Shown in pieces: positions 1 through 64,000 of a stretch of DNA of 64,000 nucleotides (positions within the stretch are counted from its first letter, which is position 1; each line of letters starts with the position of its first letter). The position numbers and the translations under genes were made by a program. Source of the DNA: Massilia atriviolacea (GTDB lineage: Bacteria > Pseudomonadota > Gammaproteobacteria > Burkholderiales > Burkholderiaceae_D); assembly GCF_003953935.1 (NCBI RefSeq), contig NZ_RXLQ01000001.1, forward strand, positions 222,121-286,120, in the 5' to 3' direction. The notes beneath the pieces are model-generated. The model searched no databases. It saw only the letters and a program-made list of their open reading frames with translations, and was not told the DNA's origin.

Positions 1-1
1 T

Positions 2-2530
2 AAGCAGCGCCTGCGCGACGTGCCGCAGGGCGACCCCGATATCGATCCGGAAGAATCGGTGGCCCTGTGGGTGATCGGCCTGCTGATCGGCCTGTTTACG
101 GGCGGACTGGCCGGCGGCGTGATCGCCCTCATCATTCTGGCCATCGTGCAGGCGGTAATCAGCAATGTGGCGCAGGCGGTCGGCGGCTCGCTCGTCACCG
201 ACGAGATCAGCGGCAAGGTCATCGGGCTGGGAGGCTGGCCCGAGCGGCTCTCGCGCATCGGCTTCGTCAGCACCCGCTTCAATAACCCGGTGCTGGTGGA
301 CACCAGCGGCTTGCTGATCGCCGGCACGGTCGAGGTGATCAGTTCCTGCGAAAACACCGCGATCGCCTTTGCCGACAGCGGCGGCAGCTACAGCGCATCG
401 GCGGCGGCGGCGCTGGTCATGACGGCGCGCCGCACCCACCCGGACGCCGCCTACAGCTGGTTGCCGGGCGACGGCAGCCCGCTGCGGCTGGCGCGCGATA
501 TCAGCCACAGCTACACGGCAAGCGGCATGTATGTCGCCAAGCACAGCCTGCTGATGCAGCAGCCGGGCGGGGTGCTGACGCGCCACTTCGCCGCCGTCAA
601 CGTGCGCAACGTGGCGCCCACCGTCGACGCCGGCCCCGACATCACGGTCAAGGAAGGCGAACTGGTGACCCTGGTCGGGCGCTTCCGCGACGTCGAATAC
701 CTGGACACCCACGAAACCTCGTGGAGCTTCGGCGACCACCAGGCGCCGCAGCCGGGCACGGTCAGCGCATCGCACCTGCCGCCGCAAGCGGTGGGCACCT
801 CCACCGTCACCCACGCCTGGTGCGACAACGGCAAGTTTACGGTCACCTTCACCGTGCGCGACCAGAACGGCGGCATCGCCCAGGACACCCTGTCGGTGAC
901 GGTGCTGAACGTCGCGCCGGTTGTCGACGCCGGCCCCGACCTGTACGCCTACCTGTGCACGCCGATCCTGCTGACGGCCCGCTTCAAGGACCCCGGCTGG
1001 TGCGACACGCACACGGCGCGCTGGGATTTCGGCGATTGCAGTCCCGCGCTGAGCGCGATCGTGGTCGAGACGAATGCGCCGCCAGCGGGCCTGGGCACGG
1101 CCAGCGCCGCCCATATCTATGCCTGCTGCGGCGCGTTCGAGGCGGTCGCCACGGTCACCGACGATGACGGCGCGGCCGGCAGCGACCGGGTCCGGGTTGA
1201 AGTGACCGCGATCGCCAATCCCGGCTTCGAACAGGGCTTCAGGACGATAGGGACGAACAAGGTCGGCAACGCCTGGACGCCCTACACGGCGCCATCGCGC
1301 TACGCCGCTGCGATGACCGGCGCCCGTGTTGCGAGCGGGCCGGCCGAGTACGACTGCGAGCAATGCGTGGTGCACGGCGGCCAGCGCGCGCAGCGCATCG
1401 TCCCGGCGCCGCGCACCCGTGCCGGCCTGTACCAGCGGCTGGGCGCGAATCCGCGCTGGACCTACCAGGTCAGCGTGTTCGCCTTCCTCGAACCGGGCGT
1501 GACGGCCTGGCTCGGGCTCGACCCGGACGGCGGCGCCGATCCGCTGGCGGCGGCGATCCGCTGGGTTCCGGCGCATGCGGCCGACGCCTGGGTAAGCCTG
1601 TGCACCAGCGTGGTGGCGGCGGCCGGGCCGCAGCGCGCGGTCACGGTGTTCATCGATGTCGAATCCGAACGTCCGCGCGCTGCCGGCTATCTCGACGACG
1701 TCGCGTTCGTCGCGATGCAGGACCTGTGCCCGGCGCCGCCGACGACGCCACCCGGGCGCGAACGGCTGTGCGTCGACTTCGCGCGCATCCAGCCCGGCCG
1801 GGTGCAGTCGCTGCTGGTCAAGGGCATGCAGTTCTTGCCGGGGGCGGGCAGCGGGATTGTCCAGCTGGGCATCGCGGCCGGCCAGACCGCCCTGGTGCTG
1901 ACCCCGGCGGGCGTGCTGGTGCGCTTCCCGTACCCGGCCTCGCGCGTCGTCGCGCGGCTGATCGGCTTCGGCGGCAAGCCGGCGCAGATGAAGGGCTTGC
2001 ACCCTGACGGCAGCGCGGCCGGCAGCATCGATGCCACATCTTCCACCGGCGCGATCACCGTCGAATTGACGGGAAGCGCGCTGGCCGGCGTGCAGCTGAT
2101 CGCGCAAGAGGCCATGCTGATCGACATCTGTATCGAACGCGACATACAAGCGGGGCAGGGAGGCGGCGCCCCGCGCGAGGAGAGGACCATGAGCGACAAC
2201 CCGCACCCGAAGATCGACCCGGCGCTGCATCCGCTGCCCGGGCAAGAAAGCGAGCTGGTCGATGTAATCGTCAGTATCGCCAACCCCGCCATCGCGCAGG
2301 GCGGCCCGGCCATCGGCCAGGCCGGCCTGGCGGCGCAGGCGCAGGCGCGCTTCGAGGCGGCGGCCGCGCCCTTGCTGGCGCGCCTTGCGGCACTCGGGGC
2401 CGAGCGCGTGCGTCCGCTCTGGATCGCGAATGCCGTGGCGGCGCGCCTGCCGCGCGCGGCGCTGGAGCAACTGGCGGCCGAGGACCTCGTCACGCGCATC
2501 GCGCGCGATGCCGAGCAAAAGCTGATTTGA
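2..2530 (+). CDS. PKD-domain / jelly-roll surface-type protein, 5' partial
   Basis: The frame is open to the left window edge, so the GTG at 20 may be internal and the true N-terminus lost. Counting from that Val, residues 14-56 form a Gly-rich hydrophobic stretch that could be one or two membrane helices. Three PKD-like domains follow: about 135-197 (WLPGDGS), 199-298 (VDAGPD, WSFGD) and 299-395 (VDAGPD, WDFGD). Then comes a NPGFEQGF-type jelly-roll resembling CBM4/9 modules (about 398-575), a further beta-rich domain (590-715), and a C-terminal segment (724-836) resembling a subtilisin I9 prodomain that may be translated separately. PKD and CBM-like domains usually mediate adhesion or ligand binding on exported proteins. 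The subtilase gene starts 18 nt downstream, suggesting one operon. The role of the whole protein is unknown. Confidence 0.75.
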   Translation, partial: KQRLRDVPQGDPDIDPEESVALWVIGLLIGLFTGGLAGGVIALIILAIVQAVISNVAQAVGGSLVTDEISGKVIGLGGWPERLSRIGFVSTRFNNPVLVDTSGLLIAGTVEVISSCENTAIAFADSGGSYSASAAAALVMTARRTHPDAAYSWLPGDGSPLRLARDISHSYTASGMYVAKHSLLMQQPGGVLTRHFAAVNVRNVAPTVDAGPDITVKEGELVTLVGRFRDVEYLDTHETSWSFGDHQAPQPGTVSASHLPPQAVGTSTVTHAWCDNGKFTVTFTVRDQNGGIAQDTLSVTVLNVAPVVDAGPDLYAYLCTPILLTARFKDPGWCDTHTARWDFGDCSPALSAIVVETNAPPAGLGTASAAHIYACCGAFEAVATVTDDDGAAGSDRVRVEVTAIANPGFEQGFRTIGTNKVGNAWTPYTAPSRYAAAMTGARVASGPAEYDCEQCVVHGGQRAQRIVPAPRTRAGLYQRLGANPRWTYQVSVFAFLEPGVTAWLGLDPDGGADPLAAAIRWVPAHAADAWVSLCTSVVAAAGPQRAVTVFIDVESERPRAAGYLDDVAFVAMQDLCPAPPTTPPGRERLCVDFARIQPGRVQSLLVKGMQFLPGAGSGIVQLGIAAGQTALVLTPAGVLVRFPYPASRVVARLIGFGGKPAQMKGLHPDGSAAGSIDATSSTGAITVELTGSALAGVQLIAQEAMLIDICIERDIQAGQGGGAPREERTMSDNPHPKIDPALHPLPGQESELVDVIVSIANPAIAQGGPAIGQAGLAAQAQARFEAAAAPLLARLAALGAERVRPLWIANAVAARLPRAALEQLAAEDLVTRIARDAEQKLI
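2189..2530 (+). CDS. Possible stand-alone I9-type propeptide/inhibitor from an in-frame internal start
   Basis: An ATG at 2189 lies in frame within the PKD-protein ORF and is preceded by a strong purine-rich ribosome site (GAGGAGAGG at 2177-2185). The 113-residue product has an I9-prodomain look: a VDVIVSI strand, an alanine-rich helix, then RVRPLWIANAVAARLP and a final VTRIARD strand. I9 domains are intramolecular chaperones and inhibitors of subtilisins, and an S8 subtilase follows after 18 nt. No stop codon separates it from the PKD protein, so it may be made both as a fusion tail and as a free protein. The resemblance is by eye; the domain may instead exist only as the C-terminal module of the larger protein. 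Confidence 0.45.
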   Translation: MSDNPHPKIDPALHPLPGQESELVDVIVSIANPAIAQGGPAIGQAGLAAQAQARFEAAAAPLLARLAALGAERVRPLWIANAVAARLPRAALEQLAAEDLVTRIARDAEQKLI

Positions 2531-2548
2531 CGACAAGGAGAGCAGTCG

Positions 2549-3970
2549 ATGGATACCGAAATCAAAGGCAAGCCGGAGGATGTCAGCCATCGCGTGTACC
2601 GGCGCTTCAAGGAGCGCGACCGCGAGCGCAAGGCCGCCTTGCGCCAGGCCTATGACAGCGACATTGTCGCCAAGCTGGACCGCGTGACCGAGCGCGACCT
2701 CGGCCTGGCGCTGCGCGAACGGGCGCTGAGCCGGCTGTGGCACGCGAGTGCGCCGCCCGCGCGCCGCTACAAGGTCATCGTGACCATGCGCCAGGCGGCG
2801 CCGGGCAGCGCGCCGCAGGCGGCGCCCGGCTCGCGCGCCAGCCTGCTCAAGGCCAGCCTGATACGGCGCAGCGGACTGCGCGCGCTCGAACGCTTGCGCC
2901 CGGCCCTGGAGCGGTGCGAGGGCGTGAGCGTGCGCCGCGTGCTGTGGCTGACCCGCAGCCTGGCGCTCGACGCCGATGGCGCCACCGTGGTCGAGCTGGC
3001 GCAGCGGGCCGACGTGGTCGGCGTGGCGCACGATAAACCGATGATCGCGATCGCGCTCGACGCCAGCCGCCCCCTGATCCGCGCCGACCAGGTCGAAAAC
3101 ACCCTCGGCATCGCCGGCGGCGGGGTGCGCGTGGGCGTGCTCGACTCCGGGGTCGACTTCACCCACCCGGCGCTGGCGCCGGTCATGGGCAGCCAGTTCG
3201 ACTTCACCGGCACCGGCGTGGGCGACCTGCTCGGGCATGGCACCCATTGCGCCGGCGTGGTGGCCAGCACCGACGGCACGCGGCGCGGCGTGGCCCCGCG
3301 CGCCCTGGTGAGCGACTACAAGATCCTCGACGCCAACGGTTCCGGCAACGCCAGCAACTGTATCGCGGGGATGCAGCAGTCGGTCACGGACGGCATCGCC
3401 GTGAGCAGCAACAGCTGGGGATTCAGCCATCGGAACGGGCTCTGGACCTGTGCCGACGGCAGCTGCGTGCTGTGCACGGCCGCCAACGCCGCCGTCGCCG
3501 CCGGCCAGATCGTGGTCGTCGCCGCCGGCAACGAGAACAACGACAGCTGCGACACCTACGACACGCATATCCGCTGCCCCGGCCACGCCACCGATGCGAT
3601 CACGGTCGGCGGCAGCGACAAGAGCGACGGCCTGTACGGCAGCTCGAGCATCGGGCCGGCCGCCGACGGCCGCGCCAAGCCGGACCTGGTCGCGCCCGGC
3701 GTCGACATTGTCTCGGCGCGCTCCTCGATCGGCAGCGACATGGGCGGCGCGGCGCCGGTGGTCGACGAGATCTGGTCCCAGGCCAGCGGCACCAGCATGT
3801 CGACCCCGCATGTCAGCGGGGTGGCGGCGTTAATGCTTGAGCGCAATCCCAACCTGACCCCGGCCCAGGTCAAGGCCGTTCTCATGGACACCGCGGTCGC
3901 CATCGGCGGCACCGCCGACGAAGCGGGCGCCGGCCGGGTCGACGCCTTCGCCGCCGTCAGCGCCGTATAA
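2549..3970 (+). CDS. S8 subtilisin-like serine peptidase
   Basis: A 473-residue subtilase with the full catalytic set: Asp199 in VLDSGVDF, His230 in GHGTHCAG, oxyanion Asn328 in AAGNEN and Ser416 in SGTSMSTPH. Residues about 70-165 (beginning RYKVIVTMRQ) look like an I9-type prodomain, so this protein may carry its own propeptide in addition to the one encoded just upstream. The N-terminus is highly charged with no signal peptide visible, so if exported it uses another route. Several extra Cys residues flank the active-site region (CADGSCVLC). Start ATG has AAGGAGAGC upstream. It sits between the PKD protein (18 nt) and the SCP2-like gene (25 nt). Likely role: maturing or degrading a partner protein of the operon (inference). 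Confidence 0.9.
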   Translation: MDTEIKGKPEDVSHRVYRRFKERDRERKAALRQAYDSDIVAKLDRVTERDLGLALRERALSRLWHASAPPARRYKVIVTMRQAAPGSAPQAAPGSRASLLKASLIRRSGLRALERLRPALERCEGVSVRRVLWLTRSLALDADGATVVELAQRADVVGVAHDKPMIAIALDASRPLIRADQVENTLGIAGGGVRVGVLDSGVDFTHPALAPVMGSQFDFTGTGVGDLLGHGTHCAGVVASTDGTRRGVAPRALVSDYKILDANGSGNASNCIAGMQQSVTDGIAVSSNSWGFSHRNGLWTCADGSCVLCTAANAAVAAGQIVVVAAGNENNDSCDTYDTHIRCPGHATDAITVGGSDKSDGLYGSSSIGPAADGRAKPDLVAPGVDIVSARSSIGSDMGGAAPVVDEIWSQASGTSMSTPHVSGVAALMLERNPNLTPAQVKAVLMDTAVAIGGTADEAGAGRVDAFAAVSAV

Positions 3971-3995
3971 ATCACGCCATCACAGGAGAAACATC

Positions 3996-4472
3996 ATGGA
4001 TGAGAACTGGTTGAAACAGACACCCGAAGGTCAGTGCCAACTGGCCGATATCGCGCGCCGCGCGCTGGCCGCGTTCCGCAACGATTCCCAGGAAGCCTAT
4101 GCGCAGCTGGTCAGGGAGTACGACAACAGCAGCGCCGTGATCGGCATCTTCGGGCTCGGTTCGGTGATCCTGACGGTCAGCGGCGGCGAAGCGGCGATTG
4201 CCGAGCGCGCCCCGGACAAGCCTGCCCGGCTGGTCGGGCGCGCGGCGCTCTACCCGGAAACCATCCTGGCGCTGTCCGAGGGCCGCATGACGCCGATCGA
4301 AGCCTTTCACTCGGGCGACCTGGTGGTGCGCGCCGAATCCGACGACCTGCACCGCGCCTACGGCCTGATGGTCAAGTACACCGATACCGCGCTGCGTTCG
4401 CAACAGCTGCAATCGGTGCTCAAGGAGTTTCGCGCGCTGAGCCTGTCCGCCACCGGCGGCGCGCACGGCTGA
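3996..4472 (+). CDS. SCP2-like lipid-binding protein
   Basis: A 158-residue protein without signal peptide or membrane segment. The C-terminal half (ARLVGRAALYPETILAL, then a SGDLVVRAESDDLHRAY segment) resembles the SCP2 sterol-carrier fold, in which a hydrophobic tunnel binds lipids or isoprenoids. It begins after an AGGAG site and ends 2 nt before the start of the polyprenyl synthase, implying translational coupling. In that context a carrier for a prenyl product is a reasonable guess. The family assignment is by pattern only and a generic alpha/beta protein cannot be excluded. Confidence 0.6.
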   Translation: MDENWLKQTPEGQCQLADIARRALAAFRNDSQEAYAQLVREYDNSSAVIGIFGLGSVILTVSGGEAAIAERAPDKPARLVGRAALYPETILALSEGRMTPIEAFHSGDLVVRAESDDLHRAYGLMVKYTDTALRSQQLQSVLKEFRALSLSATGGAHG

Positions 4473-4474
4473 CC

Positions 4475-5458
4475 GTGGCGGCCCCTGCCAGCTGGCTGGC
4501 CTGCGACGCCGTCGGCGCCGATCTCGCGCGCCTGGGGCCCCTGCTGATGGGGTGCGCCGGCGGCGACGATCCGCGCATGGCGGCACTGACCCGCCACCTG
4601 CTGGCCGGTGGCGGCAAGCGCCTGCGCCCGGCCTTGCTGCTGCTGGCGCGCGGCGACGCGCTGGCCGCGCGGCCGGCCGACGCCACCGCGCTGGACGCCG
4701 CCGCCGCCGTCGAGCTGATCCACGTGGCCTCGCTCTACCACGACGACGTCATGGACCGCAGCCCGACCCGGCGCGGCGCCGCCAGCGCCCACAGCCGCTG
4801 GGGCAATGGCGCGGCCGCGCTGGCCGGCACCTGGCTGTTCGCCCGCGCCCAGCAATTGCTGCGTCCGGCCGGACCGGCTGCGGCGCCGGCGGCGGCGCGC
4901 ACCGCCGCCGCCCTGTGCGCCGGACAATTGCGCGAGGCGGAGAACGCCTATAACCTGGAGCTGGGCGTGGACGAGCACCTGACCATCCTGCACGACAAGA
5001 CCGCCACCCTGTTCATGCTGGCCGCCGAACTCGGCGCCACCCTGGGCGGACGCAGCGCGCCCGAATGCGCGGCGCTGGCCTCGTATGCGGCCAGCCTGGG
5101 GCTGGCGTTCCAGCTGGCCGACGACCTGCTCGACTGGACCGGCGCCGCCGCCACGCTGGGCAAGGCCACCGGCGCCGACCTGCGCGGCGGCGTCTACAAC
5201 CTGCCGCTGCTGACGGCGCTGGCCGCCCCAGGCAGCGAGGCCCAGGCCCTGCGCCTGATCCTGCACAAGCGCGCGCCCGACGAGGCCGACCTGGCCAGGG
5301 TACAGGCGATCGTGCTGGCAAGCGGCGTGGCCCCGGTGCGGCGCCGGGCCGCCGCGCTGGCGGCGCAAGCCGGCGCCGCGCTGGGCGCACTGGCGCAGGG
5401 ACCGGTGCGCAGTTCGCTGGCCGCGCTGGCGGCGCTGTCCGTGGCGCGCCAGGCATGA
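4475..5458 (+). CDS. Polyprenyl diphosphate synthase (IspA/IspB family)
   Basis: A 327-residue trans-prenyltransferase that condenses isopentenyl diphosphate with an allylic diphosphate. It shows GGKRLRP near the N-terminus, the first Asp-rich motif HDDVMD (Asp90, Asp91, Asp94) and the second DDLLD (216-220), so it should be active. The residues before the first motif are small (A-S-L-Y-H), as in medium/long-chain synthases, suggesting a product longer than FPP; this is inference. The GTG at 4475 is chosen because it follows the upstream stop by 2 nt and begins just before the conserved fold; a longer frame reaches back into the SCP2-like gene but is a shadow. The stop overlaps the next ATG (ATGA). 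Confidence 0.88.
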   Translation: MAAPASWLACDAVGADLARLGPLLMGCAGGDDPRMAALTRHLLAGGGKRLRPALLLLARGDALAARPADATALDAAAAVELIHVASLYHDDVMDRSPTRRGAASAHSRWGNGAAALAGTWLFARAQQLLRPAGPAAAPAAARTAAALCAGQLREAENAYNLELGVDEHLTILHDKTATLFMLAAELGATLGGRSAPECAALASYAASLGLAFQLADDLLDWTGAAATLGKATGADLRGGVYNLPLLTALAAPGSEAQALRLILHKRAPDEADLARVQAIVLASGVAPVRRRAAALAAQAGAALGALAQGPVRSSLAALAALSVARQA

Positions 5459-7638
5459 CGGCCGCGCTCTTCGCCACGTCCGGCTGGGACGCCATCGTGG
5501 TCGGCGCCGGCCCGGCCGGCAGCGCCTGCGCCTGGCACCTGGCGCGCGCCGGGCGCCGCGTGCTGCTGCTGGAGCGCCACCACTTCCCGCGCGACAAGAG
5601 CTGCGGCGACGGACTGACCCCGCGCTGCCTCGAACTGCTCGACGAGATGGGCGTGCTGGCCCAACTGGACGGATACGGGCGCATCGCGCGCGTGCGCGTG
5701 GTGCATCGCGGTCCGCCGCTGCGGCAGCGCGATTTTGGCTACGACGGGGTCCCCGGCCGTTACGACTACGGGCTGGTGGTGCCGCGCATGCGGCTCGACC
5801 AGCTGGTGTGCCAGGCCGCCGTCGCGGCCGGCGCCGTGCTGGCCGAAGGCATCCAGGTGCGGGAACTGGTGCGCGAGGCGGGGCGGGCGCTGGGCGTACT
5901 GGTCGACTGCGAACACGGGCCGCGCGCGCTGCGCCTCGATGCCGAGGTGGTGGTCGCGGCGGACGGCGCCAATTCGCGCCTGGCCGCCGGCATGGGACTC
6001 GGCGGACAGGCGGGCCAGCTCGGCTTTGCCTTGCGCGGCTACTGCGAGGGCCTGCGCGGCCTCGATCCCTGCCAGGAAATCCACCTGCCGCTGGCCGACG
6101 CCAGCGGCGACTACCTGCTGCCCGCCTACGGCTGGATTTTTCCGACAAGCGCCACCAGCGCCAATGTCGGCGTCGGCATCATGGGCCGCACTCCGCTCGA
6201 CGACGTGCGCCGCCTGTCGACCCGCTTCTGGGCCACGCTGCGCGCCAGCGACCCGCGCTTTGCCGATGCCCGCGACAGCGCGCCCCTGCTGGGGGCGCCG
6301 CTGCGCTTCGATTTCGCGCCCGAGCGCTGCGCCGCGCCCGGCCTGCTGCTGGTCGGCGACGCCGCCGGGCTCACCAGCCCCTTCACGGGCGAGGGCATCA
6401 GCTACGGCCTCGAATCGGGACGGCTGGCCGCGCGCACCATCGATCGCGCACTGCGCGCCGCGCCGCGCCGGCCGGACGTCGAAGACGATTACCGCATGTT
6501 GATGGCGCACCACTTCGCCGGCTACTTCGAACTCGGGCGGCACTCGGCGCGCCGCCATCTGCTGTTCTGGAAGGTGCTCGACAGCAGTTTCGACAGCGAA
6601 CGTCCCCTGTTCGGACTGCTGCGCCGCGCCGCCTTGCTGCCCGAGGGAGCGGGTAGCGGCGCCGGCGACAGCGCGCTGATGGACGACCTGGGCCCGGTGG
6701 TGGGACGCGGCGACCCGCTGCTGCGCCGCCAGCTGATCGATATCGGCGCGGCGCTGGTGGCGGTGGTGCGGCGCGACTGGCCCTTCCTCGGCCGCCTCGA
6801 CAGCGCGCGCGGCGCTGCGCGCGGGATCGTGTTCCGGCCCTCGCTGCTGATGCTGCTGGCGGCCCGCTTCGGCGCGGCCGACGCGCGGCCCTTGCGGCGC
6901 CTGGGCGTGGCGCTCGACCTGGCCTACCTCGGCTTGATGGCCCAGTCCGGCGTCGAGGAAGACCTGTCCGGGGCGCGCGATAACTGGAGCAACAAATTTG
7001 CCCTGCTGCTCGGCGACTTCCTGTTCTCGCATGCGCTGTGCCAGGCCGATCCGGACGACGCGATCCACGCCGACGCCATCATGGGCGCGCTCGAAACAAG
7101 TTGCCGGGGCTGCCTGGCCCAGTTGTCCACCGCCGGGCGCGTCGACCTGTCTCCCGACGTGGCCCGGTCGCAGCTGGCCGACCGCATCGCGCCGCTGTTC
7201 ATCCTGCCCTTGACGATGGGGGCGGCGGTTGCCGGCGCGGCGCCCGGCGTGGCGCAGGCGCTGGGCGAGTATGGCCGCGCACTGGGCCTGTTGTTCGCCT
7301 GCGGCGAAGAGATGCTCGCCTTTACCGAGCGTGCGCCGCAGGCCATGGCGGTGCTGGCCAGCGACCTGACCCGCCGCGTGGCCGGCCTGCCGCTGCTGTA
7401 TGCCGCAAGCTGCCAGCCGGCTCCCGTGCAGGCCGCCCTGAATGCCGATCCGCCGGACCGCGCCGTGCTGGCGGCACTGGTTGCGCTGCCGGCGGTGCGG
7501 GCGGCCATGGCCGGGGAGATGGCGCGCCATGCGCAGGACGCCGGGGCCGCGCTGCGGCGCCTGCCCGCAGCATCGGCGGCGGCCCCGCTGCATGCGCTGC
7601 TGCGCCATGGCCTGGAGCGCTGGCGCGACACCGCGTAG
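5455..7638 (+). CDS. Geranylgeranyl reductase-type flavoenzyme fused to a degenerate polyprenyl-synthase domain
   Basis: A 727-residue fusion. Residues 1-430 are a group-A flavoprotein of the geranylgeranyl reductase family: FAD-binding VVGAGPAGSA (15-24), CGDGLTPRC near residue 45, and GDAAGLTSPFTGEGI starting about residue 301. These enzymes reduce prenyl double bonds. Residues about 440-727 align by eye with the adjacent prenyl synthase: RPSLLMLLAARFGA with RPALLLLARGDA, GDFLFSHALC with GTWLFARAQQ, and DRIAPLF...LGLLFACGEEMLAF with DKTATLF...LGLAFQLADDLLDW. In this copy the first Asp-rich motif reads AQSGVEED and the second EEMLA, so prenyl transfer is probably lost. Its ATG overlaps the synthase stop, so the two products are made together and may form a hetero-oligomer. 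The longer frame starting at 5065 is a shadow. Confidence 0.85.
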   Translation: MTAALFATSGWDAIVVGAGPAGSACAWHLARAGRRVLLLERHHFPRDKSCGDGLTPRCLELLDEMGVLAQLDGYGRIARVRVVHRGPPLRQRDFGYDGVPGRYDYGLVVPRMRLDQLVCQAAVAAGAVLAEGIQVRELVREAGRALGVLVDCEHGPRALRLDAEVVVAADGANSRLAAGMGLGGQAGQLGFALRGYCEGLRGLDPCQEIHLPLADASGDYLLPAYGWIFPTSATSANVGVGIMGRTPLDDVRRLSTRFWATLRASDPRFADARDSAPLLGAPLRFDFAPERCAAPGLLLVGDAAGLTSPFTGEGISYGLESGRLAARTIDRALRAAPRRPDVEDDYRMLMAHHFAGYFELGRHSARRHLLFWKVLDSSFDSERPLFGLLRRAALLPEGAGSGAGDSALMDDLGPVVGRGDPLLRRQLIDIGAALVAVVRRDWPFLGRLDSARGAARGIVFRPSLLMLLAARFGAADARPLRRLGVALDLAYLGLMAQSGVEEDLSGARDNWSNKFALLLGDFLFSHALCQADPDDAIHADAIMGALETSCRGCLAQLSTAGRVDLSPDVARSQLADRIAPLFILPLTMGAAVAGAAPGVAQALGEYGRALGLLFACGEEMLAFTERAPQAMAVLASDLTRRVAGLPLLYAASCQPAPVQAALNADPPDRAVLAALVALPAVRAAMAGEMARHAQDAGAALRRLPAASAAAPLHALLRHGLERWRDTA

Positions 7639-7698
7639 GGAGTTGACGCGACGGAGCGCGGCGGCGATGATGGCGTTTTTCGAACGGATTATTGCCTC

Positions 7699-8148
7699 AT
7701 GACGGACAGCGCGACAGCGCCGATCAAGATCAGCCACCAGCCGCCCAGGCACGGCTGGATGGCCGTGACGCTGAGCGTCGGCGCGCAGGTGGTGGAGATC
7801 GATGCGTCGGATGTGCCGAACAACCCGGTCGCCGACCTGCTCGAGGCGATCGACCTGGCTGCCCACGGCACGCCGTCACGGGTGTGGTGGCACCTGGAAC
7901 CGGACGGCTACTTCATGTACTTCACGCCGCAGGGCGGCGCGGTCCACTTCCGCATCGACTTCGCTCACGACAGCGACGCTGCGCGGGCGCAGACGGTGGC
8001 GCAGGCGAGCGGCAGCCGCGCGCAGGTGCTGCTGCCGTTCTGGCGCTTCGTACGCAAGGTCCAGTCGCTCGCGTATGCGCAGCCGCACTGGCCGCCGGCC
8101 GGTTTCGAACGCATCGAGGTCGTCAAGGCCAGGATCAAGCAGGGGTGA
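7699..8148 (+). CDS. Hypothetical protein, 149 aa
   Basis: I do not recognise this protein. It has 149 residues, no signal peptide and no membrane segment. Visible features are a WWHLEPDGYFMYF aromatic stretch, alternating beta-type segments and a basic C-terminus (VVKARIKQG). It begins with ATG 60 nt after the flavoenzyme stop, so it could be the last gene of that operon or stand alone. Its stop TGA (8146-8148) directly abuts the stop of the convergent gene, with no spacing. Composition matches the neighbourhood. Confidence 0.6.
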   Translation: MTDSATAPIKISHQPPRHGWMAVTLSVGAQVVEIDASDVPNNPVADLLEAIDLAAHGTPSRVWWHLEPDGYFMYFTPQGGAVHFRIDFAHDSDAARAQTVAQASGSRAQVLLPFWRFVRKVQSLAYAQPHWPPAGFERIEVVKARIKQG

Positions 8149-10521
8149 TCAGGCCAGCGCCATCCAGTGCTCTCCCTTGGCATAGGCCAGCAGCCGGCGC
8201 GCGCCGCCGGAAAGGCTGGCGCGCTCGTCGAGCGAATGGCCGGCCGCCGCCAGTGCCAGTCCGGCCAGCGCGGGGGCGAGGCGCTGCTGCAAGCGGGGCG
8301 ACGCCTGCGCCAGGTGCGCCTGGTCCCATGCGATGAACTGCGCCTGCGATGCGGCCGGCGTCATCGACAGGAAGAACATCATCTGGCGCCAGGCGTAAGC
8401 GGCGTGCCTGATCGCGCGCAGATTGCCCGGCCACGTGTCGAGCGCGTTCTGCTGGTTCGCGCACATCCACGCGAAGCACTGCTGCGCCATGCGCTCGTAG
8501 TGCGGCCGCAGTTCGCCGTCCAGATCGAGCCTGGCCACCAGGGCCGCCAGGTTGTGCGTGGTGAGGATCTGCTGCTGCTCGATAATCATGGCGTTGTCGC
8601 GCACCGAGCCGTAGCCGCAGCGCACGCCCGCGCGCGCTTCGCACAGGGCGGTCAGGCTGCGCACACCCGGCTGCGCGCCGTCCTTGGCGACGCGCTCGCG
8701 CGCCAGTTCGCGCAACTGCTCGCGCACGGCGGCATCGATGCCGTAATAGCGGCTGTACAGGCTGTCGTCCAGCATGCTTGTCGCGTGCGCCGCGACAAGG
8801 GTGAATTTGTGCGCGAATACCCCCATGAAAATATCGGCCGCCAGTTCCTCGGCCAGCGGCAGGTCCAGCCCCGCGTTGCCGGCCAGGGTGCCCAGTTCGT
8901 TAATCAGCGGATTGGGAATGGCCGTCTGCGGGAACGAGGTCAGTGCCAGCAGCGCGAGTTCGTCGAGCGTGCGGCGCGCCAGCGCGCGCGGCGCCAGTCC
9001 TTGCTGGCGTTGGGCATTGACTGCGGCAACCCATGGCAATTCACCGATGCGCACCTGGCTTTCCAGGTTTTGCAGCAGCAGCGAGCGGCGGCGCCGGAAA
9101 GCGTGGTACAGCGCGCCGTACAACTGCTTGAGCGAGGGCTCGGCCAGCGCGGCGCCGTTGATCGCGGCGCTCAATTGCGGCAGCACTTCGGCCAGCACTT
9201 CGGCCGAGGCGATGACGCCGCGCTCGACCAGCACGGACACCGTCTCGATGCCGCAGCGATCGAGCTTGTCCAGCAGGACGGCGGGAATCGGCGTGCCGGC
9301 GGCTTCGCCGAGGCTGTCCGCCTCGGCGGCACTGAGCGGTGCGCCGAATTTCGCCGGGTCTTCCAGTCCGCCGTCCTGCGCACTGGCACCCAGGCGTTCG
9401 GCCAGGACGCCGGCCAGCAAATGGTAGGGTGTGGCCTCGACCTGCCTGGCCTGTTCGCTGCGCAGCGCAGCCAGTTGCGCCGATCCCGGCAAGCCGCGCT
9501 TGCTGACGTAGCGCCCCAGGATCAGGCGGATGCGGCCGACGTCGCGTCCGATCAGCAGCGCCGGTTCGGTGACGCACAGGTGCAGGTAGCCGAGCAGCTC
9601 CGCCAGGCAATCGCCCTTGCGGGCGGAGGCGGCGCGGGCCTCCGGTTCGTGCAGCAGGGCTTGCGCCCGTCGGCGCCAGTCGGCGGGGTAGCAGCGGCAC
9701 GGCCAGCCGCCGGCGATGCGGAACTTGCCGCTGGCGCTGTCGCGCCATGCGCCGTCGTCGCCGATGTCGATGAACGGTGCTTCGCCGTCGACGCTATCGA
9801 GGAACAGCTGCACCACGCGGTCGTACAGCGGCAGGCGCACGCGCACGGCGGCGCGCTGCGCCAGGATGCGCAGATTGGTGGCGCGAGCGCGTTTTTGCAG
9901 TGCGGCCACCACCTCACGCACCGGCGCGAGGAATACCTGTTCGCCGTAGCGGCGCGGCTGCGCGGCCGGCCGCGGATAGAAGCGCAGGCGGGCGAACCAC
10001 GGCGCGATCGCGTCCAGCACCTCGCGCGCCTGCTCAGGCTTGCCGTGCCGGGTCAGCCAGGCAACGACCAGCAGGGCGCCTTCTTCCGGCGCGTCGATCT
10101 CGTAGCAGCCCGCGTCGAGCAGGGCGTACAGGCTGGCCAGTCCTTCCTCGCTCAGCAGGCGCGCGTTGAGCCAGCTGCGCGCGTCCGGCGCCGGCGCGAT
10201 GCCGGCCGTGGCGAGGGTGCGCAGTTCGTGTTCGAGCAAAGGGCCGCCGGCCTTGAAGTCGCCGGTGGCGAAGCCGCCCTTGGCGACATCGGGCGTGACC
10301 CAGGCCGGCACGCCGGAGAGCGGGGTGCGCGAACCGACCTCGATCGCGCCGGTGAACATGCCGGCCATGAGCTGTTCCCACCGCTGCGCCTTGACGGCGG
10401 CGCGGGCGCGCACCTGCGGGTCGGGATGGTCGCCGACGGCGCGCAGGGCGGCAGCCAGTTGAAGCGTCGCATAGCCGGGCGCAATCCGGATCCGGCCGAT
10501 GCCGGCGTCGTCGTTATCCAC
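8149..10521 (-). CDS. Large hypothetical protein, about 790 aa
   Basis: I do not recognise a family. The protein is predicted soluble and mostly helical, with no signal peptide. Conserved-looking stretches include the C-terminal IIEQQQILTTHNLAALV and the Trp-rich CFAWMCANQQNALDTW followed by AYAWRQMMFFLSM. The frame extends upstream to 10575, but that would overlap the tRNA gene, so a start at GTG 10521 (VDNDDAGIG...) is preferred; ATT or other nearby codons remain possible. The gene begins 25 nt downstream of the tRNA on the same strand and could be read from the same promoter. Length and coding character support a real gene; the function is unknown. Confidence 0.7.
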   Translation of the reverse strand: MDNDDAGIGRIRIAPGYATLQLAAALRAVGDHPDPQVRARAAVKAQRWEQLMAGMFTGAIEVGSRTPLSGVPAWVTPDVAKGGFATGDFKAGGPLLEHELRTLATAGIAPAPDARSWLNARLLSEEGLASLYALLDAGCYEIDAPEEGALLVVAWLTRHGKPEQAREVLDAIAPWFARLRFYPRPAAQPRRYGEQVFLAPVREVVAALQKRARATNLRILAQRAAVRVRLPLYDRVVQLFLDSVDGEAPFIDIGDDGAWRDSASGKFRIAGGWPCRCYPADWRRRAQALLHEPEARAASARKGDCLAELLGYLHLCVTEPALLIGRDVGRIRLILGRYVSKRGLPGSAQLAALRSEQARQVEATPYHLLAGVLAERLGASAQDGGLEDPAKFGAPLSAAEADSLGEAAGTPIPAVLLDKLDRCGIETVSVLVERGVIASAEVLAEVLPQLSAAINGAALAEPSLKQLYGALYHAFRRRRSLLLQNLESQVRIGELPWVAAVNAQRQQGLAPRALARRTLDELALLALTSFPQTAIPNPLINELGTLAGNAGLDLPLAEELAADIFMGVFAHKFTLVAAHATSMLDDSLYSRYYGIDAAVREQLRELARERVAKDGAQPGVRSLTALCEARAGVRCGYGSVRDNAMIIEQQQILTTHNLAALVARLDLDGELRPHYERMAQQCFAWMCANQQNALDTWPGNLRAIRHAAYAWRQMMFFLSMTPAASQAQFIAWDQAHLAQASPRLQQRLAPALAGLALAAAGHSLDERASLSGGARRLLAYAKGEHWMALA

Positions 10522-10545
10522 GTGGTATCCAATGACAAGCAGTGT

Positions 10546-10620
10546 TGGGTCCGGAAGCTGGAATCGAACCAGCACCTGCTCAGACCGGAGCCAAGCGCTC
10601 TACCATTGAGCTATTCCGGA
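10546..10620 (-). tRNA. tRNA-Arg (anticodon CCG), atypical
   Basis: The reverse strand folds as a complete cloverleaf: acceptor TCCGGAA/TTCCGGA, D-arm GCTC-AATGGTA-GAGC, anticodon arm CTTGG-CTCCGGT-CTGAG, five-base variable loop CAGGT, T-arm GCTGG-TTCGATT-CCAGC, then C plus an encoded CCA. The anticodon CCG reads the Arg codon CGG. Odd points are a C at discriminator position 73, no A at position 20 (an arginine identity base in E. coli), two adjacent G-T pairs in the anticodon stem, and T38. The D-arm resembles Gly/Trp tRNAs. Positions 10546-10549 include the CCA end. Confidence 0.78.
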
Positions 10621-10732
10621 AGTGTGTTTTGCATGGACGCGGCGCCCAGCAGCGTCGATGACATCGATGCTCGGACAATCACCTTACCATTTCTGCCAAG
10701 ATTGCTCAATCGGATTTCGACAGGCGAGGGCG

Positions 10733-10763
10733 AAAAAAAGGGCCGGAAATCGCTTTCCGGCCC
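10733..10763 (-). terminator. Rho-independent terminator after the EF-G paralogue
   Basis: A perfect 10-bp stem (10740-10749 with 10754-10763, GGGCCGGAAA type) with a four-base loop is followed, on the minus strand, by seven T residues (10739-10733). It lies 20 nt past the stop of the EF-G-like gene and is a textbook intrinsic terminator. It also separates that gene from the downstream tRNA. Confidence 0.9.
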
Positions 10764-10784
10764 CGTGCTTACCTGATTAAGTCG

Positions 10785-12827
10785 TCATGCAGCCATGGCC
10801 TCGCTGCGAGCTTGCATGCGAGGCGCGTGCCTTGCATACACGGCGCTGGCGAAGGCGCGGCCTTGTGTCAGCGAACGCAGGCTGGTCGTGTGACCGAACA
10901 GCTTCGCCAGCGGAACCTCCGCAAGCACTTCCACCCGGCCGGTCTGCTCCTCGATGCCGAGCACCTTGCCGCCACGGCGCTGCAGGTCGCCGATGACGTC
11001 GCCCGCATTTCCCGCCGGCGCGTCGACGCTGACCGTCATGACCGGTTCCAGCATCAGCGGATGCGCTCGCTTCAGCCCGGCCAGGGCGCCTTCCTTGGCC
11101 GCGACCATGAAGGCCATGTCGTTGCTGTCGACGCTGTGGTAGTCGCCATCGAGCAGGGTCACCCTGACGCCCGTGACCGGGTAGCCGAGAGGACCTTGCG
11201 CCAGCGCCTGCCGCACGCCTTTTTCGATAGCCGGAATGAAATTCGCAGGCACGACGCCGCCCTTGATCGCATTCTCGAAGGCAAACGCGCCATCGAAGGG
11301 TTCCACCCGCAGCACGACGCGCGCGTACTGCCCGCTGCCGCCGTTTTGCTTCGACACTTTGCCTTCCACCTCCACCCCCGGCCCGGCGATGGTTTCGCGG
11401 TAGGCCACCTGGGGCGCGCCGACGGACACGTCCACGCCGGTTTCGCGGCGCACACGTTCCAGCACCACGTCCAGATGCAGCTCGCCCATGCCCCACAGCA
11501 CCGTCTCGCCGCTGAGCGGGTCGCTTTCCAGGCGCAAGGACGGATCCTCGCGCCGGAAGCGCTCGAGCGCGGCCAGCATCTTGGCACGGTCGCCGCCCTT
11601 GCCGGGCTCGATCGCCAGCGCCACCACCGGTTCGCCGGCGTGGATGGTTTCGAGCACCAGCGGCGCCGCCCTGGTCGAGAGCGTGTGACCGGTCAGCGCA
11701 TCTTTCAGGCCGGCGATGGCGATGATACTGCCCGCCTGCGCCTGGGCCACGCCGGTGCGGCGGTCCGCATGGATCACATACAGCCGGCCCACGCGCACGG
11801 TCGCGCCGAGCGAGGCGTTCCAGACCAGGTCGCCTTCACGCAGGGTGCCGCCGTACAGCCGCACATACGACAGCGAGCCGTGGTCGTCGTGCACCACCTT
11901 GAACACCAGCGCCGCCAGCGGATCGGCGTCGCCGGTGCCGACTGCCACCGTCGCATCGTCCAGACGCGCCACCGGCGCGGCGCGTTCGTCGGGCGCGGGC
12001 AGCCAGTCGACGACGGCGTCGAGCAGCGGCTCGATGCCGGCGTTGCGGTAGGCCGAACCGGCCAGCACCGGCACCGCGCGCCTGGCCAGGGTCATGGCGC
12101 GCAAGCCGCTGCGCACATCGGCCGGCGACAGGGTGTCGTCGGCCAGGAAGGCGAGCGTGAGCGCGTCGCTGGCATCGGCCGCGACCGCCGCCGCGTGGGC
12201 GTAGGCCGCCGCTGCCTGCGCCTGCAGCTGCGCGGGCAGGGCGGTCGAGGTCATCAGGCCGGCCGCATCCCACGCCAGGAAGCGCTGGCCCAGCACATCG
12301 ATCACGCCTTCAAAGGCGTCGCCGGCGCCGACCGGAATGGCCAGGGGCACGGCCACGGCGCCCAGGCGCGAGGCGACCTGGCCCACGACGCGGGCGAAAT
12401 CGGCCCCGCCGCGATCCATCTTGTTGACGAAGACGATGCTCGGCACGCCATGCTTCTGGGCCTGGCGCCAGACCGTTTCGGTCTGGGGCTGGATGCCGGC
12501 CACGCCGCACAGCACGGTCACGGCGCCGTCGAGCACGCGCAGCGAACGTTCGACTTCGATGGCGAAGTCGATGTGGCCGGGCGTATCGATCAGCGTGAAG
12601 GCATGACCGTTCCAGGAGACGCGGGTGGCGGCGGCGCCGATGGTGATGCCGCGTTCTTTTTCCAGGTCCATGCTGTCCATGGTGGCCGTGCCCTCATGGA
12701 CTTCGCCGGTGCGATGGATCTCGCCGGTTTTGAGCAGGATGCGTTCGGATAAGGTGGTTTTGCCGGCGTCGATGTGGGCAATGATACCGAAGTTGCGCGC
12801 GTTGGCGCGAAGGACTGTCGCAGTCAT
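10785..12827 (-). CDS. Elongation factor G paralogue (EF-G2-like translational GTPase)
   Basis: A 680-residue translational GTPase. G1 AHIDAGKTT (17-25), G2 RGITI, G3 DTPGH and G4 NKMD are intact, so GTP binding is expected. Domains II-V follow, including the QNGGSGQYARV loop of domain IV and the C-terminal EF-G fold. EF-G catalyses ribosome translocation and recycling. No ribosomal-protein genes (rpsL, rpsG, tufA) surround it, which marks it as a stand-alone paralogue rather than the str-operon fusA; this is inference because the rest of the genome is not seen. It is slightly shorter than canonical EF-G (about 700). The gene is monocistronic, with a strong terminator behind it. Confidence 0.92.
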   Translation of the reverse strand: MTATVLRANARNFGIIAHIDAGKTTLSERILLKTGEIHRTGEVHEGTATMDSMDLEKERGITIGAAATRVSWNGHAFTLIDTPGHIDFAIEVERSLRVLDGAVTVLCGVAGIQPQTETVWRQAQKHGVPSIVFVNKMDRGGADFARVVGQVASRLGAVAVPLAIPVGAGDAFEGVIDVLGQRFLAWDAAGLMTSTALPAQLQAQAAAAYAHAAAVAADASDALTLAFLADDTLSPADVRSGLRAMTLARRAVPVLAGSAYRNAGIEPLLDAVVDWLPAPDERAAPVARLDDATVAVGTGDADPLAALVFKVVHDDHGSLSYVRLYGGTLREGDLVWNASLGATVRVGRLYVIHADRRTGVAQAQAGSIIAIAGLKDALTGHTLSTRAAPLVLETIHAGEPVVALAIEPGKGGDRAKMLAALERFRREDPSLRLESDPLSGETVLWGMGELHLDVVLERVRRETGVDVSVGAPQVAYRETIAGPGVEVEGKVSKQNGGSGQYARVVLRVEPFDGAFAFENAIKGGVVPANFIPAIEKGVRQALAQGPLGYPVTGVRVTLLDGDYHSVDSNDMAFMVAAKEGALAGLKRAHPLMLEPVMTVSVDAPAGNAGDVIGDLQRRGGKVLGIEEQTGRVEVLAEVPLAKLFGHTTSLRSLTQGRAFASAVYARHAPRMQARSEAMAA

Positions 12828-13000
12828 GATGGTGCTTTCTAAACATGGCGGGCGGTCGTGGATTGTCTTGAGACAAGCGCCGCGGGAGCCATGCGACCAC
12901 CCTTGTTCAGTGATCCCGCGCGCGTTCTTCGTCGGCTGACTTCATGATATATATGCTCCTGAGAAACTATTAAGTGTGAAAAAACGGTGCTGCAAAAACA

Positions 13001-13022
13001 AAAAAGGCCCGAGTGGGCCTTT
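13001..13022 (-). terminator. Bidirectional-type hairpin with T-run on the minus strand
   Basis: Stem AAGGCCC (13004-13010) pairs with GGGCCTT (13015-13021) around GAGT. On the minus strand it is followed by a T-rich run (TTTTTTGTTTTTG), as expected for an intrinsic terminator of a leftward transcript. On the plus strand only a few T residues follow. No leftward protein gene ends here, so it may end a small RNA. Confidence 0.65.
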
Positions 13023-13067
13023 GTCGATGGATGCTCTGGCGAGCGAATCAAGGGCGCACTATCGCGG

Positions 13068-13094
13068 CCCGGGACGTTGAGGCAACGTGCCGGG
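13068..13094. other. Imperfect palindrome / hairpin in the intergenic region
   Basis: CCCGG and ACGTT (13068-13078) pair with AACGT and CCGGG (13084-13094), with one mismatch (13073 against 13089) and a five-base loop. It lies about 45 nt from the terminator-like hairpin and could be the body of a small RNA or a protein-binding site. Role unknown. Confidence 0.5.
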
Positions 13095-13385
13095 AAGGGC
13101 GAAGGTAAAAAAGAGGATGTCCATTGAGTTCATGGCCGCAAGCTTATGGCCGCGTTTGCGAAATGTCAAGCGTTCATTTTGTTGTTGTTCCGGCACGCGG
13201 AAGGCGCTCTCGGGCGCCCGGACGCGCCGCTCGCCGTCTGTTTTGCGTAAAACATTGAATTTAGCCAACATTTATATGGTGACTGATGTAAAAATACCGC
13301 TTTGTTGCACAATGACTATTTCGACTGGCGCGCAGCGGGCGCGCGAGTTGCCGACTACACAGCTACATACAGCAGGAATTTGACT

Positions 13386-14570
13386 ATGAACACCCTCTCC
13401 AGCCGCTACGCGAGCGGCCTGATCGCCCTGTTAATGCTCTCCGCCTGTGCCACGCAGGAAACCGGCACGGCCGATGCGGCAGCGGGCGCCAGCGGCGCCG
13501 CGCCGGGCAGCCTGTACGCCAACGGAAAACTGACGGCGGAAGGCGAAGCGCGCCGCGAACGCGCGTTCAAGGCATATCAGGCGGGGAACAAGGCGCTGGC
13601 GTATTCCGAATGGCTGGGCATCGCCGAGCAGGGCTACGCGGAATCGCAGTTCAATATCAGCGTCATGGAAAGCGACGGCGACAATGGCGCGCCGAACGTG
13701 GTCAAGGCGCTGGCCTGGCTGCACAAGGCGGCCGACGGCAACTACGCCGAAGCGCAGGTCCAGCTGGCGCAGCGCTACAACAAGGGCGACGGCGTGGCCA
13801 GGGATGTGCCGAAGGCGCTGGCCTATTGGCGCAAGTGCGCGGCGCAAGGCGAGAAGCGCTGCGCCTTCAACGCCGCCGTGGCGCTGGCCGGGGGCGCGGG
13901 CGTGCCGCAAGACAATGCCGGAGCGATGAGCTTGTTTGCGGAGGCGGGCAGCGGCCCGGGGGCGATCGTGGCCGCGCAGTCCGAGCTGGGCAAGATGTAC
14001 CTTCAGGAAGGCAAGGAGCGCGACTTCGCCAAGGCGCGCCAGTGGCTGGAACAGGCGGCCGCCGGCAACGATGCGGAAGCGCAATACAACCTCGGCGTAA
14101 TTTACGGCAACGGCTATGGTGTCAAGGCGGACAAGCGCAAGGCGCTCGCGCTGTACCAGCGCGCCGCCAAGCAGGGCGAGCCGACGGCCGTCAACAACCT
14201 CGGCAACATGTACCGTTTCGGCGAAGGCGTGCCGAAGGACCAGAAGAAGGCGGTCGGCATGTTCAGGCAGGCGCATGAGAGCGGCAATATGCAGGCGACG
14301 GTGAACCTGGCGGACATGACTTTCAAGGGCTGGGGCGTGCGCGCCAACAAGACGGCGGCGGTGGAGCTGTACAAGGTTGCGGCCGACGCCGGTCATCCGG
14401 CGGGGCGCTGCCGCTACGCACAGGCGTTGCGCCACGGCGATGGCGTCACCCGCAATCCGGGCCAGGCCAGCCGTTTGCAGGAAGCGGCGAACAACGCCAA
14501 CGTCCCGTGCGACAGCGACGCCCCGCTGGCGGAGTACCTGGTCAACCGCAGGGTCAAGGGCCGTCCCTGA
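13386..14570 (+). CDS. Sel1-repeat (SLR/TPR-like) lipoprotein
   Basis: A 394-residue protein. The N-terminus is a lipoprotein signal peptide ending in the lipobox LSAC (lipidated Cys21); Ala follows the Cys, so outer-membrane sorting is expected. The rest is about eight Sel1-like repeats of about 36 residues, e.g. AEAQVQLAQRYNKGDGV, AEAQYNLGVIYGNGYGV and TAVNNLGNMYRFGEGV. Sel1 repeats form alpha-solenoid scaffolds for protein-protein contacts in the envelope. The ATG at 13386 follows an AGGAA site; a longer frame from 13302 would bury the signal peptide and is rejected. Two bases past the stop a repeat array begins. The partner is unknown. Confidence 0.88.
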   Translation: MNTLSSRYASGLIALLMLSACATQETGTADAAAGASGAAPGSLYANGKLTAEGEARRERAFKAYQAGNKALAYSEWLGIAEQGYAESQFNISVMESDGDNGAPNVVKALAWLHKAADGNYAEAQVQLAQRYNKGDGVARDVPKALAYWRKCAAQGEKRCAFNAAVALAGGAGVPQDNAGAMSLFAEAGSGPGAIVAAQSELGKMYLQEGKERDFAKARQWLEQAAAGNDAEAQYNLGVIYGNGYGVKADKRKALALYQRAAKQGEPTAVNNLGNMYRFGEGVPKDQKKAVGMFRQAHESGNMQATVNLADMTFKGWGVRANKTAAVELYKVAADAGHPAGRCRYAQALRHGDGVTRNPGQASRLQEAANNANVPCDSDAPLAEYLVNRRVKGRP

Positions 14571-14572
14571 GC

Positions 14573-15502
14573 CCGTATCCACCCCGGTGCAAGTTTGACA
14601 TTCGGACTCGACCTCATCCGAGATATGCCATCTGACATTGTCCAGGCCGGGTCCACCCCGGTGTCAGGTCTGACATTCGGACACGACCTCATCCGAGATA
14701 TGCCATCTGACATTGTCCAGGCCGTGTCCACCCCGGTGTCAGGTCTGACATTCGGACACGACCTCATCCGAGATATGCCATCTGACATTGTCGAGGCCGT
14801 GTCTGATTGTCAGACCTGGCACCGGACTGGACACGACCTCATCAACGAAACGCCATTGGATATTGTCCAGGTCGTGTCCACCCTGGTGTCAGGTCTGAAA
14901 TTCGGACACGACCTCATCCGAGATATGCCATCTGACATTGTCGAGGCCGTGTCCGATTGTCAGACCTGGCACCGGACTGGACACGACCTCATCAACGAAA
15001 CGCCATTGGATATTGTCCAGGTCGTGTCCACCCTGGTGTCAGGTCTGAAATTCGGACACGACCTCATCCGAGATATGCCATCTGACATTGTCGAGGCCGT
15101 GTCCGATTGTCAGACCTGGCACCGGACTGGACACGACCTCATCAACGAAACGCCATTGGATATTGTCCAGGTCGTGTCCACCCTGGTGTCAGGTCTGAAA
15201 TTCGGACACGACCTCATCCGAGATATGCCATCTGACATTGTCGAGGCCGTGTCTGATTGTCAGACCTGGCACCGGACTGGACACGACCTCATCAACGAAA
15301 CGCCATTGGATATTGTCCAGGTCGTGTCTGATTGTCAGACCTGGCACCGGGGTGGACACGACCTCATCCGAGATAGGCGATGTAACGTTGTCCAGTCCGT
15401 GTCCGATTGTCAGACCTGGCACCGCAGTGGACAAGCTCAGCCTTAAGTTGTTAGCACTGTCCAGTCCGTGTCCGATTGTCAGACCTGGCACCGCAGTGGA
15501 CA
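14573..15502. repeat. REP/BIME-like array: 36-nt palindromic module in both orientations, 75-bp period
   Basis: Thirteen copies of a 36-nt module bounded by GTGTCC and GGACAC, with an inner GTCAG-GT-CTGAC palindrome in copies reading one way. Copies start at 14573 (degenerate), 14649, 14724, 14799, 14874, 14949, 15024, 15099, 15174, 15249, 15324, 15399 and 15468. Orientation goes forward for the first three, then alternates, then stays reversed at the end. Linkers of 39 nt come in two types, beginning GACCTCATCCGAGATATGCC or GACCTCATCAACGAAACGCC. The middle of the array is three nearly identical 150-bp units, a sign of recent tandem expansion. The 75-bp period is 25 codons, which keeps reading frames open on both strands, but no gene is credible here. 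Confidence 0.92.
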
Positions 15503-15523
15503 GCACCGCAATGGACATGGCAT

Positions 15524-15585
15524 ATGCAATTCGGTTGCATTTGAGGTGGGCTTGGGCTATCATCCTGTTTTGCAACACAGTTGCA
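15524..15585 (+). promoter_or_regulatory. Promoter with two palindromic operators (Fur/Zur-like) for the MerC-domain gene
   Basis: Two copies of the 15-bp palindrome TGCAAYNNNGTTGCA occur at 15525-15539 and 15571-15585. A sigma70-type promoter fits exactly between them: -35 TTGCAT (15535-15540, inside the first box), 17-bp spacer, -10 TATCAT (15558-15563); the second box covers the expected start site. This is the arrangement of a repressible promoter. The regulator is not identified; a Fur-family metal sensor such as Zur is a guess from the palindrome size and the MerC-type product. Confidence 0.6.
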
Positions 15586-15612
15586 CCAAGCGGCGCAAGG
15601 CTGGTCAGGTCG

Positions 15613-16020
15613 ATGATAAAACGAGTAATTGGAGTGGCGGACTACGCCGGGATGACGGCGGCCGCATTGTGCCTGCTGCATTGCCTCGGCCCTCCGCTGT
15701 TGCTGGCGGCCTTTCCCCTGGTCGACTGGTTCCCGCATGACGATGGCTTGCATGCCTGGCTGCTGATCCTGGTGGCGCTGCCGGCGCTGGTGGCCCTCGT
15801 GGCCGGCTTTCGCCAGCATCGGCGCTCGCTGGTCCTGGCGCTCGGCGCCTGCGGCTTCGCCTGCTGCTGCGCGGCGGTGCTGCTGGTCGGCCCGCTGTAC
15901 GGCCACGGCGCCGAAGCGATATTGACCAGCCTCGGCGGCTTGTTCATCTTTGCCGCCCACCTCAAGAACCGCTCGTTCTGCGTCAGCTGCGCGATCGCCA
16001 AGAAGCCGGCCTGCTGCTGA
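15613..16020 (+). CDS. MerC-domain membrane protein
   Basis: A 135-residue membrane protein with about four hydrophobic helices. It has the CxxxC pair Cys20/Cys24 (CLLHC) in the first helix, a CCCAA stretch mid-protein, and a C-terminal CVSCAIAKKPACC tail. MerC proteins are inner-membrane metal transporters best known for mercuric ion; stand-alone homologues outside mer operons may handle other soft metals or zinc. No merR, merT or merA is nearby. ATG 15613 is chosen because the frame before it (from 15238) only reads through the repeat array. A promoter with two matched operators lies immediately upstream. Confidence 0.82.
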   Translation: MIKRVIGVADYAGMTAAALCLLHCLGPPLLLAAFPLVDWFPHDDGLHAWLLILVALPALVALVAGFRQHRRSLVLALGACGFACCCAAVLLVGPLYGHGAEAILTSLGGLFIFAAHLKNRSFCVSCAIAKKPACC

Positions 16021-16197
16021 GCGCAGGCTGATTCGCTTTACGTACGCGCCTCGGAAAGGCCCGTCCGCAGCCCGGTGCGGCCTGTGCCACGCGCTGCCCA
16101 GCCCCGCCTTCATCCCATGCCATGGCCGCCATGCGCAAAGAGCAGCATCCCGGCCCGCGGCGGCGTGTCGCCCATCGAGGCCGCACGAGAACGACGG

Positions 16198-16530
16198 TCA
16201 TCGTCTGCCTGGCATACCCAGGACAAATCTCATCAGCCAGGATAGTACATGCCACAGCGCTTTCGGTACGTCGTTATCGCCGTCTTCGGGCAGTTTGCCG
16301 GCGCCGGGGAGGACCGTGCCGCCACGCGCCCGATGGGCGTCGCGAAACGCCGTTATCTGGCGCGTCGAGGCGGCCGCCGGGCAGGTGCATTGGATGCAGA
16401 GTGACTCGGCCGGACTGTTCGCGTTACCGCAAGCGAGGCAAGACCAGATGTATGAAGGCATGAGGCGAGGTGGGGCAAAGTGAGGTTGCGGATCATACAC
16501 CGTCAGGCGAGGCGGCTTGTGAATCGGCAA
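16198..16530 (-). CDS. Small zinc-ribbon protein
   Basis: An unrecognised protein of up to 110 residues. It holds a four-cysteine zinc ribbon (CLACGNANSPAESLCIQC), a short conserved-looking segment (STRQITAFRDAHRARGG) and a hydrophobic C-terminal segment (WHVLSWLMRFVLGM) that could anchor it to the membrane. The frame starts at TTG 16530; a start at ATG about 16461 (MPSYIWSCLACG) would place the ribbon at the N-terminus and may be the real one. It is convergent with the MerC gene. The Cys spacing makes a chance frame unlikely. Confidence 0.6.
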   Translation of the reverse strand: MPIHKPPRLTVYDPQPHFAPPRLMPSYIWSCLACGNANSPAESLCIQCTCPAAASTRQITAFRDAHRARGGTVLPGAGKLPEDGDNDVPKALWHVLSWLMRFVLGMPGRR

Positions 16531-16648
16531 TTATGTACCGCGAGGGGCCCCATGTTCTTGTATGATGAGCGGCCTTGATTTTCGGCCCAGGCCGGCGGCA
16601 ATATCGCCACCGCCATCAGACTATATTGACAGAAAGAGGGTTGCCCGG

Positions 16649-17032
16649 ATGGTGCGTGACAGACGTTGGATTGCTGCGGGATGTGTCATCGTGATCGCGT
16701 GCGGCATGGCGACGCGCACATACCCGTCGGTGTTGTCGCACTACTTCGGCAACTACCCCGGCGATGCGCTATGGGCTTTGCTGGTGTTCTTGCTGTGGGC
16801 GTTCTGCCTGCCGCGCGCCAAGACCGGCACCCTGGTCATGCTGGCCCTGCTCACCGCGTTCGCAGTCGAATTCCTGCAGTTGTACCAGGCCCCGTGGATC
16901 AGGCACCTGCGCGCCACCAAACTGGGCCATCTGGTGCTCGGCAGCGGCTTCGACTGGCGCGACCTGGTCGCTTACACCGTGGGCGTAGGCATCGGCGGCT
17001 TGCTGGACCGGGCGCGGGGCATGCTGCGCTAG
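16649..17032 (+). CDS. DUF2809-type small membrane protein
   Basis: A 127-residue inner-membrane protein with about four helices. Motif-like stretches such as RTYPSVLSHYFGNYPGDALWA, FAVEFLQLYQAPWI and GSGFDWRDLVAYTVG match the pattern of DUF2809 proteins, whose function is unknown. The frame is open from 16562, but the ATG at 16649 follows a purine-rich site (AGAAAGAGGG) and removes a Pro-rich unconserved leader, so it is preferred. Expressed alone, as far as can be seen. Confidence 0.75.
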   Translation: MVRDRRWIAAGCVIVIACGMATRTYPSVLSHYFGNYPGDALWALLVFLLWAFCLPRAKTGTLVMLALLTAFAVEFLQLYQAPWIRHLRATKLGHLVLGSGFDWRDLVAYTVGVGIGGLLDRARGMLR

Positions 17033-17406
17033 GCGTCCGCTCGGCGCGGGAGCAGCATCTGTGGCGCAGGTCATGAGCTTGCCTTGGGCAGGTCTCCGTC
17101 CGAAAATGTCTCCATGGTATTTAGCCTCTGGCCAGTTGAAATTTAATTTGCGAAATTGATTTGAAACATACATGGCAGCCCCTATGCGATTAACTGTATT
17201 CGGCATATCGCATTCGTCCTTGATTATCGGCGCAGACGATCTACCATGGAGGCGATATGCGTCGCACGATGATCGCTTGCTTTATCGGACTGATGCATAT
17301 TGACCATGTTCCCGCGGCTTGCGAACCGCCGTAGCCGTTCCATCCCGCGCTGACCGTCAACCTGAGCGACCCCGCTACGGCCGGGTTCCGGGGGAGGAAA
17401 GGGCTT
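17033..17406. other. 374-nt intergenic stretch, no gene recognised
   Basis: This gap lies between the DUF2809 gene and the GHKL ATPase. Base composition drops from the GC-rich background to a visibly more AT-rich sequence at about 17,100, in line with the ATPase gene that follows. A GGGGGAGGAAAGG ribosome site sits at its right end. No RNA or protein gene is recognisable; a short minus-strand frame at 17241-17633 overlaps the ATPase and looks like chance. Confidence 0.5.
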
Positions 17407-19227
17407 ATGCCTGGCATTGCATTAATTGATGACATGGGAGTCGCCAATGTCGGCTTCTTGCTGGAAAACCTTGCAAAGGAGGCGGGCCCGCTCCAATATC
17501 TTCGAGAACTGGTCCAGAATGCCCTCGAAGCGATCCTGCGCAAGCGCGTCGTGGACGACGGCAGGGTCGAGATCGATTTTGAGGAAATAGCCGGCGTTAA
17601 AAAACTTCGGATAACAGACAATGGCATCGGCATGACGCCGGATGAGGTTCAGGAAAATCTTAACCGCCTGTCCGCGTCCGGTGGTACGCAAGCTTTCGAC
17701 AAGAATTTCGGAATCGGGGCGAAAATCACCGCAGCCGTCCGCAATCCGCATGGGGTCATGTACAAAGCCTGGAAAGACGGTGTCGGTTCCGTGACGATAC
17801 TTGGCCATCACCAGGGCCGTTACGGAAGAATCGGGGCGCGCAATCCCGATGACGGCAGTGTCGACTACTGGCTGCCGCTGCCTGGCAGCGATAAGCATCC
17901 GATCATCAAAGACAGTGGCGTATCGGTCGTCTTGCTGGGCAAATCCAGGCAGGATGATACGACGCTGGCGCCACGCGGCGTGGAATTTCCGTCGCAGTGG
18001 GTCGCGGCGTTTCTCGAGCGCCGATATTATGAACTGCCGCCCGGAATTACCGTGCGCGTGTTGCGTCCTTCGGAAATTTATGATTCCGGCATTCACGCGA
18101 TGCGCCCGATTCACCATATCATCCGTGGCCAACATTATTATCTCGATAAACATTCCGATTGTTCCGGGGTGGTCCGGCTACGCCGCAGTGAAGCCAATGT
18201 CCTTTGGTGGCTTCTTTCCGAACCCGAGACCGGGGGGCAGGCGTGGAATAACCGTGGGCACGTCGCCGCGCTTTATCAGGGCGAGTTATATCATGTGCGT
18301 GGCGGCACGGAACGCACTTCGGCATTGAAGGATTTCGGTATTTACGCCGGTTTCGGCCGCGTGGTGATCTATGTTGAACCGACCAACGTGATTGGCGCGA
18401 ACGCGGCGCGTTCGAGTCTGGTATTGAAGGGAAACGTTCCAGTCGACTACGCCGGTATCGGCGCCGCATTCGCGGATGAAATGCCGGAACAACTCGCTGG
18501 TTTCATGGCCGGACAGGTGTCGTCCGATCATGCAGATAACCGAAAATCGATTCTCAAGAATCTCAAGGAAGTCGAGGCCGCGTTGGAACAGGCGCGTTTC
18601 AAACGGTCGAATGCGGGAAAACTCGTACGTGTCGAGCCCGAATTGATTGGCCGTACGACGCAAACCGAGCGTCCGCGAGAAGCGCGCCCTCCCGAACCTG
18701 GCCCGCCACCGGACACCGATGCGATCGAACGCGTCGGCAGCGACTACCTGCGGCGCGCGCATGAGGAGATGAACCGCTTGCGGGCCAAGCGCATCGACGC
18801 CGACCCGATTCCCAGGATTGTCTGGGACGAGGAAGGAAGCACCGTTCCGCCCGGACGCGCGGCAACATATACCCACACCAGCCATGTCGTGACGGCGAAT
18901 GCGCGTTTCAGCTTCTATGCCGACCTGCTCGAATGGAGCGTCGAGGAGGCCAGGCGCCGCATGACAAGCGAGGTCGGCGACGATACCTTGCGAAAAATCT
19001 GCACGCTCGAAGTACGTCGCTGGTTCGAGCAGGCGCTGGCCGAGGCCGTGGTCGTCCTGCGTCCCCTGTCGCACGACGAACGATGGGGGCCGGAGGTCTT
19101 TCGCACGGGGCTCTCGGACGAAGGACTGACGGCCGCGGTCGTGTCGCATCGATGGTTTTTGCTTACTGCAATCAAGCGTGACTTGGCCGGGCGGCTGGGT
19201 TCCGTCAGAGAAAAGCTGGCGTCGTAG
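17407..19227 (+). CDS. GHKL (Hsp90/MORC-like) ATPase, candidate defence or conflict protein
   Basis: A 606-residue protein. The first 200 residues are a GHKL ATPase: N-box ELVQNALEA (Glu34, Asn38), DNGIGM (71-76) and FGIGAK (101-106). No histidine-kinase dimerisation domain, MutL endonuclease motif or gyrase Toprim is visible, so it is closer to stand-alone Hsp90/MORC-type ATPases. The C-terminal half (about 400-606) is charged, likely helical and unrecognised. Codon use is markedly AT-richer than in flanking genes, which suggests horizontal transfer. MORC-type ATPases are known from bacterial restriction and conflict loci, so phage defence is possible, but no nuclease partner lies beside it; topoisomerase IB is on the other strand 10 nt away. 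Confidence 0.8.
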   Translation: MPGIALIDDMGVANVGFLLENLAKEAGPLQYLRELVQNALEAILRKRVVDDGRVEIDFEEIAGVKKLRITDNGIGMTPDEVQENLNRLSASGGTQAFDKNFGIGAKITAAVRNPHGVMYKAWKDGVGSVTILGHHQGRYGRIGARNPDDGSVDYWLPLPGSDKHPIIKDSGVSVVLLGKSRQDDTTLAPRGVEFPSQWVAAFLERRYYELPPGITVRVLRPSEIYDSGIHAMRPIHHIIRGQHYYLDKHSDCSGVVRLRRSEANVLWWLLSEPETGGQAWNNRGHVAALYQGELYHVRGGTERTSALKDFGIYAGFGRVVIYVEPTNVIGANAARSSLVLKGNVPVDYAGIGAAFADEMPEQLAGFMAGQVSSDHADNRKSILKNLKEVEAALEQARFKRSNAGKLVRVEPELIGRTTQTERPREARPPEPGPPPDTDAIERVGSDYLRRAHEEMNRLRAKRIDADPIPRIVWDEEGSTVPPGRAATYTHTSHVVTANARFSFYADLLEWSVEEARRRMTSEVGDDTLRKICTLEVRRWFEQALAEAVVVLRPLSHDERWGPEVFRTGLSDEGLTAAVVSHRWFLLTAIKRDLAGRLGSVREKLAS

Positions 19228-19237
19228 CAGGCTGCCC

Positions 19238-20350
19238 CTAGGCGGCCGCCTTGCGCTTGACCGGCGCCTGCTGCAGGCGCTGCTGCAAGAACGCCACCAC
19301 GGCCGCTTCTTCCGGCTGCAACGCGTGCAAATCCTCGACCAGCTCGCGCCGCGTGCTCTCGCGCATGGCTTCCAGTACCGTGCCATCCAGATACGCCTCC
19401 AGGATCGCCGGGTGCACATAGCACTTGCGGCAGATCGAGGGCGTATTGCCCAGCTTTTCGGCCACCGACTCGATCGCGCGGACGATGTTTTTCTTGGCCT
19501 GCGCCTCCGAGTCGAATTTTTCGAATTCCTGCAAGGCCAGCGCCGCCAGCACCGTGCCCGACCAGGTACGGAAATCCTTGGCGGTGTAGTCCTCGCCGCT
19601 GATCTCGCGCAGGTAATCGTTGACGTCGGACGAATCGACCGTGTGCGCCTTGCCCTCGTCATCTTCGTAATGAAACAGTTCCTGCCCCGGCAGGTCGCGG
19701 ATGCGGCTGATGATGCGCGCCAGGCGCTTGTCTTCCACCTTGACGTTATGGAACACGCCGCTCTTGCCGCGAAAACGGAATTCGACCGCCTTGCCGTCGA
19801 TGCGCACATGGCGGTCGCGCAAGGTGGTCAGCCCGAAGGATTTGTTGGTGCGCGCATATTCCTCGTTACCGATCCGCATCATGGTCGCTTCCAGCAGGTA
19901 GACGATGGTGGCAAGCACCTTTTCGCGCGGCAGGCCGGGGCGCTTGAGGTCGGCGTCGACGGCGCGCCGGATGGCGGGCAGGGCCTTGCCGAAGCTGATC
20001 ATGCGCTCGTACTTGACCTCGTCGCGCAGCGTGCGCCACCTGGCGTGGTAGCGGTATTGCTTGCGCTTCTTGGCGTCGCGCCCGGTGGCCTGCAGGTGGC
20101 CGTTGGGCGACTTGCAGATCCACACGTCGGTCCAGGCCGGCGGGATGGCGAGCGCGCGGATCCGCGCCAGCGTGTCGTCGTCGCCGATCGGCTCGCCACT
20201 GGCATCGAGATAGACAAAGTCCTTGGCGCGCGCCTTGCGCGTGATCCCGGGCGCACTGTCGTTAACATAGCGTAATCCGGCGGATCTGGCGGCGGCGAGC
20301 ACCTCGCCGGAAGGTGCAGGGGGCGCGGCGCTGGGTTCATCTCGTTTCAT
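19238..20350 (-). CDS. DNA topoisomerase IB
   Basis: A 370-residue bacterial type IB topoisomerase, which relaxes supercoils through a 3'-phosphotyrosine intermediate without ATP. The N-terminal domain carries PPAWTDVWICKSPNGHLQATG and the catalytic domain holds KYERMISFG, RIGNEEYARTNKSFGLTTLR, FRFRGKSG, the DFRTWSGT segment and the active-site Tyr311 in CRKCYVHP. The charged C-terminal tail (APVKRKAAA) is typical. Length matches the bacterial family. It is convergent with the GHKL ATPase (10 nt between stops) and divergent from a hydrolase. Confidence 0.93.
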   Translation of the reverse strand: MKRDEPSAAPPAPSGEVLAAARSAGLRYVNDSAPGITRKARAKDFVYLDASGEPIGDDDTLARIRALAIPPAWTDVWICKSPNGHLQATGRDAKKRKQYRYHARWRTLRDEVKYERMISFGKALPAIRRAVDADLKRPGLPREKVLATIVYLLEATMMRIGNEEYARTNKSFGLTTLRDRHVRIDGKAVEFRFRGKSGVFHNVKVEDKRLARIISRIRDLPGQELFHYEDDEGKAHTVDSSDVNDYLREISGEDYTAKDFRTWSGTVLAALALQEFEKFDSEAQAKKNIVRAIESVAEKLGNTPSICRKCYVHPAILEAYLDGTVLEAMRESTRRELVEDLHALQPEEAAVVAFLQQRLQQAPVKRKAAA

Positions 20351-20485
20351 CGTCGACTCGGTGGTGGTGGCGACGTGCGAAGCGCCGTCGATCTCATGTC
20401 AAATACTACACGGGAGCGCCGAGGACAGCGGTTCGCTTGGCGCCGCGCATGCACCGCCGCGGCCGGCGCCGTGCTACATTGCGCC

Positions 20486-20519
<34 letters not shown>

Positions 20520-20544
20520 CTCCAGTGCGCCGATCGCCCCCGCC

Positions 20545-21375
20545 ATGACCCTGCACCCATCCGGATTGAACATCCACATCGCCGGCGCCGGCCCGTCTTT
20601 CCTCTGGGCGCACGGGATGATGGGATCGATGGCGGCCGAGGACGCTCTCGGCATCCTGCGCTGGGACCGATTCCCCGCCACCTGGCGCCTGCTGCGCTAC
20701 GACGCGCGCGGCCACGGCGCCAGCGCCGCTTCCACGGACCCGCGCCAGCACACCTGGCCGCAACTGGCGCGCGACATGCTGGCCGTGGCCGATGCCGGCG
20801 CGGCCGCCAGCTTCGTCGGCGGCGGCTGGTCGATGGGTTGCGCCACTGTACTGCATGCCGCCCTGCAAGCCCCGGCGCGCATCCAGGGCCTGGTGCTGAT
20901 GCTGCCGCCGGCCGTGTGGGAGGGGCGCAGCGCGCAGGCGGCCCTGTACCGGCGCGCGCTGCGGCTGTGCCAGGCGGTCGGCCCGGCGCGCTTCGCCAGG
21001 CTGGCCGCCACCGACGCCGGTTTGCCGCCCTGGCTGCTGCAGGCGGCGCCGCGGATGGGCGCGGCCATGCGCGATGCCACGCTGCGCATGGCCGCGCCAT
21101 CGATCCCCTGCCTGTTCGAGGGGGCGGCCCGGTCCGACCTGCCGCCGCGCGAGGCGCTGGCCGCCCTGGCCGCCGTGCCCGCCCTGATCGTGGCCTGGCC
21201 CGGCGACCCGGCCCATCCCCTGGCAGCGGCGCGCGAACTGCACCGCCTGTTGCCGCGCTCGAGCCTGCTGATCGCCGCCACCCACGACGAGGTGCTGGGC
21301 ATTCCCGACGCCCTGCAGCGCTTCCTGCGCACCATCGGCGCGCCGGAAGCATCGACTTTGACCGGAAGCGTGTGA
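20545..21375 (+). CDS. Alpha/beta hydrolase
   Basis: A 276-residue alpha/beta-hydrolase-fold enzyme. It has the oxyanion-loop region LWAHGMMGS, the RYDARGHGAS strand typical of the family, the nucleophile elbow GGWSMGCA, a late acid in AWPGDPAHPL and the catalytic His in ATHDEVLG. Substrate unknown; the closest general types are 3-oxoadipate enol-lactonase-like esterases. ATG 20545 is chosen because the frame upstream runs through the CCCGTAT repeat without homology. It is divergent from topoisomerase IB, and the microsatellite lies in the leader. Confidence 0.85.
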   Translation: MTLHPSGLNIHIAGAGPSFLWAHGMMGSMAAEDALGILRWDRFPATWRLLRYDARGHGASAASTDPRQHTWPQLARDMLAVADAGAAASFVGGGWSMGCATVLHAALQAPARIQGLVLMLPPAVWEGRSAQAALYRRALRLCQAVGPARFARLAATDAGLPPWLLQAAPRMGAAMRDATLRMAAPSIPCLFEGAARSDLPPREALAALAAVPALIVAWPGDPAHPLAAARELHRLLPRSSLLIAATHDEVLGIPDALQRFLRTIGAPEASTLTGSV

Positions 21376-21607
21376 ACTGAAGCTAAAGGGTTTGCGCTGC
21401 ATATATGTTGCGGCAGAAACTGTTGTTGTTTCGCGAGGGAACGTTATTCCGTCTTGGAAATAATGTACACTCTGTGGCATCAGTTCGCCGGCGCCATAAC
21501 CCGCGCCGGCAGTGCAATCGTCGCCGCCAATGCATCGCCGGCGAGAACAAGTTCCCGGCCCTGCCCCGCCGATTCGTCGTCATTGAACCAATACCGACAA
21601 TCACCTC

Positions 21608-24328
21608 ATGTCCAACCGTCGCCGCTGGTTACCAGGCCCTCTCTCGCTCAAGGCGCGTTTCTCGCTCGCGGTCGGCATGCTGATCGTCCTGACCGCGACG
21701 GTGTTGACGGTCGCGGCGGTGTTGATCGTGCAGCGCGGCATCGAAACCGTGGTCGGCGAGCGCGAAGCGTCGCTGATCAGCCAGGTCGCGCGCGGCCTCG
21801 ACAACAAATTCCATATCCGCCAGCAAGCCCTGGTGCGCCTCGCGCGCGACCTCGAAGTGCGCGCCCACCCATCCTCCGCCTTCCAGGACAAGCTGGAAGA
21901 GCATCACAGCATGGATGGCTTTTTTACCAACCTGTCGGTGCTCGACGCCCAGGGCGAACATGTCGCCAACATGGACTATCCGGACACGCGCGGCCAGGTC
22001 AATTTTTCCACGCGCGATTATTTCGTCGATACCATCCGCAGCGACGGCCCCATCATCTCGCGCCCGCTGCGCAGCCAGATCAGCGGCCGGCCGGTGGTGA
22101 TCATGACCGCGCCGATTCACGGCAAGGATGGCCAGATCAGCCACATCCTGATCGGCAGCATCGACCTGGCCAAGGATAGCTTCATCAAGGAACTGTCGAT
22201 CGGCCAGGTCGGCAAGACCGGCTACTTTTATATCCTGAGCCGCGAGGGCGAGTTCGTCTCGCATCCCGACGAGCGGCGCATCCTGCAACACATCGGCGAG
22301 AGCGGCAAGCGCGCGCCCTCGGTCGACCGCGCCATGGCCGGCTTCGAGGGCACCTTGCGCTCGAGCGCCGAGAACGGCGCCGACGCCCTGGTCTCGTACA
22401 AGCGCCTGGCCAGCACCGGCTGGCTGCTGTGCGCCGTCTACCCGACCGCCGAGGCGTTCGCCTTTGCCAACAAGATCCGCTGGAATGCCGCCATCATCGC
22501 CGCCTTGCTGCTGCTGGTGATCGGCCCGGTCGCCTGGCTGCTGATCGATCGCCAGTTGCTGCCCTTGAAGCGCCTGCGCCAGCAGATGGCGGCCGGGCGC
22601 GGCGCCGTGGTGCCCGGCGCACCGTATGCGGATGACGAAATCGGCGAGCTGCGGCGCGCCTTCGATACCCTGATGAGCGAGCGCGACCAGGCCGAGCGCG
22701 CCGTCGCCGACAGCGAACGCAATCTGCGCCTGGTGGCCGACAACCTGCCGGCGCTGGTCGGCTATGTCGACAAGCACGAGCGCTTTGTCTTCGGAAACGA
22801 GCGCTACAGCGCCTATTTCGGCGTGTCCGCCGCCCAGCTTCCCGGCAAGACCGTGCGCGAGGTGGTCGGCGAGGCGGTCTACAAGGTCAGCAAGCCCTAC
22901 CTGGACGCCGCCCTGAGCGGGCGCGCGGTGCGCTTCGAGCGCCAGGTGCAGCGCCACGGCCTGGCCCAATGGGACCGGGTCGCCTACAACCCCGACATCG
23001 ACGCCCGGGGCGTGGTGCAGGGCTACTTCGTGCTGGTCGACGACATCACCGAGCTCAAGGCGACCCAGCAGGTGCTGGCGGCCAGCGAAAAGCGCATCCG
23101 CACCATCGCCGACAATATGCCGGCCCTGATCGGCTACATCGATACCGAATACCGCTACAGCTTCTGCAACCAGGCCTACGGCACCGTGACCGGGATCGCG
23201 CCGGAACGGATCGTCGGCCGTACCGTCAGCGACGTGTTCGGGCCGCAGGTATTCGCGGCGGTGGCGGCGCAGATGGCGGCGGCGCTGGCCGGGCGGCGCG
23301 GCTCGTTCGAGCGGCCCGCCGTCGAGCTTGCCGGCAACCGCTACCTGCAGACCGAATACATTCCCGACGTCGGGCTGGACGGCAAGGTGGCCGGTTTCTA
23401 CACCATGGTGATGGACATCACCGAACGCAAGGCGGCCGAGCTGGCCCTGGCCGCGCAGCAGCGCCTGCTGCACACGGTGACCGACAACCTGCCGGCGCTG
23501 GTCAATTTCATGGACCGCGAGGGCCGCTTCGGCTTCGTCAACCGCCATCACGAAAGCTGGTTCGGGCTGCCGCTGGCGCGCATCCACGGCAGCCTGGTGC
23601 GCAGCCTGTTCAGCGAGGCCGAAGGAGAAATCCATCAAAGCGCCTTCGACGAGGCGCTGACCGGGCGCACCGTCAGGTTCGACTTCGCGCGCATGCACGG
23701 CGGCGAGAAGCGCCACTACCACGCCACCTACATTCCGCAGGTCGACGCGGCCGGCAACGCGGTCGGGGTGACCGGCCTGGTCAACGACGTGACCGATGCC
23801 AAGCTGCTCGAAGAACAGCTGAGCGCGCTGGCCCGCTTCGACGCGCTCACCGGTTTGCCCAACCGCACCCAGCTGACCGAGCGCATCGCGCGCGCCCAGA
23901 CCCGCAGCGCCCGCAACGGCACGGTGATGGCGGTGATGTACCTGGACCTGGACAAATTCAAGTCGATCAACGACAGCTTCGGCCACAGCGGCGGGGACGC
24001 GGTCCTGGTCGAATTCGGGCGCCGCTTGGGCGCCTGCGTGCGCCAGAGCGACACCGTGGGCCGCCTGGCCGGCGACGAATTCGTGATCCTGCTGGAAGGC
24101 TTGCAGAACGTGGCCGAATGCGCGGTGGTGGCGCGCAAGATCATCAAGGTCATGGAAAAGCCCTTCGACATCGACGGCGTGGCGCGCATCGTCAGCACCA
24201 GCATCGGCGTGGCGACCGCCGAGAACGGCCTGGCCGGGGTCGACACCCTGCTCAAGCATGCCGACGACGCCCTGTACCGCGCCAAGGATTCCGGCCGCAA
24301 CCGCTATGCGATGACCTCGGTAAAGTAG
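21608..24328 (+). CDS. Membrane PAS-GGDEF protein (diguanylate cyclase, AGDEF variant)
   Basis: A 906-residue sensor. An N-terminal helix (about 17-40) and a second near 295-318 flank a periplasmic double-Cache-type domain (FSTRDYFVDTIRS, GKTGYFYILSREGEFVSHPD). A short HAMP-like linker and three PAS domains follow (each beginning like ADNLPALVGYVD, ADNMPALIGYID and TDNLPALVNFMD), then a GGDEF domain. The signature reads AGDEF (821-825); AGDEF occurs in some active cyclases, so c-di-GMP synthesis is still likely. No EAL domain. The start is supported by its position just before the first helix. Confidence 0.9.
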   Translation: MSNRRRWLPGPLSLKARFSLAVGMLIVLTATVLTVAAVLIVQRGIETVVGEREASLISQVARGLDNKFHIRQQALVRLARDLEVRAHPSSAFQDKLEEHHSMDGFFTNLSVLDAQGEHVANMDYPDTRGQVNFSTRDYFVDTIRSDGPIISRPLRSQISGRPVVIMTAPIHGKDGQISHILIGSIDLAKDSFIKELSIGQVGKTGYFYILSREGEFVSHPDERRILQHIGESGKRAPSVDRAMAGFEGTLRSSAENGADALVSYKRLASTGWLLCAVYPTAEAFAFANKIRWNAAIIAALLLLVIGPVAWLLIDRQLLPLKRLRQQMAAGRGAVVPGAPYADDEIGELRRAFDTLMSERDQAERAVADSERNLRLVADNLPALVGYVDKHERFVFGNERYSAYFGVSAAQLPGKTVREVVGEAVYKVSKPYLDAALSGRAVRFERQVQRHGLAQWDRVAYNPDIDARGVVQGYFVLVDDITELKATQQVLAASEKRIRTIADNMPALIGYIDTEYRYSFCNQAYGTVTGIAPERIVGRTVSDVFGPQVFAAVAAQMAAALAGRRGSFERPAVELAGNRYLQTEYIPDVGLDGKVAGFYTMVMDITERKAAELALAAQQRLLHTVTDNLPALVNFMDREGRFGFVNRHHESWFGLPLARIHGSLVRSLFSEAEGEIHQSAFDEALTGRTVRFDFARMHGGEKRHYHATYIPQVDAAGNAVGVTGLVNDVTDAKLLEEQLSALARFDALTGLPNRTQLTERIARAQTRSARNGTVMAVMYLDLDKFKSINDSFGHSGGDAVLVEFGRRLGACVRQSDTVGRLAGDEFVILLEGLQNVAECAVVARKIIKVMEKPFDIDGVARIVSTSIGVATAENGLAGVDTLLKHADDALYRAKDSGRNRYAMTSVK

Positions 24329-24432
24329 ATGCCGTGTCATGTTTATCCAGTCGGCATGGTTTCTGATGTTTTCTGCAAGAAATCGAAGATTCAGGCATGC
24401 TGCCATCCCGATCACCGGTTTCCAGGCACCAC

Positions 24433-25023
24433 ATGAATTACCTTGCGCATATTTACCTGGCCCGCCACAGCGAGGAGGCCATGCTCGGCGCCCTGCTGGG
24501 CGACTTCGTCAAACCAAGTGCCGACGGGCAATTCAGCGCCGCGATGCAAGCCGAAATCCTGATGCATCGCAAGGTCGACACATTTACCGACAGTCACCCT
24601 GTGGTCTTGACCGCGAAGAGCCTGTTCGACGGTCCGGGCCGGCGCTATTCCGGCATCCTGCTCGATGTGTTCTACGACCATGTGCTGGCGCTGCGCTGGG
24701 CGCGTTACTCCGAGGTGCCGCTGGCCGCCTTCATCGCCGCCTTCTACGGCACCCTGACCCGGCACGCGGCGGTACTGCCGTCCAGGCTGGCGGAAATGGC
24801 GCCGTACATGATCGAACAGGACTGGCTCGGCTCCTACCGCAGCTATGCCGGGGTGGACCTGGCGGTGCGCCGCATTTCGACCCGGCTGTCGCGAAACGGC
24901 GAGGTGATGCGCGAGGCCCTGGGCGACCTGGAACGGCACGCCGCCACGATTGCCGACGGTTTCGACGTGTTTTTTCCCGAATTGATCACTTTTGTAGAAA
25001 GCCAGCGCAATGAAAAACAATAA
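24433..25023 (+). CDS. acpH: Acyl carrier protein phosphodiesterase
   Basis: A 196-residue AcpH-type protein, which removes the 4'-phosphopantetheine group from holo-ACP. The family N-terminus MNYLAHIYLA is intact, followed by GDFVK, the metal-site candidates HRKVDTFTD(S)HP and the FYDHVLA motif characteristic of this HD-like hydrolase. The start is placed at 24433 because MNYLAH is the family start; the frame upstream to 24397 is not conserved. Its last 14 nt overlap the next gene, so the two are probably translationally coupled. Confidence 0.9.
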   Translation: MNYLAHIYLARHSEEAMLGALLGDFVKPSADGQFSAAMQAEILMHRKVDTFTDSHPVVLTAKSLFDGPGRRYSGILLDVFYDHVLALRWARYSEVPLAAFIAAFYGTLTRHAAVLPSRLAEMAPYMIEQDWLGSYRSYAGVDLAVRRISTRLSRNGEVMREALGDLERHAATIADGFDVFFPELITFVESQRNEKQ

Positions 25024-25534
25024 ACACTACGCGGCGGTGCGCCGCTTTTACGGCGACCGGCGCGCCGCGCGTTCGGGCGCGCTGCTGATCTCGCACATCG
25101 ATGAAGGCCTGGCGCTGCTCGATGAAATCGGCGCGCCGGAACAGGCCAAGGAAGCGTTTTGCCTGCATCCCCTGGTCCAGGACGACAGCGCGCTGCTGGC
25201 GGCGCTGGCCAGCGCATCGCTGTTCGCCGAATCGCAGCCCGACCCGGTGGTGGTGCTGCTGGCAATGGAATACCGGCGCGTCGCCAACGATTATCTGGCG
25301 CACCATTGCGAGGGCGCGGACGACGCGATCGCCCTCAGCTGCGTGGACGAGGTCAACCAGATGCTGATCGCCGATAAGATCCAGAACCGCAAGGATTTCG
25401 AGCGTTTCCATCTGGGCAAGCACGCCGACAGCGACAAGTTGCAGCTGTATTTCGGCAACTGGCTGCGCCGGCTCGGCGTGTCCGAAGAGCGTTACGCGCA
25501 ATTGTGCGAGCGCGTCGGGCCCGCGCATGGTTGA
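25010..25534 (+). CDS. Small HD-like protein resembling the SpoT/MESH1 hydrolase fold
   Basis: A 174-residue protein. Three segments recall (p)ppGpp-hydrolase-type HD domains: SGALLISHIDEGLALL (first His), AFCLHPLVQDD (His, but Pro instead of the usual Asp next to it) and MLIADKIQNRKDF, which resembles the conserved KLADRLHN segment of SpoT. The rest, GKHADSDKLQLYFGNWL, is unrecognised. The family is not certain and catalytic activity is doubtful because the HD pair is altered. It starts inside the acpH gene (14-nt overlap), so a role linked to AcpH or lipid metabolism is possible. The convergent MFS gene ends 19 nt away. Confidence 0.65.
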   Translation: MKNNKHYAAVRRFYGDRRAARSGALLISHIDEGLALLDEIGAPEQAKEAFCLHPLVQDDSALLAALASASLFAESQPDPVVVLLAMEYRRVANDYLAHHCEGADDAIALSCVDEVNQMLIADKIQNRKDFERFHLGKHADSDKLQLYFGNWLRRLGVSEERYAQLCERVGPAHG

Positions 25535-25553
25535 ACAAGGGCGGGGCCGCGCA

Positions 25554-26765
25554 TCAGGGGCCGGCCTTGCCTGCCGCTTGTTTGAGCCGCACCCGGCGCG
25601 CAAAGTGCAGCGCCACCGCCAGTAATCCCGCCGCGCCGCCGACCAGCAGCGCCGCCGTTCCCACGCAGGCCAGCAGCAGTCCCGCCACGCCCACGCCCAT
25701 CGCCTGGCCCATGAAAAAGCAGGAGGCGAAGGCCGATACCGCCGCCCCGCGCCGCTCGGGCGCCATCTGGGTGGCGTTGGTCTGCAAGGTGTTGTGCAGC
25801 ATGTAAAAGCCCAGGCCGGCGCAAAAGCTGGCCGGCATCGCCAGCCACCACAGCGGCGCCAGCCCGACCGCGGCCAGCGACAGGGCCAGCACGATGCCGC
25901 CCCAGCGCGCCAGGCCGGCTTCCCCCAGGCGCGCCAGCATCGCCTTCGAGCCCATGGCAAAGGCAAAGCCGCCGAAACCGAACAGCATGATCACGGCGCC
26001 GGCGCGCGCCAGCGACATGCCGTGCTGGTGGTGCAGGTGGCTGGCGATGAAGGCAAACGGGCCGTACAGCAAACCGCCTTCCAGGAAGGCGGTCAGCAAG
26101 ACCAGCCGGGCCCAGGGCAGGGCGGCGATGTGGCCGAACTCGGCCAGCATGTGGCGCGCGGCGCTGCCGGCGATCGGGCGCACGCTTGTCGCATGCGGCG
26201 GCAGGCGCCGGTTCAAGGCCAGCAATCCCAGCCCGACCAGCAGGAAAATCGCCGCCACCAGCAGGAAGGGCAGGCGCCACTGGTGCGCGTCGGCCGCGAA
26301 GCCGCCCACCAGCACGCCGGCCGACACGCCCAGGATCTGGCCGATCAGGAAACGCGCCAGCACCGGCTGCCGGTGTTCGTAGTCGATCACGTCGCCGATC
26401 CAGGCCATCGACAGGGGAATGATGGCGGCGGCCGTGGCTCCGGCCAGCAGGCGCACCGCCAGCAGGACGGGCAGGCTGCCGGCGGCGGCGCACAGCAGGG
26501 CGGTGGCGGAACTGGCCAGCGCCGCCAGCGCGATCACCAGGTATTTACCGTAGCGGTCGCCCAGCGGACCGAAACCGAGCTGCGCGACGCCATACGCGAT
26601 CGAGAACACCGTGATCGCCAGCGAGGCCTCGCCCAGCGCCACCCCGAACTCGGTCGACAGCAGCGGCAGCAGCGGATCGGCGGCGCGCATCGAGATGCCG
26701 CTGCCGAAGGCGGCCAGGGACAGCAGCGGCACGGCGCTGGCGGGGAGGGGGGAAGCGGGGGGCAT
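25554..26765 (-). CDS. MFS transporter
   Basis: A 403-residue major facilitator with about twelve hydrophobic helices. The loop 2-3 signature FGPLGDRYGK and the RLLAGATAAAIIPLSMAWI helix place it with drug/sugar efflux-type MFS proteins (YnfM/DHA-like). The C-terminal half contains FYMLHNTLQTNATQMAPERRG, a pattern seen in efflux carriers of this type. Probably a proton-driven exporter in the inner membrane; substrate unknown. It is divergent from the GFA gene, sharing a 130-nt intergenic region. Confidence 0.88.
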   Translation of the reverse strand: MPPASPLPASAVPLLSLAAFGSGISMRAADPLLPLLSTEFGVALGEASLAITVFSIAYGVAQLGFGPLGDRYGKYLVIALAALASSATALLCAAAGSLPVLLAVRLLAGATAAAIIPLSMAWIGDVIDYEHRQPVLARFLIGQILGVSAGVLVGGFAADAHQWRLPFLLVAAIFLLVGLGLLALNRRLPPHATSVRPIAGSAARHMLAEFGHIAALPWARLVLLTAFLEGGLLYGPFAFIASHLHHQHGMSLARAGAVIMLFGFGGFAFAMGSKAMLARLGEAGLARWGGIVLALSLAAVGLAPLWWLAMPASFCAGLGFYMLHNTLQTNATQMAPERRGAAVSAFASCFFMGQAMGVGVAGLLLACVGTAALLVGGAAGLLAVALHFARRVRLKQAAGKAGP

Positions 26766-26895
26766 CGGCGTGCTCGATCTGTTTCAAAAGTGCAATTATC
26801 CGCGCAATCGGCCCGCTTTGCCGGCGCCGTGCGCCACGCTGCGCCAACGCATGGCAGACTGGCGATCGAGGCCGATTGACTGCGGGGAGAAGAGC

Positions 26896-27300
26896 ATGAG
26901 CTTGCTGGGAGGATGTTGCTGCGGCGCGGTGCGCTACGAAACCTCGGACCAGGTGTTCCACCGGACGATCTGCCACTGCCCGACCTGCCGCCGCAGTTGC
27001 GCGGCGCCGCACGTGGCCTGGTTCAGCGTGGCGCGCGCCGACTATCGCATCACCGCCGGCAGGCCCGCGCAATGGCAGTCGAGTAGAGGCGTGACGCGCA
27101 GCTTTTGCGGCGCCTGCGGCACCCAGCTGAGCTACGCCCGCAGCGATTGTCCGGACGAGATCGACGTCACCACCTGCAGCCTGGACGATCCGGAGCCGCT
27201 GGCCCCGCACGACCATACCTTCGACGGGTATCGCCTGAGCTGGGACCGCGGCGACGACGGCACCCCGCATTACCCGGGCCCGCGCCCTCAGAACGAGTAG
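26896..27300 (+). CDS. GFA family zinc protein (glutathione-dependent formaldehyde-activating-like)
   Basis: A 134-residue protein with the GFA-family metal cysteines: GGCCCGAVRY, CHCPTCRRS and the later FCGACGTQL. The fold binds structural and catalytic zinc, and some members add glutathione to formaldehyde; most homologues have no proven activity. ATG 26896 has GGGGAGAAGAG upstream; the longer frame from 26611 is antisense to the MFS gene. The last 13 nt overlap the end of the convergent DUF481 gene. Confidence 0.88.
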   Translation: MSLLGGCCCGAVRYETSDQVFHRTICHCPTCRRSCAAPHVAWFSVARADYRITAGRPAQWQSSRGVTRSFCGACGTQLSYARSDCPDEIDVTTCSLDDPEPLAPHDHTFDGYRLSWDRGDDGTPHYPGPRPQNE

Positions 27301-28025
27301 ACCAGGGTCAGCGAGGTCTGGGTATCGGTGTTCTTCTTGTCGGCGGGCACGTTGGTGTCGTTGCGGGCGCTGAAGGCCGCCTTCATCTGCATGGTGCCGT
27401 TGATCTTGGTGCTCAGGGACGATTCGGCAATCGAATGGATATTCGAGGTGCCGCGTTCGACGCTGACGATCTGCGAGAACTGTGCGCTCGGGCTCACCTG
27501 CCAGCGCATGGCCGCCGCGCCGCGCACGGTAAAGCCGCTTTCCGGTTCGCCGGTGGCGCGCTCGCCGCTGAAATAACCGGGGCCGATTTCGACGTCGACA
27601 GTGGCCGCCGGCGAGCTGTACCAGCGAGTGCTGCGTCCGACCGCCATGGTGGTGTAGGTGGTGTAGGCGCCGAATTTGTCGCCCACGTGGGCGGCCAGCA
27701 CGAACAGCTTTTCATTGTCCTTGACCAGCTTGTAGGCCGCCTTGGCCGAGAGCGAATAGCGTTCGGCCGAGCGCTGCGAGCTGCGCTTGCCCTCGTCGTC
27801 GTTGACTTCGTCTTCCTTGAAGTGGCCGGCCACGACGTACTGGTTGCTCCAGTCGTCGAGCTCCTGGCGGGCGTCGATCTTGCCCGACACCGAGGTGCCG
27901 GCGGTGTTGCCGGAGGTGCTGATGGCGCCCAGTTCGGCGGAGGTGTGCCAGCTGTCGTCGCTGCGGTCGGCGGCAAGGGCCGGGGCGCAGGCCACAGCCA
28001 TGGCGATGAGCGGTAGAAATTTCAT
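27288..28025 (-). CDS. DUF481 (YdiY-like) outer-membrane beta-barrel protein
   Basis: A 245-residue secreted protein. Residues 1-19 are a signal peptide (cleavage after ALA), followed by alternating amphipathic strands typical of DUF481 and ending in aromatic Phe (LVYSF), as expected for outer-membrane insertion. SAELGAISTSGNTAGTSVSG near the N-terminus is the family hallmark. Function unknown; YdiY in E. coli is acid-inducible. The convergent overlap with the GFA gene is 13 nt. Confidence 0.85.
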   Translation of the reverse strand: MKFLPLIAMAVACAPALAADRSDDSWHTSAELGAISTSGNTAGTSVSGKIDARQELDDWSNQYVVAGHFKEDEVNDDEGKRSSQRSAERYSLSAKAAYKLVKDNEKLFVLAAHVGDKFGAYTTYTTMAVGRSTRWYSSPAATVDVEIGPGYFSGERATGEPESGFTVRGAAAMRWQVSPSAQFSQIVSVERGTSNIHSIAESSLSTKINGTMQMKAAFSARNDTNVPADKKNTDTQTSLTLVYSF

Positions 28026-28169
28026 GTGCGGCTTGATGCGGGTGAAAGATTGTTCGCATTGTAACCGAGCTCGGCTTTGTCCGCCCGCCGCAGCGGATTC
28101 GCTGGGTGGCGGCGGAGTTGTGCTTTAGAATGGGAAGTTTCCCTGCGTTCCAGACCGAGCCCCGCCACC

Positions 28170-31100
28170 ATGTCCGAGCACCACTTCACGCCGATCGGTC
28201 CCGATGATGTCAGCTGGCTCTCCGGCGGCGGCGAGATGGGGGCCCTGATCCGCACCATCGACTGGTCGCGCACGCCGCTCGGCCCCCTCGAGCGCTGGCC
28301 GCAAAGCCTGCGCACCTCGGTCAGCCTGTGCCTGTCGTCGACCTTTCCGATCCTGGTGGCATGGGGGCCGGAATATATCCAGATCTACAACGACGCCTAC
28401 CGGCCGATCTGCGGCGGCAAGCATCCGGCCTCGATGGGCGAGCCGTTCAAGGTGTGCTGGGCCACGGCGCTGCCGGTGGTGGGCGACAAGTTCGAGCGCG
28501 CCCAGCAGGGCGAGGGCGCCTACATCAAGGACCAGCGCATGTTCCTCGACCGCGACGGCTACCTGGAAGAAGCCTTCATGACCTTCTCGTTTTCGCCGAT
28601 CCGCGACGAGTCGGGCCAGGTCGGCGGCATCTTTCACCCGATCACGGAAACCACGGTCCAGGTGCTCAACGCGCGCCGCACCCAGAGCCTGCGCAAGCTG
28701 GGCGCCGCCATCGACAGCGCCCGCACCATCGACGAGATCGGGCGCCAGCTGGCCGTGCCGGACCCGGAACTGCCGCTCGACGTGCCGTTTCTGCTGTTTT
28801 ACCAGTGCGATGCCGGCAGCGGCGCGCTGCACCTGCGCGGCAGCGCCGGCATCGCCCCGGGCAGCGCGCTGGCGCCATCCGTGTGCGCGCCGGACGACGC
28901 CTGCTGGCCGTTTGCCGCCAGCGCCGCCAGCGGCGAGCCGCAGCGCGTCGATGGCCTGGCGGCCCGCTTCGGCGCGCTTGCCTGCGGTCCGTACGAACAG
29001 GCGCCGGCATCGGCCATGGTATTGCCGCTGACCCTGCCGGGCCAGCAGCAGCCCTTCGGCTTCGTGGTGGCCGGCGTGAGCGCCTGCCGCGCGCTCGATG
29101 CCGAGTACCGCAATTTCTACGCCTTGCTCAATGCCGCCTTCAACGCCGCCATCGGCAACGTCACCGCCTACGAGCGCGAGCAGGGCCGGATCGCGGAGCT
29201 GGCGCGCATCGACCGCGCCAAGACGGCCTTCTTTTCGAATGTGTCGCACGAATTGCGCACCCCGCTGACGCTGATCCTGGGCCCGCTCGACGACGCGCTG
29301 GCCTCGGACGGCCTGGCGCCGGCCCAGCGGCGCCATCTCGAAACCACCCAGCGCAACGCCCTGCGGCTGCTGAAACTGGTCAACTCGCTGCTGGATTTTT
29401 CCCGCATCGAGGCCGGCCGCGTGCAGGCCAGCTACCTGGCGCTGGACCTGGCGCGCCTGACCACCGATATCGCCAGCGTGTTCGAAGCGGCGATGGCAAA
29501 AGGCGGGCTGGCCTACACGCTCGACGTGCAGGCGCTGTCGCAGCCGGCCTGGGTGGACCGCGACATGTGGGAAAAGATCGTCCTCAACCTGCTGTCGAAC
29601 GCCTTCAAGTACACCCTGGCGGGCGGCGTGGCGCTCAGCTTGCGCGAGCGCGGCGGGATGGCCATCCTGTCGGTGCGCGACAGCGGCATCGGCATTGCCG
29701 AAGCGGAGCTGGGGCGCGTGTTCGAGCGCTTCCACCGCATCGAGGGCGCCGCCGGGCGCAGCATGGAAGGCAGCGGCATCGGCCTGGCGCTGATCCAGGA
29801 ACTGGCGCGCCTGCACGGCGGCACCATCACGGCCCATAGCGTGGAGGGCGAAGGCAGCGAGTTCGTCGTCGCCATTCCGCTCGGCCACGCCCATCTGCCG
29901 GCCGAGCGCATCGGCGCCGCGCCGCCGGCCACGCCGCGCGCGGGCGCGGCCTTCGTCGAGGAAGCGCTGCGCTGGCTGCCCGACGCCGACAGCGGCGCGC
30001 CGGCCCCGGCGCCGCGCCCGGCCGCCTCGCCCTTGCAGGCGGAAGCGGCGCGGCCGCGCATCCTGATCGCCGACGACAACAGCGACATGCGCGCCTACCT
30101 GGCCTCGCTGCTGGCGCCGTACGCGGAAGTGGCGCTGTGCGGCGACGGCGAAGCCGCCTTTGCGCAGCTGCTGGCCGATCCGCCCGACGTGCTGCTGAGC
30201 GACGTGATGATGCCGCGGCTGGACGGCTTCGGCCTGATCGCGCGCATCCGCGCCACCGGGGCGCTGCGCCAGCTGCCGGTGATTTTGCTGTCGGCGCGCG
30301 CCGGCGAGGAGGCCAAGGTGGAAGGCTTGCAGGCCGGCGCCGACGATTACCTGGTCAAGCCGTTTTCCACCAGCGAATTGCTGGCGCGCGTGCGGCGCCA
30401 GGTGCTGCTGGCCCGCCAGCGCCAGCAGCAGGAGCGCGAATCGGCCACCCGCAATGCCTACGTGCGTTCGCTGATCGACGCCTCGCCCGCCACCCTGTGG
30501 ACCACCGACGCCGACGGCCAGTGCACCTATTTGAGCCAGCGCTGGTACGAGCTGACCGGCCGCACCCCGGCCCAGGACCTGGGCGTGGGCTGGCTGGAGA
30601 ACCTGCATCCGGACGATCTGCAGCGCTGCAGGGAGGTGTTCCTGCGCGCGAATGCGACGATGACCCCGTTTTCGATGGACTACCGGCTGCGCCGGCATGA
30701 CGGCCAATACCGCTGGGCGGTCGACGCCGGCATGCCGCGCGTGGACGAGGCGGGCGCGCCGGCCGGCTTCGTCGGCACGGTGATCGACATCCACGACCGC
30801 ATGCTGTTGCAGGATGAACAGCGGCGCCTGGCCGGCGAACTGACCGAGAAGAACCGCTTGCAGAGCGAGTTCCTGTTTACCCTGGCGCACGAGCTGCGCA
30901 ACCCGCTGGCGCCGATCCGCGCCGGACTGGACCTGATGGCCACCCTGCCGGCCGAAGCGGCGGCCGCCAGGATCCAGGCGGTGATGCGGCGCCAGGTCGA
31001 GCACATGGTGCACCTGGTGGACGACCTGCTGGACATGGCGCGCCTGACCGAAGGCAAGGTCGCGCTGCGGCTTGCCAGGGTGGCGCTGGCGGACGTGATG

Positions 31101-31991
31101 AACGACGCGATCGACATGAGCATGCCGCTGATCGAGGCCGCCCGGCATACCCTGAGCCTGCATCTGCCGCAGCCGCCGGTGACGCTGTGCATCGACCGCC
31201 ACCGCATCGCCCAGGTGCTGAGCAACCTGGTCAACAACGCGGCCAAGTACACGCCGCCGCAGGGGCGCATCGAGGTCGCCGCGCGCCGCGAGAACGGCGA
31301 ACTGGCGATCAGCGTGAGCGACAACGGGATCGGCATCGCCGCCGAGCTGCTGCCGACGGTGTTCGACATGTACGCCCAGTCGCCGGCCGGCGAAGGCATG
31401 GCGCAGGGCGGGATCGGGGTGGGCCTGAACCTGGTGCGGCGCCTGGTGCAGCTGCACGACGGCCGGGTGAGCGCGCACAGCGCCGGCGTGGACCAGGGCA
31501 CGTGCTTTACGGTATGGCTGCCTTTGCGCGATGAGGAGCAGGACGATAAGGAGCGGCACGATGAGGAGCAGAAAGCGGCGCCGGCTGCGCTGGTGGCGGA
31601 GCCGGCCGCCGCGCAGGGGGCGCTGCGCATCCTGGTGGTGGACGACAATGTCGACGCCGCCAGCATCCTGGCGACCCTGCTCGAATTCGGCGGCCACCAG
31701 GTCACGGTGGCGCACAGCGGGGCCGCCGCGCTCGATCTGGCCGCGCTTGCGCCGCCGCAGGTGGTGTTCCTCGATATCGGCCTGCCCGACATGAGCGGCT
31801 ACGCCGCCGCGCCGCTGCTGCGCAGAATCGATGGCATGGCGCAGGCCAGGCTGATCGCACTGACCGGCTGGGGCGCGCAGGCCGACAAGCAGCGCGCCAG
31901 CGCGGCCGGCTTCGATGTCCACCTGACCAAGCCTGCCGATTTCTCCCAGGTCCAGTCCTTGCTGGAGACAATCGCCGCGCAGCTGCGCTGA
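28170..31991 (+). CDS. Double hybrid sensor histidine kinase (PAS-GAF-HisKA-HATPase-REC-PAS-HisKA-HATPase-REC)
   Basis: A 1273-residue soluble hybrid kinase with two complete kinase cores. Order: an N-terminal PAS-like domain (from PLGPLERWPQSL), a GAF-like domain, HisKA with His360 (SHELRTP), HATPase (NAFKYTLAGGV, DSGIGI), receiver 1 with phospho-acceptor Asp678 (SDVMMP), a PAS domain (about 770-890), HisKA 2 with His907 (AHELRNP), HATPase 2 (NNAAKYTPP, DNGIGI) and receiver 2 with Asp1202 (LDIGLP). All phosphotransfer residues are present. A Glu/Asp/Lys-rich linker precedes the last receiver. The signal and output partner are unknown; no DNA-binding regulator adjoins it. A start at 28170 removes an unconserved upstream stretch. 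Confidence 0.92.
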   Translation: MSEHHFTPIGPDDVSWLSGGGEMGALIRTIDWSRTPLGPLERWPQSLRTSVSLCLSSTFPILVAWGPEYIQIYNDAYRPICGGKHPASMGEPFKVCWATALPVVGDKFERAQQGEGAYIKDQRMFLDRDGYLEEAFMTFSFSPIRDESGQVGGIFHPITETTVQVLNARRTQSLRKLGAAIDSARTIDEIGRQLAVPDPELPLDVPFLLFYQCDAGSGALHLRGSAGIAPGSALAPSVCAPDDACWPFAASAASGEPQRVDGLAARFGALACGPYEQAPASAMVLPLTLPGQQQPFGFVVAGVSACRALDAEYRNFYALLNAAFNAAIGNVTAYEREQGRIAELARIDRAKTAFFSNVSHELRTPLTLILGPLDDALASDGLAPAQRRHLETTQRNALRLLKLVNSLLDFSRIEAGRVQASYLALDLARLTTDIASVFEAAMAKGGLAYTLDVQALSQPAWVDRDMWEKIVLNLLSNAFKYTLAGGVALSLRERGGMAILSVRDSGIGIAEAELGRVFERFHRIEGAAGRSMEGSGIGLALIQELARLHGGTITAHSVEGEGSEFVVAIPLGHAHLPAERIGAAPPATPRAGAAFVEEALRWLPDADSGAPAPAPRPAASPLQAEAARPRILIADDNSDMRAYLASLLAPYAEVALCGDGEAAFAQLLADPPDVLLSDVMMPRLDGFGLIARIRATGALRQLPVILLSARAGEEAKVEGLQAGADDYLVKPFSTSELLARVRRQVLLARQRQQQERESATRNAYVRSLIDASPATLWTTDADGQCTYLSQRWYELTGRTPAQDLGVGWLENLHPDDLQRCREVFLRANATMTPFSMDYRLRRHDGQYRWAVDAGMPRVDEAGAPAGFVGTVIDIHDRMLLQDEQRRLAGELTEKNRLQSEFLFTLAHELRNPLAPIRAGLDLMATLPAEAAAARIQAVMRRQVEHMVHLVDDLLDMARLTEGKVALRLARVALADVMNDAIDMSMPLIEAARHTLSLHLPQPPVTLCIDRHRIAQVLSNLVNNAAKYTPPQGRIEVAARRENGELAISVSDNGIGIAAELLPTVFDMYAQSPAGEGMAQGGIGVGLNLVRRLVQLHDGRVSAHSAGVDQGTCFTVWLPLRDEEQDDKERHDEEQKAAPAALVAEPAAAQGALRILVVDDNVDAASILATLLEFGGHQVTVAHSGAAALDLAALAPPQVVFLDIGLPDMSGYAAAPLLRRIDGMAQARLIALTGWGAQADKQRASAAGFDVHLTKPADFSQVQSLLETIAAQLR

Positions 31992-31994
31992 GCG

Positions 31995-32444
31995 CTATTG
32001 CAATGCGGCCAGGCGCTGCGAGCGCGCCGCCTGGGCCGCGCTGTCCTGCAACATCAGATTGTGGCGGGCCGCCTTGAGCGTGGCCACGTCGCGCGAGAGG
32101 CCGCCGCCGGCATGCTTGCGTACGCCCGGAAAGTCGCGCTTGGGCCACACCGCCGCCGTGTAATGGCGCTCGACCGTGGGCGCGCTGGCCCCGGCCGGCG
32201 TGTCCGACGATTCGCCGGCGATCGCGGCCATCTCGTTCTCATCGCCGGATTCTTCCGGCGCCGCCGGACCGGTGCCGCCGGCCACCACCGCCACGGTCTG
32301 GTCCGCCGCCGGGCAGCGCGCATCGGTCAAGGTGACCTTGCCGTCGCTGTCGATGCATTTGACGATGTCCGGGTCGGCGAAGACGGTGCTGGACAACATC
32401 AGGCCGGCGAAGAACATGCTGCGGGTAAGGGCTCGGTGAATCAT
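31995..32444 (-). CDS. Small exported DUF4124-like protein
   Basis: A 149-residue protein with a signal peptide (residues 1-23, cleaved after VFA). The mature N-terminus DIVKCIDSDGKVTLTDARC resembles DUF4124 domains, where two cysteines bracket a short beta hairpin. The rest is low-complexity Ala/Glu-rich, then a helical tail ending RSQRLAALQ. It is convergent with the large kinase, with 3 nt between stops. The ATG at 32444 is used because it begins the signal peptide; the frame extends 17 codons upstream without support. Confidence 0.7.
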   Translation of the reverse strand: MIHRALTRSMFFAGLMLSSTVFADPDIVKCIDSDGKVTLTDARCPAADQTVAVVAGGTGPAAPEESGDENEMAAIAGESSDTPAGASAPTVERHYTAAVWPKRDFPGVRKHAGGGLSRDVATLKAARHNLMLQDSAAQAARSQRLAALQ

Positions 32445-32671
32445 GGTGGTGCTCCTGTTTGCGTATGTGTCCATTCTGCGCAGTTCGTCGACCATGATCT
32501 GTTCGTTACCACACGCTGTTGTTTTTGCATTGAAATTTCGCTCATGGAATTATTATTCTGGCGTAAACGGGCGCGCACGCTTGGCCGGCGCGCCAGGCAC
32601 GCCGATAAGGAAAGTACAATGTTGTAAACAAGCGGTCTCAGCTAATACACTGATTACAGGCGGCAATTGGC

Positions 32672-34921
<2,250 letters not shown>

Positions 34922-34964
34922 ATTTGCTACCATGTCGCCTCATTAGCCACCGACCCGTCTTCCC

Positions 34965-36194
34965 ATGCCCAAAAACAAGCGTCCCGTCCCCCGCAAATCC
35001 GCCGTCCCGCCGCAGGAGGACGACGATGTGCTGGCCCAGCAACTGGCCGACCTGGCGCTGGCCGTCGCCGCCGGCGAGGGCGAGGGCGAGGGCGAGGGCG
35101 AGGGCGACAATGGCGCCGACGCCGCGACCGCCGCGCGCGACCTCGAATTGGCTCGCCTGGTGCGCAACGCCATGCGCAAGAAGAACGACGACGTCCTGTA
35201 CGGCGCCATCGAGCGTGCGCGCTACAGCGACGCGCTGGCCTACCGCCTGCTGCGCGAGCGCATCGAAGAGGCGGCCGGCACGGTGACGCTGCGGCGCGAC
35301 AGCGGCCCGGAAATGGAAATCGACGCCTTCGCGCTGCCGGTCTTCGTCCACAGCACGGGCGGGCTGAAGGAAGCCGACGGCTTCAACGACGGCGAGGCCT
35401 TCGACGCGCTGGTCGCCAGCATCAAGCAGGGCGGCCTGGAAAGCCCCGACGCGACGGTGGTGATGATCAGCCACGCCTACGACCTCGACGAAGTCGACGC
35501 CATCACCTACAGCCACCTGAACGACATGGTGCGCGACGCGGCCGGCTCGATGACCGAGAAAAAACTGGTGGCGCGCCCGGCCCTGGAACGCAGCATGAGC
35601 GGCTGGGCCGCGACCCATTTCGGCCCGGCCGACACGGCGGTCGAACTGCGCTTCCTGCTCGGTTTCGCGATGAAGCGCGTGGACGACCCGTTTTACGCGG
35701 CCCCGGAGGACGACGCCGCGGCCGACGCCTATTTCGAGGCGCGCATGGCGCGTTACCGCGCCTGGACCGTGCAGGCCGGGCCGCTGGTCAAGCGCTGCCT
35801 GGCGCGCGACCCGGCGGCGCTGGAATTGCACTTCCTGTACCAGGACCTGTTCTACGGCGCCAAGGAGCAGGGCGTGGCCGAACTGGCCATGCTGCAGATG
35901 ATCAGCGACGTCAACGCGGCGCTGGAAGAGGGCGGGGTGGCGGCGGCCGAGGTGCGCGCCGTGATCGGCCCGGCCGCCGTGGAAGACGAGGTGGTGATGC
36001 GGGTCAACCTGAGCGATCCGGCCGGCGTCCTGCTGGCCTCGCTGGAAAAACCGCTCGACGTGGCGGCCGACCTGCAGGGTGAGCTCGACGATGTGTGCGA
36101 TGCGCTGGCCGCGCTGGGGATCGTCTCGATGTGGGTGGCGGCGCGCTTCGGCGAGGATGGCCAGCCGCTGGAAGCGACGCTCTACCAGGCCTGA
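34965..36194 (+). CDS. Hypothetical protein with Gly-Glu repeat (possibly DUF2863)
   Basis: A 409-residue soluble protein I cannot place firmly. A basic N-terminus (MPKNKRPVPRKS) is followed by a (GE)5 run (residues 37-46) encoded by five perfect GGCGAG repeats, a helical region, and a mixed alpha/beta body. The overall size and the pattern ALPVFVHSTGGLKEAD...GWAATHFGPADTAVELRFLLG recall DUF2863, a betaproteobacterial family of unknown function; that is a memory-based guess. It lies 43 nt after the hybrid kinase on the same strand. Confidence 0.65.
   Translation: MPKNKRPVPRKSAVPPQEDDDVLAQQLADLALAVAAGEGEGEGEGEGDNGADAATAARDLELARLVRNAMRKKNDDVLYGAIERARYSDALAYRLLRERIEEAAGTVTLRRDSGPEMEIDAFALPVFVHSTGGLKEADGFNDGEAFDALVASIKQGGLESPDATVVMISHAYDLDEVDAITYSHLNDMVRDAAGSMTEKKLVARPALERSMSGWAATHFGPADTAVELRFLLGFAMKRVDDPFYAAPEDDAAADAYFEARMARYRAWTVQAGPLVKRCLARDPAALELHFLYQDLFYGAKEQGVAELAMLQMISDVNAALEEGGVAAAEVRAVIGPAAVEDEVVMRVNLSDPAGVLLASLEKPLDVAADLQGELDDVCDALAALGIVSMWVAARFGEDGQPLEATLYQA
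35073..35102. repeat. Hexanucleotide repeat (GGCGAG)x5 inside a gene
   Basis: Five perfect tandem copies of GGCGAG, followed by a near copy (GGCGAC), encode a Gly-Glu run. Gain or loss of units would change linker length without breaking the frame. Confidence 0.92.
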
Positions 36195-36213
36195 GCCGGC
36201 GCCCGCCGGCCGA

Positions 36214-36570
36214 TCAGTTGCGCCTGGCGTTGGCGAGGAAGGCCCAGGCCACCAGCATCACCACCATCCCGCTCAGGGTCAGGCAGGCGCAGGTGAAGAA
36301 CCAGGCCGGCCACAGGCTGGCCTGCATGGCGCGCTCGAACAGGCAGCCCATGCCGAAGCCGAACAGGGTCAGCACCGACCAGCGCCGCAGGTAGACCGGA
36401 AAGTAGCGGCACATGCGGCGGTTGTGTTGCAGCGCCGCATGGCGTTCGAACGCATTGCGCGCCGCGCCGACGTCGGCGAACAGCCAGTCGAAGAACAGGA
36501 AGCGATACCAGAGCGTGAGGAAGGGCAGTTCGCCGTCGGCGCCTTGCTCGGTGGTGGGCGTATCTGCCAT
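36214..36570 (-). CDS. Small two-helix membrane protein
   Basis: A 118-residue protein of unknown function with two hydrophobic helices (about 64-80 and 86-112, e.g. LTLFGFGMGCLFERAM and WFFTCACLTLSGMVVMLVAW) after an aromatic cytoplasmic segment (TLWYRFLFFDWLFADVGAARNAFERHAAL). ATG 36570 begins MADTPTTEQ; a longer frame to 36636 has no support. It is convergent with the preceding gene; a GC-rich hairpin (36197-36212) lies between the stops. Confidence 0.65.
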   Translation of the reverse strand: MADTPTTEQGADGELPFLTLWYRFLFFDWLFADVGAARNAFERHAALQHNRRMCRYFPVYLRRWSVLTLFGFGMGCLFERAMQASLWPAWFFTCACLTLSGMVVMLVAWAFLANARRN

Positions 36571-36632
36571 GGCGGGACCTTTGGTGGATGATGGACTATA
36601 ACCCCATCCTTGCCGCGGCGGTGCGCGCCAGC

Positions 36633-39530
36633 TCACGGGGTCAGCGGACGCGGCTTGCCGACCCAGTATCCCTGCGCAAAATCGACCCCGATCGCTTTCA
36701 GGCTGGCCAGGATGGCCGAGTCGCTCACGTATTCGGCGATGGTCTTGCGCCCCATCATGTGGCTGATGTCGTTGGTGAAGCGCACCATTTCAAAATCGAC
36801 CTGGCTGGACGACATCATCTGGATGAAGGAGCCGTCGATCTTGATGAAATCGACCGGCAGCTGTTTCAGATACGAGAACGAGGTCATGCCGGTGCCGAAA
36901 TCGTCGAGCGAAAAGCGGCAGCCGCGCGCCGACAGCGCTTCGATGAAGGAAATCGTCTTTTGCATGTCGGCAATTGCACCGTTCTCGGTGATTTCGAAGC
37001 ACAGCTTGGCGGCCGGTACCTCGGACGCGTCGATCAGCTCGGCCGCGAATTTGTGGAAGCTGGGGTCGCCCAGCGAGCGGCGCGACAGGTTGATGCTGCA
37101 CATTTCCAGCGTTTCCATGTGCTCGGGGTTGCTCGCCAGCCATTCCAGTGTGCGCGTCAGCACCCAGCGGTCGATCTTGACGATCACATCGTAGCGCTCG
37201 GCGGCCGGGAGGAAGATGCCCGGGCCGATCGGCCCGTTGCGGCCGTTGCGCATGCGCAACAGGATTTCGTAGTGGCGCGGGGCCTCGCCATCGTCGAGCG
37301 CCAGGATCGGCTGGTAGTACAGCTGCAGCTGCTCGTTCTGGAAGGCGTGCGTCAGGCGCGTGACCCAGTGCATGTCGCTGCGCCGCTGGGCAAAGTCGAG
37401 GTCGCCCTTGTAATGCACGTAGATGCGGTTGCGCCCGCGGTCCTTGGCGATGTAGCAGGCGTGGTCGGCGCGCCGCATGGCTTCTTCGACATCGATGGTG
37501 CCGCCGTCGATCGGGGTCAGGCCGATCGACACGCCGAGCTGGAACACGCGCCCCTTGCAGACGTAGCGGAAGGTGCGGGTGGCGTCGAGGATCTTGTGCG
37601 CCACCGCCAGCGCTTCGTCGACGTCGCAATGCTCGACGATGAGGGCGAATTCGTCGCCGCCGATGCGCGCCAGGGTGTCGCGCTCGCGCACGTGCTCGCT
37701 GTAGGTGGCGGCCAGGCGCTTGAGCAGCTCGTCGCCGGCCTGGTGCCCGCAGGTATCGTTGACCACCTTGAACTGGTCCAGGTCCATGTACAGCAGGGCC
37801 GCGCAGGCGCCGCCGGGATGCTGCGCGCGTTCGATGGTGCGCTGCAGGCGCACTTCGAACTCGCGCCGGTTGACCAGGCCGGTGAGCGCGTCGTGGCTGG
37901 CTTCGAAACCGAGGCGGCGCAGCAGGCGCTTCGATTCTGTGACGTCGTGCATGATCAGCACCGCGCCGATCAGCTCGCCACTATCGAGGATCACCGGCGC
38001 CACCGCGTTCTCGACCGCGAAGCGGGCGCCGTCCTGCGCGATCAGGGTGGCGTGCGGCAAGCCGGCGCAGGTCCGGTGCTGGGACAGGCAGTGCTCGATG
38101 GCGGCGAAGGTGGCGTCGGCGGCGGCGCGCTCCTCGATCTGCAGCACGTCGCGCAGGCGCTGCCCGCGCGCGGCCGCTTCGGGCACGCCGATCATGCGTT
38201 CGGCGGCCGGGTTGACGCTCATGACGATGCCGCCGGGATCGGCCGTCACCACGCCGTCGGTGAGCGCCGCCAGGGTCACCAGCGCGCGTTCCTTTTCGGC
38301 GGCGGCCGACAATTCCATGTGCTTGAGCTTGCTGACGTCGTGCAGCACGGCGATGGCGACCCGCGCCACGCCGTCGCTGTCGACGATGGCGGCGGTGGTC
38401 ACGTCGAGGTGCAGGCGCGCGCCGTCGCCGCGCTCGTAGATCAGGGTGTCGGTGCGCGCCACGTCCTGGCCGCGCACGGCGCGCGTGAGCGGCAGGTTTT
38501 CCGAGGCGATGCGCTCGCCCTTGGCGTCGACGAACACGTACTGGCGGTAGTCGAGGTAGCTGTCGACCCCGGAAAAGTCGCGCCCCATCATGCCGGCGGC
38601 GGCGCGGTTCTGGTAGGTCAGGCGGCCCGAGGGCACCTCGGCCAGCACCACGCCCGAGGGCATCTGCTCGAGGATGTCGGAAAAGCGCGCGCGTTCCTGG
38701 CGCAACTGCGACAGCAGGACCTCCTTTTCCTGCTCGGCCGCCTTGAGGCTGTCGATGCCGACGCAGGCGCCGAGCAACTGCATCGGCCCGTGCTCGATGT
38801 CGCGGTGCCAGTTGGCGCGCAGGAAGAACCACTGGCCGCGGCCGTCGCTGCGCAGGAAGCGCAGTTCGGTTTCGAGCGGCGCCGTCAGCGGATCGCTGCG
38901 CGTGTCTTCCAGCAGCGTGCGAAAGCGCGCCCGATCGTCCGGGTGCACGTAGGCGAGGCAGGCGTCGAAGTCGAGTTCGCGCGGCGCGCCGTCGTAGCCG
39001 AGCAGTTCGAGCAGCTGGCGCGACAGGTCGACCTTGCCGCTGCCGACATCCCATTTCCAGGTGCCGGCCTGGGCCGCGCGCAGGATCAGGTCGATTTCCT
39101 GCTTTTCCTTTTCGCAAGACTCAAGCAGCTTGTGGTGGGTCATGTCCATGGTGATCTTGGAAAAGCCGAGGAGTTGCCTGTCCTCGCCGCGCAGGGCGGT
39201 GAGGGCGATATGGGCCCAGAACAGGCTGCCGTCCTTGCGCTTGCGCCAGGTTTCCTCGCTGTAGAAGCCGTCCTCGGCGGCCTTGCCCAGGTTATGCTGG
39301 GGCCAGCCGCGCGCGCGGTCCTGGTCGGTGTACAGTAGCGAGAGATGGCTGCCGATCGCCTCGTCGGCGGTATAGCCCTTCATGTCCTGCGCGCCGGCGT
39401 TCCACACGGTAATATAGCCATCGGGATCCATCAGGAAAACGGCCACGTCGCGGATGCCGACCACCATCAGGCGGTACAGCTCGGCGGCTTCGTGCCGAGG
39501 CAATGTGGACGCGAGGAAACGTTCGGGCAT
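36633..39530 (-). CDS. PAS-GGDEF-EAL protein (c-di-GMP turnover)
   Basis: A 965-residue soluble protein with at least four PAS domains (the first with VGIRDVAVFLMDPDGYITVWN), then GGDEF and EAL domains. The GGDEF signature is intact (RIGGDEFAL). In the EAL domain the ExLxR motif reads EILLR, with Asn in INLS, Glu in FEITE, DDFGTG, Lys in FIKID and Glu in TIAEYV all present, so phosphodiesterase activity is likely despite EIL. Such proteins often use GGDEF to sense GTP or to make c-di-GMP. ATG 39530 (MPERFLAS) is preferred over the frame start at 39605, which lacks homology. Confidence 0.9.
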   Translation of the reverse strand: MPERFLASTLPRHEAAELYRLMVVGIRDVAVFLMDPDGYITVWNAGAQDMKGYTADEAIGSHLSLLYTDQDRARGWPQHNLGKAAEDGFYSEETWRKRKDGSLFWAHIALTALRGEDRQLLGFSKITMDMTHHKLLESCEKEKQEIDLILRAAQAGTWKWDVGSGKVDLSRQLLELLGYDGAPRELDFDACLAYVHPDDRARFRTLLEDTRSDPLTAPLETELRFLRSDGRGQWFFLRANWHRDIEHGPMQLLGACVGIDSLKAAEQEKEVLLSQLRQERARFSDILEQMPSGVVLAEVPSGRLTYQNRAAAGMMGRDFSGVDSYLDYRQYVFVDAKGERIASENLPLTRAVRGQDVARTDTLIYERGDGARLHLDVTTAAIVDSDGVARVAIAVLHDVSKLKHMELSAAAEKERALVTLAALTDGVVTADPGGIVMSVNPAAERMIGVPEAAARGQRLRDVLQIEERAAADATFAAIEHCLSQHRTCAGLPHATLIAQDGARFAVENAVAPVILDSGELIGAVLIMHDVTESKRLLRRLGFEASHDALTGLVNRREFEVRLQRTIERAQHPGGACAALLYMDLDQFKVVNDTCGHQAGDELLKRLAATYSEHVRERDTLARIGGDEFALIVEHCDVDEALAVAHKILDATRTFRYVCKGRVFQLGVSIGLTPIDGGTIDVEEAMRRADHACYIAKDRGRNRIYVHYKGDLDFAQRRSDMHWVTRLTHAFQNEQLQLYYQPILALDDGEAPRHYEILLRMRNGRNGPIGPGIFLPAAERYDVIVKIDRWVLTRTLEWLASNPEHMETLEMCSINLSRRSLGDPSFHKFAAELIDASEVPAAKLCFEITENGAIADMQKTISFIEALSARGCRFSLDDFGTGMTSFSYLKQLPVDFIKIDGSFIQMMSSSQVDFEMVRFTNDISHMMGRKTIAEYVSDSAILASLKAIGVDFAQGYWVGKPRPLTP

Positions 39531-39702
39531 GCGCAACCCCCACCTGTGATTGGTGCAAAAGGTCTTGGAGGGAAGCGAAATGGGTGAAGTTCCCCGAATC
39601 TGCAAATATTTTTTAGTTCTTGCACAATTGACTTTTTTTCATTGTCGGCCTACATTGCGCTCCTGACCTGGGCGATCGCCACGAGGCACATCGGACACCC
39701 CC

Positions 39703-42123
39703 ATGCTCAACGAGAACAGCACGCCCAAGGCCAAGATCAACATCCTGCTGGTGGACGACCAGGACGCCAACCTGCGGGTGCTCGAAGCGGTGCTGGCCGA
39801 GCTCGACGAAGTGCTGGTCAGCGTGTCCTCGGGCGAACAGGCGCTGCGCGAACTGCTGGTGCGCGATTTCGCCGTGGTGCTGATGGACGTGCAGATGCCG
39901 ACCATGAGCGGCTTCGAGGCGGCCGGGCTGATCCGCAGCCACCCGCGTTCGCGCGCCGTGCCGATCATCTTCCTGACCGCCGCCGGCGACGAGCGCGCCC
40001 TGGTCGAACAGGCGTATGCCCTGGGCGCGGTCGATTACCTGAGCAAACCGATCAGTCCGGTGATCCTGCGCGCCAAGGTGGCGGTGTTCATCGACCTCTA
40101 CCGCAAGACCGCCGAGATCGCCCTGCACGCGCAAGCGACGCACCTGGCGGCACTGCGCACGCGCGACGAGCGGATCCGCCTGATTCTCGACAACACCCGC
40201 GATTACGCCTTCATCGGCACCGATACCGACGGCATCGTCACCGAATGGGAAGGCGGCGCCGAAACCATCACGGGCTGGTTCGCGGCCAGGGCCTGCGGCC
40301 AGCCGAGCGCGATCATCTTCACCCCCGAAGACCGCGCCGCCGGCGTGCCCGGGCGCGAAATGCGGACCGCGCGCGAGACCGGGCGGGCCGACGACAAGCG
40401 CTGGCACGTGCGCCGCGACGGCACCCGCTTCTTTGCGGACGGCGTGATGGTGCCGCTGTGGGACGATGGCGGCAAGCTGCGCGGCTACGCCAAGATTTTC
40501 CGCGACGCGACCACCGAGCGCCTGGCCGCCGAGCAGCTCGAAATGTCCGAACTGCAACTGGGCGAATCGCGCCAGCGATCGCAGCGCGCCGAAGAGGGCA
40601 TGCGGCGCCTGGCGGCGGTGGCGGCGCAGTCGTCCGACTTCATCGGGATCGCCAGTTCGGAGGCGCGCGCCAGCTACGTCAACCCGGCCGGGCGGCGCCT
40701 GGCGGGGCTGGCGCCCGACGCCGCGCTGGGCGAGCAGCGCATCGGCGACTTTTTTTCGCCCGACTGCCAGGCGTTCGTGGAGGCGGTGGTGCTGCCCGCC
40801 ATGCGCGGCGCGCAGGCGCGCTGGGAAGGCGAACTGCACATCCGCAATTTTTCCACCGGCGCCATCCTGCCGGTGTATTACAAGGGCTTCGCGGTGTTCG
40901 ACGATGACGGCCAGAATATCGGCCTGGCCTCGATCATGCGCGACATTACGGCGCAAAAACAGGCCGAAAACGACTTGCGCCGGGTCGCGGCCGACCTGGC
41001 CGAGGCGGACCGCCGCAAATCCGAATTCCTGGCCACCCTGGCGCACGAGCTGCGTAACCCGCTGGCGCCGATCCGTACCGGGCTCGACCTGATCCGCATG
41101 CCGGCCGGCAGCCGCGACATGGGCCGGGTGCACGACATGATGGACCGCCAGCTCGGCCACCTGATCCACCTGGTCAACGACCTGCTGGACGTGGCGCGCA
41201 TCACGCGCGGCAAGATCGAACTGCGGCGCGAAGCGAGCGACGTCGCCACCCTGGTCGCGATGGCGGTCGAAACCAGCATGGCGGCCCTGAACGCGGGCGG
41301 CCACACGCTCGCCATCGAGGTGGCCGGGGAAGCGCTGCCGCTCGACGTCGACGTCACCCGCATCGTGCAGGTGCTCAGCAACCTGCTCAACAACGCCGCC
41401 AAATACACCCCGGCCGGCGGGCGCATCGTGCTGCGCGCCGCGCGCGACGGCGCCGAGGTGCTGCTGTCGGTGGGCGACAGCGGGGTGGGCATTGCTCCCG
41501 ACGACATGGGCACCCTGTTCGATATGTTTACCCAGGTCGGGCGCAACCTCGACCGCTCCCAGGGCGGGCTGGGCATCGGCCTGTCGCTGGTGCGCCGCCT
41601 GGTCGAATTGCACGGCGGCAGCGTCAGCGCCGCCAGCGCCGGGCGCGACCAGGGCAGCACGTTCACCGTGCGCCTGCCGCTGCGCCCGGACGGTGCGGCA
41701 GCCGCGCCCGCGCCGCACGCCGGCGCCGAGGGCGCGGCCGGCGCCGCCTTGCGGGTGCTGGTGGTGGACGATAACGTGGACGCCGGCGACACCCTCTCGA
41801 CCCTGCTCGAAGCGCTCGGCCACAGCACCCGCGTGGCGCTCGACGGCGAACGGGGGCTGGTGCTGGCGGCCGAGTTCCGCCCGCACCTGGCCTTTCTCGA
41901 CATCGGCCTGCCCGGCATGAGCGGCCACCAGCTGGCGCGCGCGATCCGCGCCAGCGCCGAGCTGGACGGCATGCTGCTGGTGGCCCTGACCGGCTGGGGC
42001 GCGCGTGCCGACGTGGCGATGTCGCGGCAGGCCGGCTTCGACCGCCACCTGACCAAGCCGGTCGACATCGGCGCCCTCTCCATGGTGCTGGACGCGGCCG
42101 TGCGCGGCGGGGCGCTGTCATGA
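39703..42123 (+). CDS. Hybrid histidine kinase (REC-PAS-PAS-HisKA-HATPase-REC)
   Basis: An 806-residue soluble hybrid kinase. Receiver 1 is intact (Asp62 in LMDVQMP, Lys in YLSKPI). Two PAS domains follow (RLILDNTRDYAFIGTDTDG; VAAQSSDFIGIAS), then HisKA with His448 ([14 protein letters not shown]), HATPase (NNAAKYTPAGG, DSGVGI) and receiver 2 with Asp733 (LDIGLPG) and HLTKPVD. An N-terminal receiver suggests input from another kinase. Its stop overlaps the NUDIX gene start by 4 nt. Divergently placed from the GGDEF-EAL gene with about 170 nt between. Confidence 0.92.
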   Translation: MLNENSTPKAKINILLVDDQDANLRVLEAVLAELDEVLVSVSSGEQALRELLVRDFAVVLMDVQMPTMSGFEAAGLIRSHPRSRAVPIIFLTAAGDERALVEQAYALGAVDYLSKPISPVILRAKVAVFIDLYRKTAEIALHAQATHLAALRTRDERIRLILDNTRDYAFIGTDTDGIVTEWEGGAETITGWFAARACGQPSAIIFTPEDRAAGVPGREMRTARETGRADDKRWHVRRDGTRFFADGVMVPLWDDGGKLRGYAKIFRDATTERLAAEQLEMSELQLGESRQRSQRAEEGMRRLAAVAAQSSDFIGIASSEARASYVNPAGRRLAGLAPDAALGEQRIGDFFSPDCQAFVEAVVLPAMRGAQARWEGELHIRNFSTGAILPVYYKGFAVFDDDGQNIGLASIMRDITAQKQAENDLRRVAADLAEADRRKSEFLATLAHELRNPLAPIRTGLDLIRMPAGSRDMGRVHDMMDRQLGHLIHLVNDLLDVARITRGKIELRREASDVATLVAMAVETSMAALNAGGHTLAIEVAGEALPLDVDVTRIVQVLSNLLNNAAKYTPAGGRIVLRAARDGAEVLLSVGDSGVGIAPDDMGTLFDMFTQVGRNLDRSQGGLGIGLSLVRRLVELHGGSVSAASAGRDQGSTFTVRLPLRPDGAAAAPAPHAGAEGAAGAALRVLVVDDNVDAGDTLSTLLEALGHSTRVALDGERGLVLAAEFRPHLAFLDIGLPGMSGHQLARAIRASAELDGMLLVALTGWGARADVAMSRQAGFDRHLTKPVDIGALSMVLDAAVRGGALS

Positions 42124-42557
42124 GCGCGCCGAAGCGCGTGCAGACGGTGTCGTGCGGCACCCTGGTGGTCAATCCGGCCTCGCAATTGCTTCTGTGCCAC
42201 GTCACGAATACGCCGAGCTGGGACATTCCGAAAGGCATGCTCGATCCCGGCGAAACCCCGCTGCAAGCGGCCATGCGCGAACTGCGCGAGGAAGCGGGGA
42301 TCGGCTTTGCGCCCGAACGCTTCGAGGACCTGGGCGAGTTCGCCTACCGCAGCGACAAGCGCCTGCACCTGTTCCGGGTGCGCTCGGGCGACGAGCTGGA
42401 CAGCCTGGCGCACCTGGTGTGCACCAGTTTCTTTGCGCATCCGCTGAGCGGGCAGCCGACCCCGGAAACCGACGCTTTCCGCTGGGCGGCGCGCGGCGAA
42501 CTGACGCGCCTGTGCTGGCCGCGCATGGGCAAGCTGCTGGTCGGGCTGGACTGGTAA
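42120..42557 (+). CDS. NUDIX hydrolase
   Basis: A 145-residue NUDIX enzyme. The Nudix box is complete, from GMLDPGET through RELREEAGI, so Mg-dependent cleavage of an X-linked nucleoside diphosphate is expected. The substrate cannot be read from sequence; SWDIPKG before the box is typical of Ap4A/RppH-like or general NUDIX proteins. The ATG overlaps the stop of the upstream hybrid kinase (ATGA), pointing to co-expression. It is convergent with the next kinase, 4 nt away. Confidence 0.9.
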   Translation: MSAPKRVQTVSCGTLVVNPASQLLLCHVTNTPSWDIPKGMLDPGETPLQAAMRELREEAGIGFAPERFEDLGEFAYRSDKRLHLFRVRSGDELDSLAHLVCTSFFAHPLSGQPTPETDAFRWAARGELTRLCWPRMGKLLVGLDW

Positions 42558-42561
42558 AGCC

Positions 42562-44925
<2,364 letters not shown>

Positions 44926-45156
44926 CGTGCGATCCGCTCCGTGGCGAAGGTGATATCGGGAGCGGAGAATGTCGGCATCAAGTGCATGTGGGTGGAGGAG
45001 GTCGGATTGTCAATGTAGGGGCTCGGCCACCGAAAGTCAATCGAACGCACCCTTCTGTGGCGGGTCAACAGCACGCCTGCGCACAAGCGCCGCGCTGCCC
45101 CCGCCGGGCGGGCCGGGCTGGCAGCGCCGCCAGCGCGACAGTTGGCGCCATGCCGA

Positions 45157-45426
45157 TTACCTGGTGGACTTGTTGCGGGGTAAATTACGGGAAACAATCG
45201 CCCACAGGATCAGGCAGTAGGAGAGCAGGCGCAGCAAAAAGTGGAAGGGCGAGTCTTCGCTCATGCCCGGGGTCAGGCTCACATAGATGCGGTGTCCGCC
45301 TTCGATCAGGAAGGACAGCGCGAAATACAGGAAGAAACGGTCGCCCGAAGTGCGCCAGAAGCGCAGGAAGAACAGTCCGATCACCAGCGAGCCCATGGCG
45401 CCCGCACCGGCCAGCAGCAAATCCAT
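45157..45426 (-). CDS. DUF5985-like small membrane protein
   Basis: An 89-residue protein with about three hydrophobic helices (LLLAGAGAMGSLVIGLFFLRF; FFLYFALSFLIEGG; LLSYCLILWAIVSR). The FLRFWRTSGDRFFLYFA segment matches my memory of DUF5985, a family with unknown function often found in pairs. It follows the next gene upstream by 3 nt and is the last of a three-gene unit on this strand. Confidence 0.7.
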   Translation of the reverse strand: MDLLLAGAGAMGSLVIGLFFLRFWRTSGDRFFLYFALSFLIEGGHRIYVSLTPGMSEDSPFHFLLRLLSYCLILWAIVSRNLPRNKSTR

Positions 45427-45429
45427 CGC

Positions 45430-45687
45430 CTATTCCTTCTCGTAGACCAGGCCGTACAACAGCAGGGCGACCGACATCAGCGCCGTCACCAGGCGCAGGG
45501 TCAGCAGATCGACCTGGGGGAAGACCAGCTTGTCGAGCACCAGGATCAGGTTGTTCAGGGTCATGCCGCAAAAGCACAGGCCGCTCCAGAACAGCAGGCG
45601 GTGCCGGGTGCGGGCGTAGCTGGCCAGTAACAGCCAGGCGCAGGCAAGCGCGGTGAGCATGCAAAGGCCATAAATCGCTGCCGCCAT
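45430..45687 (-). CDS. DUF5985-like small membrane protein, second copy
   Basis: An 85-residue protein with about three helices (AAIYGLCMLTALACAWLLL; LLFWSGLCFCGMTLNNLILV; LRLVTALMSVALLLYGLVY). Length and topology resemble the neighbouring gene, so the two may form a hetero-oligomer. ATG 45687 overlaps the stop of the upstream gene by one base (TAATG). A longer frame reaching 46107 is antisense to nothing useful and reads through the upstream gene in another frame. Confidence 0.7.
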   Translation of the reverse strand: MAAAIYGLCMLTALACAWLLLASYARTRHRLLFWSGLCFCGMTLNNLILVLDKLVFPQVDLLTLRLVTALMSVALLLYGLVYEKE

Positions 45688-46082
45688 TACGCGTCCTTTC
45701 GCCAGGTGAACGCGTCGGCGAACTGCTGCGCCTTGCGTTCGAGTTTCGAATGAATCAGATGGGTCACGTCGACCAGGCGCCGCGCGTACAGCTCGGCCAG
45801 CGCATCGATCACCTGGCCCAGCGCCGCCGTGGCCGGCTGGTAGCGGAACACCGGCTCGCCATTCTCGTGGCGCAGGGCGACCGTCATCCCCGCGCGCGCC
45901 AGGTCGGCCAGCAGGCTCGCGGCCAGCTTGTCGCCGATGTACAGCCGCTCGGCCACCTTGTGCACGGGCCAGTCCTGGTCCGCGCTGCCGCGCAAAAGCA
46001 GCAGCGCCTCCAGGTGGGGCACGGAGGCAATGCTCGTCAGCACGAAACGACGCAGCTCTTCGGGAATCGGTTGGGGCACCAT
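45687..46082 (-). CDS. Hypothetical winged-helix-like protein
   Basis: A 131-residue soluble protein, first of a three-gene unit with two small membrane proteins. The central part (PHLEALLLLRGSADQDWPVHKVAERLYIGDKLAASLLADLARAG, then VALRHENGEPVFRY) reads like a winged helix: helix, helix, recognition-type helix and a beta wing. The C-terminal helix (FADAFTWRKD) may dimerise. It could be a small regulator of the pair or a cytosolic partner. ATG 46082 (MVPQPIPEE) is chosen; the frame is open to 46127. Confidence 0.65.
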   Translation of the reverse strand: MVPQPIPEELRRFVLTSIASVPHLEALLLLRGSADQDWPVHKVAERLYIGDKLAASLLADLARAGMTVALRHENGEPVFRYQPATAALGQVIDALAELYARRLVDVTHLIHSKLERKAQQFADAFTWRKDA

Positions 46083-46186
46083 GATGTACAAGAATCCATT
46101 GCGCCAAGCAAAGCCAACGCGGTCCAAAACGCGTATTCTAGTCGATTTTGCTTATCAAGCATGCATCATTGTTATGGATTGACGTT

Positions 46187-46858
46187 TCAGTGTGTCATGA
46201 CAGCAAGCGCCGACGCCGGAAACAGCAGGCCGCGCCCCAGCTGCGCCGCGCTCAGCGCCGCCAGCGCCATCAGCAGCACGCCCATGGCGCGCGCCAGCAC
46301 GGTGGCGGCGCCTGGCCGCTGTTCCAGCCAGCGCCCGGCGCCCCCGCCCAGCCAGGCCAGCGCGCCGTACACGCCGGCCTGGGTCAGGGCCGTGATCGCA
46401 CCGAGCAGCGCGGCCTGGGCCCACAGCGGCTCGGGACCGGGCTTCAGGAATTGCGGAAAGATGGCCAGCATGAACAGATAGGCTTTCGGATTGAGCAGGC
46501 TGGTGACGAGGGCGCGCAGGAAGGTGGCGCCGGCGCCGCAGGCGCGCTGCGGCAGGCGCTGGGCAAACTGGCTGGTGCTGCGCAGGAAGCGCCAGCCGAT
46601 CCAGGCCGTGTAGAGGGCGCCGGCGGCGAGCATCGCATCGAACAGGGGCGGCCACAGGCGCAGCACTGCCGCCGCGCCCAGCGCGCCCATGGCCAGGTGG
46701 CAAACGCCGCCGCTGACGATGCCGGCCACGGCCGCCAGGCCGGCGCGCCGTCCGCCCAGCACGGCGCTGCCCATGACGAAGGCCATGTCCAGGCCGGGCA
46801 GGGCGATGATGCCGAACACCACCACGAAGTACAGCCACAGGTTGGCGTCATCGCTCAT
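46187..46858 (-). CDS. LysE/RhtB family exporter
   Basis: A 223-residue inner-membrane protein with about six helices. The N-terminal pattern FGIIALPGLDMAFVMGSAVLGGRRAGL and the central SLLNPKAYLFMLAIFPQF are hallmarks of LysE/RhtB amino-acid exporters. Likely exports an amino acid or derivative by proton antiport; substrate unknown. The start codon overlaps the stop of the NIPSNAP-like gene by 4 nt, so the pair is coupled and probably under the divergent WYL regulator. Confidence 0.9.
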   Translation of the reverse strand: MSDDANLWLYFVVVFGIIALPGLDMAFVMGSAVLGGRRAGLAAVAGIVSGGVCHLAMGALGAAAVLRLWPPLFDAMLAAGALYTAWIGWRFLRSTSQFAQRLPQRACGAGATFLRALVTSLLNPKAYLFMLAIFPQFLKPGPEPLWAQAALLGAITALTQAGVYGALAWLGGGAGRWLEQRPGAATVLARAMGVLLMALAALSAAQLGRGLLFPASALAVMTH

Positions 46859-47568
46859 GCCGCCGCCCTCGTGCAGGCGTAGGCGGGGGCGGTCACGCTG
46901 GCCGCGCTGATCCAGCGCAGGCGCGCGTGGCGGCAGGGATCGAGCACCAGCACCTCGGCCGGAGCCGCCAGCAGGCCGCGCGCGGCCAATGCGGCGGCGG
47001 CGCCGTCCAGGGCCGGACGCAGGTCGGCCAGGGCCGCATCGTCGCGCACCACGCCGAGCCAGACCAGGGCTGCGCCGGGCGCGCCCGGCTGTCCATCGTG
47101 CGTGGCCAGGATGCCCGCTTCGATCACCCCGCGCCCATGGTAGGCGGCAAAGCGCGCCTCGGCTGCGCGCGCGCACGCAGCCAGCAGGCCCTGCCGTACG
47201 TGCAGGATGTGCGCAACCACGATGCCCTGGGCATCGCTGGCGAGCGTCGGCAGGGCGAGCCCGCTGCCCGGATGCAGTGCCCGGAGCAGCAGGACCGCGT
47301 CGCCCGCGGCCGGCAGCCGGGCCTGCGCATCGAAGGCCCGGCCGATGGCCGAGCGCGCCGCGCCGCTGCGGAAACCGCGCAGCCAGGCCACGCCATCGGG
47401 CCGGTCGCGCTCGCAAAAATGGCCGATCGCCACGCCGCCCAGCTGCTCGAAGGCCGGCGCGAAGGCCTCGTCGAAGCGGCGCGCCAGCTCCGCACGCTCC
47501 TCGCGCGCGGCCGTGTAGCGGCGCAGTTCGATGACGGGGCAGGCGTCGTTGGATACAACGGTGTTCAT
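46855..47568 (-). CDS. NIPSNAP-like protein
   Basis: A 237-residue soluble protein. VIELRRYTAAREERAELARR then FDEAFAPAFEQLG matches the start of NIPSNAP domains, which are ferredoxin-like folds; a second similar half follows (about 125-237). Biochemical role is unknown; some bacterial members are linked to catabolic genes. It heads a two-gene unit with LysE and is divergent from a YafY/WYL regulator, with a palindrome in between. Confidence 0.65.
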   Translation of the reverse strand: MNTVVSNDACPVIELRRYTAAREERAELARRFDEAFAPAFEQLGGVAIGHFCERDRPDGVAWLRGFRSGAARSAIGRAFDAQARLPAAGDAVLLLRALHPGSGLALPTLASDAQGIVVAHILHVRQGLLAACARAAEARFAAYHGRGVIEAGILATHDGQPGAPGAALVWLGVVRDDAALADLRPALDGAAAALAARGLLAAPAEVLVLDPCRHARLRWISAASVTAPAYACTRAAA

Positions 47569-47620
47569 GGTGGCTCCTTGCTTGGTGATGAAACATCGAC
47601 AAGTGTTAGCCTACATGCCA

Positions 47621-47643
47621 ATCAGGACAGATTTCGTCCTGAT
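47621..47643. promoter_or_regulatory. Palindromic operator between NIPSNAP-lysE unit and WYL regulator
   Basis: A perfect 8-bp inverted repeat, ATCAGGAC (47621-47628) and GTCCTGAT (47636-47643), with a 7-nt spacer, sits in the 94-nt divergent intergenic region, 20 nt before the regulator ATG. Position suggests a site for the adjacent YafY-type regulator acting on both directions. Binding is inferred. Confidence 0.6.
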
Positions 47644-47662
47644 ACGGTGGTATTCTGGCGCC

Positions 47663-48619
47663 ATGTACCATCCAACCACCCGTGTGCTGGCAGTGCTCGA
47701 ACTGCTGCAAACCCATGGCCGCCTGAGCGGCGCCGAGATGTCGGCGCGGCTGGGCGTCGACACGCGCACCTTGCGCCGTTATATCGTCACGCTCGACGAG
47801 ATGGGCATTCCCATCACCACCGAGCGCGGGCGCCACGGCGGCTACGCGCTGATGGCCGGCTTCAAGCTGCCGCCGATGATGTTTACCAACGACGAAGCGC
47901 TGGCCCTGGCGATCGGCCTGCTGGCCGCGCGCAGCCTGGGCTTTGCCGAAGCGGCGCCGGCGGTGGCCAGTGCCCAGGCCAAGCTCGAACGCATCATGCC
48001 GGCCAACCTCAAGCGGCGCGTGCGCGCCATCGATGAAACCGTGCGGCTCGACATGCTGCGCGCGGTGGCGCCGCAGGACAACGACGCGCTGGTCACCCTC
48101 AGTTCGGCGGCGCTGGCGCAGCAGCGCGTCTGCCTGCGCTACCGCACCCCCGAGGGCGACGACAGCGAGCGCGACTTCGACGCCTACGGCCTGGCGTTTC
48201 GCGGCGGCTGCTGGTACGTGATCGGCATGTGCCACCTGCGTGCCGGGATGCGCTCGTTCCGGCTCGACCGCATTCTCAAGGTGGAAACGCGCCCGGTCTC
48301 GTTTGCGCGTCCGGCCGGCTTCGACGCGCTCGGCTACCTGACCCGGTCGATGGCCTCGATGCCGCGCGAGCACCCGGTCGAGATCGTGCTGCATACCGAC
48401 CTGCAGACGGCCAGCGCGCATTTTTTCGGCGCGCTCGGCGTGCTCGAACAGATCGATGGCGGCGTGCTGCTGCGCTGCAGTACCGACCATGTCGACTGGT
48501 TCGCCGGGCACCTGGCCGGCCTGCCGTTCGAGTTCGAGGTGCGCGCGCCGGCGCTGCTGCGCGCCAGTCTTGCAAGATTAGGTGAACGACTGCTTCGCAC
48601 GGCGGGTGCGCTCGGCTAG
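47663..48619 (+). CDS. YafY-type HTH-WYL transcriptional regulator
   Basis: A 318-residue regulator. Residues 1-60 are an HTH_11 winged helix (RLSGAEMSARLGVDTRTLRRYI, wing GRHGGYAL), a middle WYL domain follows (CLRYRTPEG...RDFDAYGLAFRGGCWYVIG), and a WCX-type C-terminal domain (PREHPVEIVLHTD...). WYL domains sense ligands such as nucleic acids or small molecules. ATG 47663 directly precedes the HTH; the longer frame from 47531 is antisense to the neighbouring leader. It likely controls the divergent NIPSNAP-lysE unit and itself. Confidence 0.9.
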   Translation: MYHPTTRVLAVLELLQTHGRLSGAEMSARLGVDTRTLRRYIVTLDEMGIPITTERGRHGGYALMAGFKLPPMMFTNDEALALAIGLLAARSLGFAEAAPAVASAQAKLERIMPANLKRRVRAIDETVRLDMLRAVAPQDNDALVTLSSAALAQQRVCLRYRTPEGDDSERDFDAYGLAFRGGCWYVIGMCHLRAGMRSFRLDRILKVETRPVSFARPAGFDALGYLTRSMASMPREHPVEIVLHTDLQTASAHFFGALGVLEQIDGGVLLRCSTDHVDWFAGHLAGLPFEFEVRAPALLRASLARLGERLLRTAGALG

Positions 48620-48653
48620 AATGCGGCGCTCGACAATATTAATTTTGGATAAC

Positions 48654-49439
48654 ATGATTCAGAAAACACTGGCCGGCATGGTCCTCGGATGGACCCTGCT
48701 GGCGGCCGGCAGCGCGCTTGCCGGCGGCTGTCCCGCACATTACATCGATGGGCGTCTGCCCGAGATCCGCAACCCCAAGCTGGCGAAAGCGACGACCGAA
48801 CTATGCTACGGCGTGTTCGGCGTGATGCACTCGGGCGTGACGCGCACCCCGCTGTGGTCGGCCGAACGCGTGCGTCCGGAAAACCTGAAGCTGGCCAAGA
48901 AACTGTCGCGCGACGACTCCTTCCATGCCGAAGAACGGCTGTCGCCATCGCAGCGGGCCGAGCTGTCCGACTATGCCCGCAGCGGCTTCGACCGGGGCCA
49001 CATGGCGCCCAACGGGAATATGCCGGACCGCAAGACCCAGCACGAGAGTTTTACGCTGGCCAACATGGTGCCCCAGGATGCCGACAACAACCGCCACCTG
49101 TGGGCCGGGCTGGAAGGGCGCGTGCGCGACATGGTCAGGAAGGACGGCGCCATGTACGTCATCACCGGGCCGGCCTTCATCGGCGGGCGCCTGAAAAAGG
49201 TGGGCAACGTGCTGGTGCCGAGCCATTTGTACAAGGCGGTGTATAGTCCGAGCCTGAAAGCGGGCGCGGCCTGGATCGTGGAAAACCGCTCGGCGGACGA
49301 GCTGGACGTGATGACGATCGCCGAGCTGGAAGAAAAAATCGGCATCGACCTGATGCCCTCGCTGAGCGCGCGCCAGAAGTCGGCGATGCTGGACCTGGCG
49401 CAGCCGAAGCAGAAGAAATCGCGCCGCTGGCCGTTTTGA
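48654..49439 (+). CDS. Secreted DNA/RNA non-specific endonuclease
   Basis: A 261-residue nuclease of the Serratia NucA family. Signal peptide residues 1-23 (cleaved after ALA). The active-site motif DRGHMAPN (113-120, catalytic His116) and the following NMVPQDADNNRHLWAGLE with metal-binding Asn are intact, so Mg-dependent cleavage of DNA and RNA in the periplasm or outside is expected. ATG 48654 begins the signal peptide. The basic C-terminus (KQKKSRRWPF) is unusual. Downstream by 17 nt is a small gene of unknown function. Confidence 0.9.
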   Translation: MIQKTLAGMVLGWTLLAAGSALAGGCPAHYIDGRLPEIRNPKLAKATTELCYGVFGVMHSGVTRTPLWSAERVRPENLKLAKKLSRDDSFHAEERLSPSQRAELSDYARSGFDRGHMAPNGNMPDRKTQHESFTLANMVPQDADNNRHLWAGLEGRVRDMVRKDGAMYVITGPAFIGGRLKKVGNVLVPSHLYKAVYSPSLKAGAAWIVENRSADELDVMTIAELEEKIGIDLMPSLSARQKSAMLDLAQPKQKKSRRWPF

Positions 49440-49456
49440 CCTATCAAGGAGACGCA

Positions 49457-49717
49457 ATGAGTGGCAAGAAACAAGGTTTTGACCCGTACGCCAACGAAGC
49501 CGACGTGCTCGCGGTCGGCAAGTTGATGCTCGAAAACCGGCTCGACCGGATCACGCTCAGCGGCGACGTCGATCTGACGGCCGACGAAGCCGGCCTGGCG
49601 CACGCGCGCAAGCTGCACGCGGTGCTGGAGAAGATCGTGGCCAAGCTGGAAGCGATGAAGCTGCCGGCCGAGCTGCCCCCGCCGGCCGTAGGCGAAGTCG
49701 ACAACCCCTTCAATTAA
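49457..49717 (+). CDS. Small hypothetical acidic protein
   Basis: An 86-residue soluble protein I do not recognise, largely helical (ADVLAVGKLMLENRLDRITLSG, then HARKLHAVLEKIVAKLEAM) with a Pro-rich tail (LPAELPPPAVGEVDNPFN). An excellent ribosome site (AAGGAGA) precedes the ATG. It is 17 nt after the secreted nuclease, so an immunity-like or accessory role is conceivable, but a protein without signal peptide would not meet a periplasmic nuclease directly. Confidence 0.7.
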   Translation: MSGKKQGFDPYANEADVLAVGKLMLENRLDRITLSGDVDLTADEAGLAHARKLHAVLEKIVAKLEAMKLPAELPPPAVGEVDNPFN

Positions 49718-49739
49718 GCTCCCGGCCATCGACCAGGCC

Positions 49740-49775
49740 GTGTCCACCCCGGTGCCAGGTCTGACATTCGGACAC
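49740..49775. repeat. Single copy of the 36-nt GTGTCC...GGACAC module
   Basis: A full-length module almost identical to the forward copies of the 14.6-15.5 kb array (GGTGCCAGGTCTGAC core), preceded by ATCGACCAGGCC, similar to the array linker. It lies just past a stop codon, typical of REP-like elements. Confidence 0.9.
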
Positions 49776-49955
49776 GAGCTGAGCCTTCTGCCTTGACGGG
49801 GCCGTCTCCAGCCAGGCCGCACCAGCGCGCATCGCCCGACCCAGGCGCGTCGCATGCGATCAAAAACTTGAAGCGGGTCAATGGTGCGCAGGGTCGGTGC
49901 GCTTTGCGGTACTCTCGATCACTCTCGCCGCAGCGTTTTTCGAGGAGCGCACCGC

Positions 49956-50405
49956 ATGTCCACCGACAGTCCCGAGGCAGTTGACGAACCCGGCAGCGAC
50001 ACGCTCACCGTGCCGCTGCACCGCGAGGAACTGCGGCTGGGAAGGCGCGTCGTCGACACCGGACGCGGCGTCCGGATGCATAAAACCGTCAGCGAGCATC
50101 CCCACCAGGTCGACCAGACCCTGCTCTACGACGAGCTCGTCGTCGAGCATGTGCTCATCGACAAAATCGTCCCCCTGTCCGAGGCGCCGTCCACGCGCCA
50201 GGAGGGCGACACGCTGATCGTGCCGGTGCTCGAAGAAGTGCTGGTGACCGAAAAGCGCCTGCGCATCAAGGAAGAAGTCCACGTCACGCGCATCCGGCGC
50301 TCGCGCACCCAGACCGGGACCGTGATCCTGCGCGCGGAAGACCTTGTCGTCGAACGGTTCGACGAAGGCCCTCACAAGGAAGCGAGTTCAACTACACGGA
50401 GGTAG
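49956..50405 (+). CDS. DUF2382 stress-type protein
   Basis: A 149-residue protein with DUF2382 (YsnF/AvaK-type) features: TVPLHREELRLGRRVVDTG then VRMHKTVSEH, and a second half with DTLIVPVLEEVLVTEKRLRIKEEVHVT. Such proteins are linked to stress responses in other bacteria; no enzyme activity is known. ATG 49956 (MSTDSPEAV) begins the conserved part. The next gene also has DUF2382 and follows after 5 nt, so they form an operon. Confidence 0.8.
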   Translation: MSTDSPEAVDEPGSDTLTVPLHREELRLGRRVVDTGRGVRMHKTVSEHPHQVDQTLLYDELVVEHVLIDKIVPLSEAPSTRQEGDTLIVPVLEEVLVTEKRLRIKEEVHVTRIRRSRTQTGTVILRAEDLVVERFDEGPHKEASSTTRR

Positions 50406-50410
50406 TCATC

Positions 50411-51514
50411 ATGGAACACACACTGGTAGCGGTATTTGACAATCGCGGCGATGCCGTGCAGGCGCAGGACGACCTGCTGGGGTCGGGTTATGCACGCCAG
50501 GACGTGCGTTTGAGCGATGGCGATACCGATCGCTCGGCCTATCGCAGCGACGAGGACGACGGCGCCTCGTTCGGATCGAGCATCAAGCACTTTTTCACCG
50601 ACCTGTTCGGCGGCGAGCGCAGCGAGCATGCGCGGATGTACGCCGAGGCGCTCGACCGTGGCCATTACGTGCTGACGGTGACGGCCGCGAGCGAGCACGA
50701 GGTCGAGCGCGCCGCCGACATTGTCGAGCGCCACAGCCCGATCGATATCGACGAGCATGCCGGCCAGTGGCAGGGCGCCATGCAGGGCGGGGAGGCCATG
50801 CGCGCGCAAGCCATGTCGCAGCAGTCGACGCCCGGCGCATCCCAGGGCGGCATGAGCGGCGGCAGCGCGCAGGGATCGGCCATGGGCGCCTCGCAACAGC
50901 GCGCCGACGGCGGCACCGCCATTCCCGTGATCCAGGAAGAGCTCAAGGTCGGCAAGCGCGAGGTGCAGCGCGGCGGCGTGCGGATCTACCAGCGCATCGT
51001 GGAGACGCCCGTGACCGACAGCATCGGCCTGCGCGAAGAGCACGTCAACGTGCAGCGGCGCGCGGTCGACAGGCTGGTCGATCCGGCCGACATTGCCGCC
51101 TTCCAGGAAAACACGATCGAGCTGCGCGAAACGGCGGAAGAAGCGGTCGTCGAAAAATCGGCGCGCATGGTGGAAGAAGTTATCGTCGGCAAGGAAGTGA
51201 CGCAGCGCCAGGAGCAGATCAAGGAAACGCTGCGCCATACCGAAGTCGATGTCGAGCGGCTTGCGCCGGACGACGATGCCTATTTCCGCGGCCACTGGAC
51301 CAGCAATTTCGCGCGCGAGGGCGGCAGCTTCGACGATTACGCGCCGGCCTACCGCTACGGCGGCAGCGTGGCAGGCAGCGAGATGTACCGGGGGCGGGCG
51401 TGGGAAGAGATCGAACCGGGACTGCGGCGCGACTGGGAAGCGCGCAATCCCGGCTCGACCTGGGAAAGGATGAAGGCCGCGATCCGGCATGGCTGGGAGC
51501 GCATGACTTCCTGA
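50411..51514 (+). CDS. DUF2382 protein with N-terminal general-stress-like domain
   Basis: A 367-residue soluble protein. Residues 4-95 (LVAVFDNRGDAVQAQDDLLGSGY, HYVLTVTA) resemble the YflT/general-stress ferredoxin-like domain, a Gln/Gly/Ser-rich linker follows (about 118-165), then DUF2382 (about 172-285: IPVIQEELKVGKREVQRGG, EEHVNVQRRAVDR) and a tail with FDDYAPAYRYGG. Likely a stress-response protein of the cytoplasm. It has a GGAGG site before ATG (50401-50405 region) and pairs with the preceding gene. Confidence 0.82.
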   Translation: MEHTLVAVFDNRGDAVQAQDDLLGSGYARQDVRLSDGDTDRSAYRSDEDDGASFGSSIKHFFTDLFGGERSEHARMYAEALDRGHYVLTVTAASEHEVERAADIVERHSPIDIDEHAGQWQGAMQGGEAMRAQAMSQQSTPGASQGGMSGGSAQGSAMGASQQRADGGTAIPVIQEELKVGKREVQRGGVRIYQRIVETPVTDSIGLREEHVNVQRRAVDRLVDPADIAAFQENTIELRETAEEAVVEKSARMVEEVIVGKEVTQRQEQIKETLRHTEVDVERLAPDDDAYFRGHWTSNFAREGGSFDDYAPAYRYGGSVAGSEMYRGRAWEEIEPGLRRDWEARNPGSTWERMKAAIRHGWERMTS

Positions 51515-51521
51515 ACGTCGG

Positions 51522-51548
51522 GCCGGCGCCAGCGGGGCGGGCGCCGGC
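51522..51548. terminator. GC-rich hairpin between convergent genes
   Basis: A perfect 9-bp stem, GCCGGCGCC (51522-51530) with GGCGCCGGC (51540-51548), loop of 9 nt, lies between the DUF2382 stop and the convergent M16 peptidase stop. No T-run follows on either strand, so it is a weak or factor-dependent terminator at best. Confidence 0.5.
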
Positions 51549-51565
51549 GCGCCCCGTCAGCGCTT

Positions 51566-54472
51566 TTACTCGGCGAACACCGCGCTCGCCGGCGTGATCC
51601 TGACGGCCTCCGGCTTGATGTCGAGCTTCATGCTGCCGATGCGCTTGTCTTCGTCGAGCAAGCTCTGCGGCTTGTTGCCGTCGTACTTGATCGTCGACTC
51701 CGCGTCGCTCACCAGTTTTTCCTTGAGTCCGGCAGCATCCTTGGTGATAAACACCAGCGACATGTTCTTGGTCGACAGATGCTTCTTGATGGCGGCATTG
51801 AGGTCGGCCAGGGTCAGCTTGCTCAAGCCCTCGCGCATCATCGTGGTGAACTCGGGCGTGCCGTACCACTGCGAATCGAGCGCATAGCCGAGGTACTGGT
51901 CTTGCGTTGCCGTCATCACGAACACGTTTTTCATCAGGTAGCCGCGGGTGATCTCGAATTGCTCCTGGGTCAGGCCCTGCTGGATGACTTTGTCGAGTTC
52001 GGTAAGCGCGATACGCAGTGCCATATGGGCATTTTCCGGCGCGACAGGGCGGATCCAGACTTCGAACAGCTGGCCCTTGCGGCCGACGTTCGGGGTCGGG
52101 AAGAACTGGAACATACCGCGTGGGAAAGCTTCGATATAGCTGTAGTCGCCATAATTCATGCCGCGCAGCTCACGGATGCGCTGGTACAGATAGGCATTCG
52201 AGGCGCGGTGTTCGCCGAGGAAGGTTTTTGCCAGCCACAGCGCCGGGAAGTCCGGATGGCCACGGCGTACGTCGATCGGCAAGCCGAACGAGAGCGCTGT
52301 CGCGCGCGTATTTTTCTCGATGATTTCGACTTCCAGGCCGTTCGGCATCTTCGCCAGCGGCGCCGTGGTGGCCGGCAAGCCGGGGCCGGCCGGCAGTTTG
52401 GCCAGCGCCTGCCTGAGGTCGGCGGTCATCGCGTCCGACACGTCGCCGGAAATGCCGACCTTGACCGATCCCTGGGTATAGGCCTTCTTGTAGAACGCCT
52501 TCACATCGTCGAGCGTGATCGCGTCGATGCCCTTGGCGGTGCCGAGTACGGGATGGTCGTAGGCGGTGCCGGCGAACACATTGGTCTGCAGGCGTTCCTT
52601 GCCCAGTTCTTCCTCGTTATTGTCCTTCAGGTCGACCAGCAGGGCGTTCTTGAGCGAATCCTTGAGCCGGCGGAAGTCTTCTTCGCGAAAGCCCGGCGCG
52701 AGCAACTGGGGCATGGCCACGCCCATGTATGTCGTCCAGTTATCCTTGTGGATCGAGCCCGTGAAGGTGGTCATTTCCTTGTCGGTCTGCTCGCTGAACG
52801 AACCGGCCAGCGGGAACAGGGCTTTGGTCACCTCGTCGATCTTGCGCTCGCTCGACCCGGCCGAGGCGACCATCATCGCGGTCAGCGCCGCCAGGCCTTC
52901 CTTGCCTTTGGGATCGTGCGCCGAACCGGCGGCGAACAGGAGCTTGAAGCGGATCTGCGGCAGGGCCGATTTTTGCACCAGCACGTCGACCTTGGCCTGC
53001 GGTCCGGCGGCACGCGACGGCGCGAGCGCGAGCGGGGTGGCATCGGCAGCCGGTGCGGCGGCGGCGGCCGTGCCGGGCAGGGTCGCCAGCTTCGGCAGGG
53101 TGGCCATCGTTTCAGGCAGGGCCTGGTTCGACAGGGTGGTGACAATCATGCCCTCGTCCACCAGGTATTTACGGGCCGCAGCGAGCAGGTCGTCCGGCGT
53201 CAGGCTGTCGGTGACGCGGTAGAACTGGTTCAGCGTGCCGTAGGAACGGTTGTAGTGCACGTACGAGGCGAGGGTGCCGGCGATCTGCTCGGTATTGTCG
53301 AGTGAGCGGATCAGGCCGTATTTCTGGGCGGACTTGGCGTCGGCCAGTGCCTGCGCGGTGACCGGTACCGTGCGCAGTTGCGCGATGGTTTGCATGATCT
53401 GGTCGCGCACGTAGACCGTGTCTTCCAGCTTTTTCACGCGCGCGATGATGGTCGCCAGGCTGGGGTCGATCCTGCCGGGCGTGTAGTCGCCGAACTGGTC
53501 GACTTTCTGTTCATCCTGAACCAGGCGCTTGTACAGCGGCGAGGTGCGGCCGAAGGACAGCGACAGCAGCATCGACAGCGCGGCGTGGTCCTTGGCCGTG
53601 GCCGAAAACGCCGGCGCGCGGAAACCGACCGTGACGAAGGGCAGCGTCTGGGTTGGCCAGGCGACATGCTTGTAGAGCGCCCCGCGCGGTGCGGGCTCTG
53701 CCGGAACCTCGCTCTTGTAGCTGCCTTTCTGCCATGTGCTCCAGTACTTCTCGACCAGGGCGATGGCTTTTTGCGGCTCCACGTCGCCCGCGATGATCAC
53801 GGTAGTGCGTTCCGGGCGGTACCAGCGGTCGAAGAACACTTTCGAGTAGGCATACTGGTTCGGCATGTCCTCGATGTCCTTGATGAAACCCATCGTGGTG
53901 TGCTTGTAGGTATGCGTGGTGTAGGCGGCGTCGCGCTGCACCTCGAACAGTTTCGACATCGGATTGGCGCTGTTCTTGTTGTATTCGCCCAGCACGGCGC
54001 GCGATTCGGTCTTGAACGCATCCTCGCCGTACGACAGGTTCTGGAAGCGGTCGGCCTCGACCTTGAGGATGGTTTCCAGGTCTTCCTTGGCGAAGGTGGT
54101 GTGGTAATTGGTCAGGTCGTCGCTGGTATAGGCATTCTGGCGCGCGCCCGATTTGGTGATGACGTCCTGGTATTTCTCAGGCGGATAGGCTTTGGTGCCC
54201 CGGAACATCATGTGTTCGAAAAAGTGCGCGAAACCCGACTTGCCCGGCTCGATTTCATTGCGCGAACCGGTCTGGACGGGGATCTGTACCGACACCAGGT
54301 TGGGGAAGCCGGTTGGGACGACGATGATTTTGAGGCCGTTGGCGAGGGTTTTTTCGGTGGCCTTGAAGGGCAGGACGTCCGCCTTGTTGCCGGTTGCTGC
54401 CGGGGCCGCCGCCATCGCGTTCATGGCGAAAGCGGGCAGGGCGAGCAGGCTGATCGGGATAAGTTTCGACAC
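51566..54472 (-). CDS. M16 zinc metallopeptidase (pitrilysin type, two tandem units)
   Basis: A 968-residue protein exported by a signal peptide (SLLALPAFAMNAMAAAPA). The first M16 unit has the inverted zinc motif HFFEH (His83-Glu86-His87) with the downstream Glu in the ETILKVEADRFQN region. The second unit (from about residue 500, KVDVLVQKSALPQIRFKLLF) keeps the fold but lacks the motif, as in fused two-domain M16 proteins. It should degrade peptides in the periplasm. GTG 54472 is chosen: it has CAGGAGA upstream and starts a proper signal peptide, while the frame continues to 54811 only through the 53-bp repeats. Confidence 0.9.
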   Translation of the reverse strand: MSKLIPISLLALPAFAMNAMAAAPAATGNKADVLPFKATEKTLANGLKIIVVPTGFPNLVSVQIPVQTGSRNEIEPGKSGFAHFFEHMMFRGTKAYPPEKYQDVITKSGARQNAYTSDDLTNYHTTFAKEDLETILKVEADRFQNLSYGEDAFKTESRAVLGEYNKNSANPMSKLFEVQRDAAYTTHTYKHTTMGFIKDIEDMPNQYAYSKVFFDRWYRPERTTVIIAGDVEPQKAIALVEKYWSTWQKGSYKSEVPAEPAPRGALYKHVAWPTQTLPFVTVGFRAPAFSATAKDHAALSMLLSLSFGRTSPLYKRLVQDEQKVDQFGDYTPGRIDPSLATIIARVKKLEDTVYVRDQIMQTIAQLRTVPVTAQALADAKSAQKYGLIRSLDNTEQIAGTLASYVHYNRSYGTLNQFYRVTDSLTPDDLLAAARKYLVDEGMIVTTLSNQALPETMATLPKLATLPGTAAAAAPAADATPLALAPSRAAGPQAKVDVLVQKSALPQIRFKLLFAAGSAHDPKGKEGLAALTAMMVASAGSSERKIDEVTKALFPLAGSFSEQTDKEMTTFTGSIHKDNWTTYMGVAMPQLLAPGFREEDFRRLKDSLKNALLVDLKDNNEEELGKERLQTNVFAGTAYDHPVLGTAKGIDAITLDDVKAFYKKAYTQGSVKVGISGDVSDAMTADLRQALAKLPAGPGLPATTAPLAKMPNGLEVEIIEKNTRATALSFGLPIDVRRGHPDFPALWLAKTFLGEHRASNAYLYQRIRELRGMNYGDYSYIEAFPRGMFQFFPTPNVGRKGQLFEVWIRPVAPENAHMALRIALTELDKVIQQGLTQEQFEITRGYLMKNVFVMTATQDQYLGYALDSQWYGTPEFTTMMREGLSKLTLADLNAAIKKHLSTKNMSLVFITKDAAGLKEKLVSDAESTIKYDGNKPQSLLDEDKRIGSMKLDIKPEAVRITPASAVFAE

Positions 54473-54565
54473 AATGTCTCCTGAGGCTAAAAAATAGTAG
54501 CCGCAGGATAAAAGAATCAGCCCAGAAAAGACAGCGAAAAATTGTGCATATATCCTCACGAACAA

Positions 54566-54815
54566 TGTCCACTGCGGTGACAGGCACCGAAGTGGACACG
54601 GGCTGGACCGGTGAAAAATGTCCACTGCGGTGACAGGCACCGGGGTGGACACGGGCTGGACCGGTGAAAAATGTCCACTGCGGTGACAGGCACCGAAGTG
54701 GACACGGGCTGGACCGGTGGAAAATGTCCACTGCGGTGACAGGCACCGGGGTGGACACGGGCTGGACCGGTGAAAAATGTCCACTGCGGTGACAGGCACC
54801 GGGGTGGACACGGGC
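54566..54815. repeat. 53-bp tandem array (4.7 copies), related to the 36-nt module
   Basis: Copies begin at 54566, 54619, 54672, 54725 and 54778. Each holds a palindrome-bounded module (TGTCCACTGCGGTGAC...CACC, then AAGTGGACAC or GGGTGGACAC) and a spacer GGGCTGGACCGGTGAAAAA. Copies 1 and 3 have AA and copies 2, 4 and 5 have GG at the variable site. The last copy ends exactly where the stop codon of the diguanylate cyclase gene (54816-54818) begins. Ends GTGTCCAC/GTGGACA tie it to the module of the other array. Confidence 0.93.
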
Positions 54816-55859
54816 TCAGGAGAGGTTCATGGCAACCGGACTGTCCGGACGGGCGCCGGGGATGTGCTCGGGCTCGCTGGCCGGCAGGCTGATCCTGTTG
54901 CGGCCCATGTGCTTGGCGCGGTACAAGGCGGCGTCCGCCGTCGCCACCAGCTGGCACGCCGTCGTGTCGGACGAGGCGATCGCGGTGGCCGCGCCGATGC
55001 TGACCGTCACGTGCTCGTCGGCGCCGCGCCCGTTCGGCACCGCGAGCCGCTCGACCCGGCGCCGGATCCGCTCGGCCACGATGGCCGCCCCCTTGAGCGA
55101 CTGGTTCGGCAGAATCACCGCGAATTCCTCGCCACCATAGCGCGCCACCAGGTCGTTCGCCCGCATTTCGCTCGCCACGGCAGTGGCGATGCGCTTGAGG
55201 CATTCGTCGCCTCCCAGGTGCCCGTTGGCGTCGTTGTATGCCTTGAAATTGTCGACATCGACCATCAGCAAGGACAGCGGCTGTTGCTGGCGCAAGGCAC
55301 GCGACCACTCGGCGCCCAGCGTCGTATCGAAACAGCGCCGGTTGGCCAGCCCGGTCAGGCCGTCGAGCGTGGCCAGCTGCTCCAGCGCGACCTGGGCCGC
55401 TTTCTCGTCGGTAATGTCGCGCAGGGTCTGGACTACCGCTTCGAGTTTGCCGTGCTCGTCCAGGATCGGGATGGCATCGGTCGCCAGGTAACGGCGCTGC
55501 CCGCCGCGCGGCATGTCGCACCAGCTTTCCGCCACCAGCTGTCCTGCCACATGGCTGCTTCTGGCCGCCTGCGGATACAGCGAATCGAGCTCGTCGCCAC
55601 GGTCCTGTGCCACCAGATCGGCCAGGGTCGGCCGCGCCTCCCGGTAGAAACTGCGCCAGTGGTCGCGCGTGCCCAGCACTTCCTCGGCCGCCACCCCGGT
55701 CAGGCGCTCGCAGGCGCGGTTCCAGATGATGACCCGGCGCTCCTTGTCCAGCACAAAGGCGGGCACGGCCAGCATTTCCATGAGCTTGTAGGCAAACGCA
55801 CGCCCGTGCTCGGGTACGGCTTGCGCCCTTGCGCTCTGGACCTTCATGGTGCTCATCAT
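54816..55859 (-). CDS. PAS-GGDEF diguanylate cyclase
   Basis: A 347-residue soluble protein. A PAS domain (about 22-155: MEMLAVPAFVLDKERRVIIWN, ERLTGVAAEEVLG) is followed by a GGDEF domain with the active signature GGEEF (RYGGEEFAV) and DVDNFKAYND metal/GTP site. No inhibitory-site RxxD is obvious next to it. It should make c-di-GMP in response to a PAS signal. Two Met codons at the start (55859, 55856) follow AGGGGCAG. The repeat array begins directly at the stop. The kinase gene upstream is on the same strand, 131 nt away. Confidence 0.9.
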   Translation of the reverse strand: MMSTMKVQSARAQAVPEHGRAFAYKLMEMLAVPAFVLDKERRVIIWNRACERLTGVAAEEVLGTRDHWRSFYREARPTLADLVAQDRGDELDSLYPQAARSSHVAGQLVAESWCDMPRGGQRRYLATDAIPILDEHGKLEAVVQTLRDITDEKAAQVALEQLATLDGLTGLANRRCFDTTLGAEWSRALRQQQPLSLLMVDVDNFKAYNDANGHLGGDECLKRIATAVASEMRANDLVARYGGEEFAVILPNQSLKGAAIVAERIRRRVERLAVPNGRGADEHVTVSIGAATAIASSDTTACQLVATADAALYRAKHMGRNRISLPASEPEHIPGARPDSPVAMNLS

Positions 55860-55990
55860 CTGCCGCCCCTGTTAGATAGTTCCGGACAATATCTCGACGG
55901 CAAACTGTTGATTGCCGACAAGATTTGATTTTGCCTGTGGCGCACTGCGGTTCTATTGATAAAGCACAAGGGTGCGTGCGATCGTCCTCT

Positions 55991-56833
55991 TCAGTGTGCG
56001 GGAATGGCAACCGTCAGCGGGATCGAGACCGACAGCACCACGCCGCTGCCGGGCAGGCTGTCGATGGCGAAACAGCCGCCGATGGCGCGCACGCGTTCGC
56101 GCATGCCGGGCAGGCCGCAGCCGCGCCCATTGCCGAGCTCCACCATGCCGACCCCGTTGTCTTGCACGCGCAGGGTGAGCATATTGCCGAAACGCTGCAG
56201 CTTGATGTCGACCTCGGTGGCATGCGCATGGCGCGCGACATTCGACAGCGCTTCCTGCGCGATGCGGTACAGCATCGCGTCGCGTTCCACGTCCTCGGGC
56301 GCATGGAGTGCGTCGGGGTCGGCCGTGAAAGCGTGGCGAATCCCGTGCATGCGGGTAAATTCGCTCAATTGCCATTCCATCGCGCTCTGGAAGCCCGCTT
56401 CCAGCACGACCGGGCGCAAGTCATAGATGATCGCGCGCAAGGATTTGATCGTGTTGTCGAGGTTGCCCATCATGCCGTCGAGCTTCTTCGCGATCTGCGG
56501 ATGGGCGCCGGTGGTGCTCACATGCAGCAATTGCAGGTCGATCTTGAGCGCCAGCAGATTCTGGCCGAGATCGTCGTGGATGTCGCGCGCGATGCGCTGG
56601 CGTTCGCTCTCGCGCACGCTGTCCTGTTGTTTGCTCGCCTGGCACAGCGACAGATGGGCGTTCGCCAGCGCCAGTTCGGCTACCGCGCGGGCGTGGCGCT
56701 CGATGCGCAGCTGCGCTTCGGTGTCGGCGAGCTGGTCGTCGAGGCGCAGGTGGCGTTGCAGCAAGGCGTAGAAGCCCCAGCCGATCAACAGCATCCAGAT
56801 CAGGGCGAGCAGGGCGGTGGGCGTGATGTGCAT
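55991..56833 (-). CDS. NarX-type histidine kinase (HisKA_3), membrane anchored
   Basis: A 280-residue kinase. One N-terminal helix (residues 6-24) and a coiled coil lead to HisKA_3 with His86 in ARDIHDDLGQNL, then an HATPase_c with NVARHAHATEVDI, DNGVGM and GCGLPGMRERV. Such kinases pair with LuxR-type (NarL) regulators, but none lies next to it, so the partner is elsewhere. There is no periplasmic sensor domain; signal detection would be by the helix/coiled coil. Same strand as the following cyclase, so possible co-expression. Confidence 0.9.
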   Translation of the reverse strand: MHITPTALLALIWMLLIGWGFYALLQRHLRLDDQLADTEAQLRIERHARAVAELALANAHLSLCQASKQQDSVRESERQRIARDIHDDLGQNLLALKIDLQLLHVSTTGAHPQIAKKLDGMMGNLDNTIKSLRAIIYDLRPVVLEAGFQSAMEWQLSEFTRMHGIRHAFTADPDALHAPEDVERDAMLYRIAQEALSNVARHAHATEVDIKLQRFGNMLTLRVQDNGVGMVELGNGRGCGLPGMRERVRAIGGCFAIDSLPGSGVVLSVSIPLTVAIPAH

Positions 56834-57036
56834 GAGTACCTTCCGGAGAGAGCCGATAAGCAGACAAGTCCAAGCTGACTCGGATCAAGTTACTCCCCGT
56901 CATTACTATTGTTATTGTCTCCGATCAACTCTGTTTCACTTGAGAACTTCTCTGTCGTAAAGGCATCATTTTTCGTGATTTGGGATGGGGCTACGCGACC
57001 TTGCTATAATGGAGGGTTGACGATCAGGATAATCAC

Positions 57037-57672
57037 GTGACTTACAGCATCAAAGAGATTTTCTATACCCTGCAGGGAGAAGGCGCGCATGCGGGGCGGC
57101 CCGCGGTGTTTTGCCGTTTTTCCGGCTGCAACCTGTGGACCGGGCGCGAAAGCGACCGCGCCAACGCCGTCTGCACCTTCTGCGATACCGATTTCGTCGG
57201 CACCGATGGCGAACGCGGCGGCAAGTTTGCCACTGCCGAGGCCCTGGCGTCGTCGATCGACAGCCTGTGGCCCGCATCCTACCCGCAGAGCAAGTACGTG
57301 GTCTTCACCGGCGGCGAGCCGCTCTTGCAGCTCGACGCGCCCCTGATCGACGCCATGCACGCGGCCGGCTTCGAGATTGCCATCGAAACCAACGGCACCT
57401 TGCCGGTGCCGCCCGGGGTCGACTGGATCTGCGTCAGCCCGAAGATGGGCTCGAAGCTGGTCGTGGCCAAGGGCAATGAGCTGAAAGTGGTGATTCCCCA
57501 GACCAACCAGGATCTGGCCGCCTACGAAAGCCTCGATTTCGAGAACTTTTTCGTGCAGCCGATGGACGGCCCGCTGGGCGAACACAATACCCGTCTCGCC
57601 ATCGAGACCTGCAAGCGCCATCCCAAGTGGAAGTTGAGCTTGCAAACCCATAAACTGTTACAGATACCATAA
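57037..57672 (+). CDS. queE: 7-carboxy-7-deazaguanine synthase
   Basis: A 211-residue radical-SAM enzyme that converts carboxy-tetrahydropterin to 7-carboxy-7-deazaguanine in queuosine synthesis. The family's long-spaced cluster motif is present as Cys31, Cys46, Cys49 (CX14CX2C form, CTFCDTD), with GEGAHAGRPAVF, FTGGEPLLQ and IETNGT typical of QueE. The GTG start at 57037 follows an AGGAT site and begins MTYSIKEIFYTLQGEG. It heads a + strand run; queD follows 8 nt later. Confidence 0.95.
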   Translation: MTYSIKEIFYTLQGEGAHAGRPAVFCRFSGCNLWTGRESDRANAVCTFCDTDFVGTDGERGGKFATAEALASSIDSLWPASYPQSKYVVFTGGEPLLQLDAPLIDAMHAAGFEIAIETNGTLPVPPGVDWICVSPKMGSKLVVAKGNELKVVIPQTNQDLAAYESLDFENFFVQPMDGPLGEHNTRLAIETCKRHPKWKLSLQTHKLLQIP

Positions 57673-57680
57673 AGCACTTC

Positions 57681-58617
<937 letters not shown>

Positions 58618-58790
58618 GCAATCGATGGAAGCGTGGCGGCAGCGCGTGCCGGCACGCAAGGTATGTCAGCCGCCGCGCAAAAATGGTATGCTCGATCGCA
58701 TCCGGTCCTGCGCTCCAGCGCCAGCGCAGGCGGTGCGCACCGGCCGCGGCTGAACCCGCGACTTAACCCATCACCAGCAAGCCAGCCAGC

Positions 58791-59717
58791 ATGCCTATTC
58801 TGACCGCCAACGGGATCCGGATCGCCTACGAAACAGCAGGCGACCCCAAGGACGCGCCGCTGCTGCTGATCATGGGCCTGGGCATGCAACTGACGGCCTG
58901 GCCGGACGATTTCGTCGACGGCCTGGTCGACCTCGGGTTCTACGTCATCCGCTTCGACAACCGCGACAGCGGCCTGTCCACCAAATTCGACCATGCCGGC
59001 ACGCCCAGCCTGCCGCTGGCCTGGCTCAGGCGCCTGCTGCGCTGGCCGCAGCGCGGCGCCTACACCCTGTCCGACATGGCGGACGATGCGCTCGGCGTCC
59101 TCAACGCCCTCGGCATCGCGCGGGCGCACGTGGTGGGCGCGTCGATGGGCGGCATGATTGCGCAGATCCTGGCCGCCCTGCATCCGGAGCGCGTCATCAG
59201 CCTGACCTCCATCATGTCCGACAGCGGGCGCCGCGGCCTGCCCGGACCGAGCAAGGAAGCGCGCGCACTGCTGATGCGCCCGGCCCGCAACACGCGCGAC
59301 CTCGACAGCCTGGTCGAGCACATGGTGCACACCATGCGCGTGATCGGCAGCCCGGCCTATCCGACTCCCGAACGCCTGCTGCGCGAGCGCATCCTGCGTT
59401 CGGTCAAGCGCAACCTGTGCCCGGCCGGGCTGGCGCGCCAGCTGGTCGCCATCGTCGCCACGGGCGACCGCAGCGAACTGCTCAAGTCGATCCGCGTGCG
59501 CACGATGGTGATCCACGGCGCGGCCGATCCGCTGGTACCGCTGGCCGCCGGCGAAGACACGGCGCGCCTGGTGCCCGGCGCGCGCCTGCACGTCATCGAG
59601 GGCATGGGCCACGACCTGCCGCCGCAACTGATCGAGCGCCTGCTCGCCTTGATCGATGAGCACGCGCACGGTAAGATAAGCCCCGACTCCACAGCGCGGC
59701 TTTTCGAAAAACAGTGA
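58791..59717 (+). CDS. Alpha/beta hydrolase
   Basis: A 308-residue alpha/beta-hydrolase. LLIMGLGMQ, the RFDNRDSGLS strand, nucleophile elbow GASMGGMIA, acid in HGAADPLVP and His in GMGHDLPP give a complete catalytic triad. The RDSGLST pattern and length recall haloalkane dehalogenase/epoxide-type or pimeloyl-like esterases; substrate unknown. Its stop overlaps the next start (GTGA), so it is coupled to the LD-carboxypeptidase gene. The 173 nt after tadA hold no other gene. Confidence 0.88.
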   Translation: MPILTANGIRIAYETAGDPKDAPLLLIMGLGMQLTAWPDDFVDGLVDLGFYVIRFDNRDSGLSTKFDHAGTPSLPLAWLRRLLRWPQRGAYTLSDMADDALGVLNALGIARAHVVGASMGGMIAQILAALHPERVISLTSIMSDSGRRGLPGPSKEARALLMRPARNTRDLDSLVEHMVHTMRVIGSPAYPTPERLLRERILRSVKRNLCPAGLARQLVAIVATGDRSELLKSIRVRTMVIHGAADPLVPLAAGEDTARLVPGARLHVIEGMGHDLPPQLIERLLALIDEHAHGKISPDSTARLFEKQ

Positions 59718-60637
59718 CCACACACCCTAACGGCATCGGCATCGCCATCGTTGCTCCGAGCGGCTTTGGCAGCGACAACGCCGCCATCGAACGCGGCATC
59801 GCCTCCCTCGTTGCGCAGGGCCACACGGTCCATAACTACTTTGAGGCCGACAAGGTATTCCAGCGCTTCGGCGGCACCGACGACGCCCGCCTCGCGCAGC
59901 TCGACGCCGCCGCCTGCGATCCGCAGGTGCAGGTGGTCATGGCCCTGCGCGGCCAGTATGGCCTCACGCGCCTGCTGCCGCGCATCGATTTCGCGCGCAT
60001 GGCGGCCAGCGGCAAGATCTTTGTCGGCTACAGCGACTTCACCGCGTTTCATATGGGCCTGATGGCAAAGACCGGCGCGCAAAGCTACGCCGGCCCGATG
60101 TTCTACAGCGACTTCGGGACCGCAGAGCCGGTGGCGTTCACGCAGGACGACTTCTGGCACTGCCTGCGCGGTCCGCGCCACGTGATCCGCGCCTGCGCGG
60201 ACGGCAATCCGGCGCTGGCGACGGAAGGCACGATCTGGGGCGGCAACCTGGCCATGCTCATCTCGCTGGTCGGCACCGACTACTTCGCGCGCATCGACGA
60301 CGGCATCGTCTTCGTCGAAGACATCAACGAGCATCCTTACCGCGTCGAGCGCATGCTGCTGCAGTTGCTGCAGTCCGGCGTGCTGGCGCGCCAGAAGGCG
60401 CTGGTCCTGGGCGATTTTTCGGGCTATCGCCTCACGCCCGCCGATAACGGCTACGATTTTGCCGCCATGCTGGCCTACCTGCGCGCCACCTTGCCCATTC
60501 CGGTGCTCACCGGCCTGCAGTTCGGGCATATGGCGCAGCGCGTGACGATTCCCTTCGGCGCGCACGCGCAGCTGGTCTCCGACGACGCCGGCTTCACGCT
60601 GACCATGAGCGGCTATCCCACCATCGCGCATGCCTGA
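59714..60637 (+). CDS. ldcA: LD-carboxypeptidase (S66 family)
   Basis: A 307-residue S66 peptidase that trims the terminal D-Ala from muropeptide tetrapeptides in the cytosol. The nucleophile Ser is in VGYSDFTAF; RGQYGLTRLLPRID, WGGNLAML, FVEDINEHPYRVERM and the catalytic-His region FGHM are present. The GTG start overlaps the hydrolase stop. The next ATG lies 8 nt inside the 3' end, so the chain of overlaps continues. In this context it belongs to murein recycling. Confidence 0.9.
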   Translation: MTTHPNGIGIAIVAPSGFGSDNAAIERGIASLVAQGHTVHNYFEADKVFQRFGGTDDARLAQLDAAACDPQVQVVMALRGQYGLTRLLPRIDFARMAASGKIFVGYSDFTAFHMGLMAKTGAQSYAGPMFYSDFGTAEPVAFTQDDFWHCLRGPRHVIRACADGNPALATEGTIWGGNLAMLISLVGTDYFARIDDGIVFVEDINEHPYRVERMLLQLLQSGVLARQKALVLGDFSGYRLTPADNGYDFAAMLAYLRATLPIPVLTGLQFGHMAQRVTIPFGAHAQLVSDDAGFTLTMSGYPTIAHA

Positions 60638-61907
60638 GGCCCTGGCGGCGCACGACTACTACCGCGCCACGTCGCCTGGCGACACCTACGCGCCGCTGGC
60701 CGGGCCGGCCGACGCGGCGGTGTGCATCGTCGGCGCCGGTTTCGCCGGGCTGGCGACGGCCATCGGGCTGATGGAGCGCGGCGTGCGCGATATCGTGCTG
60801 CTCGACGCCGCACGGGTCGGCCATGGCGCTTCGGGGCGTAACGGCGGTTTTGTCTTCGGCGGCTTTTCGCTCGGCGAGCGGCGCATCGCCGCCAGCATCG
60901 GCGTGGACGCCGCGCGCGTGCTGTACCGGATGACGCTCGACGCCGTCGAGCGCATCCGCCGCCGCATCGCCGACTACGGCATCGACTGCGACGCGCGCCA
61001 TGAAGGCGTGTACCTGGCCAACTGGTTCGACGACGCCCGCCTGCTCGACGCGCATCAACGCTTCATGAGCGATTGCATGGGCGTCGAGTGGGAGCGCGTG
61101 TCGCGTGCGCAGCTGGCCGAAAAACTCGATTCGGCGCGCTATTTCGGCGGCCTGTTCGAGCCGGCCGCGTTTCATTTTCATCCCCTTAAATACGCGCAGG
61201 GCCTGGCCCGCGTGCTGGCGCACAAGGGCGTGCGCGTGCATGAACACAGCAGGGCTACCACCATCGTCGCCGAAGGCGAGGGCTGGCGCGTGACGACGCC
61301 AGGCGGCAGCGTGCGGGCGCGCGAGGTGGTCGTGTGCTGCGGCGGCTACATCGACAAACTGCTTCCGCGCCTGTCGCGCGCGGCCCTGCCGATCGCCACC
61401 TACGTCATGGTGACCGAGCCGCTCGGCGAGCGCCTGCACACGGCCATGCGCACCGGCGCGGCGGTCTACGACACCCGTTTCGCCTTCGACTATTACCGCC
61501 CGCTGGCCGATACGCGCCTGCTGTGGGGCGGACGCATCGCCGTGCGCGAACGCGGCGGCCTTGAGGTGGCGCGCCTGCTGCACCGGGATATGCTCAAGGT
61601 CTATCCGCAACTGGCGGGCGTGCGCGTGGCGCATGCGTGGAGCGGCATGATGAGCTACGCGCGCCATCAGATGCCGCAGCTCGGGCGCCTGCCGGATGGC
61701 CTGTGGTACGGCATGGGCTTCGGCGGCCATGGCGTGGCGCCGACCACCCTGGCCGGCGAGGCCATCGCCGCCGCCATCGCCGGCGACGGCGCCGCGCTGG
61801 CGCGCTTCGCCCCCTGGGGCCTGCCGTTCGCCGGCGGTCCGGCGGGCCTGGCCGCCGCGCAGATGACCTACTGGTACTACCAACTGCGCGACTGGATGCG
61901 CCAATGA
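60630..61907 (+). CDS. FAD-dependent oxidoreductase (DAO/PuuB-like)
   Basis: A 425-residue D-amino-acid-oxidase-fold flavoprotein. The FAD-binding motif VCIVGAGFAGLATAIGL is near residue 31, with GHGASGRNGGFVFGG characteristic of gamma-glutamylputrescine-oxidase and glycine-oxidase types, and GMGFGGHGVAPTTLAGE at the C-terminus. It should oxidise an amine or amino acid and release H2O2 or feed another acceptor. Substrate unknown. The start overlaps ldcA by 8 nt and its stop overlaps the DUF418 gene start (ATGA). Confidence 0.9.
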   Translation: MPEALAAHDYYRATSPGDTYAPLAGPADAAVCIVGAGFAGLATAIGLMERGVRDIVLLDAARVGHGASGRNGGFVFGGFSLGERRIAASIGVDAARVLYRMTLDAVERIRRRIADYGIDCDARHEGVYLANWFDDARLLDAHQRFMSDCMGVEWERVSRAQLAEKLDSARYFGGLFEPAAFHFHPLKYAQGLARVLAHKGVRVHEHSRATTIVAEGEGWRVTTPGGSVRAREVVVCCGGYIDKLLPRLSRAALPIATYVMVTEPLGERLHTAMRTGAAVYDTRFAFDYYRPLADTRLLWGGRIAVRERGGLEVARLLHRDMLKVYPQLAGVRVAHAWSGMMSYARHQMPQLGRLPDGLWYGMGFGGHGVAPTTLAGEAIAAAIAGDGAALARFAPWGLPFAGGPAGLAAAQMTYWYYQLRDWMRQ

Positions 61908-63085
61908 AGGCCGCGCGCTCGGTGCGCATCGATACGCTGCGCGGGATCGCCGTCTTCGGCATCATGCTGGTCAATGTCTGGGGCTTCGCGATCGGGAATA
62001 ACTTTTCGCGCTACGGCATCATCGGCGAGCATGCGCCGCTGCTCGACCAGGTGGTGGTATTCGTAGTGGCCGCGTTCGCGGAGCAGAAGTTCTATCCGGT
62101 CTTCGCATTCCTGTTCGGCGCCGGTTTCGCGCTGCAGACGGGCGGACGGCATTTTCCGGGCCCGCAGCTCGAGCGCATCAAGACCACCTACCGCCGGCGC
62201 ATCGCCTGGCTTCTGGGCTGCGGCGTGCTGCATGGCTCCCTGCTGTGGTTCGGCGACATTCTGACCGTGTACGCGATGTGCGGCTTCTGGCTGATGACGC
62301 AGGCGGGGCGCAGGCTGGCCGACATCGTCGCCTCGCTCGGCCGCTTGGTCGCGCTCAATATCGCGGTGCTGTGCTTCATGGCTTACCTCACGCAGCAGTT
62401 GATGACGATGCCGCCAGCGGCCGTGAGCTGGGGCGTGGACGAGATTGCGCGCACGCAGGCTGTCTACAGCCAGGGGACGCTGGCCGAGATCGCGCGCGAG
62501 CGGCTGGATGACTTCTGGGGCAACCTTCTCAACTCGCTGTTCTTCCTGCCGAAGGTCGCGCTGCTGTTCCTGCTGGGGGTGGTCAGCGTGCGCCTGGGCT
62601 GGCTCACGCGGCCCGGCCGCCATCGCGCATTCTGGGGCAGGGTGCTGCTGGCCGCACTGTGGGTGGGCGTACCGGTCAACCTGTGGTGGGGCTGGGCCGC
62701 GCTGCGCGATGCGGTCGATCCCCATGCCGGCGGGGCGCTGGCGGCCTTTGTCTCGTTCCTGGTCGAAGTCGCCGGACCGCTGATGGCGGCCGGCTACGTG
62801 GCCCTGGCGATGCGCGCGCCGGAGCGCGCGGTGGCATCCCTGGCGCACTGGCTTGCGCCGGTGGGGCGGATGGCGCTGACCAATTACCTGGCGCAGTCGG
62901 TGCTGCTCGGCTTCCTGATCCAGGGGACGGGCCTGGGCCTGGGCGCGCGGCTGTCGCATGCCGGACTGCTTTGCCTGTGCGTGCTGCTGATGGCGGCGCA
63001 GGCGCTGTGGAGCCGCTGGTGGATGCAGCGCCACGCCCAGGGGCCGATGGAAGCGCTGTGGCGCCGCTTTGCTGCGGGGGCTTAG
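61904..63085 (+). CDS. DUF418 (YeiB-like) membrane protein
   Basis: A 393-residue inner-membrane protein with about ten helices. RIDTLRGIAVFGIMLVNVWGF at the N-terminus, FAFLFGAGFALQ, RRIAWLLGCGVLHGSLLWFGDILTVYA and the final MALTNYLAQSVLLGFL match DUF418, related to acyltransferase-type membrane proteins; function unknown. ATG 61904 overlaps the preceding stop; the longer frame from 61637 is a shadow of the oxidase. It closes the seven-gene run from queE. Confidence 0.9.
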   Translation: MKAARSVRIDTLRGIAVFGIMLVNVWGFAIGNNFSRYGIIGEHAPLLDQVVVFVVAAFAEQKFYPVFAFLFGAGFALQTGGRHFPGPQLERIKTTYRRRIAWLLGCGVLHGSLLWFGDILTVYAMCGFWLMTQAGRRLADIVASLGRLVALNIAVLCFMAYLTQQLMTMPPAAVSWGVDEIARTQAVYSQGTLAEIARERLDDFWGNLLNSLFFLPKVALLFLLGVVSVRLGWLTRPGRHRAFWGRVLLAALWVGVPVNLWWGWAALRDAVDPHAGGALAAFVSFLVEVAGPLMAAGYVALAMRAPERAVASLAHWLAPVGRMALTNYLAQSVLLGFLIQGTGLGLGARLSHAGLLCLCVLLMAAQALWSRWWMQRHAQGPMEALWRRFAAGA

Positions 63086-63092
63086 CAGCGGC

Positions 63093-63470
63093 TCAGACGA
63101 CGCTCATGTGACCGGCCAGGATCTGCCACTGTCCGTCTGACGCCCGGCGCCACGTGCGGGTGCACCGCAGATCGAGGTTGAATGGCGCCTCGCCGAAGCT
63201 GCCGACCAGGCGCATGCGGGCCGAGATGACGCCGACCTGGCCGTCCGCCGTGACGAGGCGTTCGGCCGCCTCGATCGCGCGAAACTTCAGCAAGCCCGAA
63301 CGGTGCATGTCGAGGTCTTGCTGCTTGCCGATCACCTGGCCCATATGGGTGGTAAATTGCAAGTCGGGCGCGATCAGGCGGTCGAGCGCGTCGATGTCCG
63401 TGCCCAGCATGGCGTCCCGCAACTGTTCTTCCAGCCCGATGATGTGCTCTTGTGCCTGCGTATTGTCCAT
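63093..63470 (-). CDS. SnoaL/DUF4440-like protein
   Basis: A 125-residue protein of the NTF2-like fold. HIIGLEEQLRDAMLGTDIDALDRLIAPDLQFTTHMGQVIG, then the FRAIEAAERLV strand and RTWRRASDGQWQILAGHMS, is the typical DUF4440/SnoaL pattern. These small alpha+beta cones bind diverse ligands or act as isomerases. It is convergent with the DUF418 gene (7 nt between stops). Upstream lies the truncated beta-barrel gene, on the same strand after 26 nt. Confidence 0.85.
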   Translation of the reverse strand: MDNTQAQEHIIGLEEQLRDAMLGTDIDALDRLIAPDLQFTTHMGQVIGKQQDLDMHRSGLLKFRAIEAAERLVTADGQVGVISARMRLVGSFGEAPFNLDLRCTRTWRRASDGQWQILAGHMSVV

Positions 63471-63495
63471 TGCGCGTCCTTGTGGATTGAATTCA

Positions 63496-64000
63496 TCAGA
63501 ACTGATAGCGAAATCCGGTCGAGACGACCGTCACCCTGGTTTTTGTCAGGCGCATCGCTTCGGCGTTGATCGACCAGTGCGGATTGAAATTGAAACGCAG
63601 GCCGCCGCCAATACTCGGATCGTTCTCGTTATAATCGTCCTTGCCCGACCAGTACGAGTGCATTTTAGTGCGCCCGATGCCGGCGCGGCCGGTCAGGCTG
63701 AATCGCCCGTCCAGCGCAATCGTGCCCGTGACCGCGATGCCGTAGTGCTGCTCCGGGTAGGCCGGCTCGTTGCGGCTGAAGCCATAGCCGAATTCGATGA
63801 AACTGAGCGAATGGCTGAACAGCTCGACGCCGATGTGTTTGTCGATCTGGTAGCCGGTACGAAGTCCGATCGACAGTTCATCGCGTTCGATCCGGTCGTT
63901 CGATGAAGATGCCTGGCCGACCTGGATACCGGCGTAGACGCCGGGACCGTTTTGTACCGCCAGTACCGGTGTGGAAACAACGGTGACGAGTGCGAGCAGC
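63496..64000 (-). CDS. Outer-membrane beta-barrel protein, 5' partial
   Basis: The frame is open to the right window edge, so the start is missing; 167 residues are visible. It begins inside a signal peptide (LLALVTVVSTPVLA), followed by VQNGPGVYAGIQVGQAS and amphipathic strands (YGFSRNEPAYPEQHYGIAVTG, FSLTGRAGIGRTKM) and ends in RYQF with a terminal Phe, the signal for assembly by BAM. The pattern fits an OmpA-transmembrane or porin-family small barrel. A run of strands with GxGxR motifs (AGIGR) is typical of opacity-type barrels. Confidence 0.8.
   Translation of the reverse strand, partial: LLALVTVVSTPVLAVQNGPGVYAGIQVGQASSSNDRIERDELSIGLRTGYQIDKHIGVELFSHSLSFIEFGYGFSRNEPAYPEQHYGIAVTGTIALDGRFSLTGRAGIGRTKMHSYWSGKDDYNENDPSIGGGLRFNFNPHWSINAEAMRLTKTRVTVVSTGFRYQF

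Follow-up and report, generated by a model that had tools for sequence, protein, structure and literature searches.

How an S8 subtilase and enzymes of isoprenoid synthesis come to share a single run of genes is the question raised by the first part of a 64,000-nucleotide stretch of the Massilia atriviolacea genome (G000:C1:222121-286120; hereafter the window). Along the plus strand there is the C-terminal part of a PKD protein (2..2530), followed by the 473-aa subtilase (2549..3970), a 158-aa protein that is SCP2-like by motif only and has no Pfam match (3996..4472), an active-type trans-polyprenyl diphosphate synthase of 327 aa with a GTG start (4475..5458), and a 727-aa fusion of a GGR-type enzyme to a degenerate polyprenyl synthase (5455..7638). 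That these five genes lie on the same strand with spacings of 18, 25, 2 and -4 nt, as the original prediction had it, is borne out by their positions, and such tight spacing is consistent with one operon and with the single transcript that it considered probable; the unusual mix of genes, to which it also drew attention, is upheld.

Inspection of the sequence left of position 1, likewise recommended, places the ATG of the PKD gene at L009:4617, i.e. at window -1504 and outside the window, for a whole protein of 1344 aa. The first 8 nt of the PKD gene are shared with the end of an upstream 204-aa gene (window -2111 to -1497; L009:4010-4624), which makes the operon one of six genes and not five. 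A promoter scan found no sigma-70-like site ahead of the operon, and one such site between the fusion gene and the 149-aa gene that comes after it. The explanation favored here, to which an even chance of being right may be given, is that of a horizontally acquired accessory operon in which a subtilase and a separate inhibitor domain resembling a pro-region are combined with an isoprenoid assembly line.

A counterpart in another phylum

When 72,556 plasmid records were searched by tblastn with the fusion protein, one was matched at at least 80% coverage, pRB98 of Rhodococcus oxybenzonivorans, and the 158-aa protein matches this record and no other. Its genes, on one strand and with gaps of ~20 nt or overlaps, are in the order 108-aa protein, S8 peptidase, 150-aa protein, polyprenyl synthase and GGR fusion. 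Identities to the window are 39% for the S8 protein, 37% for the small protein, 44% for the synthase and 42% for the fusion, and the 108-aa protein aligns with the C-terminal 105 residues of the PKD protein (35% identity). Homologues of these genes thus do occur together elsewhere, a point on which the original prediction had left itself open to refutation. With four genes and the tail domain identically ordered in another phylum, the arrangement is, to judge by these comparisons, more than a chance order. A protease-inhibitor pair lying by accident next to an unrelated lipid unit might be supposed since, to our knowledge, no pathway joins the two and literature searches returned no description of such a pairing, but the keeping of order and of short gaps or overlaps at 37-44% identity in two phyla makes mere neighborhood very improbable.

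In a tblastn comparison of the PKD and 204-aa proteins with the pRB98 locus, the only match was that of the tail. Because of this the core is best taken to comprise the inhibitor-like domain, the S8 protein, the small protein, the synthase and the fusion, with the PKD and 204-aa proteins being local additions. The PKD protein had been placed at the center of the system, a role rejected here as the Rhodococcus locus holds only the homologue of its tail, in the form of the 108-aa gene, and for the same reason its use or sensing of the lipid, as originally suggested, cannot be the general function.

The search for further copies was less productive. Matches to the fusion were present in 11 of 145 family genomes (E<=1e-20) and in 3 of 398 phylum genomes (E<=1e-30, the best two candidates per genome being scored), and in these same searches it is full-length in the own genome only, the other Pseudomonadota matches ending by residue 374. 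Other Oxalobacteraceae had been recommended as a place to look for the gene order; among the 145 genomes of the same family, the own one is alone in having the full-length fusion. The 158-aa profile matched in 1 of 17 genus, 1 of 398 phylum and 2 of 399 order genomes (the second order-level match, in G789, spans 59 positions at 2.1e-4), the tail profile in 1 of 329 phylum genomes, the PKD N-terminus in 1 of 145 and the 204-aa protein in 1 of 136 family genomes, these genome sets being overlapping ones. A search of genome contigs for more copies yielded a single weak match, 41 residues long, in Vibrio. The fusion was not found in phage records, and neither it nor the 158-aa protein was found by peptide patterns in viral contigs. 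A subtilase search, with matches in 356 plasmid records, is too general to be of use, and among six subtilase plasmid neighborhoods the module is present only in pRB98, those of Tolypothrix, Cupriavidus and three Streptomyces (these three judged by annotation only) being without it. Two copies, in Massilia and on pRB98, are what these comparisons make known, and their small number counts against the favored explanation. Separately, on a Streptomyces canus plasmid (L056:3281-8214) a polyprenyl synthetase gene lies ~0.9 kb downstream of an S8 peptidase gene, both being on one strand with a minus-strand gene in between; a GGR fusion is not annotated in the stretch shown.

The insertion site and probable mobility

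The six cassette genes occupy ~10.15 kb between two flanking neighbors, with an edge precision of ~20 nt. From a left edge at approximately window -2455 (L009:3666), which brings in the 204-aa gene, the plus-strand cassette extends into the window as 1..7697. Just to its left are genes for an HD/AAA_33 protein (L009:2520-3668) and an RNA ligase (PF09414, L008:13552-14520), and it is an RNA-repair-like locus that the cassette interrupts. To its right and outside it are the 149-aa gene (7699..8148, plus strand) and the gene for an 808-aa protein (8149-10575) without a Pfam family at E<=1. The 808-aa gene is present in 6 of 17 genus genomes, the own genome included, and in all five of the congeners that have it the insert is missing from the same site. 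In three of these (L038, L039 and L040) the HD/AAA gene, 91.6-92.3% identical, directly abuts the 149-aa gene with stop and start overlapping, as read from the sequences; in L041 and L042 it is followed by the 808-aa gene with no 149-aa gene. By tblastn, the five congener regions contain no match to any of the six cassette proteins. The 149-aa gene, a candidate for the last gene of the operon, was rejected as such given that it is part of the flanking locus in congeners.

With gene order common to two phyla and the insert absent from congeners, this looks like a module that has moved horizontally. No recombinase match was found in Pfam among the six genes, no tRNA at the insert edges (the sole one in L008 and L009 being at L009:16667), no Rfam match inside the insert and, among the matches listed, no repeat pair at both edges. 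At 0.71 the GC content of the cassette differs from that of its neighbors (0.67-0.68) by too little to argue from. The pRB98 module has transposase genes within ~5 kb.

An accessory character and rarity, as from the genus and phylum counts for the 158-aa profile, a clean insert here and a plasmid location near transposase genes in Rhodococcus are also what a conflict or defense module would display. Its protease, as effector or activator, would be restrained by the inhibitor and set free on the action of a phage or rival, with the reduced lipid and the PKD protein acting at the membrane. Subtilases do occur in the defense library searched (PDLC03014 subtilase, 9.5e-44), but this match looks family-wide and the other five cassette proteins have no match there at E<=0.01. 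IetAS and other subtilase defense systems resemble the cassette in having an S8 protease in an accessory locus; unlike with IetAS, the match to IetS is a weak one at family level (1.3e-10), and an IetA-type ATPase partner is absent among the six cassette proteins. Together with the negative phage and viral searches for the fusion, this renders a defense role rather unlikely.

Synthase, reductase and the fused domain

The match of the 327-aa protein to PF00348 is strong (8.9e-57, 192.6 bits vs a cut-off of 27), and GGKRLRP, DDVMD (FARM), RRG and DDLLD (SARM) are retained, with both DDxxD motifs intact. The identity of the residue five before the first aspartate motif serves as a chain-length rule. 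Here it is Ala, a small residue, as in own_C54a, which we take to be of the octaprenyl type, while own_C54b, presumably of the farnesyl type, has Tyr; the likeness to own_C54a is suggestive of a medium-length or long chain.

In the fusion, the GGR-type flavoprotein corresponds to approximately residues 1-400 and the degenerate polyprenyl synthase to approximately 406-727. The GGR half exceeds the cut-off for TIGR02032 (194.3 bits vs 158.8) and is under those for MenJ (165.6 of 700) and BchP-ChlP (106.3 of 343.3). The pairing of a prenyl synthase with a GGR enzyme, as originally proposed, is supported, PF00348 and TIGR02032 both being over their cut-offs. A YxWxFP motif and an active-site Cys are named as family features in PMC12004948. 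The window copy has YGWIFP and the CGD cysteine; the Rhodococcus GGR has FGWIHY where YxWxFP is expected, and this counts against the favored explanation. MenJ, ChlP and archaeal GGR (TIGR02032, NF045655) share with the window copy the flavin fold, YxWxFP and the CG cysteine, and differ from it in that here there is a fused domain and a cassette without quinone or chlorophyll genes.

The C-terminal part of the fusion matches PF00348 at 3.9e-9 (36.5 bits, cut-off 27; 74.7 for the Rhodococcus copy). In both copies the first aspartate motif, GGK and RRG are lost, and the second aspartate motif is EEMLA in the window (lost) and DEVLD in Rhodococcus (partly kept). The GGR-synthase fusion that had been predicted is there insofar as a synthase-like domain is fused to the reductase; with its aspartate, GGK and RRG motifs gone, that half does not resemble a functional synthase. 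A midpoint-rooted tree of 7 synthase-domain rows, in which branches are long, groups the two fused domains at 100/99 and the two synthases at 85/85, and with the fused domains forming one group the fusion most likely predates the divergence of the two copies.

Genes for active-type and degenerate synthases are adjacent, as a heteromeric prenyl synthase would require. Human PDSS1/PDSS2 is one heteromeric trans-prenyl diphosphate synthase. In others, Micrococcus HexA/HexB and Bacillus HepS/HepT, one subunit is active and carries both aspartate motifs and works together with a second, the organization proposed here, and in PMC7839719 HexA is thought to determine chain length for HexB. A difference is that the degenerate partner is here covalently joined to a GGR-type reductase, the pairing itself being a prediction. 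In plants, according to PMC9863795, rice OsGRP, a GGPPS small subunit, with OsGGPPS1 recruits geranylgeranyl reductase, and contact with GGR was not found for tobacco SSU II. OsGRP, as there described, provides a likeness in that a synthase is recruited to a reductase by one of its relatives that is regarded as non-catalytic; the plant complex is non-covalent and for chlorophyll, and what is seen here is a fusion of bacterial genes within an accessory operon. With HexA/HexB and OsGRP as models, the degenerate domain is predicted to be a non-catalytic partner of the neighboring active synthase, tethered to the reductase. It would associate with the active synthase in the manner of heteromeric enzymes, medium- or long-chain prenyl diphosphate would be handed to the tethered flavin reductase, and a polyprenyl product saturated in part or in full would result. 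We infer, then, a synthase/fusion complex that makes a saturated medium- or long-chain polyprenyl lipid. If correct, the covalent tethering of a non-catalytic synthase relative to an isoprenoid reductase would amount to a synthase-reductase channel already in place. We know of a channel of such design only as the non-covalent plant complex.

Such enzyme content is equally what a specialised-metabolite or lipid-tailoring cluster would have, with synthase, reductase and carrier making a saturated terpenoid and the protease only maturing a cluster protein, be it the PKD protein or its own partner; a GGR homologue performs C-24 reduction in a bacterial sterol cluster (PMC12004948). This is a possibility of the minor sort, as no cyclase or other tailoring gene was recognised in either copy and, in Rhodococcus, protease and tail are retained without a PKD protein. 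Each enzyme is of a known kind, and what looks to be undescribed is the fused degenerate synthase and reductase in the company of a subtilase and an inhibitor-like domain, neither the module nor such family combinations being found among the literature matches listed, in which subscription journals are thinly covered.

The subtilase and the inhibitor-like tail

The subtilase matches PF00082 at 2.3e-50 (172 bits, cut-off 21.8), has a pro-region at approximately residues 60-172, and in both copies the triad D199/H230/S416 and N328 are conserved. Common to both are also C306, C309, C334 and C343, which are absent from all five other aligned subtilases (picked from the 356 plasmid records with matches) and constitute a possible metal or redox site. 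Its score with the T7SS mycosin model TIGR03921 (112.8) is below the cut-off of 278.75.

The tail of the PKD protein, a 113-aa domain (2189..2530, plus strand) with the 108-aa Rhodococcus protein as counterpart, has an in-frame ATG that is preceded by a strong Shine-Dalgarno-like sequence. The energy of the latter, -8.4, is stronger than for any of the six gene starts (best -8.0), but 4 of 48 in-frame internal ATGs, that of the tail included, are equally strong, and this ATG is a candidate start only. In hhalign the tail and the subtilase pro-region give an E of 0.0028 at a probability of only 10.9%. For four pairs of tail and pro-region, 0, 11, 42 and 91 of 2000 shuffles reached the score, the best pair being the two from Rhodococcus (0/2000) and the weakest the window tail with the Rhodococcus pro-region (91/2000). 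Pfam has no I9 match to the tail at E<=10, a pro-domain chain is not among its PDB matches, and a low-confidence single-sequence model (pLDDT 58) is all-helical, unlike a subtilisin pro-domain. The inhibitor-like tail of the original prediction gains from being a free gene in Rhodococcus and from having some similarity to the subtilase's own pro-region, and a role as subtilase inhibitor is plausible. The subtilase may be held as a zymogen and/or be inhibited in trans by this domain. Plasmodium SUB1-ProM (PMC6993865) is similarly a free pro-domain-like protein coded beside subtilase genes; by comparison the present tail is a putative inhibitor without a sequence family match and, in the window, is the end of a 1344-aa protein. 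The presence in two phyla of a protease and inhibitor-like partner alongside the lipid enzymes suggests an undescribed lipid-protease system.

The PKD and 158-aa proteins

The order in the PKD protein is an N-terminal 520 aa, a hydrophobic stretch of ~45 aa (residues 520-564), PKD repeats (PKD_4 match, 7.2e-29), a further region and the inhibitor-like tail. No Pfam family was found for residues 1-561 and 875-1161, and no signal peptide was seen by eye in the PKD protein, the tail or the S8 protein. In the own genome the inhibitor-like domain is joined to a protein whose hydrophobic stretch is possibly membrane-spanning, and in Rhodococcus it is free; protease control in the own genome could thus be envelope-tied.

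For the 158-aa protein the label of SCP2-like lipid binder is weakly supported. No Pfam match was found at E<=1, and with PF02036 (SCP2) at E<=10 two other loci in the whole genome match and its gene does not. Three SCP2-type chains (E 1.3-1.8) are among the 6 PDB matches listed, the two best being chance-like ones to reovirus sigma-1 (0.0084 and 0.02). In four pairings with own SCP2 proteins, 26, 373, 920 and 1008 of 2000 shuffles reached the score, the hhalign E of 0.18 is off the motif, and the model (pLDDT 52) is too weak to use. An SCP2-like lipid binder is still plausible as a lead, and in the favored explanation this protein would bind or carry the lipid. A bolder version has that lipid, from synthase, degenerate synthase and reductase, act via the carrier to control a Cys-rich subtilase held by a trans-acting inhibitor, built here into a membrane-linked PKD effector; a phylum-crossing, lipid-coupled protease switch of this kind is improbable.

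Other loci

The own genome has another isoprenoid locus (L043, G000:C16:13000-31000, at 4707-9332) that encodes IspH (LytB), a 229-aa protein without a Pfam family and a polyprenyl synthase, with a GGR-type reductase on the other strand. Look-alikes of its IspH and 229-aa genes are in G125 (L044), with synthase and reductase matches beside them (L018). Next to the L043 reductase is a RebB-type gene (L043:9547-9822; PF11747, 'Killing trait'), RebB being linked to R-bodies. Elsewhere in the window, 14573-15502 is a lower-GC tandem array of ~12 copies of a 75-nt unit, with a 150-nt higher-order unit (90% matches) and an ORF encoding a repeated peptide, and at 54560-54816 a 53-nt tandem repeat (4.8 copies, 95% matches) lies where a long minus-strand ORF begins.
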